Shown here piece by piece: positions 1 through 52,607 of a stretch of 52,607 nucleotides of DNA. The notes beneath the pieces were generated by a model. It did not search any database. It was not told where the DNA came from and saw nothing but the letters and a program-made list of their open reading frames with translations. Both the position numbers and the translations under genes were made by a program. Source of the DNA: Candidatus Berkelbacteria bacterium. GTDB lineage: Bacteria; Patescibacteriota; UBA1384; XYA2-FULL-43-10; CAINNR01. The stretch's first letter is position 1. Each line of letters opens with the position of its first letter. The DNA lies in the NCBI GenBank assembly GCA_026397235.1, contig JAPLVG010000027.1:1-52607 (forward strand). Direction: 5' to 3'.

Positions 1-264
1 CGCTGAAAAAGTCTTGGTCGTTTAGACAACTTGTCAAAAGTAAACACATTCCCTCCAAAGTTTTATTTTTATTTGAGCTTATTATATCAGACTGAGCTCA
101 AATGATTGTAAAAGTGCTTTATTTCGTAACAAGTCTATTGAAAAAAGAGCTCAGATGAAGTAAAATGGACACATAAGGACAACGAACATAACCAACGGCT
201 AACAACAAACAAAAAATTAGTCGTTAGCTGTTAGTATTAATTAGCCGTTCTTACGTGAAATTAC
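1..264. other. Intergenic region upstream of ileS
   Basis: No convincing gene is seen. The stretch holds a hairpin with arms TTTGAGC and GCTCAAA (about 76-104) and an imperfect repeat pair around 193-250 (AACGGCTAA and TTAGCCGTT). There is no clear ribosome binding site before the ileS ATG, and no clear promoter was picked out. Confidence 0.4.
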
Positions 265-2307
265 ATGTTTAAAAAGGTTGACCCACAACTTAACTTACCG
301 AAACTCGAGGAAAAAATCCTTGAATTTTGGGATGAGAATAAAACTTTTGAAAAGTCGCTAGAGATTCGCAAGGATGCGCCACGATATACTTTTTATGATG
401 GGCCGCCATTTGCTACTGGGACGCCTCATTACGGACATATTCCTTCGTCGCTGATGAAAGATGTTGTGCCGCGTTATTGGACAATGAAGGGCAAACTGGT
501 AGAGCGCAAGTGGGGCTGGGATTGCCATGGCCTGCCAATTGAAAACATTGCCGAAAAAGAACTGGGAATTAAAACCAAAAAAGAGATCGAAGAAATTGGC
601 GTTGATAAATTCAATGAGTTCTGCCGATCAAAAGTTTTGGGCTATGTTGATGAATGGAAAAAAGTTATTCGGCGCATGGGTCGTTGGGCCGATATGGACA
701 ACGCTTACAAGACAATGGATTTGGATTACATGGAGTCAGTTTGGTCAGTTTTTAAAGATTTATACGACAAAGATTTGATTTACGAAGGCTATCGCTCAAT
801 GCACATTTGCCCGCGCTGCGAGACAACATTGTCGCAATCCGAAGTCGCTGAAGGTTATAAAGATATTAAAGATTTGTCAGTAATCGCAGAATTTCAATTA
901 ATTGGTGAACCAAATACATCGGTTCTAGCCTGGACAACAACACCCTGGACTTTAATCGGCAATGTTGCTTTGGCTGTCGGACCAAAAATCAAATATGTAA
1001 AAATTGAAAAAAAAGATCAAGGAAGCGGGGAGATGGTTCGTTTTATTTTAGCTAAGGACCGGCTAAAAAGTACTTTCAAAGACGACGAATATACTATTAT
1101 AGAAGAATTTTTCGGATCAGATTTAGTTGGTAAAAAATATATACCACTTTTTGATTTTATAGATCCGCGTTCGTCTGCGTATGGTCAGCATGAGTTCGCG
1201 TTCACTATTATTGTGGCTGATTTTGTCACTACAGAAGATGGCACCGGTGTTGTTCACATTGCACCGGTATTTGGCGAAGATGATTTGAATTTGGGTAAAA
1301 AATTGGATTTGCCGTTTATTCAACATGTTGGCATGGATGGAATTATCAAGCCTGGATATGGTGAATTTTCTGGTCTATCAGTCAAGCCGGCTGAGGATGT
1401 TCAATCAACCGATGTTGCGATTATCAAATATTTGGCCGGCAAAGATTTATTATTTGACAAAAAACAATACGAACATTCCTACCCGCATTGTTGGCGTTGT
1501 GACACTCCGCTAATTAATTACGCAACATCTTCTTGGTTTGTTGCCGTTGAAAAAATTAAAACCGAAGCATTAGAGTTGGCAAAAGATATTAATTGGTCGC
1601 CGAAACATATAAAGGCTGGCCGTTTTGGTATGTGGCTTGAAGGTGCACGTGATTGGTCAATTTCCCGCCAGCGATATTGGGCATCCGTCCTTCCCATCTG
1701 GAGATGTGAAGGAAAATCCGAAATCCGAATGTCGAAATCCGAAACAAACAAAGAAAATTCAAATGATCAAAATTCGAAACATTGCGGAAACATAAAGGTT
1801 ATCGGGTCGGTTAGGGAGTTGGAGGAATTGTCGGGGCAGAAAGTTACAGATTTGCATAAACATATTATCGATAAAATAACGTTTGATTGTTCGGAGTGTG
1901 GTGGAATAATGAAGCGAATTCCAGATGTATTGGACACTTGGTTCGATTCAGGTTCAATGCCATACGCTCAAATGCATTATCCATTCGACCCCAGTAGTAT
2001 ATCCTCGCAGTGTTCGGATAACTACGGGGCAGGAAACAAAGAAAAAGATGTTAAATTGTGTCCACCAAAAAATTTCCCTGCAGATTTTATCGCAGAGGGT
2101 GTTGATCAAACTCGTGCCTGGTTTTATTATTTGCATATTTTAGCCACTGCAACCCAACATAAACCAGCTTTCAAAAATGTCATTGTCAACGGAATTGTTT
2201 TAGCCGAGGATGGTAAGAAGATGTCGAAACGATTGCAGAATTATCCAGATCCAATGGAGATGTTTAATAAATACGGTGCTGACGTTATGCGAATGTATTT
2301 TATATAG
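265..2307 (+). CDS. ileS: Isoleucyl-tRNA synthetase, N-terminal part (frameshifted gene)
   Basis: Class I aminoacyl-tRNA synthetase that charges tRNA-Ile with isoleucine in the cytoplasm. The HIGH-type motif is HYGH at residues 55-58, and the second signature KMSKR is at about 652-656. In between are the editing domain and two Cys pairs (CPRC near 185, HCWRC near 412). The frame stops just after the KMSKS loop at GADVMRMYFI. The rest of the protein continues in the +1 frame (next entry). Adding one T to the T-run at about 2296-2300 restores RMYFLYSTTDNW, so the break looks like a one-base loss in a homopolymer. Residues about 483-508 (KSEIRMSKSETNKENSNDQN region) look like an in-frame intergenic-type repeat, placed inside the CEGK...HCG zinc-binding stretch. 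The identification is secure. Whether the break is real is not. Confidence 0.93.
   Translation: MFKKVDPQLNLPKLEEKILEFWDENKTFEKSLEIRKDAPRYTFYDGPPFATGTPHYGHIPSSLMKDVVPRYWTMKGKLVERKWGWDCHGLPIENIAEKELGIKTKKEIEEIGVDKFNEFCRSKVLGYVDEWKKVIRRMGRWADMDNAYKTMDLDYMESVWSVFKDLYDKDLIYEGYRSMHICPRCETTLSQSEVAEGYKDIKDLSVIAEFQLIGEPNTSVLAWTTTPWTLIGNVALAVGPKIKYVKIEKKDQGSGEMVRFILAKDRLKSTFKDDEYTIIEEFFGSDLVGKKYIPLFDFIDPRSSAYGQHEFAFTIIVADFVTTEDGTGVVHIAPVFGEDDLNLGKKLDLPFIQHVGMDGIIKPGYGEFSGLSVKPAEDVQSTDVAIIKYLAGKDLLFDKKQYEHSYPHCWRCDTPLINYATSSWFVAVEKIKTEALELAKDINWSPKHIKAGRFGMWLEGARDWSISRQRYWASVLPIWRCEGKSEIRMSKSETNKENSNDQNSKHCGNIKVIGSVRELEELSGQKVTDLHKHIIDKITFDCSECGGIMKRIPDVLDTWFDSGSMPYAQMHYPFDPSSISSQCSDNYGAGNKEKDVKLCPPKNFPADFIAEGVDQTRAWFYYLHILATATQHKPAFKNVIVNGIVLAEDGKKMSKRLQNYPDPMEMFNKYGADVMRMYFI
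1711..1785 (+). repeat. Repeat-like in-frame insertion within ileS
   Basis: A/C/G-poor repetitive stretch built on AATCCGAA and AATTCGAAA units, of the kind otherwise found between genes. It is read in frame as a low-complexity hydrophilic segment in IleRS, between the Cys pairs of the C-terminal zinc-binding region. Confidence 0.5.
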
Positions 2308-3235
2308 TACAACTGACAATTGGCAGCCAGCAGAAAATTATCGGCCCGAAAATCTACTCGATGTTTGGATTGTTTCCAAATTAGAAACACTAAACCTGGA
2401 AATTGAAAAAAATATGCAAGCTTATAATTTACCTGGAGCCGCCAGGTTATTTTCCGAATTTATAGATGAACTTTCAAACTGGTATATACGACGCAGCCGA
2501 AGAAGATTCTGGAAACCGGCCCTGAGCGAGCAAAGCGAGTCGAATGGGTCAGAAAATGATGATGACAAAAACGCGGCTTATGCAACACTTCACTATGTTT
2601 TAGTAAAATTGTCACAACTTTTGGCGCCGTTTGCACCATTCATTTCTGAAGAAATTTATCAAAATTTGACTGGCAAGGAATCAGTTCACTTGTCCGATTT
2701 TCCAGTCGCAAACAAGGAATTTATTAAAGATGATGTTATTAACGATATGGATTTGGCGCGGAAAATTGTTGAGCTTGGGCTTTCAAAAAGAGCAGAAGTG
2801 GGGATCAAAGTTCGTCAACCACTTCTGTCACTTAAATACAAATCAAAACAACTTTCAGTTGAGCTAGAATCAATTATCGCCAGTGAAGTCAATGTTAGAA
2901 GTATATATTATGACAAAAAAATCAGCGCTGATATTGAACTAGATACGGAATTATCAGATGATCTAATCGCCGAGGGTCGTGCCAGAGAATTTGTTCGCAT
3001 TATTCAGGGCTTACGTAAAAATGCTGATTTTGATATATCAGACAGAATCGAAACTTGCTACGAAACTGAAGATGCGGGGCTAACCGATGCTATCGAAAAA
3101 AATTCTGATTATATTACTAAAGAAACTTTATCTGAATCGCTTAAGAACAAAAAAGGAGATTCACTTGACATTTCTGAAGAGTCAAAAATTGATGGCAAAA
3201 ACATTTTTATCGGGGCAAGAAGGATTAAAAAATAA
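2210..3235 (+). CDS. ileS: Isoleucyl-tRNA synthetase, C-terminal part (frameshifted gene)
   Basis: Anticodon-binding and C-terminal part of IleRS. True homology begins at about 2298 with STTDNWQPAENYRPENLLDVWIVSKL. Upstream residues of this open frame are out-of-frame readings of the first part. Recognisable IleRS stretches are NWYIRRSRRRFWK, LAPFAPFISEEIYQNL and the late RAREFVRIIQGLRKNADFDISDRI. The joined protein would be about 990 aa, a normal size. A second repeat-like insertion lies at 2519-2553, giving PALSEQSESNGSEND after the RRRFWK motif. It resembles the intergenic repeat near 26415. The stop is directly followed by the rodA start, suggesting co-transcription. Confidence 0.9.
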   Translation: MVRRCRNDCRIIQIQWRCLINTVLTLCECILYSTTDNWQPAENYRPENLLDVWIVSKLETLNLEIEKNMQAYNLPGAARLFSEFIDELSNWYIRRSRRRFWKPALSEQSESNGSENDDDKNAAYATLHYVLVKLSQLLAPFAPFISEEIYQNLTGKESVHLSDFPVANKEFIKDDVINDMDLARKIVELGLSKRAEVGIKVRQPLLSLKYKSKQLSVELESIIASEVNVRSIYYDKKISADIELDTELSDDLIAEGRAREFVRIIQGLRKNADFDISDRIETCYETEDAGLTDAIEKNSDYITKETLSESLKNKKGDSLDISEESKIDGKNIFIGARRIKK

Positions 3236-4360
3236 ATGTTTACGAAACTTCGAGGTCTTGATTTTCCACTGTTAATCACATCAACTCTTTTGACTTTTGC
3301 TGGCATCGCGGTAATTTACAGTCTGGTTTTTGCTGAAATTGATAGTAACTTAGCATTGAAACAAACAATATTTTTTGTTGTCGGTCTAACTTTTCTAATT
3401 CTTCTAGCGAATTTTGATTACCGGATTTTATCTGGCTCAAGCTGGTACATGTATCTGGCGATCATTACGCTTTTAGTCGTAGTTGATCTATTCGGTAAAA
3501 CCACCGGTGGTGCCACTCGTTGGATAGATTTAAAGATTTTCCAATTACAGCCGTCAGAATTTTATAAATTTGTTTCAATAATTTTTATGGCTTCTTTTTT
3601 ATCGAGGCGAATTGGCAGAGTTCGGATCGCGGATATTATTTATATGTTTTTAATGCTTTTGCCGCCGCTATTTTTAATTTTGATTGAACCGGATCTAGGG
3701 ACGGCCTTGGTTATTATTTTTTCCTGGTTTGTAATGATTATTTTTTCAAAACTGACTGCAAAACAGTATATACTGATTTTTGGTTCACTGGCAGCTGTAA
3801 TTACAATATTCTTTTTGTCCGTTTATAAAATTACACCATTTACTCCGCTGTTGAAAGATTATCAACGCTCCAGAGTTGAGACATTAATCCATCCATCAAA
3901 AGATACCCAATATGTTTACGGTAACGGCTACAATGTTGCTCAGGCGCAAATAACAATTGGTTCCGGTGGTGTATTTGGTCGAGGCTTAAGTCATGGCTCA
4001 CAATCGCAACTGCAATTTTTGCCCAAGCCAGAAACAGATTTTATTTTTTCTAGCTATTCCGAAGCTTTTGGCCTAATAGGTGATTTATTATTATTAATAG
4101 CATTTGCCTATCTTTTAATTAAAATAATTGATATTGCAAAAGTTGCCAAAGATAATTTTGGCTATCTTCTGGCAGTCGGAGTCGGAGCGACATTTGCATT
4201 TCAGATTATTGTTAACATTGCTATGAATATTGGTTTGGCACCGGTAACCGGAATTCCACTGCCATTTATCAGCGCTGGCGGATCATCCTTGATTACCTCC
4301 TTTGTTCTTGTAGGCATTCTCGAAAGCATCTATATTCATCACAAGAAGATCACTTTTTAA
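3236..4360 (+). CDS. rodA: RodA/FtsW-family SEDS peptidoglycan glycosyltransferase
   Basis: Multi-pass inner membrane protein of the SEDS family, which polymerises lipid II into glycan strands during elongation (RodA) or division (FtsW). At 374 aa it has the usual run of about ten hydrophobic helices. Family landmarks are present: KTTGGATRWIDL, FQLQPSEFYKF, a long periplasmic loop YQRSRVETLIHPSKDTQYVYGNGYNVAQAQITIGSGGVFGRGL, FLPKPETDFIFSSYSEAFGLIG, and a C-terminal GIPLPFISAGGSSL. The SQLQFLPKPETDFIFS wording and size fit RodA slightly better than FtsW. The first codon directly follows the ileS stop, so it is probably translated from the ileS transcript. Confidence 0.92.
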   Translation: MFTKLRGLDFPLLITSTLLTFAGIAVIYSLVFAEIDSNLALKQTIFFVVGLTFLILLANFDYRILSGSSWYMYLAIITLLVVVDLFGKTTGGATRWIDLKIFQLQPSEFYKFVSIIFMASFLSRRIGRVRIADIIYMFLMLLPPLFLILIEPDLGTALVIIFSWFVMIIFSKLTAKQYILIFGSLAAVITIFFLSVYKITPFTPLLKDYQRSRVETLIHPSKDTQYVYGNGYNVAQAQITIGSGGVFGRGLSHGSQSQLQFLPKPETDFIFSSYSEAFGLIGDLLLLIAFAYLLIKIIDIAKVAKDNFGYLLAVGVGATFAFQIIVNIAMNIGLAPVTGIPLPFISAGGSSLITSFVLVGILESIYIHHKKITF

Positions 4361-4424
4361 CTATTGACCCGCGCACGAGAACAAGTTCCATGCGGGATCC
4401 TGTTTTATTATTAATGCTAAGACC

Positions 4425-4453
4425 TTGACTATTTTTTATCATTTTGCTAAGAT
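4425..4453 (+). promoter_or_regulatory. Promoter of rplU-secE-nusG-rplK
   Basis: TTGACT at 4425-4430, 17-nt spacer, TAAGAT at 4448-4453, with TGC directly before the -10 box. This predicts a leader of about 160 nt before rplU. The leader contains repeat material (an inverted unit CTTCGCTAAAGCTACGAAGG-like at 4510-4535) and ACACAGAT-type units. Confidence 0.7.
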
Positions 4454-4489
4454 CAAATTGTATTCCGTCGGGGATTTTTTAAATTAGAA

Positions 4490-4600
4490 CCACAGATCTA
4501 TTGTCACCCGTTCTTCGCTAAAGCTACGAAGGGCAGGCAGATAGACACAGATAAGAAAAAATCAGTGAATATCAGCGTTGCTAGATCAGTGAGTGTTTAT
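4490..4600 (+). repeat. Dispersed ACACAGAT/ATCTGTG repeat in the rplU leader
   Basis: Contains ACCACAGATC, GACACAGATAAGA and ATCAGTGAATATCAGCG units. A nearly identical arrangement lies before the gene at 40541 (40441-40525). Shorter relatives lie at 6470-6500, 9760-9798, 10903-10975, 23672-23708, 24768-24845, 25488-25520 and 30660-30700. Confidence 0.6.
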
Positions 4601-4620
4601 ACTACAACTAGGAAAAAATT

Positions 4621-4935
4621 ATGTTCGCAATCGTAAGCCTTGCTGGCAAACAATTTGTTGCTGAAGTTGGCAAGAAGATCAAAATTGATACTAAATTGGA
4701 ATCCAAAGATAAGAAAGTTTTACTTTCCGAGGTTTTGCTTATCTCTGATGAAAAAAAATTAGAGCTTGGAAAGCCTGTAATATTTGGCGCGTCAGTTGAC
4801 GCGGAAGTTACAGAAGAGAAAAAAGCTGAAAAAGTTTTGGTTATGAAACACCATCCAAAAAAGAGATATCGTCGAACAATGGGGCACAGACAAGATCAAA
4901 CAACGCTTAAAATTTTGAAAATCAATCAAAAATAA
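4621..4935 (+). CDS. rplU: 50S ribosomal protein L21
   Basis: Large-subunit protein that binds 23S rRNA. It is 104 aa, normal length. It begins MFAIVSLAGKQFVAEVGKKI and ends with the family hallmark MKHHPKKRYRRTMGHRQDQTTLKI. The usual partner rpmA (L27) does not follow; secE comes next, 9 nt downstream. Confidence 0.95.
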   Translation: MFAIVSLAGKQFVAEVGKKIKIDTKLESKDKKVLLSEVLLISDEKKLELGKPVIFGASVDAEVTEEKKAEKVLVMKHHPKKRYRRTMGHRQDQTTLKILKINQK

Positions 4936-4944
4936 TTTTCATCA

Positions 4945-5142
4945 ATGAAAAACAATAAGCTAATAAAGTATATATTTGACTCGTACCAAGAACTTAAAAA
5001 AGTTACTTGGCCGACGAGAAAGCAGTTAATCAGAGACACATTGATTGTTATTGTTTCTTCAACCATTGCCACTGCTATTTTTGCTTTAGTTGATTTAGGC
5101 TTATCAAGCGCTTTGCAATACTTCGTTTCTTTAAAAGGATAA
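4945..5142 (+). CDS. secE: Preprotein translocase subunit SecE
   Basis: Small essential subunit of the SecYEG channel. It is 65 aa with an amphipathic segment containing the hallmark ELKKVTWPTRKQLIRDT, followed by one transmembrane helix (LIVIVSSTIATAIFALVDLGLS). It lies 9 nt after rplU and directly before nusG, the classical neighbour. Confidence 0.95.
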   Translation: MKNNKLIKYIFDSYQELKKVTWPTRKQLIRDTLIVIVSSTIATAIFALVDLGLSSALQYFVSLKG

Positions 5143-5145
5143 AAA

Positions 5146-5919
5146 ATGAAAAATTCGAAATCTCATTCGAGTCCGAGCTTGTCTTCGATTGCCACTCAGA
5201 CCCTGAGCTCCTCGAGTCTGAGCGACCTCGGAGTCGATGACCTGTCGAATGGGAGGGCTCATCCCTCAGAGTCGAAGACCGAAATTCTAAATTCGAAAAA
5301 AGAAGAGCCGGAAGAAAAATCCGAGGAAGTTGAAGTTATTGAAGAAACGCCCGAGGAAGCTAAGCCGGCAAATTTAAAAACTAATCGTCAGTCTGGTGAG
5401 CGAAACTGGTATGTAATTCATACCTATTCTGGCTATGAAGAACAAGTTTCTGATAATCTTCATCAACGAATTGAATCTTTTGCGATGGAAGACAAAATTT
5501 TTGACGTTATTGTTCCGAAAGAAAAACAAATCGAAATTAGAAATGGTAAACGTAGAACAGTTGAAAAAAGAATTTTCCCTGGTTACGTGCTGGTTGATAT
5601 GATTGTTGATGATGATTCTTGGTATGTTGTTCGAAACACACCAAACGTTACAGGTTTCATTGGTTTCGGCGTTCGTCCGACACCAATGTCAATTGAGGAA
5701 ATCGAGCGAATTAAAAAACGCATGGGTGTTGAAGAGCCGAAATACAAAATTGAATTTTCAATCAATGATTTAGTTAAAATTACTGATGGCGCTCTCAAAG
5801 GCTTTGATGCAAAAGTCGAAGACATTGACCATGAAAAAGGTAAAATTAAAGTTTTGGTTAATATGTTTGGACGCGAGACTCCAGTTAATCTCGATTTCCT
5901 GCAAGTCAAAAAGGTTTAA
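5146..5919 (+). CDS. nusG: Transcription termination/antitermination protein NusG with repeat-derived N-terminal extension
   Basis: NusG binds RNA polymerase and couples it to Rho or the ribosome. The conserved NGN domain starts at about residue 86 (NWYVIHTYSGYEEQV) and continues with FPGYVLVDM and WYVVRNTPNVTGFIG. The KOW domain follows (DLVKITDGALKGFDAKVEDID). The protein is 257 aa, against about 180 for most NusG proteins. The extra N-terminal part has two pieces: about 45 Ser-rich residues encoded by palindromic repeat-like DNA (5160-5290), then an acidic Glu-rich linker. The start is the ATG 3 nt after the secE stop. No later ATG with a ribosome site precedes the NGN domain, so I keep the long form. 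Confidence 0.93.
   Translation: MKNSKSHSSPSLSSIATQTLSSSSLSDLGVDDLSNGRAHPSESKTEILNSKKEEPEEKSEEVEVIEETPEEAKPANLKTNRQSGERNWYVIHTYSGYEEQVSDNLHQRIESFAMEDKIFDVIVPKEKQIEIRNGKRRTVEKRIFPGYVLVDMIVDDDSWYVVRNTPNVTGFIGFGVRPTPMSIEEIERIKKRMGVEEPKYKIEFSINDLVKITDGALKGFDAKVEDIDHEKGKIKVLVNMFGRETPVNLDFLQVKKV
5155..5295 (+). repeat. Palindromic repeat material forming the NusG N-terminus
   Basis: Several inverted units around CTCGGAGTC, GAGCTCCTCGAGTC and GACCTGTCGAATGGGAGG. They resemble the intergenic REP-like repeats elsewhere in the window but are read in frame as the Ser-rich start of NusG. Confidence 0.55.
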
Positions 5920-6042
5920 TAAACTACTAATATACTAATCTAGCGAATATACTAATAAATCAAAATTCGCCCACAGGGTCACCTTCGGAAGATATATTAG
6001 ATAAATTCGTAATTTCGTAGGAAAAATTTTCGGAGAAAATTT

Positions 6043-6468
6043 ATGAAAGAAGTAAAAGCAATAATCAAATTACAGTGTCCTGCTGGCAAGGCCAATCCTG
6101 CACCTCCAGTCGGTCCAGCTCTTGGTCAACATGGTGTTAACATCATGGAATTTTGTAATTCGTTTAATGAACAAACTAGAGAACTCGGTGACACCATTAT
6201 CCCGGTTGAAATTACGGTTTTTGAAGACAGGACTTTCACATTTATTCTGAAAAATCCGCCAGCTGCGATTCTACTGAAAAAAGCAATCAACATCGAAAAA
6301 GGTTCTGGTAGCTCAAAAAAGGAAAAAGTTGGAAAAATTTCGCAAGCCAAACTTCGGGAAATTGCAGAAATCAAACTTCCCGACTTAAATGCCAAAAATG
6401 TTGAAGCGGCCATGAATACATTGGCTGGTACTGCGAAGAATATGGGTATCGAAGTAGAACAACACTGA
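6043..6468 (+). CDS. rplK: 50S ribosomal protein L11
   Basis: Part of the GTPase-associated centre with L10 and L7/L12. It is 141 aa, full length. It starts [39 protein letters not shown], the L11 signature, and includes [17 protein letters not shown] and the C-terminal rRNA-binding domain. A GGAG site lies 8 nt before the ATG. A strong terminator follows, so rplA, the usual next gene, is not co-transcribed here. It sits 19 kb downstream. Confidence 0.97.
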
Positions 6469-6506
6469 CAAATACCACACAGAATATACACTGATAAATG
6501 AATTTA

Positions 6507-6543
6507 ACAAAAATCTCCCTATGAAAACGGGGAGATTTTTGTT
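6507..6543 (+). terminator. Intrinsic terminator after rplK
   Basis: Stem AAAAATCTCCC / GGGGAGATTTTT with a short loop and a T-tract on +. It ends the rplU-secE-nusG-rplK unit. Confidence 0.9.
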
Positions 6544-6572
6544 AGAATAAGTCATTGTCTAAAACAAAAATT

Positions 6573-6693
6573 GAAACGCTAAGCGTTTCTTGCAAAACGC
6601 TTAGCGTCTTGCACCTACTTTGCTATCCACGACCCGATAAGCCAAAGGAGGGGCAAAGGCTTTCTAGATGCGTAGATAGCAAAGAGGGTGCAA
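6573..6693. repeat. Inverted-repeat element upstream of mfd
   Basis: A perfect palindrome GAAACGCTAAGCGTTTC (6573-6589) is followed by 19-nt inverted arms starting TTGCACC (6609-6627) and ending GGGTGCAA (6675-6693), with two mismatches and a 47-nt loop. It could be a small non-autonomous element or a large hairpin in the mfd leader. No ORF lies inside. Confidence 0.55.
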
Positions 6694-6721
6694 ACAATCT
6701 GATAAATTAAGCATAGCAAAA

Positions 6722-8569
6722 TTGCCAGCAATGTCAACTAAAATTCTAAAAATTTCCATCGGTCAGAGTATGAAAATGGATGAGTTTATCATACAACTTC
6801 ATACTTTTGGTTTTGATCGAGTTGATCATCTTTCTAATTTTGGTCAGTTTTCTGTTTCTGGCGGATTGGTCAAAATATATTCGGCGGCGAGTTTTAATCC
6901 TGTTGCGGTTGATTTTTTTGGCGACCAGATTGATCAAATTTATTCTTTTAATATTTTTACTAACACAAAAAAAGAAAAACTTGAATTGCTTGAAATTGCT
7001 GATAACAAAATTCAATTGGATGAAAACAATGTTAAACCAGGGGATTTAGTTGTCCATATTGATCATGGAATTGGAATTTATCGTGGTAGAATTTTGAAAA
7101 AGTTTGGCATCGGCTTCAAAGAATTTTTGGCGCTAGAATACGCCAATGGCGATTTCCTTTATCTGCCGGAAAAAGTAATTTCCAAATTAACAAAATATTT
7201 GGGCGTGAGTCGAAAATCTCCACGACTTTCTCGGTTGGGTTCCACAGTTTGGGAAAAAACTAGGAAAAAAATTGAGGAGAGTATTTTTGCCTTGGCAAAA
7301 GAATTGCTTTTGGTATATGCTAAAAGAGAATTAATTACCCGTCCTAAATATCACATTGATTTGCAGTGGGATAAAAAATTAAAAGCAACATTCAAACATG
7401 TTGAAACTCCGGACCAAGAGAAAACAATTTTGGAAATTTATCAGGACTTGAAACTTGGCCGGCCGATGGATCGATTACTTATTGGCGATGTTGGTTTTGG
7501 AAAAACGGAAGTCGCAGTTCGCGCTGCAGCGCAAGTCATAGAAAACGGTGGGCAGGTGGCAATTTTGGCACCGACCACGATTCTATCTCGTCAGCATTTT
7601 GTCACAATTACCGAAAGGCTAAAAGAATTGCCGATCAAGGTTGCTGAACTCTCTAGGTTTGTGAAAAAAGAAGACCAGGAAAGAATCGTCAGCGAATTAA
7701 AGTCCGGGAAAATTGATCTGGTTGTTGGCACACATCGATTAATCAAATCTGATATATCATTCAAAAATCTTGGGCTTTTAATCATTGACGAGGAACAAAG
7801 ATTTGGGGTTAAAGACAAAGAAAAACTAAAAGGCTTAAAAAATGATGTTGATATTCTTTCGCTATCCGCGACACCAATCCCGCGGACATTATTTATCTCT
7901 CTTTCCGGAATTCGTCAACTTTCAGTGATTAAAACTCCACCAAAAGGGCGCAAGTCAATTGAAACCAAAATTGAAAGGTATGATGCGGAAAAAATCAAAG
8001 AGTATATATCAATCGAGCTAAATCGCGGCGGTCAGACTTACTTTCTTCATAATGATGTCAAAACTATTGAGGCCAGAGCCGCGGAATTTCGCCGAATTTT
8101 TTCTAAAGCAAATATAGCAGTTGGTCATGGGCAGATGTCAGAAGAAAAATTATCCGGGGTGATGGCTGATTTTGCGGCGAAAAAAATTGATATTTTGTTT
8201 TGTTCAACAATCATCGAAAATGGTTTGGATATTCCAACGGCTAATACTTTAATAGTAGAGGACGCCGACAATTTTGGTTTATCACAACTTTACCAAATTC
8301 GTGGTCGAATTGGCCGTGGAGAAAATCAAGCCTTTTCATACTTTACTTACAAAAAAAATCTTGTCGGTAATGCTTATAAAAGATTACAAGCTTTGGCCGA
8401 AAAGACTGATTTGGGTAGTGGTTTTGACATTGCATATTCCGATTTGGAAATTCGTGGCGGTGGCAACATTCTCGGTCGCGAACAACATGGCAACATGGAA
8501 GAACTTGGACTGATTTTATATACAAAACTTTTGAATCAGGCAGTATCAAAGTTAAAATCTAATACTTGA
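6722..8569 (+). CDS. mfd: Minimal transcription-repair coupling factor Mfd
   Basis: Superfamily 2 DNA translocase that removes stalled RNA polymerase. Order: a remnant of the UvrB-like region (FDRVDHLSNFGQFSVSGGLVKIY, residues about 34-60), then the RNA polymerase interaction domain (PGDLVVHIDHGIGIYRG, FLYLPEKVISKLTKYLG), then the helicase domains. These carry Walker A GDVGFGKTEVA near 255, the DEEQRFGVK box near 356, LSATPIPRTL, and the TRG region IRGRIGRGENQAFSY. It ends at GGGNILGREQHGNMEELG. Normal Mfd is over 1000 aa. This one lacks the first UvrB-like part, the UvrA-binding and D3 domains, and the C-terminal D7 domain. The frame opens at a TTG; an ATG at 6731 is equally possible. Coupling to UvrA by the usual contact seems impossible. 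Confidence 0.9.
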   Translation: MPAMSTKILKISIGQSMKMDEFIIQLHTFGFDRVDHLSNFGQFSVSGGLVKIYSAASFNPVAVDFFGDQIDQIYSFNIFTNTKKEKLELLEIADNKIQLDENNVKPGDLVVHIDHGIGIYRGRILKKFGIGFKEFLALEYANGDFLYLPEKVISKLTKYLGVSRKSPRLSRLGSTVWEKTRKKIEESIFALAKELLLVYAKRELITRPKYHIDLQWDKKLKATFKHVETPDQEKTILEIYQDLKLGRPMDRLLIGDVGFGKTEVAVRAAAQVIENGGQVAILAPTTILSRQHFVTITERLKELPIKVAELSRFVKKEDQERIVSELKSGKIDLVVGTHRLIKSDISFKNLGLLIIDEEQRFGVKDKEKLKGLKNDVDILSLSATPIPRTLFISLSGIRQLSVIKTPPKGRKSIETKIERYDAEKIKEYISIELNRGGQTYFLHNDVKTIEARAAEFRRIFSKANIAVGHGQMSEEKLSGVMADFAAKKIDILFCSTIIENGLDIPTANTLIVEDADNFGLSQLYQIRGRIGRGENQAFSYFTYKKNLVGNAYKRLQALAEKTDLGSGFDIAYSDLEIRGGGNILGREQHGNMEELGLILYTKLLNQAVSKLKSNT

Positions 8570-8570
8570 A

Positions 8571-8610
8571 ACTCGACTGATTATCAACGATCGACGATAA
8601 TCAGTCGAGT
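8571..8610. terminator. 14-bp perfect hairpin between mfd and the opposing zinc-ribbon operon
   Basis: Arms ACTCGACTGATTAT (8571-8584) and ATAATCAGTCGAGT (8597-8610) are perfectly complementary around a 12-nt loop that contains CGATCG. There is no T-tract on +, so it is either a weak terminator for mfd or a protein-binding palindrome. Confidence 0.5.
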
Positions 8611-8642
8611 CAAAATAAAAACTGGTAAAGAGTTTTATTGAT

Positions 8643-8670
8643 AAAAAAAACACCGCCCCGAAGGGAGGTG
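8643..8670 (-). terminator. Intrinsic terminator of the zinc-ribbon operon
   Basis: On the minus strand the stem CACCTCCC / GGGCGGTG around a TTCG tetraloop is followed by eight Ts. It begins directly after the stop codon at 8671. Confidence 0.9.
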
Positions 8671-8886
8671 CTAGTACTCAGACAATCCGCCACCAAAGTT
8701 TCCGCTGTCGTTGGTTGATGACGGCTGATCGGGCGATATTGACATGCCGGTCGGCAAGTCGAGTTGTTTGCCCCAACCGTCACATTCGCCACCGCGGTCG
8801 TCGGTGTGCTGTCCGACAACCAACTTTCCGCCACGAATCGTTGCTGCGACATCTCCGTGGCAAACTGGACATTGGACTTTCAGCAT
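8671..8886 (-). CDS. Small zinc-ribbon-like hypothetical protein
   Basis: 71 aa, not recognised. It starts MLKVQCPVCHGDVAAT, with a CPVC knuckle at residues 6-9 and further Cys/His at about 27 and 34 (QHTDDRGGECDGWGK), which could complete one metal site. The C-terminus is Gly/Ser/Asp-rich and probably disordered. The ATG overlaps the stop of the upstream gene (TGATG), a sign of translational coupling. The unit is visibly GC-richer than its neighbours. It opposes the core-gene strand and has its own promoter and terminator. Confidence 0.7.
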   Translation of the reverse strand: MLKVQCPVCHGDVAATIRGGKLVVGQHTDDRGGECDGWGKQLDLPTGMSISPDQPSSTNDSGNFGGGLSEY

Positions 8887-9206
8887 CAGCAACACCGCCT
8901 TTCGACCTCGACGAACTCTACACCGTTCCAGTGGTATTCGACCCAGATTTCGAAACACTGACTGACTCTGACGCGCCCATCTTCTGGTAATGTGGTCAGT
9001 TTATTCCACAGGTCTGTAACAGCGGATTTTGTGTCTGATCCTGAACCATGACATGATCGGACAATCTGCTCAGTTGAACTGTTCCGAATGTTCATGCATT
9101 CAGTCAGGCTTAAGCCATCGACCTGGAAGCAGTTCAATTCCGGATTCCAACCGATGCAGACCGTGAACAATCTGCCAAGAATTTCCAGCATCTGTTCCAG
9201 GTTCAT
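8886..9206 (-). CDS. Hypothetical protein, first gene of the GC-rich two-gene unit
   Basis: 106 aa, not recognised. No signal peptide or clear membrane segment. It begins MNLEQMLEILGRLFTVCIGWNPELNCFQ and ends in a Cys-Cys pair (EVERRCC). I chose the ATG at 9206 rather than the upstream TTG at 9215 because GAGAGG lies about 8 nt before it. The consensus promoter at 9240-9268 drives it. Coupled to the zinc-ribbon gene by a TGATG overlap, the pair probably acts together. Confidence 0.65.
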   Translation of the reverse strand: MNLEQMLEILGRLFTVCIGWNPELNCFQVDGLSLTECMNIRNSSTEQIVRSCHGSGSDTKSAVTDLWNKLTTLPEDGRVRVSQCFEIWVEYHWNGVEFVEVERRCC

Positions 9207-9239
9207 CTTTATCAACCTCTCGTGTCGTGTGATGTGGTT

Positions 9240-9268
9240 ATATTAGCACGAATGTTTTGTTTTGTCAA
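9240..9268 (-). promoter_or_regulatory. Promoter of the zinc-ribbon operon
   Basis: On the minus strand: TTGACA (9268-9263), 17-nt spacer, TAATAT (9245-9240), with TGC before the -10 box. Confidence 0.88.
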
Positions 9269-9280
9269 ATTTTGGCAACC

Positions 9281-9315
9281 AAAAAATGCCCAAGTTATCG
9301 TTTGGGCATTTTTTT
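9281..9315 (-). terminator. Intrinsic terminator between two minus-strand units
   Basis: Symmetric hairpin AAATGCCCAA / TTTGGGCATTT with T-runs on both strands. It lies 14 nt beyond the stop of the gene at 9330-9692 and just ahead of the next promoter. Confidence 0.9.
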
Positions 9316-9329
9316 ATTGAAATATTTTC

Positions 9330-9692
9330 TTATCGATGCAGTGGAGCTTGATATTCCTCGCCGTTTGACGGGTCACGAACTATTCTTGTTTTAACCGGCG
9401 GTTCTGGTGTTTTGGGTTCGTCGTAGTTCGTAATATTTGGATCACGATATATAATTTCACAATTTTCAAAACCGAATTCTTTGGCTACTCGTTTTAAAAT
9501 TCCAACCAACCTTACATCTGGATTATGATGGCCGCCACCGATTATTACCTTTATCAACAGCTGGTTATTTAGACCTTTACTTAACTCATAATTAAAAAAT
9601 TTATCTGGAGCACTTTTTCCGATTTCCACAACTCTGTGCCAAAAAAGATTCTCATCAGGCAGTTCTCCAGTCGGGTCGCTTTCTTTTAACAT
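9330..9692 (-). CDS. Hypothetical protein
   Basis: 120 aa, not recognised. It starts MLKESDPTGELPDENLFWHRV at the ATG preceded by GGGAGGTGAC, an excellent ribosome site. The longer open frame upstream has no support. The core (LLIKVIIGGGHHNPDVRLVGILKRVAKEFGFENCEIIYRD) looks like a compact alpha/beta domain. The tail is Pro-rich (PKTPEPPVKTRIV). It lies opposite to the core genes, divergent from dprA, with its own promoter and terminator. Base composition is less extreme than in the neighbouring GC-rich pair. Confidence 0.65.
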   Translation of the reverse strand: MLKESDPTGELPDENLFWHRVVEIGKSAPDKFFNYELSKGLNNQLLIKVIIGGGHHNPDVRLVGILKRVAKEFGFENCEIIYRDPNITNYDEPKTPEPPVKTRIVRDPSNGEEYQAPLHR

Positions 9693-9730
9693 GTCACCTC
9701 CCAAAAAATATATATTTAAGTTACTATTAT

Positions 9731-9758
9731 AGTATAGCAAATCATTAAATTGATGTAA
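9731..9758 (-). promoter_or_regulatory. Promoter of the 120-aa hypothetical gene
   Basis: On the minus strand: TTACAT, 16-nt spacer, TATACT, with TTGC before the -10 box. An overlapping TATAAT lies a few bases further on, so the exact start is open. Confidence 0.55.
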
Positions 9759-9798
9759 GCACACTGATCCATAACACAGATTTAGACACAGATAAAAA

Positions 9799-10896
9799 AT
9801 GAAAAAGATATTATCAAAAGAAGAAAAAGAAGCATTACTTTTGCTTGATATGAGTCCGAAAGTTGGGGCGAAGACGCTGCTCAAAGTTTTGCATCATTAC
9901 CGGTCGGATGTTGTAAGAGTTTTGTCTGACTCACAAAATAATTTGAGCAAACTTTTCATTGGCGCGCCACTTGAGGGGATCATTGAAAGTCGAAGATTGA
10001 AATTGGATAAATCAAAATATGCCAAATACAATATTCAGCCGGTTTTCTTTGGTGGAAACGAGTACCCTAAACTTTTATCTGAAATATATGATCCGCCGAT
10101 TATACTCTATTGTCGCGGAAACATCGACTTGCTAAATTCAATATCTATTGCTATTGTTGGCAGTCGAAAATATACCAGTTACTCGAAATCAGTTTTGGAA
10201 AGAGTTATTCCACCGTTAGTCTCTGCTGATATCACGATAATTTCTGGTTTGGCTTTGGGCGTCGATGGTTTGGCTCATTACATCACACTAGAAAACTCAG
10301 GCAGTACCATTGGTGTTTTAGGCTGTGGCGTTGATGAAATATACCCGACATCAAATCGGCAACTGGGCGAGCGAATTTTAAATAATGGCGGATTAATCAT
10401 TTCTGAATTTCCGCCGGGAACACCGCCGTTAAAACAGAATTTTCCGCTACGTAATCGAATTATCGCCGGAATGTCTTCCGGAACTTTAGTCGTTGAAGCC
10501 AGACATGATTCTGGATCACTTATCACCGCTGGGTTGGCCAACGAATATGGCCGTGAAGTTTTTGCCGTACCAGGAAACATCGACAGTTTCGCATCCGAGG
10601 GAACCAATGAATTAATCAAACAAGGCGCGAAGATGGTTACTGGCCCTGAAGATATTTTATCTGAGCTCGATATTGCGTTTGCTATTGGTAAAACTTCCAT
10701 TATCGCGCCAGAAAATATCGAAGAAGAAAAAATCTTCAAAGCCATCGAATTGGAAGCGCTCGAGGTTGACAAAATCTCGAAATTAACTAAGCTTGATATT
10801 GTGACGGTAAATTCGCTGATGTCGATTTTCGAAATTTCTGGTAAAGTAGAAAAAGTTAGGGCGGGATTTCGCTTGAGGGGAAAATTAAAAAGGTAG
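9799..10896 (+). CDS. dprA: DNA processing protein DprA
   Basis: Cytoplasmic protein that loads RecA on incoming single-stranded DNA in transformation. It is 365 aa. An N-terminal helical part is followed by the Rossmann-type DprA core: IAIVGSRKYTSYSK, ISGLALGVDGLAH, GVLGCGVDEIYP, ISEFPPGTPPLKQNFPLRNRIIAGMSSGTLVVEA, SGSLITAGLANEYGREVFAVPG, GTNELIKQGAKMV. A small winged-helix-like C-terminus follows (VDKISKLTKLDIVTVNSLMSIFEISGKVEKV). It starts at an ATG behind ACACAGAT-type repeats, with no ribosome site. It may be part of a DNA-uptake route with RecR and the VirD4-like ATPases, which is inference. Confidence 0.95.
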   Translation: MKKILSKEEKEALLLLDMSPKVGAKTLLKVLHHYRSDVVRVLSDSQNNLSKLFIGAPLEGIIESRRLKLDKSKYAKYNIQPVFFGGNEYPKLLSEIYDPPIILYCRGNIDLLNSISIAIVGSRKYTSYSKSVLERVIPPLVSADITIISGLALGVDGLAHYITLENSGSTIGVLGCGVDEIYPTSNRQLGERILNNGGLIISEFPPGTPPLKQNFPLRNRIIAGMSSGTLVVEARHDSGSLITAGLANEYGREVFAVPGNIDSFASEGTNELIKQGAKMVTGPEDILSELDIAFAIGKTSIIAPENIEEEKIFKAIELEALEVDKISKLTKLDIVTVNSLMSIFEISGKVEKVRAGFRLRGKLKR

Positions 10897-10902
10897 AAAC
10901 CA

Positions 10903-10975
10903 CTTAGATAGTTACACAGAAAAAGCACAGAAAAAACAATTCCGTGTCGTGTCTGTGTTGATGTCTGTGTAGTTT
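10903..10975 (+). repeat. Dispersed ACACAGA/CTGTGT repeat before topA
   Basis: Inverted ACACAGAAAAAGCACAGA and TCTGTGTTGATGTCTGTG units between dprA and topA. Same family as the repeats near 4490 and 40441. Confidence 0.55.
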
Positions 10976-10994
10976 CTTCAATAAAAGGAGGTTC

Positions 10995-11843
10995 ATGAAC
11001 CTTGTAATTGTAGAGTCGCCAGCAAAGGCAAAAACGATTGAAAAATATTTAGGCAAGGATTTTAAGGTCCTGGCCTCGTATGGTCACATTCGTGATTTAC
11101 CGAAGAAAGAGCTTGGGGTCGATGTAGCCAACAATTACCAACCGACCTATGAAATTCCGGCCGATTCAAAGAAAACCATAACACTTTTGCGTAAAGAGTG
11201 GGATAAGGCAAAAGAGATTTATTTGGCAACTGACTTGGATCGCGAAGGAGAGGCGATTTCTTGGCATCTTTTGGAGGCGCTAAAGTTGGATGATAAGGAT
11301 CCTAAAGTAAAGCGCATTACTTTTTCCGAGATTACCGGCACAGCGTTAAAACATGCCGTAGCCCATCCGCGAAAAATTGATATGAATTTGGTTGATGCTC
11401 AGCAGGCCCGTCGAGTTTTGGACCGCTTGGTTGGATACAAACTTTCACCGTTACTTTGGAAAAAGGTTAAATCGGGACTTTCCGCTGGTCGCGTTCAATC
11501 AGTCGCCGTCCGCTTAGTGGTTGAGCGAGAAAGAGAAATAAAAGCCTTTAATCCAGAAGAGTTTTGGATTTTGGCAGTGATTCTGTCGCAAAAAAATGAA
11601 GAACTAAAATTCAAAGCATTTCTAGTTGAAGAAGATGGCAAGCCAATCAAAAAGATGGACATTAAAAACGAAAAAGACGCAAAAAGGTTAGAAAAGACTT
11701 TGTCTGGTGCCAAATATAAAGTATTATCACTTGATAAAAATGACGCGGCTAGAAATCCATCGGCTCCTTTTACAACCTCAACACTGCAAATGGAATCATC
11801 TCGCAAACTGGGAATTTCAGTTAAACAAACAATGATGTTATGA
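10995..11843 (+). CDS. topA: DNA topoisomerase I, N-terminal part (broken gene)
   Basis: Type IA topoisomerase that relaxes negative supercoils. The TOPRIM domain is intact: NLVIVESPAKAKTIEKYLG at the start, then ATDLDREGEAISWHL. It is followed by the domain IV region QQARRVLDRLVGYKLSPLLWKKV and SAGRVQSVAVRLVVERE. The frame ends just after SSRKLGISVKQTMML. In relatives the next roughly 24 residues lead to GLITYMRTDS with the catalytic tyrosine. Here that piece is absent and the sequence resumes out of frame at DSINLST. A clear AAGGAGG site precedes the ATG. Confidence 0.92.
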   Translation: MNLVIVESPAKAKTIEKYLGKDFKVLASYGHIRDLPKKELGVDVANNYQPTYEIPADSKKTITLLRKEWDKAKEIYLATDLDREGEAISWHLLEALKLDDKDPKVKRITFSEITGTALKHAVAHPRKIDMNLVDAQQARRVLDRLVGYKLSPLLWKKVKSGLSAGRVQSVAVRLVVEREREIKAFNPEEFWILAVILSQKNEELKFKAFLVEEDGKPIKKMDIKNEKDAKRLEKTLSGAKYKVLSLDKNDAARNPSAPFTTSTLQMESSRKLGISVKQTMML

Positions 11844-11868
11844 CTCGATTAATCTTTCCACTGCCGCC

Positions 11869-13176
11869 GTGGCTGAAATTCGCAAAGTTGTTGAGAAAGA
11901 GTACGGCAAAAAGTATTTACCAGAAACAGCTCAAAAATATACGACGAAAACCAAGCATGCACAGGAGGCTCATGAAGCAATTCGCCCGACTCATTTTTCT
12001 GAGCGCGTTGCATCTGAGGATCCACGCGAGCAGAGATTGTATGATTTAATTTGGAAGAGAACTGTAGCTTCGCAGATGTCATCTGCGATCATTCAAGTTA
12101 TTGAAGCCAGAATCTTGGCAGATATTAAGGAGAAGCTGGTTTTCTTGGCCCGTGGTGAATCAATTAAATTTGACGGCTTTATTAAAGTATATACTGAAGG
12201 CAAGGATGACGAAGTTGAAGAAGAAAAAGTTACAATTCCAGAATTAAAGAAAGATGAAATTCTTGATTTCCACGAATTTGAAAAATTGCAGAAATTTACT
12301 GAGCCGCCAAAGCGCTATACTGAGGCAACACTGGTTAAAAAATTAGAAAGCCTTGGAATTGGCCGACCATCAACCTATGCGCCGACAATGTCGACGATTC
12401 AAGACAGGGGATATGTCAAATTAGAAGAAAAGAGGTTTTATCCTGAAGAGATTTCAGAGATTGTTAACGATCTTTTGGTTGAGCATTTCCCCAAAGTTGT
12501 CGATTTTCAATTCACGGCAAAGATGGAAGACGAGTTTGATGAAGTCGCCGAAGGCAAATTGAAATGGCAAGACGTAATTGGTGAATTCTACGTTCCTTTT
12601 GCCGCAACACTGAAAGAAAAGAATAAAGAATTAGATAAAAAAGATATTGTGCCAATTAAAGAAATCGGCGAAAAGTGTCCGGAGTGCAAAAAGCCTTTGG
12701 TTGAGCGATTCGGCCGTTTTGGCAAATTTATCGCTTGCTCCGATTATCCAACTTGCAAATTCTCTCGTCCTTTGGAAAATAAGAAAGAGATGAAAAATGC
12801 CGTTGTCACTGATGAAAAAGGCGAAACGACAAAAGTTGCCGAAGCTACCGGTGAGAAATGTGAAAAGTGCAAAGGCGAAATGATTTTGAAAGAGGGGAGA
12901 TTCGGTAAATTTTTGGCTTGCTCGAATTATCCAAAGTGTAAAAATACCAAAACGATTGTAATTGAATCAAAGCACAAATGTCCGGAGTGCGAAGATGGAA
13001 AAATCGTTGAGCGCCGAACAAAACGTGGCCGAATGTTTTGGGGTTGCTCGGCCTATCCAAAATGCAAATACGCTAGTTGGGAAGATCCGGATAAGGAGAA
13101 GAAGGAAAAAGTTAAAGGAGAAGAGATTCCTGTTGACTTGACGGCTGACTCATCAGATGAAAAGCCGGAGGAATAG
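11869..13176 (+). CDS. topA: DNA topoisomerase I, C-terminal part (broken gene)
   Basis: Continuation of TopA. Homology starts at 11842 (DSINLSTAAVAEIRKVVEKEYG), ahead of the first in-frame start-like codon, a GTG at 11869. It carries HEAIRPTHFSERV, RYTEATLVKKLESLGIGRPSTYAPTMSTIQDRGYV and EEISEIVNDLLVEHFPKVVDFQFTAKMEDEFDEVA. Three Cys4 zinc ribbons follow (CPEC...CSDYPTC, CEKC...CSNYPKC, CPEC...CSAYPKC) and an acidic tail. The gap to the first part is estimated at 65-75 bp lost, not a multiple of three, and it includes the active-site tyrosine. Confidence 0.9.
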   Translation: MAEIRKVVEKEYGKKYLPETAQKYTTKTKHAQEAHEAIRPTHFSERVASEDPREQRLYDLIWKRTVASQMSSAIIQVIEARILADIKEKLVFLARGESIKFDGFIKVYTEGKDDEVEEEKVTIPELKKDEILDFHEFEKLQKFTEPPKRYTEATLVKKLESLGIGRPSTYAPTMSTIQDRGYVKLEEKRFYPEEISEIVNDLLVEHFPKVVDFQFTAKMEDEFDEVAEGKLKWQDVIGEFYVPFAATLKEKNKELDKKDIVPIKEIGEKCPECKKPLVERFGRFGKFIACSDYPTCKFSRPLENKKEMKNAVVTDEKGETTKVAEATGEKCEKCKGEMILKEGRFGKFLACSNYPKCKNTKTIVIESKHKCPECEDGKIVERRTKRGRMFWGCSAYPKCKYASWEDPDKEKKEKVKGEEIPVDLTADSSDEKPEE

Positions 13177-13182
13177 CGCCCG

Positions 13183-13282
13183 TCATTGCGAGCGACCGGA
13201 GGAAGCGTGGCAATCTATCTGTCATCTCGAGCCTGTCGAGAGATCTTCCGAAAGATTTCTCCACTTTGGTCGAAATGACAAT
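13183..13282. repeat. REP-like palindromic repeats after topA
   Basis: Units GTCATTGCGAGCG, GAGGAAGCGTGGCAATCT and the inverted pair GTCATCTCGAGCCTGTCGAG / TTTCTCCACTTTGGTCGAAATGAC. The same family recurs at 16342, 21622, 26404, 28003 and 45724. Confidence 0.75.
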
Positions 13283-13286
13283 TAAA

Positions 13287-13320
13287 ATAAAAAAAATGGC
13301 CGTGCCTGGTGTGGCCGTGC
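13287..13320 (-). terminator. Possible terminator of the 56-aa membrane gene
   Basis: On the minus strand a GGCC...GGCC stem is followed by eight Ts. The stem is only four pairs and overlaps a direct repeat of GGCCGTGCC, so this is tentative. Confidence 0.4.
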
Positions 13321-13339
13321 CGTGACGCCTATGATGTGG

Positions 13340-13510
13340 CTACTTGATGCTGACACCGAGGAAGAAAGCGGCAATGCCGGTGCCAACGCAGATCCCGCCA
13401 ACGATTGACCTGATGACATTCATGGCCTTGGTCTGTTCACCTGGCATCAACAGAATGCCTAGAGCACCGAGACCAAGCTCGCAAATGATGCCTATCGGTA
13501 CGGGTCCCAT
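13340..13510 (-). CDS. 56-aa two-helix membrane peptide
   Basis: Too short for routine ORF lists but well supported. The ATG at 13510 has GGAGG 9 nt upstream, and a consensus promoter lies behind that. The product starts MGPVPIGIICELGLGALG and shows two hydrophobic helices (about 5-22 and 33-53) separated by a short charged loop PGEQTKAMNV, so it should be an integral membrane hairpin. Codons are GC-rich, unlike the neighbours. It lies between topA and recR on the opposite strand. The function is unknown. Confidence 0.7.
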   Translation of the reverse strand: MGPVPIGIICELGLGALGILLMPGEQTKAMNVIRSIVGGICVGTGIAAFFLGVSIK

Positions 13511-13543
13511 GTTTGAAAGCCTCCAATTAACGTTCTGCTGAAG

Positions 13544-13572
13544 ATTGTATCATAAATAATTATATTTGTCAA
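13544..13572 (-). promoter_or_regulatory. Promoter of the 56-aa membrane peptide, overlapping the recR start
   Basis: On the minus strand: TTGACA (13572-13567), 17-nt spacer, TACAAT (13549-13544). The first base of the -35 box is the first base of the divergent recR ATG. Confidence 0.85.
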
Positions 13573-14177
13573 TGCTTCCAAAACCAGTACAGAATTTAAT
13601 TGATGAATTCTCTAAACTTCCGGGCGTTGGGCCGAAAACTGCGGCACGGCTGGTTTTCTATCTGTTGAAGAAACCAAAAACCGATGTTCTAGCTTTTGGA
13701 AATGCTGTAGTTGAGCTCATGGAAAATATAAAATATTGTAGCAACTGTTTTTCCATTACAGATGTGGATATTTGTGAAATTTGTTCCAGTAATGGTCGCG
13801 ATGAGTCAATTTTAGCTGTTGTTGAAGAACCACTAGATATTGTGGCACTGGAAAAAACCAGAGCGTTGAACGGTCTATATCATGTACTTGGTGGCGTAAT
13901 TTCGCCTATTGACGGAATCGGTCCGGAAAATTTACGAATTCACGAGCTACTTGACAAGGTGGCGAATAATCCTAAAATAAGAGAAGTAATTCTCGCAACC
14001 AATCCTTCGCTCGAGGGAGAAGCAACTGCAACTTACATTAAAACCCAAATTGAGAAGAATGGGTGTGAAGTAGAAATTACACGGATTGCTAGAGGCTTGC
14101 CGGTTGGAGGCGACTTGGAATATGCCGACGAGGTTACATTATCGAGATCTTTGGAAGGAAGAAAAAAATACAAATAA
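13572..14177 (+). CDS. recR: Recombination protein RecR
   Basis: Acts with RecO/RecF to load RecA at gaps. About 201 aa. It starts MLPKPVQNLIDEFSKLPGVGPKTAARLVFYLL (helix-hairpin-helix). A C4 zinc finger follows (CSNC...CEIC), then the Toprim domain (ILAVVEEPLDIVALEKT, YHVLGGVISPIDGIGPENLRI) and a C-terminal Walker-B-like TRIARGLPVGGDLEYADEVTL. I start at the ATG 13572 rather than the TTG at 13566. Confidence 0.96.
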   Translation: MLPKPVQNLIDEFSKLPGVGPKTAARLVFYLLKKPKTDVLAFGNAVVELMENIKYCSNCFSITDVDICEICSSNGRDESILAVVEEPLDIVALEKTRALNGLYHVLGGVISPIDGIGPENLRIHELLDKVANNPKIREVILATNPSLEGEATATYIKTQIEKNGCEVEITRIARGLPVGGDLEYADEVTLSRSLEGRKKYK

Positions 14178-14188
14178 AGAGGAGGAGA

Positions 14189-14389
14189 ATGCCTGACAAG
14201 TATATTTGCGATTGTGGATACAGTAGCGAAGCATTTGCTGAAAATTGTCCAATGTGCGGTGCGATGATGATGACTATTGATGGTGAAGATGATGTTGAGG
14301 ATCCAAAGTCAGCCGAAAAGTATGACGATGACGATGTTGACGAGGCTGATCCAGAAATATCGGCGGTATCACAGAGAAAAACTGCTTAA
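14189..14389 (+). CDS. Small rubredoxin-like zinc-ribbon protein with acidic tail
   Basis: 66 aa. An N-terminal knuckle pair (CDCGYSSEAFAENCPMCGAMM) suggests one zinc bound by four cysteines, followed by an Asp/Glu-rich disordered tail. It lies 11 nt after recR with a strong AGGAGGAG site, so it is probably in the recR operon. The role is unknown. Confidence 0.75.
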   Translation: MPDKYICDCGYSSEAFAENCPMCGAMMMTIDGEDDVEDPKSAEKYDDDDVDEADPEISAVSQRKTA

Positions 14390-14400
14390 TTAAACACTTT

Positions 14401-14432
14401 AAAAAAGTCCTTTAGAAATGAGGGACTTTTTA
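14401..14432 (+). terminator. Intrinsic terminator after the recR unit
   Basis: Stem AAAAAAGTCC / GGGACTTTTT with T-tract. Confidence 0.9.
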
Positions 14433-14461
14433 AATTAAAGCCGTTCTGATATTATTTAGCT

Positions 14462-15832
14462 ATGAAATTGTATAACACTTTATCGAAATCGGTTGAGGAA
14501 TTTAAGCCACAAACTGATAAAAAAGTTAAGCTCTACACTTGTGGCCCGACAGTTTACAACTTTGCACACATTGGTAATTTGCGGACCTATATTTTCGAAG
14601 ACGTTCTGCGTCGCTCGCTAGAATTTTTGGGTTACAGTGTCCACCACGTTATGAATATGACCGACGTTGATGATAAAACCATTAAAGCATCGAGAGGCAA
14701 ACAGCAAGAGTTTAAAGAATTGACCAAGAAATTTGAAGTCTCATTTTTAGCCGATCTTCATAATCTGAATATTGAAAAACCAACAGAAATTACTAGGGCG
14801 ACCGAATATATTGAGCAAATTGTAGAATTTGTATCTGACTTGTTGGACAAAGGCTTCGCCTACAAAGGTGAGGATGGCTCAATATATTTCTCGATCGAAA
14901 AATTTGCAGACTACGGAAAACTTTCTGGACTGGACAAAGACGGAATTAAATCTGGCGCCAGAGTAGCTCAAGACGAATATACCAAAGAAAATCCGGCTGA
15001 TTTTGCCCTTTGGAAAGCTTGGGACGAAGCTGACGGTGAAATTTTTTGGCAAACCAAATTAGGCAAGGGCCGCCCTGGCTGGCACATTGAGTGTTCTGCT
15101 ATGAGCCAAGACAAACTGGGCGATACCTTGGACATTCATGCTGGTGCAGTTGATTTAGTCTTTGCACATCACGAAAATGAGATTGCTCAATCAGAAGCCC
15201 GAACTGGCAAAAAATTTGTAAATTATTGGGTTCACGCTGAGCACCTTTTGGTTGATGGTAAAAAAATGTCAAAGAGTTTGGGCAATATTTATGTTCTGTC
15301 AGATATCGAGAAAAAGGGATTTTCGCCACTGGATTTTCGCTACTTGTGCTTGTCGGCAAGTTATCGCGATAAATTAAATTTTACCTGGGAATCACTGGAG
15401 GCGGCAAAAAATGCTTTGACCAGAGCAAAAAAAATCCTAAACAACCATCAGTCTGTCATCCTGAACGAAGTGAAGGATCCGGATTCTTCGTTACCTCAGA
15501 ATGACTATCTTGATAAATTTAAATCAGCTCTCGAAAACGATTTAAACACCCCCGAGGCGTTGGCAGTATTTTGGAATATGCTGCGTGATGACAAATTGTC
15601 AGCCGAAATTAAAAAAGCCAGCGCGTTGGAGATGGACAAAATTTTTGTGCTAGATTTGGATAAAGAAGTATCAGATGAAATTCCTGCCAGCGTCCAGAAA
15701 TTAGTTGATGAGCGCATTGAGGCGCGAAAAAATAAAAATTTTGAACTCTCTGATAAACTTCGTGATGAAATTGAATCATTGGGGTACTCAGTTGAAGATT
15801 CCGGCACTGAAACTAAAATTTTGAAAAAATAG
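14462..15832 (+). CDS. cysS: Cysteinyl-tRNA synthetase
   Basis: Class I synthetase that charges tRNA-Cys. It is 456 aa. The HIGH-type region is YTCGPTVYNFAHIGNLRTY, with the zinc-binding Cys. Further landmarks are GWHIECSAMSQDKLG, DIHAGAVDLVFAHHENEIAQSEA and KKMSKSLGN. Residues about 330-347 (SVILNEVKDPDSSLPQND) are encoded by a palindromic repeat of the kind otherwise found between genes, inserted in frame before the C-terminal helical domain. TATTAT at 14450-14455 is only 6 nt from the ATG, so the mRNA is probably leaderless. Confidence 0.96.
   Translation: MKLYNTLSKSVEEFKPQTDKKVKLYTCGPTVYNFAHIGNLRTYIFEDVLRRSLEFLGYSVHHVMNMTDVDDKTIKASRGKQQEFKELTKKFEVSFLADLHNLNIEKPTEITRATEYIEQIVEFVSDLLDKGFAYKGEDGSIYFSIEKFADYGKLSGLDKDGIKSGARVAQDEYTKENPADFALWKAWDEADGEIFWQTKLGKGRPGWHIECSAMSQDKLGDTLDIHAGAVDLVFAHHENEIAQSEARTGKKFVNYWVHAEHLLVDGKKMSKSLGNIYVLSDIEKKGFSPLDFRYLCLSASYRDKLNFTWESLEAAKNALTRAKKILNNHQSVILNEVKDPDSSLPQNDYLDKFKSALENDLNTPEALAVFWNMLRDDKLSAEIKKASALEMDKIFVLDLDKEVSDEIPASVQKLVDERIEARKNKNFELSDKLRDEIESLGYSVEDSGTETKILKK
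15450..15508 (+). repeat. Palindromic repeat inserted in frame in cysS
   Basis: GTCATCCTGAACGAAGTGAAG and its inverted partner TTCGTTACCTCAGAATGAC flank a GGATCCGGATTC centre. This is the standard REP-like unit of this genome, inside a coding region without breaking the frame. Confidence 0.75.
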
Positions 15833-15837
15833 TTCTA

Positions 15838-15878
15838 AAAATTAAACGCCTCCTCCAGACTTATGTCCAGAGGAGGCG
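15838..15878 (-). terminator. Terminator of the minus-strand structured RNA
   Basis: Stem CGCCTCCTC / GAGGAGGCG with an inner GAC/GTC extension, followed on the minus strand by TTTAATTTTT. Confidence 0.8.
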
Positions 15879-16283
15879 AGTTCTGATGATTCTCAAATTT
15901 TCGTTTGAGAATTGGCTAACCGGGGTCCATGTCCCCGTGCCCACCTTTCCTGTTTTCCCGTGGAGCCGGGTATCTTTGTATCCCCTTTCGTGGGGGGGGA
16001 TTCATAAAAAGATATTCGACACATCGTGGATTGCTCCGTTGACCACGATGGCGGTCTAGTTGCCGTTCCGACGAGACTAGTTATGGCAACCCTTCACTAG
16101 CCCGTGATTTCCTTGAGCATTTTTTCCTCCAAACAGCTAGCTGGCTGCTCTCGGCGCCTGATCAGCAGGCCGCGATGGCCCTCTTGGGCGAGCTGTCCGA
16201 TTCAGACTGCTTGGGATGTTGGCAGAGTCTCTATTATGAGATTCCATATCTACTATCCATCACGATCCTCTGCCCAAACTCTG
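15845..16283 (-). ncRNA. Candidate structured RNA between cysS and dusB
   Basis: This GC-rich, roughly 440-nt stretch has a consensus promoter and an intrinsic terminator on the minus strand but no credible ORF. The longest reading frames are 36 aa and a 7-codon ORF (MLKEITG) behind GGAGG. It can fold into several hairpins: CATCGTGG/CCACGATG, GTTGCC/GGCAAC, TTCTCAAA/TTTGAGAA and CGGGG/CCCCG. I compared it by eye with the conserved marks of RNase P RNA, tmRNA and SRP RNA and found no match. The identity is unknown. Confidence 0.5.
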
Positions 16284-16288
16284 ATAAC

Positions 16289-16317
16289 ATATTAGCATAT
16301 ACTAGTTTTTTTGTCAA
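16289..16317 (-). promoter_or_regulatory. Promoter of the cysS-dusB structured RNA
   Basis: On the minus strand: TTGACA (16317-16312), 17-nt spacer, TAATAT (16294-16289), with ATGC before the -10 box. Confidence 0.88.
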
Positions 16318-16341
16318 GGATTTTTTGGTATATATTATTTT

Positions 16342-16412
16342 GTCATTTCGACCGAAGCGGAGAAATCTAAACAATTTGTAAGATCTCTCGACGATGCTCG
16401 AGATGACAGAAT
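16342..16412. repeat. REP-like palindrome before dusB
   Basis: GTCATTTCGACCGAAGCGGAG and its inverted partner CTCGACGATGCTCGAGATGAC around a short A/T centre. Confidence 0.75.
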
Positions 16413-16419
16413 ATAAAGA

Positions 16420-16448
16420 TTGATAAAACTATAAAATTGATATAAAAT
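16420..16448 (+). promoter_or_regulatory. Promoter of dusB
   Basis: TTGATA (16420-16425), 17-nt spacer, TAAAAT (16443-16448). The ATG is 9 nt beyond the -10 box, so the mRNA is leaderless or nearly so. Confidence 0.6.
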
Positions 16449-16457
16449 ATCCAAGAT

Positions 16458-17423
16458 ATGAAAAATTGTTGGATTGATATTAAGAAGCCGATACTTATGT
16501 TGTCGCCAATGGCCGGATATACCGATTCGGCTTTTCGTATTATTTGCAAACAGCAAGGCGCGGATTTGCTGATAACTGAATTAATTTCCGCAGACGCAAT
16601 TGCCCATTGGGCAAAAAAAACAGCTGATATAAAAAATACTCCGACATATAAACTGATGGAATTTCAAAAAGCGGAGATGCCAATTATAGTTCAGCTTTTT
16701 GGCAAACATCCAGAAAAGTTCGCGATTGCCGCCAAGTGGATTGAGGAGAATTTGAAGCCAGCAGGTATCGATATTAATATGGGCTGCCCGGCTAAAAAGG
16801 TTGTTAAATCAGATCACGGAGCTACTTTATTGCGTGACCAAGAGCGGGGAGTCGAAGTGGTACGAGCCGTTCGAGCTGCAACCAAATTACCACTTTCAGT
16901 AAAAACTAGGCTCGGCTGGGAGAGTGATGATGAAATTTTAGAGTTTGCGCCAAAACTAATTGCGGCTGGAGTTGATGCCTTAATTATCCACGGCAGGACT
17001 TACAAAGATGGGTTTAGCAACACTGCTCGATGGGACAACATTTATAAACTCAAAGCTCAAAACTCAAATGTCAAAATTATAGGAAATGGAGATATTAAAG
17101 ATCAAAAAGATATTGAAGAAAAACTTAACAACTTAGACGGTATTGCAATTGGTCGTGGAACAGTTGGCAATCCATTTATTTTTAATAAATTATTCGAAAA
17201 ATTATCCGATAGTGAAAAACTTGCGATTAAAAAACAGGCGATTTTGGAGCATGCCAAACTGTCTTGCGAGTTAAAGGGAGAAAAGGGGATTATCGAACTT
17301 CGAAAACATTTATTGGCGTATTTTAAAGGACACCCGCGAGCAAAAGAGTTGCGAAAAATGTTTGTAGCGGTAAAAAATATTGAAGATGTGAAATCCATGT
17401 TGGCGGCTATTGACACAGAGTGA
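16458..17423 (+). CDS. dusB: tRNA-dihydrouridine synthase (DusB-like)
   Basis: FMN-dependent TIM-barrel enzyme that reduces uridines in the tRNA D-loop. It is 321 aa. Family marks are LMLSPMAGYTDSAFRIICK, IVQLFGKHPEKF, the catalytic-Cys motif IDINMGCPAKKVVKS, PLSVKTRLGWESDDEIL, DALIIHGRT, IIGNGDI and GIAIGRGTVGNPFIF. There is no ribosome site. Its last codons contain the -35 and -10 boxes that I assign to the next operon. Confidence 0.94.
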   Translation: MKNCWIDIKKPILMLSPMAGYTDSAFRIICKQQGADLLITELISADAIAHWAKKTADIKNTPTYKLMEFQKAEMPIIVQLFGKHPEKFAIAAKWIEENLKPAGIDINMGCPAKKVVKSDHGATLLRDQERGVEVVRAVRAATKLPLSVKTRLGWESDDEILEFAPKLIAAGVDALIIHGRTYKDGFSNTARWDNIYKLKAQNSNVKIIGNGDIKDQKDIEEKLNNLDGIAIGRGTVGNPFIFNKLFEKLSDSEKLAIKKQAILEHAKLSCELKGEKGIIELRKHLLAYFKGHPRAKELRKMFVAVKNIEDVKSMLAAIDTE

Positions 17424-17438
17424 AAAAAGTGCTAAGCT
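17410..17438 (+). promoter_or_regulatory. Promoter of the secreted-protein operon, inside the dusB end
   Basis: TTGACA (17410-17415), 17-nt spacer, TAAGCT (17433-17438), with TGC before the -10 box. It covers the last codons and stop of dusB. It is the best match between dusB and 17752, giving a leader of about 300 nt. Confidence 0.6.
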
Positions 17439-17465
17439 GATTTTGTTCAAGGAAAGGGGAAATAG

Positions 17466-17490
17466 AAAAGGAGAGGAATCTCCTTTTTTG
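17466..17490 (+). terminator. Early terminator: end of dusB or attenuator
   Basis: Stem AAGGAGA / TCTCCTT plus a T-run. It lies about 20 nt after the predicted start from the 17410 promoter, so it may end dusB transcripts, attenuate the operon, or both. Confidence 0.75.
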
Positions 17491-17751
17491 TATAACTGGA
17501 GCGTATATTCTGACTTGTAGGCGGAAGTATAGCTGGGATTTAGGGACCTATGGGTGAAAGGATTTTAAACTAGCGGCATTTCGATCCCATAAACAATGTG
17601 GGTCAGCCACGAAGTTGCCTTTTGCTTCTCTCCTTTTTCCTGGCTAGACTTGTGCCTATTTTCGTAGGAAGATAGGTGATGTACGCGAAAAAACACCTCC
17701 CTTGTGTGGAGGTAATAGTATCGCCCACAAGGGCAGAATGAGGTGACGCTT
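17491..17751 (+). promoter_or_regulatory. Structured leader with alternative hairpins at the ribosome site
   Basis: The last part can fold two ways. Hairpin A pairs ACCTCC (17695-17700) with GGAGGT (17708-17713). Hairpin B pairs CCCTTGTG (17699-17706) with CACAAGGG (17726-17733) and CACCT (17694-17698) with AGGTG (17741-17745), the ribosome site of the gene at 17752. A and B exclude each other. Upstream, 17520-17640 shows further pairing (TGGGAT/ATCCCA, GCGGCA/GTTGCC). I do not recognise it as a known riboswitch. Regulation is inference. Confidence 0.5.
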
Positions 17752-18819
17752 ATGCGTTACAAGGTTTGGTTGTTGATGGTTGTTGTGTTGATGGTCGTCG
17801 CCACAACGATGGCTTCGGCTGTGGACCTGGTGCCAACATTCCTCTTCTCTGTGCGAAACGGGGAGACGGACACGCGGTACCTGGTGAGATTCGTCGGGTC
17901 AAAGTCCGGAGAATTGTCTCCGGTTGGCAACACCCTACGGCCATTACCAGGTGAGACGGTTATCTGTCAGCTTTTGCAGGTGGATGCTGGTGTCCATATG
18001 TGTGGATTTAGTTTCCAGTACGCATGTGTGGCATTGCCACAGGCAAATCAGTGGCAGGCGCTGACTTCTGATGATACCTTTGGGTATGTCGGCGAGTTGG
18101 GGCAGTTTGCATTTGCACCCGGCGGGCTGGCAACTCCACTTCGTTTTCGCACGCTGGTGCGCAACGGAAAAAGTTGTGAAGTCCGGATTTTCGGCTTCAA
18201 GGAGCCGATCATCAATGGGTTGATGAATCTCTTTGGCATGTCCCATAAGGATCTTGTGGAGTATTCACTGCTCTACGTCGCTCCGCGCGACTACGAACGG
18301 AACACCGCGACTGCGGCCACGAAGATTGATGGTTCGCAGTTTGCCGACGCCAAAGCGACGACGGAAAATTTCCGCCGCACCGCCGAAGCGTTGAAGGCTG
18401 TTCAGTATCAGGTTGCCCAAAGTATCGGGCAGCTGAACCTCAATGATGCGGCGATCACCAAGGCACTGGAGTCTGAGACAGCGCGGAATAACGAGCAGGA
18501 TGCTCGCTTGACGCGCCTTGAGTCTTGGGCGCAGTCAGTTGCCGGTACCAAAGTCTTGGTGCCAACGACCACTGCAAGTGCTCACGAGAAGTTCAGTTGG
18601 CGGTTGGTTTTGCCAGCTGGACAATGGGGAATCACGACCGTGGTTGGTGGTCATGAAAGTAGTTTTGCCGGTCCCTATCACGGGACTGTCGAAATTCCTG
18701 ACATGGTTGCCGGCGAAGTCGTTGTCCAACTGTTCAACAGGCAGAAAACAACGGACTGGCGGAGCTTTATGCTCACCGCGTCTCGTACGGTAAAGTTCAA
18801 CGAAATGGAGGTGCGCTAA
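17752..18819 (+). CDS. Secreted hypothetical protein with coiled coil
   Basis: 355 aa. The signal peptide MRYKVWLLMVVVLMVVATTMASA is probably cut after ASA (about residue 23). The mature part has a beta-rich N-terminal half with paired cysteines, and a coiled-coil-like stretch at about 200-260 (AEALKAVQYQVAQSIGQLNLND, NEQDARLTRLESWAQS). The C-terminal beta domain contains SWRLVLPAGQWGITTVVGG. I chose the ATG at 17752 over the GTG at 17743, which lies within the AGGTGA ribosome site. Codons are GC-rich (CTG, GTG, ACC), unlike the flanking genes. It is not recognised as a known family. It is probably cell-surface or exported, made together with the next gene. Confidence 0.8.
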   Translation: MRYKVWLLMVVVLMVVATTMASAVDLVPTFLFSVRNGETDTRYLVRFVGSKSGELSPVGNTLRPLPGETVICQLLQVDAGVHMCGFSFQYACVALPQANQWQALTSDDTFGYVGELGQFAFAPGGLATPLRFRTLVRNGKSCEVRIFGFKEPIINGLMNLFGMSHKDLVEYSLLYVAPRDYERNTATAATKIDGSQFADAKATTENFRRTAEALKAVQYQVAQSIGQLNLNDAAITKALESETARNNEQDARLTRLESWAQSVAGTKVLVPTTTASAHEKFSWRLVLPAGQWGITTVVGGHESSFAGPYHGTVEIPDMVAGEVVVQLFNRQKTTDWRSFMLTASRTVKFNEMEVR

Positions 18820-18820
18820 G

Positions 18821-19540
18821 ATGAAAATGCGCATCTTGGTAGTCGTAGTTCTGGTAATGCTCTGCGCCGCAGTTTGGGCACAGGGTGTGCCAGTTCAGCA
18901 GGAGAACACCACCGTCTTGCAGACCGAGACAACGGTGTTTCAGGGCCAGACACAGTTGTACATTGACTGGTCTCGCCAGCTGACTGATTGCGAGAACGCC
19001 TTTCTGGCGACAGTGCCGAAGGGCTGCGACGCCAGCGGTCAAAACTTCCGGGGTCTGATCGAGATCTGTTTCCGGACGAAGGTCGCCCACGCCGACTCGG
19101 CCCCACGGTATGGGTATGTCGACAGCAAGGGGATCTGCTACGATTACTCGTACTTCTGTCGACAATTGCAGTCGGCCGATGCCGGTCACGTCTCGAAGAC
19201 GGAAATTCCGGTGGCAACGTTGCCGGAGTTGGGCGAACTTGGCGAGGTTTCGCCGGTGGAAAAGCTGAGCTTAACGCCGGCGACACTGAAGGAAGTGACA
19301 CTTGACTTTTTGCCTCTGGAGGGCGGAAAAATCTGCACTTCAGTTGCATCACCGCCGTGTGGTGGGGCAATCGAACGGGGCAATCCCGCGAGCGAAGTGC
19401 GAGAGACAGTCGGTGCGCTGACGATTATTCCAGAGCGTATGCCGAAGCAACCGTGCCATCCAAAACCGCCGCCTCCGCCACCGCCTACTGGCTGCGATCC
19501 TGATGATTCTGCTCCGTTGCCGCCACCAGCCATCTGGTGA
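18821..19540 (+). CDS. Secreted Cys-containing, Pro-rich hypothetical protein
   Basis: 239 aa. The signal peptide MKMRILVVVVLVMLCAAVWAQ is followed by a Thr/Gln-rich stretch (ENTTVLQTETTVFQGQTQ). Next comes a region with about six cysteines (LTDCENAF, PKGCDASG, IEICFRT, GICYDYSYFCRQL) that could form disulfides. The end is Pro-rich (PKPPPPPPPTGCDPDD). It starts 1 nt after the previous stop. The ribosome site GGAGGTG is inside the end of the upstream gene. Same GC-rich codon use. The function is unknown; it is likely exported with its partner. Confidence 0.78.
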   Translation: MKMRILVVVVLVMLCAAVWAQGVPVQQENTTVLQTETTVFQGQTQLYIDWSRQLTDCENAFLATVPKGCDASGQNFRGLIEICFRTKVAHADSAPRYGYVDSKGICYDYSYFCRQLQSADAGHVSKTEIPVATLPELGELGEVSPVEKLSLTPATLKEVTLDFLPLEGGKICTSVASPPCGGAIERGNPASEVRETVGALTIIPERMPKQPCHPKPPPPPPPTGCDPDDSAPLPPPAIW

Positions 19541-19554
19541 CGACAAAGTTCCGA

Positions 19555-19590
19555 CTGGAGCGCGTGCAAATTGCGCGCTCCAGGTTTTAT
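19555..19590 (+). terminator. Terminator of the secreted-protein operon
   Basis: Stem CTGGAGCGCG / CGCGCTCCAG with a 9-nt loop, then GTTTTAT. A second hairpin CCAAGC/GCTTGG follows at 19591-19620. Confidence 0.9.
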
Positions 19591-19632
19591 CCAAGCTGAC
19601 AAAAAAAATTGCCGGCTTGGAATAAATGACCA

Positions 19633-19661
19633 TCGACAAACCATTAATTATTTGGTATATA
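19633..19661 (+). promoter_or_regulatory. Promoter of the LPRTG surface protein
   Basis: TCGACA (19633-19638), 17-nt spacer, TATATA (19656-19661). It gives a leader of about 55 nt ending in AAAGGGAG before the ATG. Confidence 0.6.
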
Positions 19662-19722
19662 TTAATAACTAATTCGAAACTTAAATCTCAAAAGTAAATA
19701 CTAATGAGAAAAAGGGAGAAAA

Positions 19723-21486
19723 ATGAACAAGTTCAAAAGTTTCTTAAAAAGAATCCAACCGAAGGCCAAGTATATACTTGGCGTTTTGGGAATCGCGGCA
19801 GTTGTTTCACAGGGAGCATTTGCTTTCAACAAACTTTCTGCTGCCGGTGCCAGCTTCAATTCTATGAGTGGTGATGCCCCAATTATTCAGGGTGCTAAAG
19901 CTCCAAGTACAAGTTGGACGCCGTATCCGATTGCCGGTACAACCAGCGATTTGTATCAGGGAATGATTTATTATCATAACTCTGGTGATGCGTCGGCTTT
20001 GAATACAAAAATCAAAGTTACCGGTTTAACCACAACCAAAAACAAAACTGCAACAATTGGTGCAGAAATTTCGGCTGACAATGCCCAAATGGTTTCAAAA
20101 ACAGTTGACTCCACAGGTCATATTATCGGATCGCCGAATTTGATCGTTAATCTTGACCAAGATGCAAACCTTGCCTTGGTTCCAGGCTCAGTTGTTTGGT
20201 ATCCTGGCGATGGCATTAATAAAGAATCGCGAATGATTCCTTCGACTTTGCCGAAGTTGTCAAATGGCGCAATTCAAACCGGTGATCAAATTACCAGTAC
20301 TGGAATTCATATTGGTGATGCCGATGGCCAAATTAAGGTTTGTTGGGAGTGGTCCGGCTATGTAACGTTTAAATTTACTGCAACACCGATTCCTGTTACT
20401 GCCCCTGCCTTGAATATTGAAAAAACAGTTCGCAATATTCCTGCCGTTGGTGATTCAGGTTATGTCGAACAGGTAAATGCCAACGCTAATGGAATAGTTG
20501 AATTTAAGGTTGCGGTTGATAACACTGGAACAGCAAATGCTGAAAATCTGATAATCAAAGATAAACTTCCGGCGGAATTAACACCTGTAGCCGACTCAAT
20601 GAAAATCTATAAAAACGGCAGCGCTGTTGCTGAAAATGTTTCTTCAGACAATGCTGATGCGGTTTTTCATAGCGGTTGGAATGTTGGCACGTTAGCTTCT
20701 GGAATTGCCAAGCATGATATTTTAACTTTCAGAGCCAGTGCTCCTGCTGCTATTTCTACTGATAACACTGGAATAGTTACTAATATTGCTTATGCCACAT
20801 CAGGATCACTTTCAGATTCTGATACCGCCAAAGTTAAATTAGTGGCGACTCCGGTGATAACTCCGACAGTAATCATTACTCGAAATAAGTCTGCGGAAAA
20901 TTTATCAACTGGTAAATTCGCAATACCATTTACAAATGCAAATGGTATTACAACCAAACTATTACAAGCCAAACCGGGTGATCTTATCGAATATACTTTA
21001 ACTACCGGAAATATCGGCACCGCTGCTGCTGAAGGATTTGTTGCTATAGATGGAATTAATGATATTTTGCAGGAAGCCACTTTTGATTCTGCTACTAATG
21101 GTGGTCATGTAGTAAATACTACTGAGATTGGCGATAATGCCAGACAGATTGTATTTAATCCAACTAGAATCGCTGCAGAAACATCGGTAATTGACACATT
21201 TAGGGTTCGGATCATGAATCAGTTACCGGCCAATCCGACAGTTGGCCATGATTATGATCACAAACTTTTTAATCTTTATGGTGATAGGGTTTTGGTTACA
21301 ATTTCAATCCCAACTCCGCCACCAGTCATCCCAATTCCCGTAACACCAGTTGTTGTTGTTTCAACTCCTGCAGTTGTTACTCCAACTACTTTGCCACGAA
21401 CCGGCGCAGATTCTACTTCAGTTGCTGCTATCATCTCAGTCTTGCTGGCTGGTGGCTCAATGTTAGTTGTTCGCAGATTTGTTTAA
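19723..21486 (+). CDS. Surface protein with DUF11-like repeats and LPRTG sorting signal
   Basis: 587 aa. The N-terminal signal ILGVLGIAAVVSQGAFA is behind a Lys-rich start. Then comes a beta-rich region. Two DUF11-like modules follow (APALNIEKTVRNI...VEFKVAVDNTGTANAENLIIKDKLPAELTPV, and KPGDLIEYTLTTGNIGTAAAEGFVAIDGINDILQ). A Pro/Val linker leads to LPRTG at about 557-561, a hydrophobic helix (VAAIISVLLAGGSMLVV) and the basic tail RRFV. This is the layout of a sortase substrate or a protein anchored by its C-terminus. No sortase gene is in the window. Codons are A/T-rich like the core genes. It probably decorates the cell surface. Confidence 0.88.
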   Translation: MNKFKSFLKRIQPKAKYILGVLGIAAVVSQGAFAFNKLSAAGASFNSMSGDAPIIQGAKAPSTSWTPYPIAGTTSDLYQGMIYYHNSGDASALNTKIKVTGLTTTKNKTATIGAEISADNAQMVSKTVDSTGHIIGSPNLIVNLDQDANLALVPGSVVWYPGDGINKESRMIPSTLPKLSNGAIQTGDQITSTGIHIGDADGQIKVCWEWSGYVTFKFTATPIPVTAPALNIEKTVRNIPAVGDSGYVEQVNANANGIVEFKVAVDNTGTANAENLIIKDKLPAELTPVADSMKIYKNGSAVAENVSSDNADAVFHSGWNVGTLASGIAKHDILTFRASAPAAISTDNTGIVTNIAYATSGSLSDSDTAKVKLVATPVITPTVIITRNKSAENLSTGKFAIPFTNANGITTKLLQAKPGDLIEYTLTTGNIGTAAAEGFVAIDGINDILQEATFDSATNGGHVVNTTEIGDNARQIVFNPTRIAAETSVIDTFRVRIMNQLPANPTVGHDYDHKLFNLYGDRVLVTISIPTPPPVIPIPVTPVVVVSTPAVVTPTTLPRTGADSTSVAAIISVLLAGGSMLVVRRFV

Positions 21487-21579
21487 CTTGTTTCATTGGA
21501 GTTCAAACTTTAGTTTGCGGTAATTATCCTCGGTACTTATAGGGAGCAAGATTAAGAGGGAATTGCCCTGTTGATATAG

Positions 21580-21613
21580 AAAAAGGCCCGTTGAAAAATC
21601 AGCGGGCTTTTTT
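21580..21613 (+). terminator. Terminator after the LPRTG gene
   Basis: Stem GCCCGTTGA / TCAGCGGGC (one G-T pair) flanked by A-run and T-run. Confidence 0.9.
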
Positions 21614-21621
21614 CGTGTTGA

Positions 21622-21745
21622 CTCGTCATTCCCGAGCAGTCGGGAATCCACTAATTTTTTAGCAACTGCTCACTCACTTTTGTCATTGCGCCTGCCCGCC
21701 TCTGGAGAAAGGAGCGACTGAGCGACGCGGCAATCTGTTTTTCCG
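21622..21745. repeat. REP-like repeats after the LPRTG gene
   Basis: Palindrome GTCATTCCCGAGCAGTCGGGAA followed by GTCATTGCGCCTGCCCGCC and GCGACGCGGCAATCTG units. Confidence 0.7.
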
Positions 21746-21769
21746 GGTTACAAAACATGGAGGCGTAAC

Positions 21770-21907
21770 ATGTTTGGGTCAAATTGGCAGGATCACGACG
21801 GTATTTTCACCGCCAAGGAGTTCGTCGAGGTATGTGAACTCCTCGGTGAAGATGATTGGAGCGGCCATCCCTGGCGGATTTTTTTATGCTTAAATCAAAC
21901 AGTTTAG
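21770..21907 (+). CDS. Possible 45-aa small protein or structured RNA
   Basis: ATG at 21770 with GGAGG 6 nt upstream encodes MFGSNWQDHDGIFTAKEFVE and ends CLNQTV; not recognised. The same DNA folds strongly (CACCG-AGGAGTTC with GAACTCCTCGGTG, 13 pairs). It ends in GCCA/TGGC plus a run of seven Ts at about 21870-21888, inside the ORF. It may therefore be a small structured RNA instead of a gene. No clear promoter was seen. Confidence 0.35.
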   Translation: MFGSNWQDHDGIFTAKEFVEVCELLGEDDWSGHPWRIFLCLNQTV

Positions 21908-21962
21908 GGCATAATTGCAAAATATTAATATACACCAAATTGGTTAATGATCATGAAATAAA

Positions 21963-22000
21963 CTCAACACTTCTGTAACGATCGCAACAAAAGTGTTGAG
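21963..22000. promoter_or_regulatory. 38-bp palindromic operator, copy 1
   Basis: Arms CTCAACACTT and AAGTGTTGAG flank TGTAACGATCGCAACA. The right arm overlaps the -35 box of the regulator gene at 22031. It is identical to copy 2 (22574-22611) but for one base. There is no T-tract, so a protein-binding site is more likely than a terminator. Confidence 0.75.
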
Positions 22001-22024
22001 AAAATATTCATCACATATTATAAT
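21996..22024 (+). promoter_or_regulatory. Leaderless promoter of the PaaX/Cas2-like regulator
   Basis: TTGAGA (21996-22001), 17-nt spacer, TATAAT (22019-22024). The ATG at 22031 is 6 nt beyond the -10 box, so transcription should start at or next to the start codon. Confidence 0.8.
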
Positions 22025-22030
22025 TATGGT

Positions 22031-22570
22031 ATGAGAAAGAAGAATCGTGAAAAAATTATCAACTTAACCACTGAGATATTAGAAGCTTTTTTGAGAGTTG
22101 GTGGCGCAGGGGCTCATGCTTTTCTCGATCAAAAAACGCTATACAGTGACTTAAATTCAAGAGGATACGATCGAGAAATAATATCAACCTATGTCAGGAG
22201 ATTGGTAAATTCTGGTCATCTTGAGGCAATTGAAGAGTCTGGCAAAAGGAGTGTCAGATTAACAAGAAAAGGTAAGGTCAAGCGACTTGAGAAGACAAAT
22301 GAAAGCTCAGCTGACGGCAAATGGCGGGTTATCTCATACGATATTCCGGATGATCGCAAGCCTCTTAGAATCGCGCTGACTCGTTCGCTTCGACGAATTG
22401 GGTACAAGCCGGTTCAGAAAAGTTTGTGGGTTTGTCCGTTTAATAAAGCAGATGAAATTGAAATTTTAATTTCCGAGCTTGGGATAAATATTTTTGTAGC
22501 TAATTTTAAGGTTGAGAGTAGTGACATCGAAGAGCATTTAAGAGAGCTATTCGATGATGAACTTGATTGA
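22031..22570 (+). CDS. PaaX-like regulator with C-terminal Cas2-like domain
   Basis: 179 aa. The N-terminal part reads as a winged helix (FLDQKTLYSDLNSRGYDREIISTYVRRLVNSGHLEAIEESGKRSVRLTRKG, about 36-85). The C-terminal part (GKWRVISYDIPDDRKPLRIALTRSLRRIGYKPVQKSLWVCPF, about 96-140) has the ferredoxin-like Cas2/PaaX central-domain signature. PaaX-type proteins are transcription factors. No CRISPR array or other cas gene lies in the window, so a regulator is far more likely than adaptation nuclease Cas2. The gene sits between two copies of a 38-bp palindrome, one over its own promoter and one just after its stop, ahead of prfB. Autoregulation plus control of prfB is my inference. Confidence 0.8.
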   Translation: MRKKNREKIINLTTEILEAFLRVGGAGAHAFLDQKTLYSDLNSRGYDREIISTYVRRLVNSGHLEAIEESGKRSVRLTRKGKVKRLEKTNESSADGKWRVISYDIPDDRKPLRIALTRSLRRIGYKPVQKSLWVCPFNKADEIEILISELGINIFVANFKVESSDIEEHLRELFDDELD

Positions 22571-22573
22571 AAA

Positions 22574-22611
22574 CTCAACACTTCTGTAACGATCGCTACA
22601 AAAGTGTTGAG
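22574..22611. promoter_or_regulatory. 38-bp palindromic operator, copy 2, upstream of prfB
   Basis: Same sequence as copy 1 apart from CGCTACA for CGCAACA, which makes the TGTA..CGATCG..TACA core more symmetric. It starts 4 nt after the regulator stop and is centred about 60 bp before the prfB ATG. Confidence 0.75.
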
Positions 22612-22638
22612 TATGAGGATGAAATTTCTTTTGCTACG

Positions 22639-22647
22639 TGGTAATAT
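22639..22647 (+). promoter_or_regulatory. Extended -10 promoter of prfB
   Basis: TGGTAATAT: TG then TAATAT (22642-22647), with no -35 match at 17 nt. The ATG is 6 nt further, so the mRNA is leaderless. Lack of a -35 box next to an upstream palindrome would fit activation. Confidence 0.55.
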
Positions 22648-22653
22648 AAAACC

Positions 22654-23661
22654 ATGGATATCAAGCAAAAACTTGAGGAGCTCAAGGCCGTTTTGAAAAT
22701 CGAAGACAAAGAAACCAGAATCGCTGAAATTGAGGAAGAGATGCAAGCGGAGGGTTTTTGGAATAAGCAAGAAACTGCTAACGAGCGAACGCAGGAATTG
22801 AAAAATTTGAAAACTGATGTGGATAAAATCAAAGAACTAGAAGAGTTGTCTGAAATGGCCGAAGGAGACGATGTTGCAGCCATTGAGGATGAGATTAAAA
22901 AATTAGAAGTATATACTTATTTTTCTGGTCGCTATGATGATCATTCGGCGATTATCAACTTCTATGCCGGTGCTGGTGGTGATGATGCGCAGGACTGGAC
23001 AGAAATGTTAATGCGGATGTACTTAAAATGGGCAGAGAATAATAACTACACAGTTAAAATTTTATCCGAATCTCGCGGCGGAATTGCTGGAATTAAATCA
23101 GCCACGTTGGAAATCGCTGGCTCATTTGCTTATGGAAAATTAAAGAAAGAGTCTGGTGTTCACCGTTTAGTCCGACTATCGCCGTTTAACGCCAAGGATT
23201 TGCGCCAAACATCCTTTTCTTTAGTTGAAGTTATGCCAAAAATCGAAAAAGAATCTGAACTTATTATCCCAGAATCTGATATTCGGATTGATGTTTACAG
23301 AGCTGGCGGCCATGGAGGGCAATCGGTAAATACTACAGATTCCGCTGTCCGAATAACGCATATACCAACGGGAATTGTTGCTCAGTCGCAAAATGAAAGA
23401 TCGCAGCTCCAGAACAAGCAAAATGCCATGAGTGTTATGCGAGCGCGGCTGGCAAAACTTTTGGAAGATCAGCACAAAGAAAAAATTGAAGAAATTCGCG
23501 GTGCTTCAGCCGAACCGGAGTGGGGAAGTCAAATTCGCTCGTACGTTTTGCATCCGTATAAATTGGTCAAAGATCACCGAACAGATTTTGAATCAAAAAA
23601 TCCCGATGCGGTTTTAGCTGGAAACTTGGATGGTTTTATTGAATCGGAAATCAGGTCATAA
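22654..23661 (+). CDS. prfB: Peptide chain release factor 2
   Basis: Reads UGA and UAA stop codons and releases the peptide. It is 335 aa. The GGQ motif is at 221-223 (AGGHGGQSVNTTDSAVRITHIPTGI) and the stop-codon motif SPF is in VRLSPFNAKDLRQTSF. The N-terminal domain is somewhat short. There is no internal frameshift site: the gene is in one frame from the ATG, unlike E. coli prfB, so it lacks the usual autoregulatory +1 shift. That makes transcriptional control through the palindrome upstream more plausible. Its presence supports UGA as a stop in this genome. Confidence 0.96.
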   Translation: MDIKQKLEELKAVLKIEDKETRIAEIEEEMQAEGFWNKQETANERTQELKNLKTDVDKIKELEELSEMAEGDDVAAIEDEIKKLEVYTYFSGRYDDHSAIINFYAGAGGDDAQDWTEMLMRMYLKWAENNNYTVKILSESRGGIAGIKSATLEIAGSFAYGKLKKESGVHRLVRLSPFNAKDLRQTSFSLVEVMPKIEKESELIIPESDIRIDVYRAGGHGGQSVNTTDSAVRITHIPTGIVAQSQNERSQLQNKQNAMSVMRARLAKLLEDQHKEKIEEIRGASAEPEWGSQIRSYVLHPYKLVKDHRTDFESKNPDAVLAGNLDGFIESEIRS

Positions 23662-23671
23662 GCGGAGGTAA

Positions 23672-23708
23672 GCACACAGATCGTTGGCACAGATTAAACA
23701 CAGATAAA
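23672..23708 (+). repeat. Dispersed ACACAGAT repeat before the M50 gene
   Basis: GCACACAGATCG, GCACAGATTAA and ACACAGATAAATA units. The last runs into the start codon. Confidence 0.6.
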
Positions 23709-23710
23709 TA

Positions 23711-24448
23711 ATGAATTACTTCCACCAATTTTTAAAATATCTAATAATTCCGTTTTCGCCGGAGGTTTTTTTACATTATCGCACCGCGATTGCATTACTG
23801 CTGGTGGTGATTATTTTATCATTCATCATCGATTTCCTTTTGGCTCATAGTTTTTTAGGTCCAAAGTATCGAATATTACTGGCTCCAGGAGTGATAATTC
23901 ATGAATTGGCACACGGCTTTGCCTGTCTATTTACTGGTGCCAAAGTTTCAGAGATGGCATTGTTTGAAAAAGATGGCGGCCATGTAAAACACACTCGGCC
24001 GAAAATTCCAATTATTGGCCCAGTTATCATATCGCTTGCGCCGCTTGTTGCTGGTATTGTTATTATTTATTTCACCTCGAAATATTTGAGTGCAGTTGAT
24101 CTGAGTATTTTTAAACATGGGTATACCGCCAAAGCAGTAGTTACTGCAAATTCTGCAATTATTAAAAACTTGGCTCATTTCTCGCTTCGAAATTGGATTT
24201 TGCTTTACATTGTAATTTCTACTGCTGTCACAATGGTGCCGAGCAGACAAGACTTTATCAATGCATTTTTCCCATTATTGCTGTTAATTCTAGCTTTTTT
24301 GATTGTTTCAAAATTTACGCATTGGTATTTGCCAACTGCTACATTTAATATGTTATTGCTTTCGGCGCTAAATCTATTGATCTTAATGCTTATTTTGAGT
24401 ATAGTTATATTCGCAATATCAAACTTTTTTAGAAATTCAGCGTCATAA
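23711..24448 (+). CDS. M50-family membrane metalloprotease-like protein
   Basis: 245 aa, about six hydrophobic helices. The zinc site HELAH is at 64-68 (GVIIHELAHGFACLFTGAKVSEMALF), inside a membrane segment as in site-2-type proteases and M50-like membrane proteins. The DGGHVKHTRPKIPIIGPVIISLAPLVAG stretch that follows could hold the third ligand region, but the usual NPDG/LDG motif is not obvious. The substrate is unknown. The start is the ATG right after the ACACAGAT repeat, without a ribosome site. Confidence 0.75.
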   Translation: MNYFHQFLKYLIIPFSPEVFLHYRTAIALLLVVIILSFIIDFLLAHSFLGPKYRILLAPGVIIHELAHGFACLFTGAKVSEMALFEKDGGHVKHTRPKIPIIGPVIISLAPLVAGIVIIYFTSKYLSAVDLSIFKHGYTAKAVVTANSAIIKNLAHFSLRNWILLYIVISTAVTMVPSRQDFINAFFPLLLLILAFLIVSKFTHWYLPTATFNMLLLSALNLLILMLILSIVIFAISNFFRNSAS

Positions 24449-24462
24449 ATAAAAGGAGCATC

Positions 24463-24768
24463 ATGGTTGATTTTTCAAAAGCAAAAGATTTATACAAGCT
24501 ACAAAAACAAGCACGAGAAATACAAAAAGAATTAAAAGATACCGAAATCGAAGCCAAAAGCAATGATGGCTGGGTAACAGTGGTTTTCAACGGCGAGCAG
24601 CATTTGACCGAGGTTAGTCTGGATGCAGGTGCCTTGAAGCCGGAAAACAAAAAAGAACTAGAAAAGCAGATTCTAAATACTGTGGCCCAGGCAATATCCA
24701 GATCACAGGCACTGGCGGCAGAGAAAATGAAAGATGTAATGGGCGGAATGGGACTGCCGGGAATGTAA
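24463..24768 (+). CDS. ybaB: YbaB/EbfC-family nucleoid-associated protein
   Basis: 101 aa small DNA-binding dimer. It starts MVDFSKAKDLYKLQKQAREIQKELKDTEIEAKSNDGWVTVVFNGEQHLTEVSLD, the family pattern, and ends in a Met/Gly-rich tail (VMGGMGLPGM), also typical. AAAGGAG precedes the ATG. In many bacteria ybaB is next to recR; here recR is 10 kb upstream. Confidence 0.93.
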   Translation: MVDFSKAKDLYKLQKQAREIQKELKDTEIEAKSNDGWVTVVFNGEQHLTEVSLDAGALKPENKKELEKQILNTVAQAISRSQALAAEKMKDVMGGMGLPGM

Positions 24769-24845
24769 GCCCACAGATCACGACACTGATTGAGGCACAG
24801 ATGGAAAAATCTGTGAGAAATCTGTGCAAAAATCCGTGCAGTTAC
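24768..24845 (+). repeat. Dispersed ACAGAT/ATCTGTG repeat before pth
   Basis: CCACAGATCACG, GGCACAGATGG, AATCTGTGAGAAATCTGTG and ATCCGTGCAG form an imperfect inverted repeat. Confidence 0.6.
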
Positions 24846-24863
24846 TTCAATTAAATAAATAAT

Positions 24864-25487
24864 TTGAATGAAATGAAAATTATTGTTGGGCTTGGAAATC
24901 AGGGGGTTGAATATATTGGCACTCGCCACAACGTCGGGTTTGATTTTGTTGATGAGTTGGCAAAACATCCAAGGCTTTGTTCTGCTGGTGAGGAATTATC
25001 CTTTGCTACAAATAAAAAATTCCAAGCTGATATTGCCGAAACTCAAGTCGCCGGCGACAAGTATATACTAGCCAAGCCGCAAACTTTCATGAACGTTTCA
25101 GGTAAAAGTGTTCGATCAATTTTGGATTTTTACAAAGCTAGCGTTAATGATTTACTCGTGGTATCAGATGATTTAGATTTGCCACTCGGTATGGCCCGCG
25201 TTCGACTGACTGGTTCTAGTGGTGGTCACAAGGGAATTGAAAACATTATTTCTGAAATTGGAACTAAAGATTTTGCTCGGCTAAGAATTGGAATTTCGGA
25301 TAAAACAGTTGGTGGCACGGAGACTGACCACCCATACGAAAAACCGGAAGCGAAAATATTCGTTCTCGAAAAATTCTCTGATCGAGAGAAGCCAATTATC
25401 AAAAAAATGATCTCTAAATCAGTCGATATTATCGTTGATTGCTTAACCAGCGGGGAAGAACTAGTCGCAACTTCGTTTGAAGCCTAA
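24864..25487 (+). CDS. pth: Peptidyl-tRNA hydrolase
   Basis: Recycles peptidyl-tRNA released during translation. About 205-207 aa. The core is MKIIVGLGNQGVEYIGTRHNVGFDFVDELA with the catalytic His in TRHNVGF. Further marks are KPQTFMNVSGKSV, LLVVSDDLDLPLGMARVRLTGSSGGHKGIENI and FARLRIGI. Two starts are close: ATG 24864 (MNEMKIIV) and ATG 24873. The second gives the usual family N-terminus. Confidence 0.95.
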   Translation: MNEMKIIVGLGNQGVEYIGTRHNVGFDFVDELAKHPRLCSAGEELSFATNKKFQADIAETQVAGDKYILAKPQTFMNVSGKSVRSILDFYKASVNDLLVVSDDLDLPLGMARVRLTGSSGGHKGIENIISEIGTKDFARLRIGISDKTVGGTETDHPYEKPEAKIFVLEKFSDREKPIIKKMISKSVDIIVDCLTSGEELVATSFEA

Positions 25488-25635
25488 CCACACTGATTTT
25501 TCACACAGAATTGACACGGAAAAAAGAATAATTGGTTGTGTTCTGATCTTAAATATGCTTTAATTGTTTGGTCTAATAAATAAAGTGGGAGTCCTTCGAC
25601 ATCGCTCAGGACGCATACCACATATAGGAGTTCGC

Positions 25636-26403
25636 ATGAGTCAGAAAGTACAGGATATGAGTCAAGACGTCGTTATCGACGAGGCATCAATCCAAAAACA
25701 AGCCGAGGAAGCCAAACAGGAGCTGCAAGAAGAAATTGCTGAAGAGCAGGCAGAGGACGCAAAAGAAGAAAAAAAATCTGCTAAAGCTAAAAAACCAAAG
25801 AAACCGGTTCGAAGCAAAAAATATATTGCCGCACACGCTTTAATTGACCAAGAAAAACTCTACCTCGTAGAAGAGGGAATTGAAAAAGTTCTAGAAACTA
25901 CTATTGTAAAATTTGATCCAACCGTTGAGGTTCACGCTAAATTGTCGCTTACTGGAATTCGTGGAACAATTGTTTTACCTGCTGGTGCACCAAAAGAAAA
26001 GCGAGTGAAAATTGCTGATGAAAAAAATGTTGATGAAATTGTTGCTGCTGTAAAAGCTGGAAAAATCGATTTTGATATTTTGCTCGCAACTCCAGCTATG
26101 ATGCCAAAATTAGCTGCTGCTGCCAAAGTTTTGGGGCCAAAAGGAATTATGCCTTCACCAAAATCTGGTACAGTTGTTGAAGATACTGCTGCAGCTGCAG
26201 AGGAAATCAAATCAGGCAAAGTCGAATACAAAGAAGACGATCAAAAGAATATCCACCTAGCTATCGCCAAAGCATCGTTCGGTAAAGACAAAATCAAAGA
26301 AAACTTAATGGCATTTCTTAAAATTCTGCCAAAAAATAAAGTTACTGGCATTTACCTGACCTCAGCAATGGGGCCAAGCGTAAAGCTGGAAATTCCTAAG
26401 TGA
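25636..26403 (+). CDS. rplA: 50S ribosomal protein L1 with acidic N-terminal extension
   Basis: Forms the L1 stalk of the large subunit. The L1 domain starts at about residue 55 (SKKYIAAHALIDQEKLYLVEEGIEKVL) and contains RGTIVLPAGAPKEKRVKI, LATPAMMPKLAAAAKVLGPKGIMPSPKSGTV and TGIYLTSAMGPSVKLEI. Ahead of it is an acidic, Lys/Glu-rich extension of about 55 residues not found in most L1 proteins. I start at ATG 25636, which has AGGAG 5 nt upstream. The open frame further upstream (from 25564) is made of repeat DNA (CTTCGACATCGCTCAGGA). The usual partner rplK is 19 kb upstream. Confidence 0.94.
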   Translation: MSQKVQDMSQDVVIDEASIQKQAEEAKQELQEEIAEEQAEDAKEEKKSAKAKKPKKPVRSKKYIAAHALIDQEKLYLVEEGIEKVLETTIVKFDPTVEVHAKLSLTGIRGTIVLPAGAPKEKRVKIADEKNVDEIVAAVKAGKIDFDILLATPAMMPKLAAAAKVLGPKGIMPSPKSGTVVEDTAAAAEEIKSGKVEYKEDDQKNIHLAIAKASFGKDKIKENLMAFLKILPKNKVTGIYLTSAMGPSVKLEIPK

Positions 26404-26540
26404 CACGCAGTGTCATCCTGAGCGAGTGAAACGAGTCGAATGGATCTCTGTCTCGTCATCCTCGGACTTGATCCGGGGATCCACAAATAGTTGGTAGATT
26501 CCCGCCGGAGTTTACCCTGTGGGCGGGAATGACAAAATAA
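26404..26540. repeat. REP-like palindromic repeats after rplA
   Basis: GTCATCCTGAGCGAGTGAAAC, GTCATCCTCGGACTTGATCCGGG and a CCCGCCGGAG...GGGCGGGAATGAC unit. The first is close to the insertion inside ileS at 2519-2553. Confidence 0.75.
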
Positions 26541-26547
26541 AGAAAAT

Positions 26548-26577
26548 GGCTCTGAAGAAATTCAGGGTCGTTTTTTG
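26548..26577 (+). terminator. Intrinsic terminator after rplA
   Basis: Stem GGCTCTGAA / TTCAGGGTC with GAAA loop and T-run. Confidence 0.8.
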
Positions 26578-26579
26578 TG

Positions 26580-26608
26580 TTGACAAAATCACAATACTAG
26601 AGTATAAT
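26580..26608 (+). promoter_or_regulatory. Promoter of the 157-aa membrane protein
   Basis: TTGACA (26580-26585), 17-nt spacer, TATAAT (26603-26608): a full consensus promoter directly after the terminator. Confidence 0.9.
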
Positions 26609-26655
26609 TGCATATGTAATTCGACACCCGAACATATTCTCAGGAGGAAAGCCTG

Positions 26656-27129
26656 ATGTCTGAGTCGGAATGTAAAACAGTGTGCTGGATGATACTCCTC
26701 GCCCTGGTCATCGCCATGTTCACGGCTGTCTTGAGTGGGACCCTCGCCTGCGCATTCATTCTATGCGCTGTTGCGCTCACCTCCATCGTGCTAGTAGCCA
26801 AGAAGAGAACAGCAAGACGAGCTGTAATCGCGATCATCTGTCTTTGGCTGGCGGCGAGCCAAGTCGTTTTCATGGTTGCCTTGTTTCCGACGTATGAGAA
26901 GTTCAAGACGTGGAATTACGACGCTGAACAGGCCCTGACCGAACGCAACTCGATCGTTGCCAATCTCGGTGGAGTGCCGATCCTAGTCGAATGGCGCACT
27001 GATGTAGCCGATCGAGGATGGTTCATTTGGTTCCCGCCCCTGGCTCATTACAGAGACCCGATCATTTATGAGTGGGAGACGGAAGCTACCAGCGAAGGTC
27101 CTGTCACAACTGGCCACCGCATCAATTGA
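26656..27129 (+). CDS. GC-rich membrane hypothetical protein
   Basis: 157 aa. Three hydrophobic helices in the first 80 residues (VCWMILLALVIAMFTAVLSG, CAFILCAVALTSIVLVA, AVIAIICLWLAASQVVFMVAL) are followed by a roughly 75-aa soluble part (YEKFKTWNYDAEQALTERNSIVANLGG...). It has a strong AGGAGG site, a consensus promoter and its own terminator. Codons are GC-rich against A/T-rich neighbours. It is inserted between rplA and rplJ. The family is unknown. Confidence 0.75.
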   Translation: MSESECKTVCWMILLALVIAMFTAVLSGTLACAFILCAVALTSIVLVAKKRTARRAVIAIICLWLAASQVVFMVALFPTYEKFKTWNYDAEQALTERNSIVANLGGVPILVEWRTDVADRGWFIWFPPLAHYRDPIIYEWETEATSEGPVTTGHRIN

Positions 27130-27151
27130 TGCAACGGTCCGCAAGTACACA

Positions 27152-27189
27152 CCGTCCCGATCACGACACTGTGGCTGGGCGGTTTTTTT
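27152..27189 (+). terminator. Terminator of the 157-aa membrane gene
   Basis: CCGTCCC...GGGCGG stem followed by seven Ts. Confidence 0.7.
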
Positions 27190-27276
27190 ATTCCAAAAAG
27201 TCTACAAAAATGATCCGATCGGATCAAAAGTGATGAATATTTTAATAGTTCTCGACAGGCTCGAACAATAAAACCG

Positions 27277-27305
27277 TTGACTTTCTAAGTGCCATCTGAT
27301 AATAT
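27277..27305 (+). promoter_or_regulatory. Promoter of rplJ-rplL
   Basis: TTGACT (27277-27282), 17-nt spacer, TAATAT (27300-27305). It gives a leader of about 165 nt that contains the L10 leader. Confidence 0.8.
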
Positions 27306-27311
27306 TAAATC

Positions 27312-27402
27312 ATTCCAAAGACCGCGGGCTCCCACGTCGTCCAACTTCGCTCTAACGAGCTTCGCTGGACTATGCGGGATAGAATTAAGTCCTGCGCAGG
27401 AA
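27312..27402 (+). promoter_or_regulatory. Ribosomal protein L10 leader
   Basis: The bases CCAAAGACCGCGGG near the start and AATTAAGTCCTGCGCAGG near the end match the conserved core of the L10 leader, where the L10(L12)4 complex binds its own mRNA to limit translation. It lies directly upstream of rplJ, as known for the family. The variable arm between them carries a repeat-like inverted unit (CGTCCAACTTCGCTC / GAGCTTCGCTGGAC). An RNA covariance search (Rfam L10_leader) would decide. Confidence 0.7.
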
Positions 27403-27475
27403 AAATAAGTGCAAACTATATTTTTCTTGTATATGTCGGCGGAATCGCCGAATTTTTGTTTAATAAGGACTTAAA

Positions 27476-27991
27476 ATGGCAAAATCAAGATTGCAAAAAG
27501 AAGAACAGTTAGTAAGACTTAATGACCAGTTTGGTTCGAAAAAAGCAGTTTTTGTTGATTATCAAGGTCTTTCAGTGAAAGAAATTGAAAATCTTCGAAA
27601 CTCTTTGGAAGAAAAGGGCGTTAAATTTGTTGTTGTTAAGAACACTTTGGCCAAAATTGCATTGAAAAATGCTGGCATTGAAGTTGCAGATGAACTTTTA
27701 AAGAAGCCAGTTGCTGTCGCTTTCTCTGATGATGAAGTTGCTTCGTCAAAAGAAATCAAAAACTTTACCAAATTACATGAAAACTTGCAGATTCTTGGTG
27801 GAGTTATTGAAAAGCAGTTTGTCCCAGTTTCAACAATTGAAGCTTTGGCACTGTTGCCAAGCCGAGAAGAGCTTTATGCCAAGGTTGTTGGATCAATCGC
27901 GGCGCCGATTTCCGGAATGGTCAATGTTTTGGCCGGGAATATTCGCGGTTTGGTATCAATTTTAAGTCAGTATAGCGAATCAAAGAATTAA
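27476..27991 (+). CDS. rplJ: 50S ribosomal protein L10
   Basis: Base of the L7/L12 stalk. It is 171 aa. It starts MAKSRLQKEEQLVRLNDQFGSKKAVFVDYQGLSVKEIENLRNSLEEKGVKFVVVKNTLAKIALK, the family pattern. The C-terminal helix that carries L7/L12 dimers is present (SREELYAKVVGSIAAPISGMVNVLAGNIRGLVSIL). An AAGGA site precedes the ATG. It is followed by rplL after a repeat. Confidence 0.96.
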   Translation: MAKSRLQKEEQLVRLNDQFGSKKAVFVDYQGLSVKEIENLRNSLEEKGVKFVVVKNTLAKIALKNAGIEVADELLKKPVAVAFSDDEVASSKEIKNFTKLHENLQILGGVIEKQFVPVSTIEALALLPSREELYAKVVGSIAAPISGMVNVLAGNIRGLVSILSQYSESKN

Positions 27992-28002
27992 TTATAAATA
28001 AT

Positions 28003-28073
28003 AATCTGTCATTCTGAACTTGTTTCAGAATCCCGAAAACGAGATCCCGAAATAAATTCGGGATGACAAAAAA
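28003..28073. repeat. REP-like palindrome between rplJ and rplL
   Basis: GTCATTCTGAACTTGTTTCAG and CCCGAAATAAATTCGGGATGAC, the inverted unit of the same family, inside the rplJ-rplL transcript. Confidence 0.75.
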
Positions 28074-28085
28074 TAAGGAGACAAT

Positions 28086-28736
28086 ATGTCAGACGAAACA
28101 AAGGAAGAAAAAGTAGAAGAAGTTGCAGAACAAGCTGAAGATGTAGCTGTTGCTGCTGCCGAAGAAGCAAAAGCGGAGAGCTCCGACGCTCCAAAGGAGA
28201 AGTCGGAGGTCGGAGTCCCGACCGAAAGCGTCGGGAAAGTCGCAGAAGAAGCCAAAGAAGAAGTTGCTGAAGTGGCCGAAGAGGTTGCTGAAGTAAAAGA
28301 AGAAATTAAAGAGGAAGTTAAAGAAGAGGCCAAGGTTGAAGAGAAACCAGCTCCAAGCGGAAAATTCAAAGAATTGATTGGATCAATCGAGAATCTTTCC
28401 GTACTTGAGCTTTCTGAATTGGTTAAAGAGCTTGAAACTCGATTTGGCGTTTCAGCTGCTGCCCCTGTAGCTGTCGCTGCTGCTGGCGGAGCCGCTGGTG
28501 GTGCCGAAGCCGCAGAAGAGAAAACATCATTTGATGTCGTTCTTGCCTCTGCAGGTGATAAGAAAATCCAGGTCATCAAGGCTGTTCGTGAAATCAAACC
28601 TGATCTTGGTTTGAAAGAGGCCAAAGACTTGGTTGAAGCTGCTCCAAAAGATTTGCTTAAAGGCGCTAAGAAAGAAGACGCTGAAGCTGCTAAAACTAAA
28701 CTTGAAGAAGCTGGAGCAACTGTCGAACTAAAGTAA
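28086..28736 (+). CDS. rplL: 50S ribosomal protein L7/L12 with long N-terminal extension
   Basis: Stalk protein that recruits translational GTPases. The normal part starts at about residue 94 ([36 protein letters not shown]). It runs through the Ala/Gly hinge to the C-terminal domain ([50 protein letters not shown]). The whole is 216 aa, against about 125 normally. The extra roughly 90 residues are Glu/Ala/Lys/Val repeats ([20 protein letters not shown]) likely to be helical or disordered. Part of it (28172-28245, [19 protein letters not shown]) is encoded by inverted repeat-like DNA. AAGGAG precedes the ATG. Confidence 0.94.
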
Positions 28737-28771
28737 TCTAATAGCTTTCAGCTGCTAACTGTTAGGAATAC

Positions 28772-28801
28772 AAAAAGGTCTCGCTTTTGCGGGGCTTTTT
28801 T
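28772..28801 (+). terminator. Terminator after rplL
   Basis: A-run, stem GTCTCGC / GCGGGGC with TTTT loop (G-T pairs), T-run. Confidence 0.85.
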
Positions 28802-28922
28802 GGTAGAATTAGACATGCAAATTTAAAATTTACAAATTTTGCAATTTAATATAAATTTCAAATGATTCAATGTTTTAAACATTTAAGAATTAAAGGATTC
28901 AATTTAAATTTTAAATTCTAAA

Positions 28923-30043
<1,121 letters not shown>

Positions 30044-30104
30044 CAGACGGGTATTTAATCGTGGACAATAGAACCGTAAGTCAATAATTAATTTAGGAGG
30101 TTTC

Positions 30105-30473
30105 ATGGATGATATGAACCCAACACCAACACCGGGTGCAGTTCCAGCAGCACCAACAGATGATCAAACAGCGGCACCAGTAATGCCAGCAGCCGCACCA
30201 GCGGATGATTTAATGGCTCCGGCACCAATGCCAGCGCCAGCCGCCGATCTAGCACCAGCAATGCCGCCAGTAGACGAACCGGCAATGCCAGAGGAATCAG
30301 CAAGTGGTCCAGCCGTTGGCGGACCTACTGAAACACCAGCACCAGCCTCGGCTGAAGAAGTTCCGGATGTTGCACCAGCACCGGTTAATCCAATCGCTCA
30401 AACCACTCCGGCTCCAGAAGAGGATGCTGTCGACGCGATGCCAACCCCGCCACCCGCCGCACCGATGGAATAG
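30105..30473 (+). CDS. Ala/Pro-rich low-complexity protein
   Basis: 122 aa, composed almost wholly of Pro, Ala, Met, Asp, Glu and Thr (PAAPTDDQTAAPVMPAAAP). It has no signal peptide, membrane helix or folded-domain pattern. AGGAGG 6 nt before the ATG and a terminator right after the stop support expression. It lies after tgt. It could be a disordered linker or surface-type protein. The function is unknown. Confidence 0.65.
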   Translation: MDDMNPTPTPGAVPAAPTDDQTAAPVMPAAAPADDLMAPAPMPAPAADLAPAMPPVDEPAMPEESASGPAVGGPTETPAPASAEEVPDVAPAPVNPIAQTTPAPEEDAVDAMPTPPPAAPME

Positions 30474-30501
30474 TTTGAATATAAATTGAATCTCAATTTT
30501 C

Positions 30502-30528
30502 AAAAAAGAGGCCAAAAACCTCTTTTTT
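30502..30528 (+). terminator. Terminator of the Ala/Pro-rich gene
   Basis: AAAAAAGAGG / CCTCTTTTTT stem with a 7-nt loop. Confidence 0.9.
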
Positions 30529-30539
30529 GGTTTTTGCTA

Positions 30540-30568
30540 TTGACTTTTGTAATGGTATATGCTACAAT
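30540..30568 (+). promoter_or_regulatory. Promoter of the 354-aa exported protein unit
   Basis: TTGACT (30540-30545), 17-nt spacer, TACAAT (30563-30568), with ATGC before the -10 box. Confidence 0.85.
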
Positions 30569-30574
30569 GAACCG

Positions 30575-30868
30575 TTAAGCTGATTTGAGAGGGTTTTTGC
30601 TTTAACTAGTGCGTAGCGTGCTGCTTCAGGGTATCCCCTCCACCCAGAAGCAGCACATTGCGTACTACACAGATCTTTTACACTGATAAGGCGCAGATGT
30701 AATCCAAATGTACCTTGAAAAGGCGTGAAATCGCGCCAAAATAATTCTTCCAACGAATCAGTATTTATGCAATTCTCAATGATCGCTGAAAATCGCATAA
30801 CAATATTTGCTGATTTGTTGGAGGAAAAAAATAAAAACCCGGAAGGGTAGAAAAAGGAGGCGATTGGC
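30575..30868 (+). promoter_or_regulatory. Long leader with strong hairpin
   Basis: About 300 nt between the promoter and the gene at 30869. GTGCTGCTT pairs with AAGCAGCAC (about 30618-30657), and ACACAGATC-type repeat units follow. A 27-codon frame (30767-30850) ends 18 nt before the main start but has no ribosome site. A regulatory role is possible, not shown. Confidence 0.4.
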
Positions 30869-31933
30869 ATGCGAAGTGCCATCGTCATAGCTGTTTTGCT
30901 GGTTGTTGTGTCGGCTGCTTTCGCCCAGACGGGTGAGGGCACTGGCACCGAAGTGCCACTGGGGCAGCCCGCTGGCACTCCGCGTCAGATTTCTGATAGC
31001 GGAGAGCTGACGCAAGTGGCGCCGTCGCCGGCAACTCCGGCACAGCCGTTGGTGGCCGGTAGGCCGAGGACGACAAATCCTCCGCCGCCTGCACCACCTG
31101 TTGTCATTGTCAATGTTGTCCAGCAGATCAAAGTGCTGGAAAGGCAGCGGGTGACAGCAGTTTGGTGCGGCAATTGGGGAGAGGCTGGAAAGTTGGGGCA
31201 GCAAATACGCCAACTGAAGTCAGAAGTCGCGGCAGCTGACCGTGACGCCAAAGGCGATTTTGCCTGCGGCGGCGATGGTCGGATCGCAAAGTTGCTCAAA
31301 GATTGGCACGTTGCCTCCTTGAGTGATGTTGACGCAAAAATCGCGGCCGCTAAAGCCGCAGAAACTCCGGCGGTTGCGCCGGCACAAGTTGTTCAGCCGG
31401 CAGGCCCGGCGGGAAAGAGGAAGAAAATGGACCCGAATTTGCTTTTGTTGGCGTTGGTTGTCGTAGTCGGGATCGTCGCATTGGTCGTTTCTCGGCGTCG
31501 CGACCGGACGGAAGTCAGTGCAGTCAGGCAAGTTTCGGTTGCGACTGAGACGCCGTTGCCTCGACCACAGTCTCTGCCGGCGAATGAAGACCCGGGCTAC
31601 ATCGCAGCGATGCGCGGCGCACTGGGTGCGCCGGCGACGCCAGAAGGTGTTCCTTCCCAAGGATTCACCTACACGGATCGGAGCGGCCGGACATCCGGCT
31701 GGACACGCTGGCAATCGCCAGAGTTCTTTGTCCAGCCGCAAAGGTCAGTTCCGGCACCGGCACCGCCTCTGGCACCGAAACCAGCGTCGCCGGAACCGAC
31801 CGTCTTGGTAATCCGGTTGGAGTCGGCTGAAAAGCCGGCACCGAAGCCGACCACCGGTGAGGTGGAGGAAGCCGCCGCCAAGGCTGAGGCAGCGAAGAAG
31901 GCCGCCGCTGCCAAAGCGGCGGCTGGCAAGTAA
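30869..31933 (+). CDS. Exported Pro/Ala-rich protein with internal membrane helix
   Basis: 354 aa. The signal peptide MRSAIVIAVLLVVVSAAFAQ is followed by a Pro-rich region (NPPPPAPPVV). Next is a helical segment with two Cys (VVQQIKVLERQRVTAVWCGNWGEAGKLGQQIRQLKSEV...DFACGGDGR). A transmembrane helix follows at about 190-208 (LLLLALVVVVGIVALVV), then RRRDR, and a Pro/Ala/Lys-rich tail ending in Ala-Lys repeats. After signal cleavage the N-terminal part would be outside and the tail inside. GGAGG lies 8 nt before the ATG. It has GC-rich codons and its own promoter and terminator. The family is unknown. Confidence 0.78.
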   Translation: MRSAIVIAVLLVVVSAAFAQTGEGTGTEVPLGQPAGTPRQISDSGELTQVAPSPATPAQPLVAGRPRTTNPPPPAPPVVIVNVVQQIKVLERQRVTAVWCGNWGEAGKLGQQIRQLKSEVAAADRDAKGDFACGGDGRIAKLLKDWHVASLSDVDAKIAAAKAAETPAVAPAQVVQPAGPAGKRKKMDPNLLLLALVVVVGIVALVVSRRRDRTEVSAVRQVSVATETPLPRPQSLPANEDPGYIAAMRGALGAPATPEGVPSQGFTYTDRSGRTSGWTRWQSPEFFVQPQRSVPAPAPPLAPKPASPEPTVLVIRLESAEKPAPKPTTGEVEEAAAKAEAAKKAAAAKAAAGK

Positions 31934-31948
31934 CCATCAGTTGTACCT

Positions 31949-31984
31949 GTCCGGTTCCTCATTGCGAGGAGCCGGACTTTTTTT
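31949..31984 (+). terminator. Terminator of the exported protein gene
   Basis: Stem GTCCGG..CCTC / GAGG.GCCGGAC followed by seven Ts. Confidence 0.92.
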
Positions 31985-31985
31985 G

Positions 31986-32014
31986 TTGTTTCAAAACAAA
32001 ATGTATACTATAAT
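31986..32014 (+). promoter_or_regulatory. Promoter of the 32-37 kb operon
   Basis: TTGTTT (31986-31991), 17-nt spacer, TATAAT (32009-32014). A TAATTTC tandem stretch (32032-32055) lies in the leader, and GGAGGG precedes the first gene. Confidence 0.65.
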
Positions 32015-32100
32015 ATAAACAGGGGAAGATTTCTAATTTCTAATTTCTAATTTCAAAAAAAACAAATAAACAATCTCTAATATTTGCGAATGGAGGGATA

Positions 32101-32508
32101 ATGGCTGATGATATTGCTGGAATAACGGATCAAGGAAAAATCGATGGTCTAAGTTTTGATCAGGTAGTTGGCGGAGATATTTTTGAACTTGTTGGTTTGG
32201 AATTATCCGATGAGGAACGCGACCAGTTGGCGACAAAAATGTTCGGAGCTATCCAGTTGCGGGTTTTCGAACGAATCAATTCTGAGCTTGATGAATCTGG
32301 TCGAGCTGACTTTAAATCTACACTTGAAACCGGTGATAATAATGCAATCACTAGTTTTTTTGAAAATCAAAATATTGATTTTACGGCGATTACTGCTGAG
32401 GAAGCGGCGAAATACAAAATTGAGTTTATAACCTTTGCTAAAATGATTGAAAAATCCGGCGGAACGCTGGCGGATATTTTGCTGGAGCTTGATAAAGACA
32501 AAAAATAA
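32101..32508 (+). CDS. Acidic helical hypothetical protein (DUF5663-like?)
   Basis: 135 aa, acidic, predicted mostly helical, no signal or membrane helix. The stretch ELSDEERDQLATKMFGAIQLRVFERINSELDESGRADFKSTLE resembles small helical proteins common in Patescibacteria, possibly the DUF5663 type; I am not certain. A GGAGGG site precedes the ATG. The stop is immediately followed by the next start, so it is the first gene of a tight operon with the 1197-aa protein. Confidence 0.65.
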   Translation: MADDIAGITDQGKIDGLSFDQVVGGDIFELVGLELSDEERDQLATKMFGAIQLRVFERINSELDESGRADFKSTLETGDNNAITSFFENQNIDFTAITAEEAAKYKIEFITFAKMIEKSGGTLADILLELDKDKK

Positions 32509-35500
32509 ATGCCAAACGAAGATTTACCATCACAAAGTGTTGATGCAGAAGTTGACGCAAATCTTGGACCGATTGAACGGTTTGATTCACTAATGGAAGA
32601 GGTTGGTCAGTTGCAGAATACTGACAAAAAACGACGGTTTGAAAAATATTATGGCACTAGTGGTTTACAGAAATTTAGTAACTGGTTTAATAATGCTGAC
32701 ATCAGAAATATTCATAGTAACCAAAGTCTTGTCGATGAAATTAAACAGCGGGGATTAAAGATATTGAAGAAGGGTGGAATTGCCGGTGGCGTTGGTATTA
32801 TCGCTGCCGGAATTCTTGGTGGATCAGTGGCGATTCTTCCGGCTGCTATCGGGGTCGGCGCTGGTTTGGCAGTTCGAACCGCTTGGGAAGCTGGGAGAAT
32901 GGCTTGGAGTGGTGAACGGCAAGTCAGAAATGAAATTGAATTAGCAAATGAAGCAGTAATACAAAAAATCGAACAAATGTCCGGTGAATTGGCGGAACTT
33001 CAGTTTAATATTATAGCGGAGGATCCGTTACTAACTCCAGAGCAAATTGAGCAGGATCCGCGCTATAAAAGCCTGATGCTGGAAATTACGGAAATGATTT
33101 GTGATGACACTCTGCGGCGAGCAAAAAAAATTGTTAATCTTCAGACGGGAAAAGTTACCTACGAAGGATTGCGCAAAGACGAAGGTGTTGATGAAGGTGG
33201 CAACTCTGGGGTTGACGTAATAAATGTTGGCGAAAAGGAAAAAGGTCTAATTAAGCGTGAGCGAAATTTGGAACTCGGTGCTGATTTATTGTCGGCGACG
33301 GCAACAATCGGCGCTTCGGTATTGGGCGGATTACATGCAGCTAAAGAAATCGGTCAAGCGGCGGCAACAACAGCGCACCAAACCGGACAGCAAGCGGCGC
33401 AAAATGCCGGCGAGGTTTTAAAACATGGTCAGACAGTCGGTAAATATGATTTCGACGGGCTAGCTATTCCTGATAGCGCAAAAGATCACTTGGTTCAGGT
33501 GATTCAACATGGAGTTAAACCGTATTTTGATCAAACAACTCATATTTGGCATGATAGTTTGGCTAATTTGCAGGCAGCAATTGGCAAAATAAAGAAAAAA
33601 TCTGAGTTAGTGAAACAAACCGCTTTGGCAAGTACAAAAATTTTCGAAATGACAAAAGGTCTTATTGGTTTAAATGTGGTTAATTTGGTCAACTTTTTTG
33701 CCGGACGAGTTGGACATAAAGACATTGAATCAGCGGAAAAAATCGATAAGGCCAAAGTAAATCGGGCGGGAGAATTAATAAACGGACCGGTGATTGGTGA
33801 AACCGGTGGTGGTGAGACTTTAAATGTCGAATTGCCGGCGGAAGAAGAGGAACAGGATGAACACAGATTTAGCATTAACCAGGCGTTAAATATTCCAAAG
33901 GATCAGAAAATCAGAGATAAAATCGGTCTGGGTTCCCCACTTTTTAGAAATTTTGAGAATTTTTGTCTGGCAAAGTACAAGACTTTCGGTGGCGAGGAGT
34001 ATGCTGAATTAAGGCCGATTCAAAAAGTTGATGGCCAATGGAAACTTGTTGCTGATAGTGGAATAGCGGAAATTTTAACCAAAAATTTAGCTGATACAAA
34101 TAATATCGTCAAGATTGGCTTGGTAAGGTTTGAGACCGTAGATGGGAAAATAAACGATGAAAATACTGATGATACTTTTGTCGAAGTTGAAGAAGTTGCG
34201 CCGGAACCAGAGCCAAAACCGGAAGTCAGGGAAATTACCGACGAAGATAAAGAGTTTTTGGAAAAATTGGCCGAAAGAAATAAAAATTTACCACCAGAAA
34301 AGAAGCACAATTATCAAAGTGCTGCAGCTTGGGTTTTTTCTCGTTTATCAGCAGAACAGCGGAAGGAACTTCATGCGCATGGCGAAGATGATAAATATGA
34401 ATCAGAAAAACAATTTAATGAATTAGCAAGGGAAGTATTAAAAGATCAGTTTGTTGTCCACTATGCAGATAAAAAAGGAAAATATCCTGATTTGGATGGC
34501 AAAGGTGCAATTGGTTTACTAGAATTAGCCGCGATTGTTAAAAACGACGATGCCGTAATAAAAATTCCTGCCGGTAGTGAAGTAATTGGTAAAATAAATA
34601 TTGATACTGGAAATGTTAATGGTGTTGCGACGTATGGTGGTTCTGGTCGGGATGATAAAGGTTATCTGAATTATGATTGGGAAAATGATCCGATGACCGG
34701 TTTCATCGATCATCATGGACCAAAAGTTGACAGGAAGGAATCAGCTACCTCGCAAGCTTATGATGTTTTGGTTGGGCTAGGAATGATTGATGAGGAAAAA
34801 TATCCATATTTAAAAAACCTGGTTAATTTTGTGACAGTTTGTGATAATCATTTATTCCCGAACACCGAAGATGATTTTAGAAAATCAGACAAAACACTTT
34901 ATGGGTTGTCGAGATTTATGAATTTTAAAAATCTGGAAACTTTTTTCAAGGACGGAAGAGATCCAAGTGAAAAACTTACAGATGCAGATCTGGAAAAATA
35001 TGGCTTAAAATATACGGATTATCGAACAAGAAAACCGGTAGATAAAAGTGCTGATCGGAAAAAATCTATTGATGAATCAATCAAAAATATCGACGAGTTA
35101 AAAGACGCTGGCTGGACGCTGGAGTCAAAAAATTTCGGCAAAATATTAATTGACAATGGTGCTAAAGTTCCATCGAGAGCCGAAGCCGCCAGTGCTTTGG
35201 GATTTGATACCTATTTGTTATGGAATACAAAAACAAAAAGCTTTTTTATTAGCTCTAAAAATGCTTTTCCTGAAGGATTTTCATTGAGTCAAGGTGTTAG
35301 TGCCCGGGAAAATATGTGGATAAAACCGGAAAGCAATCTGGATAAATTAACAATTAGTTTGAAAGATATTTTGGAAAAAATGGGAGCTTCTGCTGAAGAA
35401 ATTACAAGAATTACCAATTTGGAAAAAGGCATTAAAAAATCACAAGTTGAAAAACCTCCAAAACCGGAAATTGAAATTAATGACGATGAACAGCTGGCAA

Positions 35501-36102
35501 AGATAAAAGAGGCTTTGAGGCAGGGAAAAACTTGGATTATTCGAAATCCATCTGAGGCAAGCGTCGTTATGGCTGAAGCCAATCCAAATCAAACCGAATT
35601 AGGTGAATTCAAGTCGTACGTTTTACCGAATGACGCCGGAGTAATTATTGATTCGATTAATCCGGAAAAAAGATCAGTCAGAATATCCGTCAAGCTACGT
35701 GGTGAAGAAACAAGAAAAGTTTATCAGCTTGGTGCCGCTGAATTTTTAGCTTTGGCCGAGCCTGATTATGTCAGGGATGTTGGCCCGGAATCACAAGCAA
35801 AGATCAATGAAATAAAGTTGAAATGGGCGGAGGAATTGGCGGAAGAAAAATCACCAGAAGATGAAAATCCTGAATTTCTAACCCTTCAGACAAAACTTGG
35901 TCCAGTCAAAATTGGCCCAGAAGTTTTAATTTCCCGACAATTTGCGACACAGGGTGGAAAATTAACCAATAAAGTTTTATTCGCTGAAAAAGATGAAGAA
36001 ACAGGCAATATTGGAATTATGCTAGAAGGCGGAGAGACTATTAATATGCCAGAAGAAAAGTTTATTGAAGGTATTGAAGAAGAATATTTTAAATTAGGAT
36101 AA
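32509..36102 (+). CDS. 1197-aa membrane-associated protein with DHH-phosphoesterase-like motif
   Basis: Very large. Residues 1-80 are soluble. A hydrophobic Gly/Ala-rich hairpin follows at about 85-125 (GGIAGGVGIIAAGILGGSVAILPAAIGVGAGLAV), and another at about 260-280. The Ala/Gln-rich stretch HQTGQQAAQNAGEVLKHG and more helical parts come next. A central domain at about 640-830 has NIDTGNVNG near 700, DYDWENDP and FIDHHG with D734-H735-H736, then FVTVCDNHLFP. DHH is the metal-binding signature of the DHH/RecJ phosphoesterases, but the full motif set was not confirmed. The C-terminal 350 residues are acidic and not recognised. It starts right at the upstream stop; the next gene starts 2 nt after it. 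Confidence 0.7.
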   Translation: MPNEDLPSQSVDAEVDANLGPIERFDSLMEEVGQLQNTDKKRRFEKYYGTSGLQKFSNWFNNADIRNIHSNQSLVDEIKQRGLKILKKGGIAGGVGIIAAGILGGSVAILPAAIGVGAGLAVRTAWEAGRMAWSGERQVRNEIELANEAVIQKIEQMSGELAELQFNIIAEDPLLTPEQIEQDPRYKSLMLEITEMICDDTLRRAKKIVNLQTGKVTYEGLRKDEGVDEGGNSGVDVINVGEKEKGLIKRERNLELGADLLSATATIGASVLGGLHAAKEIGQAAATTAHQTGQQAAQNAGEVLKHGQTVGKYDFDGLAIPDSAKDHLVQVIQHGVKPYFDQTTHIWHDSLANLQAAIGKIKKKSELVKQTALASTKIFEMTKGLIGLNVVNLVNFFAGRVGHKDIESAEKIDKAKVNRAGELINGPVIGETGGGETLNVELPAEEEEQDEHRFSINQALNIPKDQKIRDKIGLGSPLFRNFENFCLAKYKTFGGEEYAELRPIQKVDGQWKLVADSGIAEILTKNLADTNNIVKIGLVRFETVDGKINDENTDDTFVEVEEVAPEPEPKPEVREITDEDKEFLEKLAERNKNLPPEKKHNYQSAAAWVFSRLSAEQRKELHAHGEDDKYESEKQFNELAREVLKDQFVVHYADKKGKYPDLDGKGAIGLLELAAIVKNDDAVIKIPAGSEVIGKINIDTGNVNGVATYGGSGRDDKGYLNYDWENDPMTGFIDHHGPKVDRKESATSQAYDVLVGLGMIDEEKYPYLKNLVNFVTVCDNHLFPNTEDDFRKSDKTLYGLSRFMNFKNLETFFKDGRDPSEKLTDADLEKYGLKYTDYRTRKPVDKSADRKKSIDESIKNIDELKDAGWTLESKNFGKILIDNGAKVPSRAEAASALGFDTYLLWNTKTKSFFISSKNAFPEGFSLSQGVSARENMWIKPESNLDKLTISLKDILEKMGASAEEITRITNLEKGIKKSQVEKPPKPEIEINDDEQLAKIKEALRQGKTWIIRNPSEASVVMAEANPNQTELGEFKSYVLPNDAGVIIDSINPEKRSVRISVKLRGEETRKVYQLGAAEFLALAEPDYVRDVGPESQAKINEIKLKWAEELAEEKSPEDENPEFLTLQTKLGPVKIGPEVLISRQFATQGGKLTNKVLFAEKDEETGNIGIMLEGGETINMPEEKFIEGIEEEYFKLG

Positions 36103-36104
36103 AC

Positions 36105-37625
36105 ATGACAACTAAAAGACCAAAATTTGATTTTAAAAACACTCCCGTCACAACACTGGACAATTTTACGCCTATTGTCGAAACAAGTTCAGATCTTTCG
36201 GTCGTAACACCAAAAGTTTCACCGATTTCTGAACCAGAAAAAGTTGCTGAAGCGCCGGTCGTTGAGGTTGAGAAATCTGTTGCTGAACCAAAACCTGCAG
36301 TTACGAACATTGAAAAACCAAAATTTACACCTGCAGATTTTACAATTGGAGAAAAAATTGAGGAGCCGTTGTTGGAAATTGAGACGGCGGAAATTGAAAA
36401 AAAGGTCGTTGATGCCGGTGGAAAAATTGAGGGGATATTATCAACTCAATTGCAAAGGCAATTGGAAAATTTCGCCACCAAATATCAGACAGATTCAAGT
36501 GTGGAAAATCACAATGCGTTGACTCGATTGAAACGATCGAAAGTTGAAGAATTAACTTTGTGGCTGCAGCAAAAAGAAGACGATAAAAACAGAGATTTAA
36601 TTGACTCAGCTGCCACTGATTTACCGGCAAAACCCACGATTATCAAATCATCGGCAGAAAAATCTGCCAAAGCGGGTTTCTCTAATGGATTTGAAAATGG
36701 CAATGGCAAAGAGATCCCGCGGTTTAAAATTGGCGAAAAAATAGTTTTAGTTAAACCAACCGGATCTTTTTCCAGAGCAGTCGGGTCGCCGCCACTGACA
36801 ATTGATGAAAATATGGTTGGCAGCGAATATACTTTTTCCGACAATCACGCTGGTTTGGTGACACTTGAAAGTAACAATGGTCAAACAATTTTCGTTCCGG
36901 AATCAACACTATCGTCCTTTAAACCATCAAAGGAAATCTATCATAACATGGTAAATGGATCATGGGAAAAATACAGGCCCATTGAATCTATTTTGCTTCC
37001 AGGTGAAAATGGTTCGATTGAAATTGCATCCGGGCAATTATGGCGATTTAAAACTAATTCTGGCGAAGTTGAAAATTACGACGATTTTCTGATTGAAAAT
37101 ATATCAGCCGCAGCCGATGGAAAATTGAAGATTAAATTTGTTGATCATGAAAAAGTTGAACGACCAGAGGAAGAGTGGGCAGGGATTTTTTCTGTCGGTG
37201 AATTGCAACCGGATAAAATGGAAATTGTGCCAGATGACAATATTGCAAGTCCGAAACAAGTCGACGGTGTTGTATATAAAGAAGGTAGAGAAATCGACGA
37301 AGAAAAATCAAATATACCGGAAGTGCCGACCGATGAATCAGAAATTGTCGAAGTCGAAAAACAAATAGCCGATCAAGTTAAAGCGATTGTGCCGGAAGTA
37401 AAAAAAGAAGATCAAATTGAAACTGCCGGCGAAGCAGGGGAGTCATCAATCGGAGAACCAGATGATGTGTTTGTAGCTGATGGTTATGAGCCGATTAAAA
37501 AATTTGTTGAAAATGGCAAAGATCCGAATATAGCAAGTGCTAAGGATTCCGCGGCATTGGAAGCGCAGAGGGTGGAAGGTCAAAAAGTCACTGAAGAAGA
37601 AACATCAAACAATACAGCAGGCTAA
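36105..37625 (+). CDS. Acidic hypothetical protein of the ATPase locus
   Basis: 506 aa, not recognised. The N-terminal 110 residues are a Pro/Glu/Val-rich linker (PISEPEKVAEAPVVEVEKSVAEPKP). A helical patch follows at about 105-160 (ILSTQLQRQLENFATKYQTDSSVENHNALTRLKRSKVEELTLWLQQKEDDKNRDL), then beta-type stretches (GEKIVLVKPTGSF, FSDNHAGLVTLESNNGQTIFVPESTLSSF), then an acidic tail. No membrane helix was seen. The start is 2 nt after the upstream stop, so the three genes from 32101 form one operon. Confidence 0.65.
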   Translation: MTTKRPKFDFKNTPVTTLDNFTPIVETSSDLSVVTPKVSPISEPEKVAEAPVVEVEKSVAEPKPAVTNIEKPKFTPADFTIGEKIEEPLLEIETAEIEKKVVDAGGKIEGILSTQLQRQLENFATKYQTDSSVENHNALTRLKRSKVEELTLWLQQKEDDKNRDLIDSAATDLPAKPTIIKSSAEKSAKAGFSNGFENGNGKEIPRFKIGEKIVLVKPTGSFSRAVGSPPLTIDENMVGSEYTFSDNHAGLVTLESNNGQTIFVPESTLSSFKPSKEIYHNMVNGSWEKYRPIESILLPGENGSIEIASGQLWRFKTNSGEVENYDDFLIENISAAADGKLKIKFVDHEKVERPEEEWAGIFSVGELQPDKMEIVPDDNIASPKQVDGVVYKEGREIDEEKSNIPEVPTDESEIVEVEKQIADQVKAIVPEVKKEDQIETAGEAGESSIGEPDDVFVADGYEPIKKFVENGKDPNIASAKDSAALEAQRVEGQKVTEEETSNNTAG

Positions 37626-37639
37626 AGCCTGGGTTCCAT

Positions 37640-37740
37640 TGGATTTGGGATAGTGATTAGCCCTCCTTTGCTCGAATTCGTCTCGAGGATTTCAGCCCTC
37701 GCAGTCGAATGCTCGCTACGGAAGGGCACCACGGGCTATT
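37640..37740. repeat. REP-like repeat before the first VirD4-like ATPase
   Basis: AGCCCTCCTTTGCTCGAATTC, CGAGGATTTCAGCCCTCG and CGCTACGGAAGGGC units with inverted arms. It separates the 506-aa gene from the ATPase gene. Confidence 0.5.
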
Positions 37741-37753
37741 AGATATTTAATGT

Positions 37754-40315
37754 GTGGTGGAGGGGCAATTGAATTCTTATAATTATAATTCGTCGACGAC
37801 GACATCCGGCACCAGTAGTTGGTGGTGGGTTTTGATTATAGTGGCGTTGGCAACTGGAATATACTTTTTATATAAATATTTGCAGCGAGTTATTTTATAT
37901 TATTATCAATTGCGCAAGACTCAAAATTGGATAATGCTCAAAATCTCCATTCCCAAAGAAAGATTTGCTGAAGAAAATGATCAAAAAATGGATTTCCGAG
38001 AATTGGCTGGAATTATCGAGCCGTTTTTAGCTAACATTGAATCTCTCTTCGATCCGCACATCAAACGGAAAATTGCCGGCCAAGACCACATTAGTTTAGA
38101 AATTATCTCTAAGAAAGGATTAGTGTTTTTTTACATCGGCGCACCGGAGGTTTTTAAAGATGCAATTGAGAAAAACATTTTATCTCAATATCCCGACGCA
38201 ATTGTTGAAGTGGACAAGGACAGGGGATTTTCGGTTTTTAAGGAAATGAAGGGCGAAGTTGCTGTCGGCAATTTGCGACTACTGAAGAAATTCTTTTTTC
38301 CAATCAAAACTTATCGTTATTTGGAATATGATCCGTTAAATGGTATCGTCAACGCTTTGTCTAAACTTGGGACTGAGAGAAACGCAGCCATTCAGATTTT
38401 AATTCGGCCGACTGACAACACTTGGAGATTTGCACTCGACAAAGTGGCAAAAAATATTCAAGCTGGTAAATCGGGTAATTATTATGCTTCATCATTCAAC
38501 CGCAGAATGGGGGAGAGCTTCTTTAAATTTTTAGGCGATGTTGGCAAGTCTGCCAGTGGAAAATCGATAATGGAGGAAGATAAAGAAAAGCAGATGCAGA
38601 ATCAGTTTCGACTAAATCCAATACAGGAGCAACAATTAAAACTCTTAGCCGAAAAGGGAGCCAAAACAGGTTTTGATACACAGGTTAGAATCATCGCTGT
38701 TGCGCCGACTGCCGAACAAGCCCGTGAAACTTTGAAAACTATTTTTTCCTCATTTTCGCAGTTTTTTGCTCCGGATAACAATGGTTTTAAATTTAAAAAA
38801 GCCAAACGTTTACGAGAGACCGTTGCCAATTACATCTATCGAATTTATGGTCGGGAACCGCGAATGCTTTTGAATACCGAAGAAATCGCTTCGCTTTTCC
38901 ATTTACCAAACCGATTTACCGAAACTCCAAACATCGCTTGGGTTTATTCGAAAAAAGAATCGCCACCGCCGCAAATGCCGGCCGAAGGCGTTATTGTTGG
39001 AGAGACAAATTATCGTGGTCAGAAGCAGACAATTCGGATTAAAGATACTGACCGGATGCGCCACATTTACATGGTTGGAAAAACCGGTGTTGGTAAAACC
39101 GTTCTTTTTGAAAACATGATTATGCAAGATATCGTTGCCGGTAAAGGCGTTTGTTATTTAGATCCAAATGGAGACGCGGTTGATTATATTTTAGAACATA
39201 TTCCAAAAGAGCGGGCCGAAGATGTAATTTTGTTTGATCCATCAGATCTTGAGAGGCCAATGGGGTTAAATCTCTTAGAGTGGAAGACAAACGAACAACG
39301 AGATTTCTTAGTTCAAGAAGCGATCCAAATCTTTTATAAATTATTTGATCCGAACCAAACCGGAATAGTTGGCCCGCAGTTTGAGCATTGGATGAGAAAT
39401 GCCGCCCTGACTTTAATGGCTCATCCTGACGGTGGAACACTTATCGATATTCCGCGTCTGTTTACTGATCCGGAGTTTGAGAAGGATCGAATAAAATATG
39501 TTAAAGATCCAGTCGTCAGATCATTTTGGGAGAAACAGATGGCGAAAACTTCTGATTTCCATAAATCAGAAATGCTAAATTACTTTACTTCAAAGTTTGG
39601 TAGGTTCATGACCAATGACATGATGAGGAATATTATCGGTCAGCCAAAGTCGGCATTTGATTTTAGGGAGGTAATGGACGGAAAGAAGATATTGCTTTGT
39701 AAGCTTTCAAAGGGTTTAATCGGAGAAATTAACGCCTTTTTGCTAGGTATGATTATTGTTTCAAAAATCGCCATCGGCGCGTTTTCCAGACAGGACCAAA
39801 CGGAAGATGAAAGAACGCCATTTTATCTCTACGTTGATGAGTTTCAAAACTTTATTACAGATGTGTTTTCTACCATTCTGTCTGAGTCTAGAAAATACAA
39901 ACTCTCGCTTCAAATTACTAATCAATATATTGCTCAGCTAGATGATAAAATTCGCGATTCCGTTATTGGTAATGCCGGAAATTTGATTGCTTTCCGTGTT
40001 GGCGCTGCAGACGCCGAATTCTTAGTCAAGGAATTTGCTCCGATCGCTATTGATGATTTGACTAACGTCGATAAGTTTAATTTCTATATTCGCGAACTTA
40101 TTGATAATGCACCGATGCCGGCATTTAATGGACAAAGTATTGCGCCGGATCAGAATGGAAACAAGCAATTGGCGGAGGCGATCAAACAGCTTTCGCGCTT
40201 AAAATTTGGTAGCGCTAAAGAAGTTGTAGAATCGGAAATTTCCGAGCGATCGCAAATAGATAAGATTGATTTGCCGGGAATCGGCGAAGGAAATACGAAG
40301 GGAGCTTCAGGTTAA
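37754..40315 (+). CDS. Membrane-anchored VirD4/TraG-like ATPase 1
   Basis: 853 aa. One helix near the start (WWWVLIIVALATGIYFLYKYL). A roughly 350-aa N-terminal region follows, including AIIEVDKDRGF-like and QIRVIAVAPTAEQAR-like alpha/beta parts, then a HerA/VirD4/TraG-type P-loop ATPase. Walker A is GKTGVGKT at about 442-449 and the Walker-B-like motif is FYLYVDEFQNF. A third conserved part is SESRKYKLSLQITNQYIAQL, with IRDSVIGNAGNLIAFRVGAADAEFL after it. Such ATPases pump DNA or protein through membranes in type IV secretion. The frame opens at GTG 37754; a TTG at 37769 right after GGAGGGG is an alternative start. A paralogue lies 2 kb downstream. Confidence 0.85.
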   Translation: MVEGQLNSYNYNSSTTTSGTSSWWWVLIIVALATGIYFLYKYLQRVILYYYQLRKTQNWIMLKISIPKERFAEENDQKMDFRELAGIIEPFLANIESLFDPHIKRKIAGQDHISLEIISKKGLVFFYIGAPEVFKDAIEKNILSQYPDAIVEVDKDRGFSVFKEMKGEVAVGNLRLLKKFFFPIKTYRYLEYDPLNGIVNALSKLGTERNAAIQILIRPTDNTWRFALDKVAKNIQAGKSGNYYASSFNRRMGESFFKFLGDVGKSASGKSIMEEDKEKQMQNQFRLNPIQEQQLKLLAEKGAKTGFDTQVRIIAVAPTAEQARETLKTIFSSFSQFFAPDNNGFKFKKAKRLRETVANYIYRIYGREPRMLLNTEEIASLFHLPNRFTETPNIAWVYSKKESPPPQMPAEGVIVGETNYRGQKQTIRIKDTDRMRHIYMVGKTGVGKTVLFENMIMQDIVAGKGVCYLDPNGDAVDYILEHIPKERAEDVILFDPSDLERPMGLNLLEWKTNEQRDFLVQEAIQIFYKLFDPNQTGIVGPQFEHWMRNAALTLMAHPDGGTLIDIPRLFTDPEFEKDRIKYVKDPVVRSFWEKQMAKTSDFHKSEMLNYFTSKFGRFMTNDMMRNIIGQPKSAFDFREVMDGKKILLCKLSKGLIGEINAFLLGMIIVSKIAIGAFSRQDQTEDERTPFYLYVDEFQNFITDVFSTILSESRKYKLSLQITNQYIAQLDDKIRDSVIGNAGNLIAFRVGAADAEFLVKEFAPIAIDDLTNVDKFNFYIRELIDNAPMPAFNGQSIAPDQNGNKQLAEAIKQLSRLKFGSAKEVVESEISERSQIDKIDLPGIGEGNTKGASG

Positions 40316-40380
40316 TAAATTGGACAAATTAGACCAATTAATCTGGTAAGTCAAATCTGGCTTATTTTTTGATTAAATCG

Positions 40381-40409
40381 TTGACAAAAAAATTCTTTTG
40401 TTGTATGCT
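40381..40409 (+). promoter_or_regulatory. Promoter of the 40541-42207 genes
   Basis: TTGACA (40381-40386), 17-nt spacer, TATGCT (40404-40409). The leader contains the ACACAGAT repeat. Confidence 0.7.
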
Positions 40410-40440
40410 AACACTGACGAAGAAAATAAGCGGAAGTAAA

Positions 40441-40530
40441 AACTATCACAGATCAATTGTCACAGATAAACACTGATAAGAAAGAATCTGTGAATATCAG
40501 TGTTAGTAGATCAGTGAGAGTTTATATTAC
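40441..40530 (+). repeat. Dispersed ACACAGAT repeat, best-preserved copy
   Basis: CACAGATCAATTGTCACAGATA, AACACTGATAAG and the near-inverse AATCTGTGAATATCAGTG, then GATCAGTGAGAG. It matches the copy in the rplU leader (4490-4600) over most of its length, including the tail before the start codon. Confidence 0.7.
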
Positions 40531-40540
40531 ATAATAAATC

Positions 40541-41077
40541 ATGGCAAAAACAAAACAAAATCAAAATTTACCATCAGAAGAGGATTTGGTCAGCATAAAA
40601 CAACTTCTCGACAGCGCCGAAAATCAAATTCGAAAAGCTAAATCTTTAATTTTTAAAACAGAGATTGAAGAGAAGGCTAAGGAAGTCGCTGAAACCAGTC
40701 TTTCAGATAATATTACCGAAGGTATTTTTGACGGGGAGAATTTTGTTTCTCCTGATGGCAGTGTTTATCCAATTCCGGCAAATTATGCCAGTAAATCAAA
40801 GCTGGTAACCGGAGACGTATTAAAATTAACAATCTTGCCAGACGGTAGCTTTGTTTACAAGCAGATCAATCCAGTTGAAAGAAAAAAAATTGTCGGAGAA
40901 CTGGAAGAGTTTGGCGAGGGTTGGAGAATCAATGTTGGTGGTCAATTATACAATGTGTTAACCGCGTCTGTGACGTATTTTAAAGCCAAGGTTGGCGATA
41001 AGATTGTTGGTTTAATTCCAGAAGATGGAAAAAGTGAATGGGCAGCAATTGAAAACATAATGCTTGAAGAAATATAA
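40541..41077 (+). CDS. Conserved-looking hypothetical protein of the ATPase locus
   Basis: 178 aa, not recognised. The N-terminal helix pair (SEEDLVSIKQLLDSAENQIRKAKSLIFKTEIEEKAKEV) is followed by two beta-rich parts of similar build: ITEGIFDGENFVSPDGSVYPIPANYASKSKLVTGDVLKLTILPDGSFVYKQI, and RKKIVGELEEFGEGWRINVGGQLYNVLTASVTYFKAKVGDKIVGLIP. The second reads like a small OB- or KOW-type barrel. No membrane helix. It lies between the two VirD4-like ATPases with its own promoter. Confidence 0.6.
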   Translation: MAKTKQNQNLPSEEDLVSIKQLLDSAENQIRKAKSLIFKTEIEEKAKEVAETSLSDNITEGIFDGENFVSPDGSVYPIPANYASKSKLVTGDVLKLTILPDGSFVYKQINPVERKKIVGELEEFGEGWRINVGGQLYNVLTASVTYFKAKVGDKIVGLIPEDGKSEWAAIENIMLEEI

Positions 41078-41160
41078 AGGTTGTTACCTTTTTTACGCTT
41101 TGTCGCCCTAACGGGCATAAATATATCTTGTAATAAATAATAATTCTTGGGGTGAGTAAA

Positions 41161-42207
41161 ATGTCAGAGACAAAAGAAAATTCAACTCGAGGGAAAAATC
41201 TGGTCGAAATCATTGGCGATCTAATGTTGGTATTGAATGAAAAAGAGAAGAGAGCAATTACAGGGCGTTTTGGCATTACCGGAAAAAAGGAAACTCTGTC
41301 TGCTATTGGTCGCGAGTTACACTTGTCTCGTGAGCGAGTAAGACAGATTGAAAAAAATGCTTTACGCAAAATGTCTGCTTTGATGGAAAATGATTTTTCC
41401 GAAATGACCAATAAAATTGTTGGAACTTTTGATTTAGTCGGTGGTGTGGTCGCGGACGACGAGATTTCAGAAGAATTTTTGAAGCTTGCTAATGAACAAA
41501 AATTTGCTAAAAATTATCTTCGCTTGGCCTGTACGATAATTTTTGGAATCGATAAAATTAATGAAAGTGATAAGATTTATAGTGGTTGGAAATTAGCAAG
41601 TACCACTAATGACAAGATATTATCGACGCTAGGAAAAATTATCGAATATTTTAAAAAAGAAGATATTCCACAGCAGTTCGAAGGTCTTAAGACTGAAATT
41701 CCAGCCCTGGCAAAAATGGATGCAAACTTTGTTTTATCTTGTATTTATATTTCAAAAAAGTTGATAATGGCAAAAAATGGAATGATTGGCTTAACAAGTT
41801 GGCCATCTGTCAACCCGAGAAATGTTCGCGACAAAATTTATTATGTTTTAAAAACTACCGGTTCTCCATTGCATTTTACTGAAATCACTTCAGGAATTGC
41901 CGCCCTTGAATTTGATAAGAAAAAAGTTGTTAGGGCGACAGTTCATAATGAATTAATTGCTGACAATCGCTTTGTTCTGATTGGCAGGGGAATCTATGCT
42001 TTGCGTGAATGGGGTTATAGTGATGGAACTGTTTGCGAAGTCATCAAAAATATTCTTTCTAATAGTAAAAAACCAATATCTTCCTCAGAGATCATAGAAC
42101 TAGTGAATAAATCCCGCAAAGTTAAAAAGAACACGATTGTGATTAACCTACAAACTAAAAAAGAGTTCAAAAAGGTTGATGGTGGTTATGTTTATGAAAA
42201 GTTATAA
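41161..42207 (+). CDS. Sigma-70 region 4 / HARE-HTH-like chimeric transcription factor
   Basis: 348 aa from the ATG at 41161, which follows GGGGTGAG; an upstream GTG at 41152 is also in frame. Residues about 10-75 match sigma-70 region 4: ALNEKEKRAITGRFGI-type start, then the helix-turn-helix LSAIGRELHLSRERVRQIEKNALRKM. There is no region 2, so it cannot bind a -10 box as a normal sigma does. The C-terminal third (VRDKIYYVLKTTGSPLHFTEITSGIA...VRATVHNELIADNRFVLIGRGIYALREWGY) fits the HARE-HTH winged helix, also seen in RNA polymerase delta subunits. The likely role is control of transcription, perhaps of this locus (inference). Confidence 0.8.
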   Translation: MSETKENSTRGKNLVEIIGDLMLVLNEKEKRAITGRFGITGKKETLSAIGRELHLSRERVRQIEKNALRKMSALMENDFSEMTNKIVGTFDLVGGVVADDEISEEFLKLANEQKFAKNYLRLACTIIFGIDKINESDKIYSGWKLASTTNDKILSTLGKIIEYFKKEDIPQQFEGLKTEIPALAKMDANFVLSCIYISKKLIMAKNGMIGLTSWPSVNPRNVRDKIYYVLKTTGSPLHFTEITSGIAALEFDKKKVVRATVHNELIADNRFVLIGRGIYALREWGYSDGTVCEVIKNILSNSKKPISSSEIIELVNKSRKVKKNTIVINLQTKKEFKKVDGGYVYEKL

Positions 42208-42220
42208 GTTCTCTTCTGTG

Positions 42221-42251
42221 TTGGACTTTTTGTTCCTCTTGGATGTATAAT
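42221..42251 (+). promoter_or_regulatory. Possible promoter of ATPase 2
   Basis: TTGGAC (42221-42226), 19-nt spacer, TATAAT (42246-42251). The -10 box is strong, the -35 box and spacer are not ideal. GAGAGGG lies before the ATG. Confidence 0.5.
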
Positions 42252-42273
42252 TAGTTAAGAGAGGGAATTTTTA

Positions 42274-45200
42274 ATGACGTTTATACTATATTTAATTTAT
42301 GCTGTACTAATAATCGGGCCAGTGTATTTTTTGTATTTGTGGTGGAAGGTTTCTGAGCAGAAAAAAAAGATAGTTTGGTCTGAAAAACAGGAATATAACA
42401 CTCTCTTAATTGAAGTGCCAAAAAATAATGAAAAAGCTCCATTGGCAGCTGAGCAAATGTTCGCGTCGATTCATGGAATTTATACCGATTCTGCTGCTTT
42501 TCAACCAAGTCTAAGTTTTGAAATTGTCTCAGTTGATAAGTTTGTTCAATTCTATCTCCATGTGCCAAGACATTTGGTTGATTTTGTTGAAGGTCAAATT
42601 TATGCTCAATATCCGACGGTAGAGATTAGCCAGATAGATGATTACAGTGAAAAGGCTGATAGTAAAGGAATGTTTACGGCTGGCTGTGAGTTGGTTCTAA
42701 CTAAACCAGATGTTTTTCCAATAAAAATGTTTTCCGATTTTGAAGTTGATCCACTTTCAGGAATTACATCGGTGATGTCAAAAATACAGTCAGGTGAAGA
42801 AATATGGTTGCAATTCATTATCCGACCGGTTGGTGATGACTGGCAGGAGCGGGGGATTGATTACATCGATCGAGTTAAAAAGGGAACAGATAAAGCAGTG
42901 GGTTTTAAAGATTTTCATAAACATGTCATCAAAACCGGTAAGGAATTTGGTCGTAATTTTGTTAAGTTGGCATTAAATCCAAATGCAGAGCTCGAGGGTG
43001 TGGCTGCCGCATCAGAAATAAAACTTTCTGGTCCGGTTGAGGAAGCGCTGAAAAGCATTGAATTTAAAATCGTAAAACTTGGGTTTGAAACAAAAATTCG
43101 TTTAGTTGCTGTCGCTGCTGATCCTGTTGCAGCAAGAACAAAAGTTCAGAGTTTGGCAGCTGCTTTCAAACAATTTAACACTACCAATGGAAATGGTTTC
43201 AAACATTCTGAAATTGTTGTCAATAATGAAGACTTTATCAATAGTTATAAATCCCGTAATTTTGAAGATAAGGGTTATGTGCTAAATATTTCGGAATTGG
43301 CAGCGATATATCACTTGCCAAATCAAACAGTTGAAACGCCCCACATTGTTTGGGCTGGCAGTAAGAAGGGGGAGCCACCATCGAATTTGCCATTGGTTGA
43401 AAATATCGAGGCTGAAAATATTACGGTGCTGGGTGAAACAAATTTCCGCAATGTATATCGTAAATTTGGTATTAAACTCGATGATCGCCGAAGACACTGT
43501 TATATTATTGGTAAGTCTGGTACTGGTAAATCAACTTTGATTGAAAATATGGCGATTGATGATGTGATGGAAAATAGAGGAGTTATTATCGTTGATCCTC
43601 ATGGTGATTTAGTTGATAAAGTCTTAGCGTGTATGCCTGATGATCGGATTAATGATGTTATTGTTTTCGATCCGGCCGACAGGGCTTTTCCAATCGCTTT
43701 TAATCTTTTGGACAAAGTTGAGGATGATTTCAAGGGTATGGTCGCCTCGGGTTTTGTTGGAATTTTCAAGAAGATCTTTGGTGAGTCATGGGGACCTCGG
43801 CTTGAGCATATTTTACGAAATACAGTATTGGCTCTTTTGGATTTTCCCGAATCAACAATGTTGGACATCCCACGGATGCTTACTGAAAAGCGTTTTAGGG
43901 AAAAAGTTGTTAGTTTTGTCACTGACACTGTGATTAAAGAATTCTGGATCAACGAGTTTGCCCAATATGATGTAAAGTTTAGGACTGAAGCGGTTTCTCC
44001 AATTTTGAATAAAGTTGGACAATTTTTATCATCAGCAACAATTCGAAATATTGTTGGTCAGCCACACTCGAGAATCAATATCCGCGAGATTATGGATAGT
44101 AAAAAGATTTTACTTATAAACCTTTCACGTGGAAAAATAGGTGAGGATAACTCTGCGCTCTTAGGTGCGATGATGATTACCAAAATTCAGCTTTCGGCAA
44201 TGAGCCGTGCCGATGTTACTATCGACAATCGGCCGGATTGTTACTTGTATGTTGATGAATTTCAAAATTTTGCCACCGAATCATTTGCAGTAATTCTCTC
44301 TGAGGCTAGGAAGTACAATTTAAACTTGACTATTGCTAACCAGTACATCACTCAAATGCCGGAAATTGTTCGAGACGCGGTTTTTGGTAATGCCGGTACA
44401 ATAATTGCATTTCGAGTTGGTGGTACTGACGCCGATTTTCTGGTTAAAGAATTTGAACCGGTTTTTGAGGCAAATGATCTGGTAAATCTTGATCGGTATC
44501 AAATATATACCAAACTTTTAATTGATGGGATTACCAAGCCGGCGTTTTCGGCCAGAACATTGCCGCCTTTTGAAAAAATTTCTGGTAATCGCGATCAAAT
44601 TATTGAAACCTCAAGAAAAAATTACGCTGCAAACAGAAGTGAAGTTGAGACGATGATAATTGAAAAATCGCGTGAACTTGAAGAGGAACTAAAAGCGGAA
44701 TCTGACAATTATTTTGCTAACCGTTTAAATCAGTTGGCGTCGGTTGATAGGGTATCGGATAAGCAATTTGAACGAGTCGATCAGTCGAAACCTGCCGTGG
44801 CACCGGTTTCAACACCTATAGTAGCGCAAAGCTCGGCAATCAGCGAGCCAAAACAGGAAATCGGTCTGCCAGTTGAAGAAAATAATCAACAAGATGCAAA
44901 CCAAGATGCTCCCAGGGATAAGAAAATCAGGTATTTAAAGTGGCAAAATATGATTGGGGATAAAATTTATAAAGAGCAAACTGCCAGAGGTGGTGTTAAG
45001 TGGTTTGTTGGTCAAAAAATTACACCGGAAATGTTTGTCGAGCAGGGGATATCAATTGATCAATCCGGCAAGGAAATGATTAAAATTATGGAGAAGGCAT
45101 ATGATGTAAGGATTGAAACGGGAGAAGGGGAAAGTAAACCAGAAAAAAAAGATGACGACACGCCACCAAAAAGTGGAGGACCGGACAAAGATGAAGCTTT

Positions 45201-45378
45201 GGGAGTTATTTCGGAACAAAAAATGGAAGTTGAGCCAGATAAGAAACTGGATGAGGTTTTGGATGTTAAGGCATCAGAAGATGAAAGAGAGCCAAAAGAG
45301 GAACGTCAGCCGGTAATGGTAATGGCAACTTCAGACGAAAATCCTCTTCAAGAAGGCGTTGCTATAAGTTTGGATTGA
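42274..45378 (+). CDS. Membrane-anchored VirD4/TraG-like ATPase 2 with acidic tail
   Basis: 1034 aa, paralogue of the protein at 37754. N-terminal helix FILYLIYAVLIIGPVYFLYLW, then the same roughly 390-aa N-terminal build. The P-loop ATPase has Walker A GKSGTGKS at 413-420, YLYVDEFQNFATESFAVILSEARKYNLNLTIANQYITQM and VFGNAGTIIAFRVGGTDADFLVKEFEP. Residues after about 760 are extra: a coiled-coil-like stretch (NRSEVETMIIEKSRELEEELKAE), a small domain (KKIRYLKWQNMIGDKIYKEQTARGGVKWFVGQKITPEMFVEQ) and an acidic tail. The last two may be where a substrate or partner binds. Cargo and direction are unknown. Confidence 0.85.
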   Translation: MTFILYLIYAVLIIGPVYFLYLWWKVSEQKKKIVWSEKQEYNTLLIEVPKNNEKAPLAAEQMFASIHGIYTDSAAFQPSLSFEIVSVDKFVQFYLHVPRHLVDFVEGQIYAQYPTVEISQIDDYSEKADSKGMFTAGCELVLTKPDVFPIKMFSDFEVDPLSGITSVMSKIQSGEEIWLQFIIRPVGDDWQERGIDYIDRVKKGTDKAVGFKDFHKHVIKTGKEFGRNFVKLALNPNAELEGVAAASEIKLSGPVEEALKSIEFKIVKLGFETKIRLVAVAADPVAARTKVQSLAAAFKQFNTTNGNGFKHSEIVVNNEDFINSYKSRNFEDKGYVLNISELAAIYHLPNQTVETPHIVWAGSKKGEPPSNLPLVENIEAENITVLGETNFRNVYRKFGIKLDDRRRHCYIIGKSGTGKSTLIENMAIDDVMENRGVIIVDPHGDLVDKVLACMPDDRINDVIVFDPADRAFPIAFNLLDKVEDDFKGMVASGFVGIFKKIFGESWGPRLEHILRNTVLALLDFPESTMLDIPRMLTEKRFREKVVSFVTDTVIKEFWINEFAQYDVKFRTEAVSPILNKVGQFLSSATIRNIVGQPHSRINIREIMDSKKILLINLSRGKIGEDNSALLGAMMITKIQLSAMSRADVTIDNRPDCYLYVDEFQNFATESFAVILSEARKYNLNLTIANQYITQMPEIVRDAVFGNAGTIIAFRVGGTDADFLVKEFEPVFEANDLVNLDRYQIYTKLLIDGITKPAFSARTLPPFEKISGNRDQIIETSRKNYAANRSEVETMIIEKSRELEEELKAESDNYFANRLNQLASVDRVSDKQFERVDQSKPAVAPVSTPIVAQSSAISEPKQEIGLPVEENNQQDANQDAPRDKKIRYLKWQNMIGDKIYKEQTARGGVKWFVGQKITPEMFVEQGISIDQSGKEMIKIMEKAYDVRIETGEGESKPEKKDDDTPPKSGGPDKDEALGVISEQKMEVEPDKKLDEVLDVKASEDEREPKEERQPVMVMATSDENPLQEGVAISLD

Positions 45379-45687
45379 AAAATTAAAGGTGACTTGAGAG
45401 TAAAAGCGCTTGTTCCCCGGCCTGCCCGCAACGCTTCTGCGTAGCTGATGCAGGCGGGCGTTTTTTTTGATGTTGATAGGGGACCGCAAACAATTTGCAC
45501 TTTTATATTTTTGTTTATTTCTATAAAATATTTTCAAAACTAAACTGGGATATGTCAGAAAATAACAGTACCGGAAAAAGAGGATTATTTAAGGGAGTTT
45601 TTTCGGAAGATTGTTTGGTGAAAAAGGCATCCTTGTTTGACACGTGATTAAGCTCAGATATAGGATGACATTGTGTAACTATAAATA
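45379..45687. other. Intergenic region between ATPase 2 and the dif-like site
   Basis: It begins with the terminator listed separately. A 31-codon frame at 45552-45647 (MSENNSTGKRGLFKGVFSED) has no ribosome site and no clear promoter, and may be a relic. Nothing else was recognised. Confidence 0.4.
45419..45468 (+). terminator. Terminator of the ATPase locus
   Basis: GCCTGC / GCAGGC stem with an inner ACGC/GCGT hairpin, then GGGCG and eight Ts. Confidence 0.75.
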
Positions 45688-45715
45688 ATGTCGCATAAGA
45701 TACATTATGCGACAT
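45688..45715. other. dif: Candidate dif site (XerC/XerD recombination site)
   Basis: 28 bp with 11-6-11 layout: ATGTCGCATAA, centre GATACA, TTATGCGACAT. The arms are perfectly inverted. Known dif sites have this layout, with CGCATAA ending the XerC arm and TTATG starting the XerD arm in E. coli; both occur here. Core genes to the left are on + and to the right on -, so replication forks would meet here. Confidence 0.7.
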
Positions 45716-45723
45716 ACAACGGT

Positions 45724-45806
45724 TTTGTCATTGCGAGCCATTGAGTGGAGCGAAAGGCGTGGCAATCTATTATTAAGATTGCTTCGCTATCGCTCGCAAT
45801 GACAAG
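45724..45806. repeat. REP-like palindrome beside the dif-like site
   Basis: GTCATTGCGAGCC ... GCGTGGCAATCT and the inverted AGATTGCTTCGC ... GCTCGCAATGAC: one full inverted unit. Confidence 0.8.
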
Positions 45807-45931
45807 TTGTGAGCGTGTTTTCTGCCTCAAAAGGCCCCACAATGGCCCAGTTTGGCAGATTATTTGTTGGCTGATAAATTGGTCATCTAACCTATAATTA
45901 TTAATGTTGTTTGCAAGTCCCAGACAGGAAA

Positions 45932-45962
45932 AATAAAAAATACCAGATATCTGGTAAAAAAT
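45932..45962 (-). terminator. Terminator of the small minus-strand RNA
   Basis: Perfect palindrome TACCAGATATCTGGTA followed on the minus strand by TTTTTTATTTTT. Confidence 0.8.
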
Positions 45963-46062
45963 TATGTAGGTGTGGGTGCCAGCCGCTTGTGCGGTTTCCT
46001 GGCACCCACCTGGTTCACGACGACGGGTCAGTGGCTATCTCCAGCCACTTGGAGCCCGCTAC
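45945..46062 (-). ncRNA. Candidate small structured RNA near the terminus
   Basis: About 120 nt behind a consensus promoter, ending in strong hairpins, with no ORF. Domain 1: CGGG..AAGTGGCT / AGCCACT..CCCG. Domain 2: AGGTGGGTGCCAG / CTGGCACCCACACCT (12-13 pairs, one bulge) around GAAACCGCACAAGCGG, which forms its own CCGC/GCGG step. It does not show the conserved SRP RNA or 6S features I know. It is GC-rich in A/T-rich surroundings. The function is unknown. Confidence 0.6.
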
Positions 46063-46068
46063 AAAAAC

Positions 46069-46097
46069 ATCATAGCAAATAAATATGCATTTGTCAA
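46069..46097 (-). promoter_or_regulatory. Promoter of the small structured RNA
   Basis: On the minus strand: TTGACA (46097-46092), 17-nt spacer, TATGAT (46074-46069), with TTGC before the -10 box. Confidence 0.88.
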
Positions 46098-46208
46098 GCT
46101 TTTTGCAGCAAAAAAAGACAGAATATATTTCATTTTATTTTGTCATTTTACCTAATCTATTTAGTTGTATCAATAATTGAAAATTAAAAAGATCGAAAAG
46201 AGGATCGC

Positions 46209-47117
46209 CTACTCCCCTGCTTTGCGTCGTTCAATTGTTTTTTGCCAGCTGATTAGAAGCATGGTGGCAATAAAGATTGAAGAGTAGGTTCCAAAGGTAA
46301 TACCGGCGATTAATATTAAGACGAAATGGCTTATCGATGAACCACCGATTAAGAATAACGCCAGCAAAACCATAATTGTGGTGAGCGAGGTATTAATCGA
46401 TCTGGAAATAGTTTGAAGTATGCTATCGTTGGCCAGCGTTTCGATATCTGAGTTTGGATGTCGCACCATGTTTTCTCGCAGTCGATCGAAAACAACGATT
46501 GTATCATGGACAGAAAAACCCATAACAGTCAAAAGTGCAGTAATAAACAAAGCATCAACTTGCATAAATGAATAATAGTGGCCGACAACGGAGACGAAGC
46601 CGGTTGTAACAATTAGATCATGAATTAACGCTGCGACAGCAGTTAAGCCAAAACGCCAGGAGCTTGCCGGTTTTGGAACTTTGCGAAAGGCATAAGCAAC
46701 AAACAATATAATAGCTAAGGAAGCAACTACAACGGCCCAGATAGCTTTATTACTAATATCGCGACTAACGACAGGCCCAATGGTTTGATAACTTGATTCA
46801 GTGGTTCCATGGTTGACTTTGGTTATAGTTGCAATTAATTTTTGATGTTCATCGGTTGTTAGGTTTTTAGTACGCAAAATTACTTTGTCGTTGCCCGAAG
46901 AACTGGCAGAATCGATTTTAATTCCAATGCCGGCGCTTTCTGATTTTATCGCCTCGATTTGACCGGCGATACCACTACTTGATAATTCAATGATTGATCC
47001 CCCACTGAAATCTATACCAAAATTTAGTTTCCAAATAAAAATTGAAAGAATGCTCAGGACGATTAAGGCCGAAGAAAAGATATAAAAATAAGTTCGTTTT
47101 TTGACTAAATTAAACAT
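46209..47117 (-). CDS. secF: Protein translocase subunit SecF
   Basis: Proton-driven partner of SecYEG that helps release exported proteins. It is 302 aa, six helices. Family marks are WKLNFGIDFSGGSIIEL after the first helix and AALIHDLIVTTGFVSVVG. Others are LLTVMGFSVHDTIVVFDRLREN and SINTSLTTIMVLLALFLIGG. It starts inside the last codons of secD (8-nt overlap), so the two are translated together. It is the first core gene to the right of the dif-like site and is on the minus strand. Confidence 0.96.
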   Translation of the reverse strand: MFNLVKKRTYFYIFSSALIVLSILSIFIWKLNFGIDFSGGSIIELSSSGIAGQIEAIKSESAGIGIKIDSASSSGNDKVILRTKNLTTDEHQKLIATITKVNHGTTESSYQTIGPVVSRDISNKAIWAVVVASLAIILFVAYAFRKVPKPASSWRFGLTAVAALIHDLIVTTGFVSVVGHYYSFMQVDALFITALLTVMGFSVHDTIVVFDRLRENMVRHPNSDIETLANDSILQTISRSINTSLTTIMVLLALFLIGGSSISHFVLILIAGITFGTYSSIFIATMLLISWQKTIERRKAGE

Positions 47118-48405
47118 GTAGATATTTCCTTAGGTTTGTTTTGGTTAACAGTAATAAGAATGTTCGGCTAACGGTAACTGCCGTGAACATGGAAACCAGA
47201 ACACCAATTGCCAGTGTTAAAGCAAATCCTTTAATCAGTCCAGTACCAAATTCAAACAAAATTACACAGGTAATGATAGTTGAAAAATTAGAATCTCGAA
47301 TACTGTTCCAGGCGCGTTTGAAGCCCTCTTCAATTGCCACAACAATATCTTTACCCAAACGGAGCTCTTCCCTAGTTCGTTCGAAGATTAGAATATTGGC
47401 ATCAACCGCCATACCAATGGAAAGAATAAAACCGGCAATACCAGCCAAAGTCATTGTGATGGGAATTATTTTAAATAATGCCAGCGCAATTAAACTGTAA
47501 ATAATTAGTGCAGCAACCGCGATTAGTCCTGGAAATTTGTAATGAATTAGCATAAACAAGCCGACTAAAATTAAACCGATGATGCCAGCGGTCAGACTCT
47601 TTTTGATCGAGTCAGCACCAAGTGTTGCTCCAACATTTTGCTGGGCAATAACCTTCGCCGGAATCGGCAGCATCCCCTCGTTCAATCGATCAGATAACTT
47701 TTTCGCTTCTTTGATATCCTTCTGACCGGTAATAACAGCTTTTCCATCGGTAATTTCAGATTGAACAGTTGGGGCTGAAACAATTCTGTTATCAAGCACA
47801 ATCGCAATCTGCTTGTTAAGATTATTTTTAGTCATACTGGCAAATTTTGCTTTGCCTGCGTCATTGAAGGTCAGTGAAACCACAGGAGTGCTTGCGCTAA
47901 CGCCCGAGGAACTATTTTGATATGTAACATCAGAACTGATTAAATCTTTTCCAGTGAGGTCTGTCGCTTGCCAGTATCCAGGATAGCTGTAATCCGTTTG
48001 GTAGTAATCTTGCAGTTGCAAGCTGGTAGTAGCATCTGCCGCTTGTGTCATAAATGATAGTTCGTAGGTTTGGCCGATAGTTGTTATCGCCTGATTAATA
48101 TCTTTAATACCAGGCAGTTGAATCAAAACTTGATCACTCCCCTGCTGCTGAATTGTTGGTTCAGCCACGCCAAGACGGTCGACTCGTTGTCTGAAAATGC
48201 TGATTAAATTAGTCAGATCCTTGGTTTTGTCGGTCGATTTTGATAGGTCGGCTTGATATATTAGCTCAGTTCCACCCTGTAGGTCGAGTCCCAAATGAGT
48301 TTTAATATCTTTACCAAATAAATTCGGACCTTTTGGTATATCAATTAAGACTGCCAGTGCCAGTACGACTATAATAGTTCCAAATATGTACCAAATTCTT
48401 TTCAT
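47110..48405 (-). CDS. secD: Protein translocase subunit SecD
   Basis: Large partner of SecF. It is 431 aa. GLDLQGGTELIYQADL follows helix 1. The P1 periplasmic region contains IFRQRVDRLGVAEPTIQQQGSDQVLIQLPGI. The membrane half has ALAIGVLVSMFTAVTVSRTFLLL and FILSIGMAVDANILIFERTREELRLGK. The size is typical of shorter SecD proteins. No clear ribosome site; the start is set by MKRIWYIFGTIIVVLALAVLIDIPKGPNLFG. Confidence 0.96.
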   Translation of the reverse strand: MKRIWYIFGTIIVVLALAVLIDIPKGPNLFGKDIKTHLGLDLQGGTELIYQADLSKSTDKTKDLTNLISIFRQRVDRLGVAEPTIQQQGSDQVLIQLPGIKDINQAITTIGQTYELSFMTQAADATTSLQLQDYYQTDYSYPGYWQATDLTGKDLISSDVTYQNSSSGVSASTPVVSLTFNDAGKAKFASMTKNNLNKQIAIVLDNRIVSAPTVQSEITDGKAVITGQKDIKEAKKLSDRLNEGMLPIPAKVIAQQNVGATLGADSIKKSLTAGIIGLILVGLFMLIHYKFPGLIAVAALIIYSLIALALFKIIPITMTLAGIAGFILSIGMAVDANILIFERTREELRLGKDIVVAIEEGFKRAWNSIRDSNFSTIITCVILFEFGTGLIKGFALTLAIGVLVSMFTAVTVSRTFLLLLTKTNLRKYLHV

Positions 48406-48445
48406 GCTAGTAATTATATTAGGTTATTTAGAGTCATAAGTCAAT

Positions 48446-49075
48446 CTAGCTGATAACTGGGAAAATTAAAAGTTTGCCGTCAGCGATCAGTTTGGGAAAA
48501 ACATCCTCTTCGAGCATTGAAAAGCCAGTAGAAATAAATGTAAATATTTCTGGTTCAAGTAAATAATATCCCTTCAAAAGTTTGGAATTGTCACTGGCAA
48601 TTGAGGCTATTGGTTGATGATTGAAATGAAAATCCGCTAGTTTGGCTATGTCGATTTTACTCACCTGGTCTATATTGATAACCAAGAAAGTTCTTTTTAG
48701 TTTCTTTCTCAGCAGACTTAAGGCCCCAGCAGTCCCCTCTCCGCCTTCGATGTAAGAAATCTTTGTCTCGAATTTTTCACCATTACCAATTTCCTGCTTT
48801 ATCTTTTCGCCCAAATAGCCGACGGCAATTGTGATATCTTTAATTCCATAATTTTTTAATATCCGTATTGACTCTTCGACTGTTGGGATTAACCGAAGCG
48901 CGCCCTTGCCGCCGGCCATAATAACTGCATTCTCAATTTTCGCCATTCCTAGCATTTCTGAAACTAGAAGTTCAATCGCGTGTGAGCGATTACGCATTTT
49001 AATCCCGTCAATACGTTGATCGATTTTCTCTAAAACTTCTTTTTTGATAGAGATGGTAATTCTTTCGCGTTCCAT
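48446..49075 (-). CDS. Ribbon-helix-helix domain fused to a reduced sugar nucleotidyltransferase
   Basis: 209 aa. Residues 1-45 (MERERITISIKKEVLEKIDQRIDGIKMRNRSHAIELLVSEML) are a ribbon-helix-helix DNA-binding domain. From about 47 on it reads as NTP-transferase fold: ENAVIMAGGKGALRLIPT, ILKNYGIKDITIAVGYLGEKIKQEIG, IEGGEGTAGALSLLRKKLKRTFLVINIDQVSKIDIAKLADFHFNH, YYLLEPEIFTFIS. The usual LPKPM...KPI segment after GGxGxR is missing, and the usual region after the inner Asp motif is shortened, so catalysis is doubtful. It may be a ligand-sensing regulator. I use the ATG at 49075, 8 nt from TAATAT, rather than the upstream TTG. Confidence 0.78.
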   Translation of the reverse strand: MERERITISIKKEVLEKIDQRIDGIKMRNRSHAIELLVSEMLGMAKIENAVIMAGGKGALRLIPTVEESIRILKNYGIKDITIAVGYLGEKIKQEIGNGEKFETKISYIEGGEGTAGALSLLRKKLKRTFLVINIDQVSKIDIAKLADFHFNHQPIASIASDNSKLLKGYYLLEPEIFTFISTGFSMLEEDVFPKLIADGKLLIFPVIS

Positions 49076-49093
49076 AGTTTCAAATATTAAATT

Positions 49094-49108
49094 TTGGCCA
49101 GGGGCCAA
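49094..49108. promoter_or_regulatory. 15-bp palindrome in the RHH gene promoter
   Basis: TTGGCC-AGG-GGCCAA, perfectly symmetric around a 3-nt centre, just upstream of the -10 box TAATAT (49089-49084). It is well placed as the autoregulatory operator of the RHH protein. The role is inferred. Confidence 0.6.
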
Positions 49109-49122
49109 TCAGCCCTTGGCTG

Positions 49123-49163
49123 AAAAAAAGTATATGCAATTCAAACTTAGCATATACTTTTTT
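49123..49163 (-). terminator. Terminator of the rluD unit
   Basis: AAAAAGTATATGC / GCATATACTTTTT hairpin with runs on both sides; on the minus strand it follows rluD. Confidence 0.85.
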
Positions 49164-49207
49164 ATCCTGTCAAATGATTTATGAACTTATCATAAAAAGT
49201 ATGAGTA

Positions 49208-50170
49208 TTATTTTAACTTGTTTAGGGCAGCTAAGAAATCAGCAGATGTGGCTGATTCAACAACCATAATTTTATTGTCTTTGGGATGATAAAATTCGAT
49301 TTTGCTGGCATGTAATAATTGTCGCTTAATGCCGATAATATCCGATATGTTTTTGCTTTCTTTGGTGAAATACGTTTGGTCACCGATAACTGGGTGTCCA
49401 ATACTTTTCATTTGGGTTCTGATTTGATGAGTTCTGCCGGTCGGAATCTCAATTAAAAGTAGCGACAATTTATTATCCCCGTAACTGCGTGACTGAGTTT
49501 TCTTGAATTTTGTAATCGCTAACTTCCCATGATCTTTGTCAGTGACAGCTATTTTTTTTCTGTCGTTCTTATCTCTACCCAGAAATGATTTTATCTCCCC
49601 GCTTTTAGCAGTTTCACCGAAAACAAGAGATAAATAAGTTTTCTTAATTGTTTTATTCGCCAATTGTTTTGATAACGATGATAATGACTTGGCATTTTTT
49701 GCAACAATAATGACGCCAGAGGTATCCTTGTCCAGACGGTGGACTATTCCTGGACGCATTTTTTCATAATTTGTGCCGGTGGTGACCGTGTCGGCAATAT
49801 TTGGTTCATAATCCAGGATTGCATTAACTAGAGTCCCCGACAAGTTACCATGTGCGGGATGGACAACCATGCCAGCTGGCTTATCAATAACTAAGATATT
49901 TTCATCTTCGAACAAAACGTCGAGCGGAATTTTTTCAGCGATTAGCTCGATCGGTTTTGATAGGTCATCAAAGTAATCAATGTCTATTTGGATTTGGTCA
50001 TCAGTGTTGATTTTTCCAGCTGGCTTAGTTGGAAAGTTATTGACAAGGATTCTCTTAGTTTTAATGCTGTCTTGGATTTGGTTGCGACTAAAGTCAGGAA
50101 TTTTTTGTTGTAAAAAAACATCTAGCCTCTCCCCTGCCTCAGATTTTTCAACGATAATTTTTTTTATCAT
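49208..50170 (-). CDS. rluD: RluD-family 23S rRNA pseudouridine synthase
   Basis: Converts uridines to pseudouridines in large-subunit rRNA. It is 320 aa. An N-terminal S4 domain (GERLDVFLQQKIPDFSRNQIQDSIKTKRILVNN) is followed by the catalytic domain with VIDKPAGMVVHPAHGN, the catalytic Asp in GIVHRLDKDTSGVIIVAKN, and LIEIPTGRTHQIRTQMKSIGHPVIGD. The start overlaps the end of the deacetylase gene by 4 nt, so they form an operon. Confidence 0.94.
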   Translation of the reverse strand: MIKKIIVEKSEAGERLDVFLQQKIPDFSRNQIQDSIKTKRILVNNFPTKPAGKINTDDQIQIDIDYFDDLSKPIELIAEKIPLDVLFEDENILVIDKPAGMVVHPAHGNLSGTLVNAILDYEPNIADTVTTGTNYEKMRPGIVHRLDKDTSGVIIVAKNAKSLSSLSKQLANKTIKKTYLSLVFGETAKSGEIKSFLGRDKNDRKKIAVTDKDHGKLAITKFKKTQSRSYGDNKLSLLLIEIPTGRTHQIRTQMKSIGHPVIGDQTYFTKESKNISDIIGIKRQLLHASKIEFYHPKDNKIMVVESATSADFLAALNKLK

Positions 50171-51036
50171 TTCCCTGCTAATTTATTTGCAAATGTTGTT
50201 AGACTATCTGACGGGGTAATTCTTATTCTTGGCAAGGTAAATTTATCACTCGAAGTTGTGCTAATACCGGAAACGGTTGTTGTGGCCGTTAGATATCCTG
50301 CGTTTTTTGTTGCGGCGTCGACAATCGAATTATTTTTACCTGATGGATAGCAAAAACTAATTATTGATTTTCCAATGATTGCTTCAATTGCTGTTTTACT
50401 TTGTACAAGTTCACTTTCCATTTTTGTTGCGCTTAGCGTTGTCAGGTCTGGATGGTCGATTGTGTGCGAGCCAATTTCCATGCCATTATCTGACATCTCT
50501 TTAACTTGGCTGGCTGTAATGGTATCAGCTCTGCCTAAAAAACCACTGATAATGTAAAATACCGCAACATCATTATTAGTTCTTAATTCTGGATATGCAT
50601 TTGCATATGCGTCACTGTAACCGTCATCGAATGTTATAACCACAGGTTTCTCGGCCAATTTTTTCGTTGGGAACTCTAGAAGATCAGAGAAAGTCACGGT
50701 TGAATAACCATTGTCTTTTAAATATTTTATCTGCGCATCAAAATTTTCTAGTGGTACCGACAAATTAGTCCCGATTGTATCGTTAGGGTCGTTATAATTT
50801 CTAATGTGATGATACATCAGAATTGGAACGCTAACCTCTGCCCGGCTATCTGGATTTGATTGGAGGGTTGATGCAGGGACTGTTTCAATATCATCAGTTG
50901 TAATTACTGGGGTAGACTCTACTTGGTCAGCCTTAATTTTATTGGTAACAAGATAAATTGTAATTCCAATAATTACAATAAAAATTCCTGCAGCGACCAA
51001 TAGTTTTTTAGTTGTCGTTTTTTTCGCTTGTGTCAT
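50167..51036 (-). CDS. Exported polysaccharide deacetylase
   Basis: Carbohydrate esterase 4 (NodB) family, removes acetyl groups from peptidoglycan or other glycans outside the membrane. It is 289 aa. A basic start and one membrane anchor (KLLVAAGIFIVIIGITIYLV) precede the NodB domain. Motif 1 is VVITFDDGYSD (catalytic base and metal Asp) and motif 2 is GSHTIDHPDL (HxxxH type). Motif 3 is near SFCYPSGKN. PVILMYH-like VSVPILMYHHI opens the domain. It overlaps rluD at its end and the rmuC gene at its start. Confidence 0.92.
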   Translation of the reverse strand: MTQAKKTTTKKLLVAAGIFIVIIGITIYLVTNKIKADQVESTPVITTDDIETVPASTLQSNPDSRAEVSVPILMYHHIRNYNDPNDTIGTNLSVPLENFDAQIKYLKDNGYSTVTFSDLLEFPTKKLAEKPVVITFDDGYSDAYANAYPELRTNNDVAVFYIISGFLGRADTITASQVKEMSDNGMEIGSHTIDHPDLTTLSATKMESELVQSKTAIEAIIGKSIISFCYPSGKNNSIVDAATKNAGYLTATTTVSGISTTSSDKFTLPRIRITPSDSLTTFANKLAGK

Positions 51037-52006
51037 CTTCCAGTAATTTTGCTTGATCAGTTTCTAAAACATCAACATGGTCAATCTTCTCTGATAAACT
51101 GGCATAACCAGTATTTACGCTGTCCATGGTGCTTTTAGCGTTTGACAAGTGCCTATTTAACTTTCCAAGATTATCACCGAATTTGTGTGATTCTTGTTTA
51201 ATCGATTTTAAAGTTTTCATTATTTCCCGGCTCATTTCAGTAATTCTTTTTCCTTCCAGCCCGAGCATAATTGTCCGCAAATAATAGAAAAAAGTGCTTG
51301 GTGAACTTGGAATAATTTTATTTTTGGCAGCATAATCAAACAAATCTCTTTCAGAATTTACGACTTCAAAAAATACTGATTCCGATGGTAAGTACATGAA
51401 TGCAAAGTCAACAGTCCCCTCGTCTGGGTTGATATATTTCTTTGAGATGGCGTTAACATGAACTCGGAAATCAGAGCGGAATTTATTCTTGGCTTCAGTT
51501 TTTTCCTCAGCGGATTTGGCATTTAAAAAACGATTGAAGTTTTCCAATGGAAACTTGGCATCAATTGGAATTAACCCAGCTTCTATCTTAATAATTGCGT
51601 CAACAATTTGGCCGTTGCGAAAACTGTACTGCATTTTGTATAAATCATGTGGTAAGGATTGCGCCAGCATGTCTCTAAGACCTTGTTCGCCGAGACCGCC
51701 ACGTAGTTTTGGTGATTTCAAAAATTCCTGAAAATTGCTCAGCTGGGAGCCAATTTGTGACATTGTCCCCAGTTCCCTATTCACTGCTGAAATAACTCGA
51801 GCTGCATTATCTAATCGCTCATTTATTGCTTGGTTCGTTACATTAATTCTTTCAGAAAAACTATTTAAGTTTTGGTTTATCATTTGCAGCGATTGATCGT
51901 TGTTTTTTGATTTTTCTATTTCATTTAATTTGCGAAAAACAAAGTAAATAATTACTCCACAAGAGATTAGAACAATCAAAATCAATATGTAAGGTAAATA
52001 ATTCAT
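51008..52006 (-). CDS. rmuC: RmuC-family DNA recombination protein
   Basis: Membrane-anchored protein with a nuclease-like fold, linked to genome rearrangement control and, in other bacteria, to defence. It is 332 aa from the ATG at 52006. N-terminal helix MNYLPYILILIVLISCGVIIYFVF, then a coiled coil (residues about 25-95). The RmuC core follows: SPKLRGGLGEQGLRDMLAQSLPHDLYKMQYSF, DAIIKIEAGLIPIDAKFPLENF and FAFMYLPSESVFFEVV. TACAAT lies 6 nt before the ATG, so the mRNA is probably leaderless. The end overlaps the deacetylase start by 29 nt. Confidence 0.92.
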   Translation of the reverse strand: MNYLPYILILIVLISCGVIIYFVFRKLNEIEKSKNNDQSLQMINQNLNSFSERINVTNQAINERLDNAARVISAVNRELGTMSQIGSQLSNFQEFLKSPKLRGGLGEQGLRDMLAQSLPHDLYKMQYSFRNGQIVDAIIKIEAGLIPIDAKFPLENFNRFLNAKSAEEKTEAKNKFRSDFRVHVNAISKKYINPDEGTVDFAFMYLPSESVFFEVVNSERDLFDYAAKNKIIPSSPSTFFYYLRTIMLGLEGKRITEMSREIMKTLKSIKQESHKFGDNLGKLNRHLSNAKSTMDSVNTGYASLSEKIDHVDVLETDQAKLLEDDTSEKNDN

Positions 52007-52084
52007 GACTAAATTGTAGCATATTTGAGTACCAAACAAAAGCCAAACGGAAATAGAATTATGAATTTCGAATAATGAGAGAAA

Positions 52085-52116
52085 AGAAAAAGCCAGCCGA
52101 TCAGATAATCGCTGGC
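52085..52116 (-). terminator. Terminator of the right-edge structured RNA
   Basis: Stem GCCAGC(C)GAT / ATCGCTGGC followed on the minus strand by TTTTTCTTTTC. Confidence 0.75.
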
Positions 52117-52420
52117 TTGGTTATCGCCCGTTTGGGCGGAAAGTTCGAAGGCCGGATGCCGGGAAGGCTTGAAAGCCTGTAGTTTGCGCCGGCATCAGGC
52201 ACATCGGCCGGGTTAGTCTATCCCCCGGCACATTCATCAATCGCCGACAACTGGCCGGCACAGTTGGGAGGAAAACATCGGAGCCTTGCGATGCTAACAG
52301 TTAAGTGCACTTAACTGCGCGGTGCAGGTGTCCAATCCTCCCGAGCTAAATGCCGCACACATGATGATTTCCAGCCGCGGTTCTGGCGGTCTGCATCACA
52401 GTTGGTGTGCGAGCTTGTTG
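52092..52420 (-). ncRNA. Candidate structured RNA at the right edge
   Basis: About 330 nt, GC-rich, no credible ORF on either strand (longest 38 codons, no ribosome site). Read on the minus strand it is a chain of hairpins. They are GGGAGGA/TCCTCCC enclosing the palindrome CAGTTAAGTGCACTTAACTG and CATCG/CGATG; GCCGGG/CCCGGC; GATGCCGG/CCGGCATC enclosing AGGCTT/AAGCCT; then the terminator. A clear promoter was not found; a TATTAT lies at about 52426. It does not match the RNase P RNA, tmRNA or SRP RNA marks I know. Confidence 0.45.
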
Positions 52421-52455
52421 AAAATAATATAGTGATCAAAATTCAACAAGCTCGC
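52409..52455. repeat. 14-bp inverted repeat upstream of the transposase-like gene
   Basis: Arms GCGAGCTTGTTGAA (52409-52422) and TTCAACAAGCTCGC (52442-52455) are perfectly complementary around 19 nt. It could be an operator between the divergent units or the end of a mobile element. Confidence 0.6.
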
Positions 52456-52537
52456 AGTTATTATTTGGAAAATTCTGTTTTGAAATGCAATTTTTCTAGG
52501 TTAAAATAGAGGTCTGAAAAACCTCAAATGGAGACCG

Positions 52538-52607
52538 ATGAAAAATTATCAAGGACACCTAAAACAGTTCGACAGGGATCGAATCCAAGCGATGAAAGAT
52601 AGTGGAA
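52538..52607 (+). CDS. Possible IS30-like transposase, first 23 codons (cut by window edge)
   Basis: Starts MKNYQGHLKQFDRDRIQAMKDSG with GGAG 4 nt before the ATG and runs off the window. The Y-x-HL...R..I..M...G spacing fits the N-terminal helix-turn-helix of IS30-type transposases. The piece is too short to be certain. Confidence 0.45.
   Translation, partial: MKNYQGHLKQFDRDRIQAMKDSG

Follow-up and report, generated by a model that had tools for sequence, protein, structure and literature searches.

In the genome of a Candidatus Berkelbacteria bacterium, the gene of an HTH-Cas2 protein, in which a winged helix precedes a Cas2-like domain, is bounded by two near-identical palindromes, and gene and palindromes together form one self-contained unit of a large Patescibacteria family that is dispersing around chromosomes. 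We think it probable that this unit is a REPtron-like, self-repressing, palindrome-bounded element run by the HTH-Cas2 protein. The window analysed here comprises 52,607 nucleotides of contig JAPLVG010000027.1 from the genome designated G000; G001 is a genome of the same genus.

In the window, the palindromes lie at 21963..22000 and 22574..22611 (no strand assigned), the upstream copy with a CGATCG core and the arms CTCAACACTT/AAAGTGTTGAG, and they bracket the HTH-Cas2 gene (22031..22570, + strand; 179 aa). As the first-pass annotation had described, the two 38-bp copies differ by one base (37/38 identical); both are near-perfect and loop-less, pairing at 16/19 and 18/20 positions and centred on CGATCG. 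A search of the 925-kb genome at ≤3 mismatches, which that annotation had proposed as a check, returned the two window copies and no third site. The leaderless promoter it had predicted can likewise be read from the sequence (21996..22024, + strand), with TTGAGA at 21996-22001, a 17-bp spacer, TATAAT at 22019-22024 and the ATG at 22031, the -35 box reaching into the arm of the upstream palindrome as claimed.

The same arrangement recurs across the phylum. Members of PF20803, the Pfam family of the window protein, are present in 120/380 of its genomes, and we surveyed 112 distinct genes from many Patescibacteria families at loci collected by similarity to the window protein or its Pfam family, counting the short class where the flank sufficed and taking control ORFs from the same loci. 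A palindrome pair of its own was found at 68 of 91 short-class HTH-Cas2 genes, compared with 0/140 control ORFs (p = 6e-39), so the window pair is not due to chance; in the longer PaaX-like class, a pair was found in 1/13. The cassette palindromes are loop-less and 36-44 bp long, with CGATCG as the core in 69/144, followed by CGGCCG, CGTACG and TACGTA. A -10-like box adjoins the upstream palindrome in 46/72 cassettes; for sequence past the downstream one, the figure is 25/72. The next downstream gene is randomly oriented (36 vs 31 among 67 loci, p = 0.63). Together, the survey pairs, the random orientation of neighbours and the asymmetry of the -10 box indicate that the palindrome pair belongs to the HTH-Cas2 gene. 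The first-pass annotation had held that a lack of the palindrome near orthologues would count against it; the homologues instead bear palindrome pairs of their own, different from that of the window. No description of a palindrome-bounded HTH-Cas2 unit was found in the open-access literature, the only literature that could be searched.

The number of cassettes varies from 12 to 1 within one genus. The HTH-Cas2 gene is present in 12 copies in G000 (window copy included), 9 in G003, one in G001 and none in G002. Both palindromes were found at 10 of the 12 copies in G000, the downstream palindrome being degenerate at C4:65584 and one copy being cut by a contig end, and in nearly every case the palindrome pair has a sequence of its own. 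Two G000 copies, C5:2592 and C3:1-124, share 90% identity as far as the outer edge of the downstream palindrome, past which they are unrelated. In G003, two cassettes whose proteins are 79% identical have unrelated flanks, and a ATTCAGAT-armed cassette is present in both G000 and G003, each time at a different site. Copies within a genome have mostly diverged (40-75% identity), so movement is infrequent.

At four comparable intergenic sites of G000, G003 carries a cassette at each, with no clear orthologue and with the opposite orientation at 2/4, and the same sites are cassette-free in G001. Since the G003 cassettes there are not clear orthologues and are partly reversed, the four sites are taken to be preferred locations, which may be safe gaps where genes end, filled either by repeated insertion or by replacement; simple orthology of these cassettes was dropped as an explanation, as the subfamily differs and often the orientation too. 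No consistent target-site duplication was found at cassette ends. Presence and absence are themselves clear, with no clean base-exact empty site found, the flanks in G001, G318 and G325 being rearranged or diverged. At one locus of G249 (L209:1150-1810), a cassette separates rnhB from a tRNA gene; in the relatives G318 and G325, a terminator stands at this place and the tRNA is reversed. Carriage as virus cargo was rejected, no relatives being found among viral contigs, and so was carriage as plasmid cargo, since plasmids carry only distant PaaX-type regulators.

Cassette-type palindromes also occur on their own. Nine without a cassette were found in 414 kb of G000, including ACTCGACTGATTATCAACGATCGACGATAATCAGTCGAGT in the window (8571..8610, no strand assigned), at the 3' end of its upstream gene. 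This solo palindrome is 40 bp long, with a CGATCG core, lies directly before a terminator and is not present at the orthologous position of G001, G002 or G003. CGATCG sites fall within cassette-type palindromes in 24/98 cases in G000, compared with 2/88 in G001 with its single cassette. For several G000 solos, 33-35 of 38 bases agree with a resident cassette, asymmetric positions included, and the G003 solos (411 kb examined) match that genome's own cassettes, two of them exactly (36/36). As even asymmetric bases are common to one cassette, these cognate solos were copied rather than evolved in place. Convergent 3' ends are over-represented among the solos (12/28, compared with 30/202; p = 0.001).

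Other repeats were noted in these genomes. Six palindromes, TCCCTCACTTTGATACGCTAGCGTATCAAAGTGAGGGA, that show paired changes are scattered across G003 (L295:10804, L302:14020, L304:10222, L304:15017, L071:2845 and L294:7912), and no cassette with their core was found in G003. At L293:3854 and 3900 of the same genome, two palindromes of the TACGTA family lie 46 bp apart between convergent genes, resembling a REPIN/BIME doublet, or a cassette minus its gene. Runs of TAG/CTA triplets lie beside cassettes or solos at L076:6740-7120, L119:14845-15235 and L295:10600, and in two cases small ORFs starting like M(S/G)EKIG come next.

The first-pass annotation had proposed that the protein represses itself and controls prfB, the gene for release factor 2 just outside the unit (22654..23661, + strand), in place of the usual frameshift autoregulation. 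Self-repression is plausible, and the extended -10 element TGGTAATAT that it placed ahead of prfB is present in the sequence. Control of prfB is not supported by synteny or by the orientation of neighbours: G001 and, from the same order, G004, G005 and G007 have prfB without a cassette, mostly directly after the same kind of surface-protein gene, so that the order of regulator and prfB, which was to be checked for conservation, is not kept even within the genus. An uninterrupted prfB frame, as in the window, is normal, being found in 10/10 genomes with a match; the missing frameshift is therefore independent of the cassette, and its replacement by the cassette is not supported. The downstream palindrome is a regular part of the unit and not a prfB operator, a role rejected on synteny and the random orientation of downstream neighbours, and the position of the cassette next to prfB looks like an insertion accident. 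A further dispersed repeat of ~80 bp, at 26455-26535 of the window, is 91% identical to the sequence upstream of prfB in G001.

The domain layout given in the first-pass annotation, an N-terminal winged helix and a C-terminal Cas2-like domain, was borne out by a match to PaaX_M, PF20803 (E 2.6e-16; 59.9 bits vs a gathering score of 24), a model that matches 92/92 members of the HTH-Cas2 family at E ≤ 0.001. The winged helix spans residues ~30-77 and the Cas2-type ferredoxin fold ~93-165, with the metal-site aspartate of Cas2 at D104 and Q129/S131 following. The PaaX equivalog TIGR02277 (279 positions) scored 37.8 bits against a cut-off of 264.55, over positions 27-162 only. Cas2 models scored below cut-off on the window protein (PF09827, 16.9 vs 23.8; TIGR01573, 21.4 vs 24.5), though a Cas2 model matches 85/92 family members at E ≤ 0.01. 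Weak matches to Stomatin were set aside as chance. In the AlphaFold2 model (pLDDT 92), the closest solved structure is E. coli PaaX (8a39), and Cas2 structures fit the C-terminal domain. D104 and S131 are invariant in 92/92 family sequences, and D104 aligns with the aspartate of the Cas2 nuclease 3exc, which E. coli PaaX lacks. Because the Cas2 aspartate is invariant here, aligned with that of a nuclease and lost in the repressor PaaX, the Cas2-like domain likely has a catalytic role. Same-site orthologues have dN/dS values of 0.045-0.1, dS being near saturation in two wider pairs, and this strong purifying selection on in-situ orthologues disfavours a purely decaying transposon.

Judging from sequence comparison, the HTH-Cas2 protein and its palindrome appear to be matched. 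In 70 cassettes compared by Mantel permutations that ignore phylogeny, how alike two palindrome cores are tracks the similarity of the Cas2-like domain (r = 0.20, 0/1000 permutations), and the correlation is the same after controlling for the winged helix (partial Mantel). By a shift-tolerant measure and the same kind of permutation, outer-arm similarity tracks the winged helix (partial r = 0.15, 0/300 permutations), and its correlation with the Cas2-like domain given the winged helix is -0.01; the unshifted arm measure correlates with the Cas2-like domain too (partial 0.11). Within one G003 family, diverging palindromes keep self-complementarity in 152 of 162 pairs, against 121 in shuffles (0/5000). 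Palindrome mismatches are about equally G-T (77) and A-C (83), and this balance suggests that the palindrome acts at the level of DNA and not RNA. RNA hairpins were accordingly discarded, the upstream palindrome also lying upstream of the transcription start.

We propose that a dimer of the protein probably binds each palindrome, in which the winged helices would read the variable outer arms and the Cas2-like dimer would sit on the conserved CGATCG-type core. Binding at the upstream copy would repress the unit's own promoter. With both ends paired, the Cas2-like domain, the putative catalyst of movement, may cut at or near the cores, and pairing and cutting would move or copy the unit and seed solo palindromes elsewhere. 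Such movement would resemble that of a REPtron, carried out by an unrelated enzyme.

An ordinary PaaX-like autorepressor, whose palindromes are operators looping the 610-bp gene, whose solos are a small regulon and whose copies arose by passive duplication, seems to us unlikely, although PaaX is the nearest solved structure, the upstream palindrome overlaps the promoter, 4/9 G000 solos lie upstream of promoter-like sequences and the gene is under purifying selection. Like PaaX (PF20803/TIGR02277; 8a39), the HTH-Cas2 protein has a winged helix followed by a Cas2-like domain and is a probable autorepressor; unlike PaaX, it is shorter (179 aa), lacks the PaaX C-terminal domain, retains the Cas2 aspartate, has no paa genes nearby and typically has paired palindromes at its ends. 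Against it stand the invariance of an aspartate that PaaX has lost, the lack of a third site in the genome for the window cassette and the random orientation of downstream neighbours. Moreover, the solos prefer convergent 3' ends without a promoter, and the cognate ones carry the asymmetric bases of one cassette, as expected of copies rather than of sites that evolved.

The known settings of Cas2 are CRISPR adaptation and VapD-like toxins; its cellular ancestry is a matter of debate. The HTH-Cas2 protein shares with these nucleases the ferredoxin fold and, with Cas2, a signature of D, R, G and Q-x-S, and differs from them in its fusion to a winged helix and its two own flanking palindromes. 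A component of CRISPR adaptation was rejected, the five genomes checked, G000 among them, having yielded no Cas1. It is improbable that the protein is a stand-alone Cas2/VapD-type nuclease for stress or defence, silenced by binding its own flanking palindromes: the Cas2-type active-site residues are kept, Cas2 is homologous to the toxin VapD (PMC3150331) and the genes are patchy, multi-copy and intact, but the cassette has no antitoxin-like partner, and the downstream palindrome and dispersed solos are left unexplained. That the palindromes are REPs moved by the genome's own HUH (Y1) transposase, with the HTH-Cas2 genes as passengers, is very improbable and already largely contradicted, for although G000, G001 and G003 have one Y1_Tnp gene each and the solos act like REPs, the G000 Y1 gene has looped hairpins of its own (AACCAAAGTACACCTCGTAGGTGTACTTTGGTT) whereas the CGATCG palindromes are loop-less, both arms and cores of the palindromes follow the HTH-Cas2 protein, and G001 has a Y1 gene yet almost no such palindromes. 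The Y1_Tnp gene of G000 (C22:5735, L310), whose looped hairpins are AACCAAAGTACACCTCGTAGGTGTACTTTGGTT and AAAGTACACCTGCGAGGTGTACTTT, is a conventional RAYT-like locus.

As for the REPtron-like element that we favour, its likeness to the REPtron/RAYT system is close: one palindrome-bordered gene, cognate solos scattered in extragenic, often 3', positions, and a gene under purifying selection (PMC8266576). A palindrome-bordered gene with cognate palindromes elsewhere, which is one mark of a REPtron, was found for the family, the window copy itself having no third site. Domesticated REP transposases behave more like housekeeping genes and are under purifying selection (PMC8266576), as the in-place HTH-Cas2 orthologues are. 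The two systems differ in that the REPtron enzyme is HUH/Y1, the palindromes here are loop-less, 36-44 bp long and of CGATCG-type core, the solos are few, and the HTH-Cas2 gene is dispersing in multiple copies, unlike tnpA_REP, which is usually present once and for which there is no evidence of mobility. The window protein gave no match to PF01797 (HUH/Y1), the genome's Y1 gene lying elsewhere; since its enzyme is not HUH/Y1, the HTH-Cas2 unit is not a member of the REPtrons.

More tentatively, and at not quite an even chance, we suggest that these units are a new class of Patescibacteria mobile element. Its enzyme would be a Cas2-type nuclease, joined to a winged helix and working without Cas1, that recognises the palindromes at the ends of the gene encoding it and cuts them, spreading unit and solos, with a palindrome code for each subfamily. 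If true, this would add a second context for action of the Cas2 fold on palindromic repeats, in genomes without Cas1, and the many cognate pairs of the family would provide a natural code of specificity between protein and DNA. It also calls for caution, as Patescibacteria genes that carry the annotation "PaaX regulator" or "Cas2" might not regulate their neighbours.
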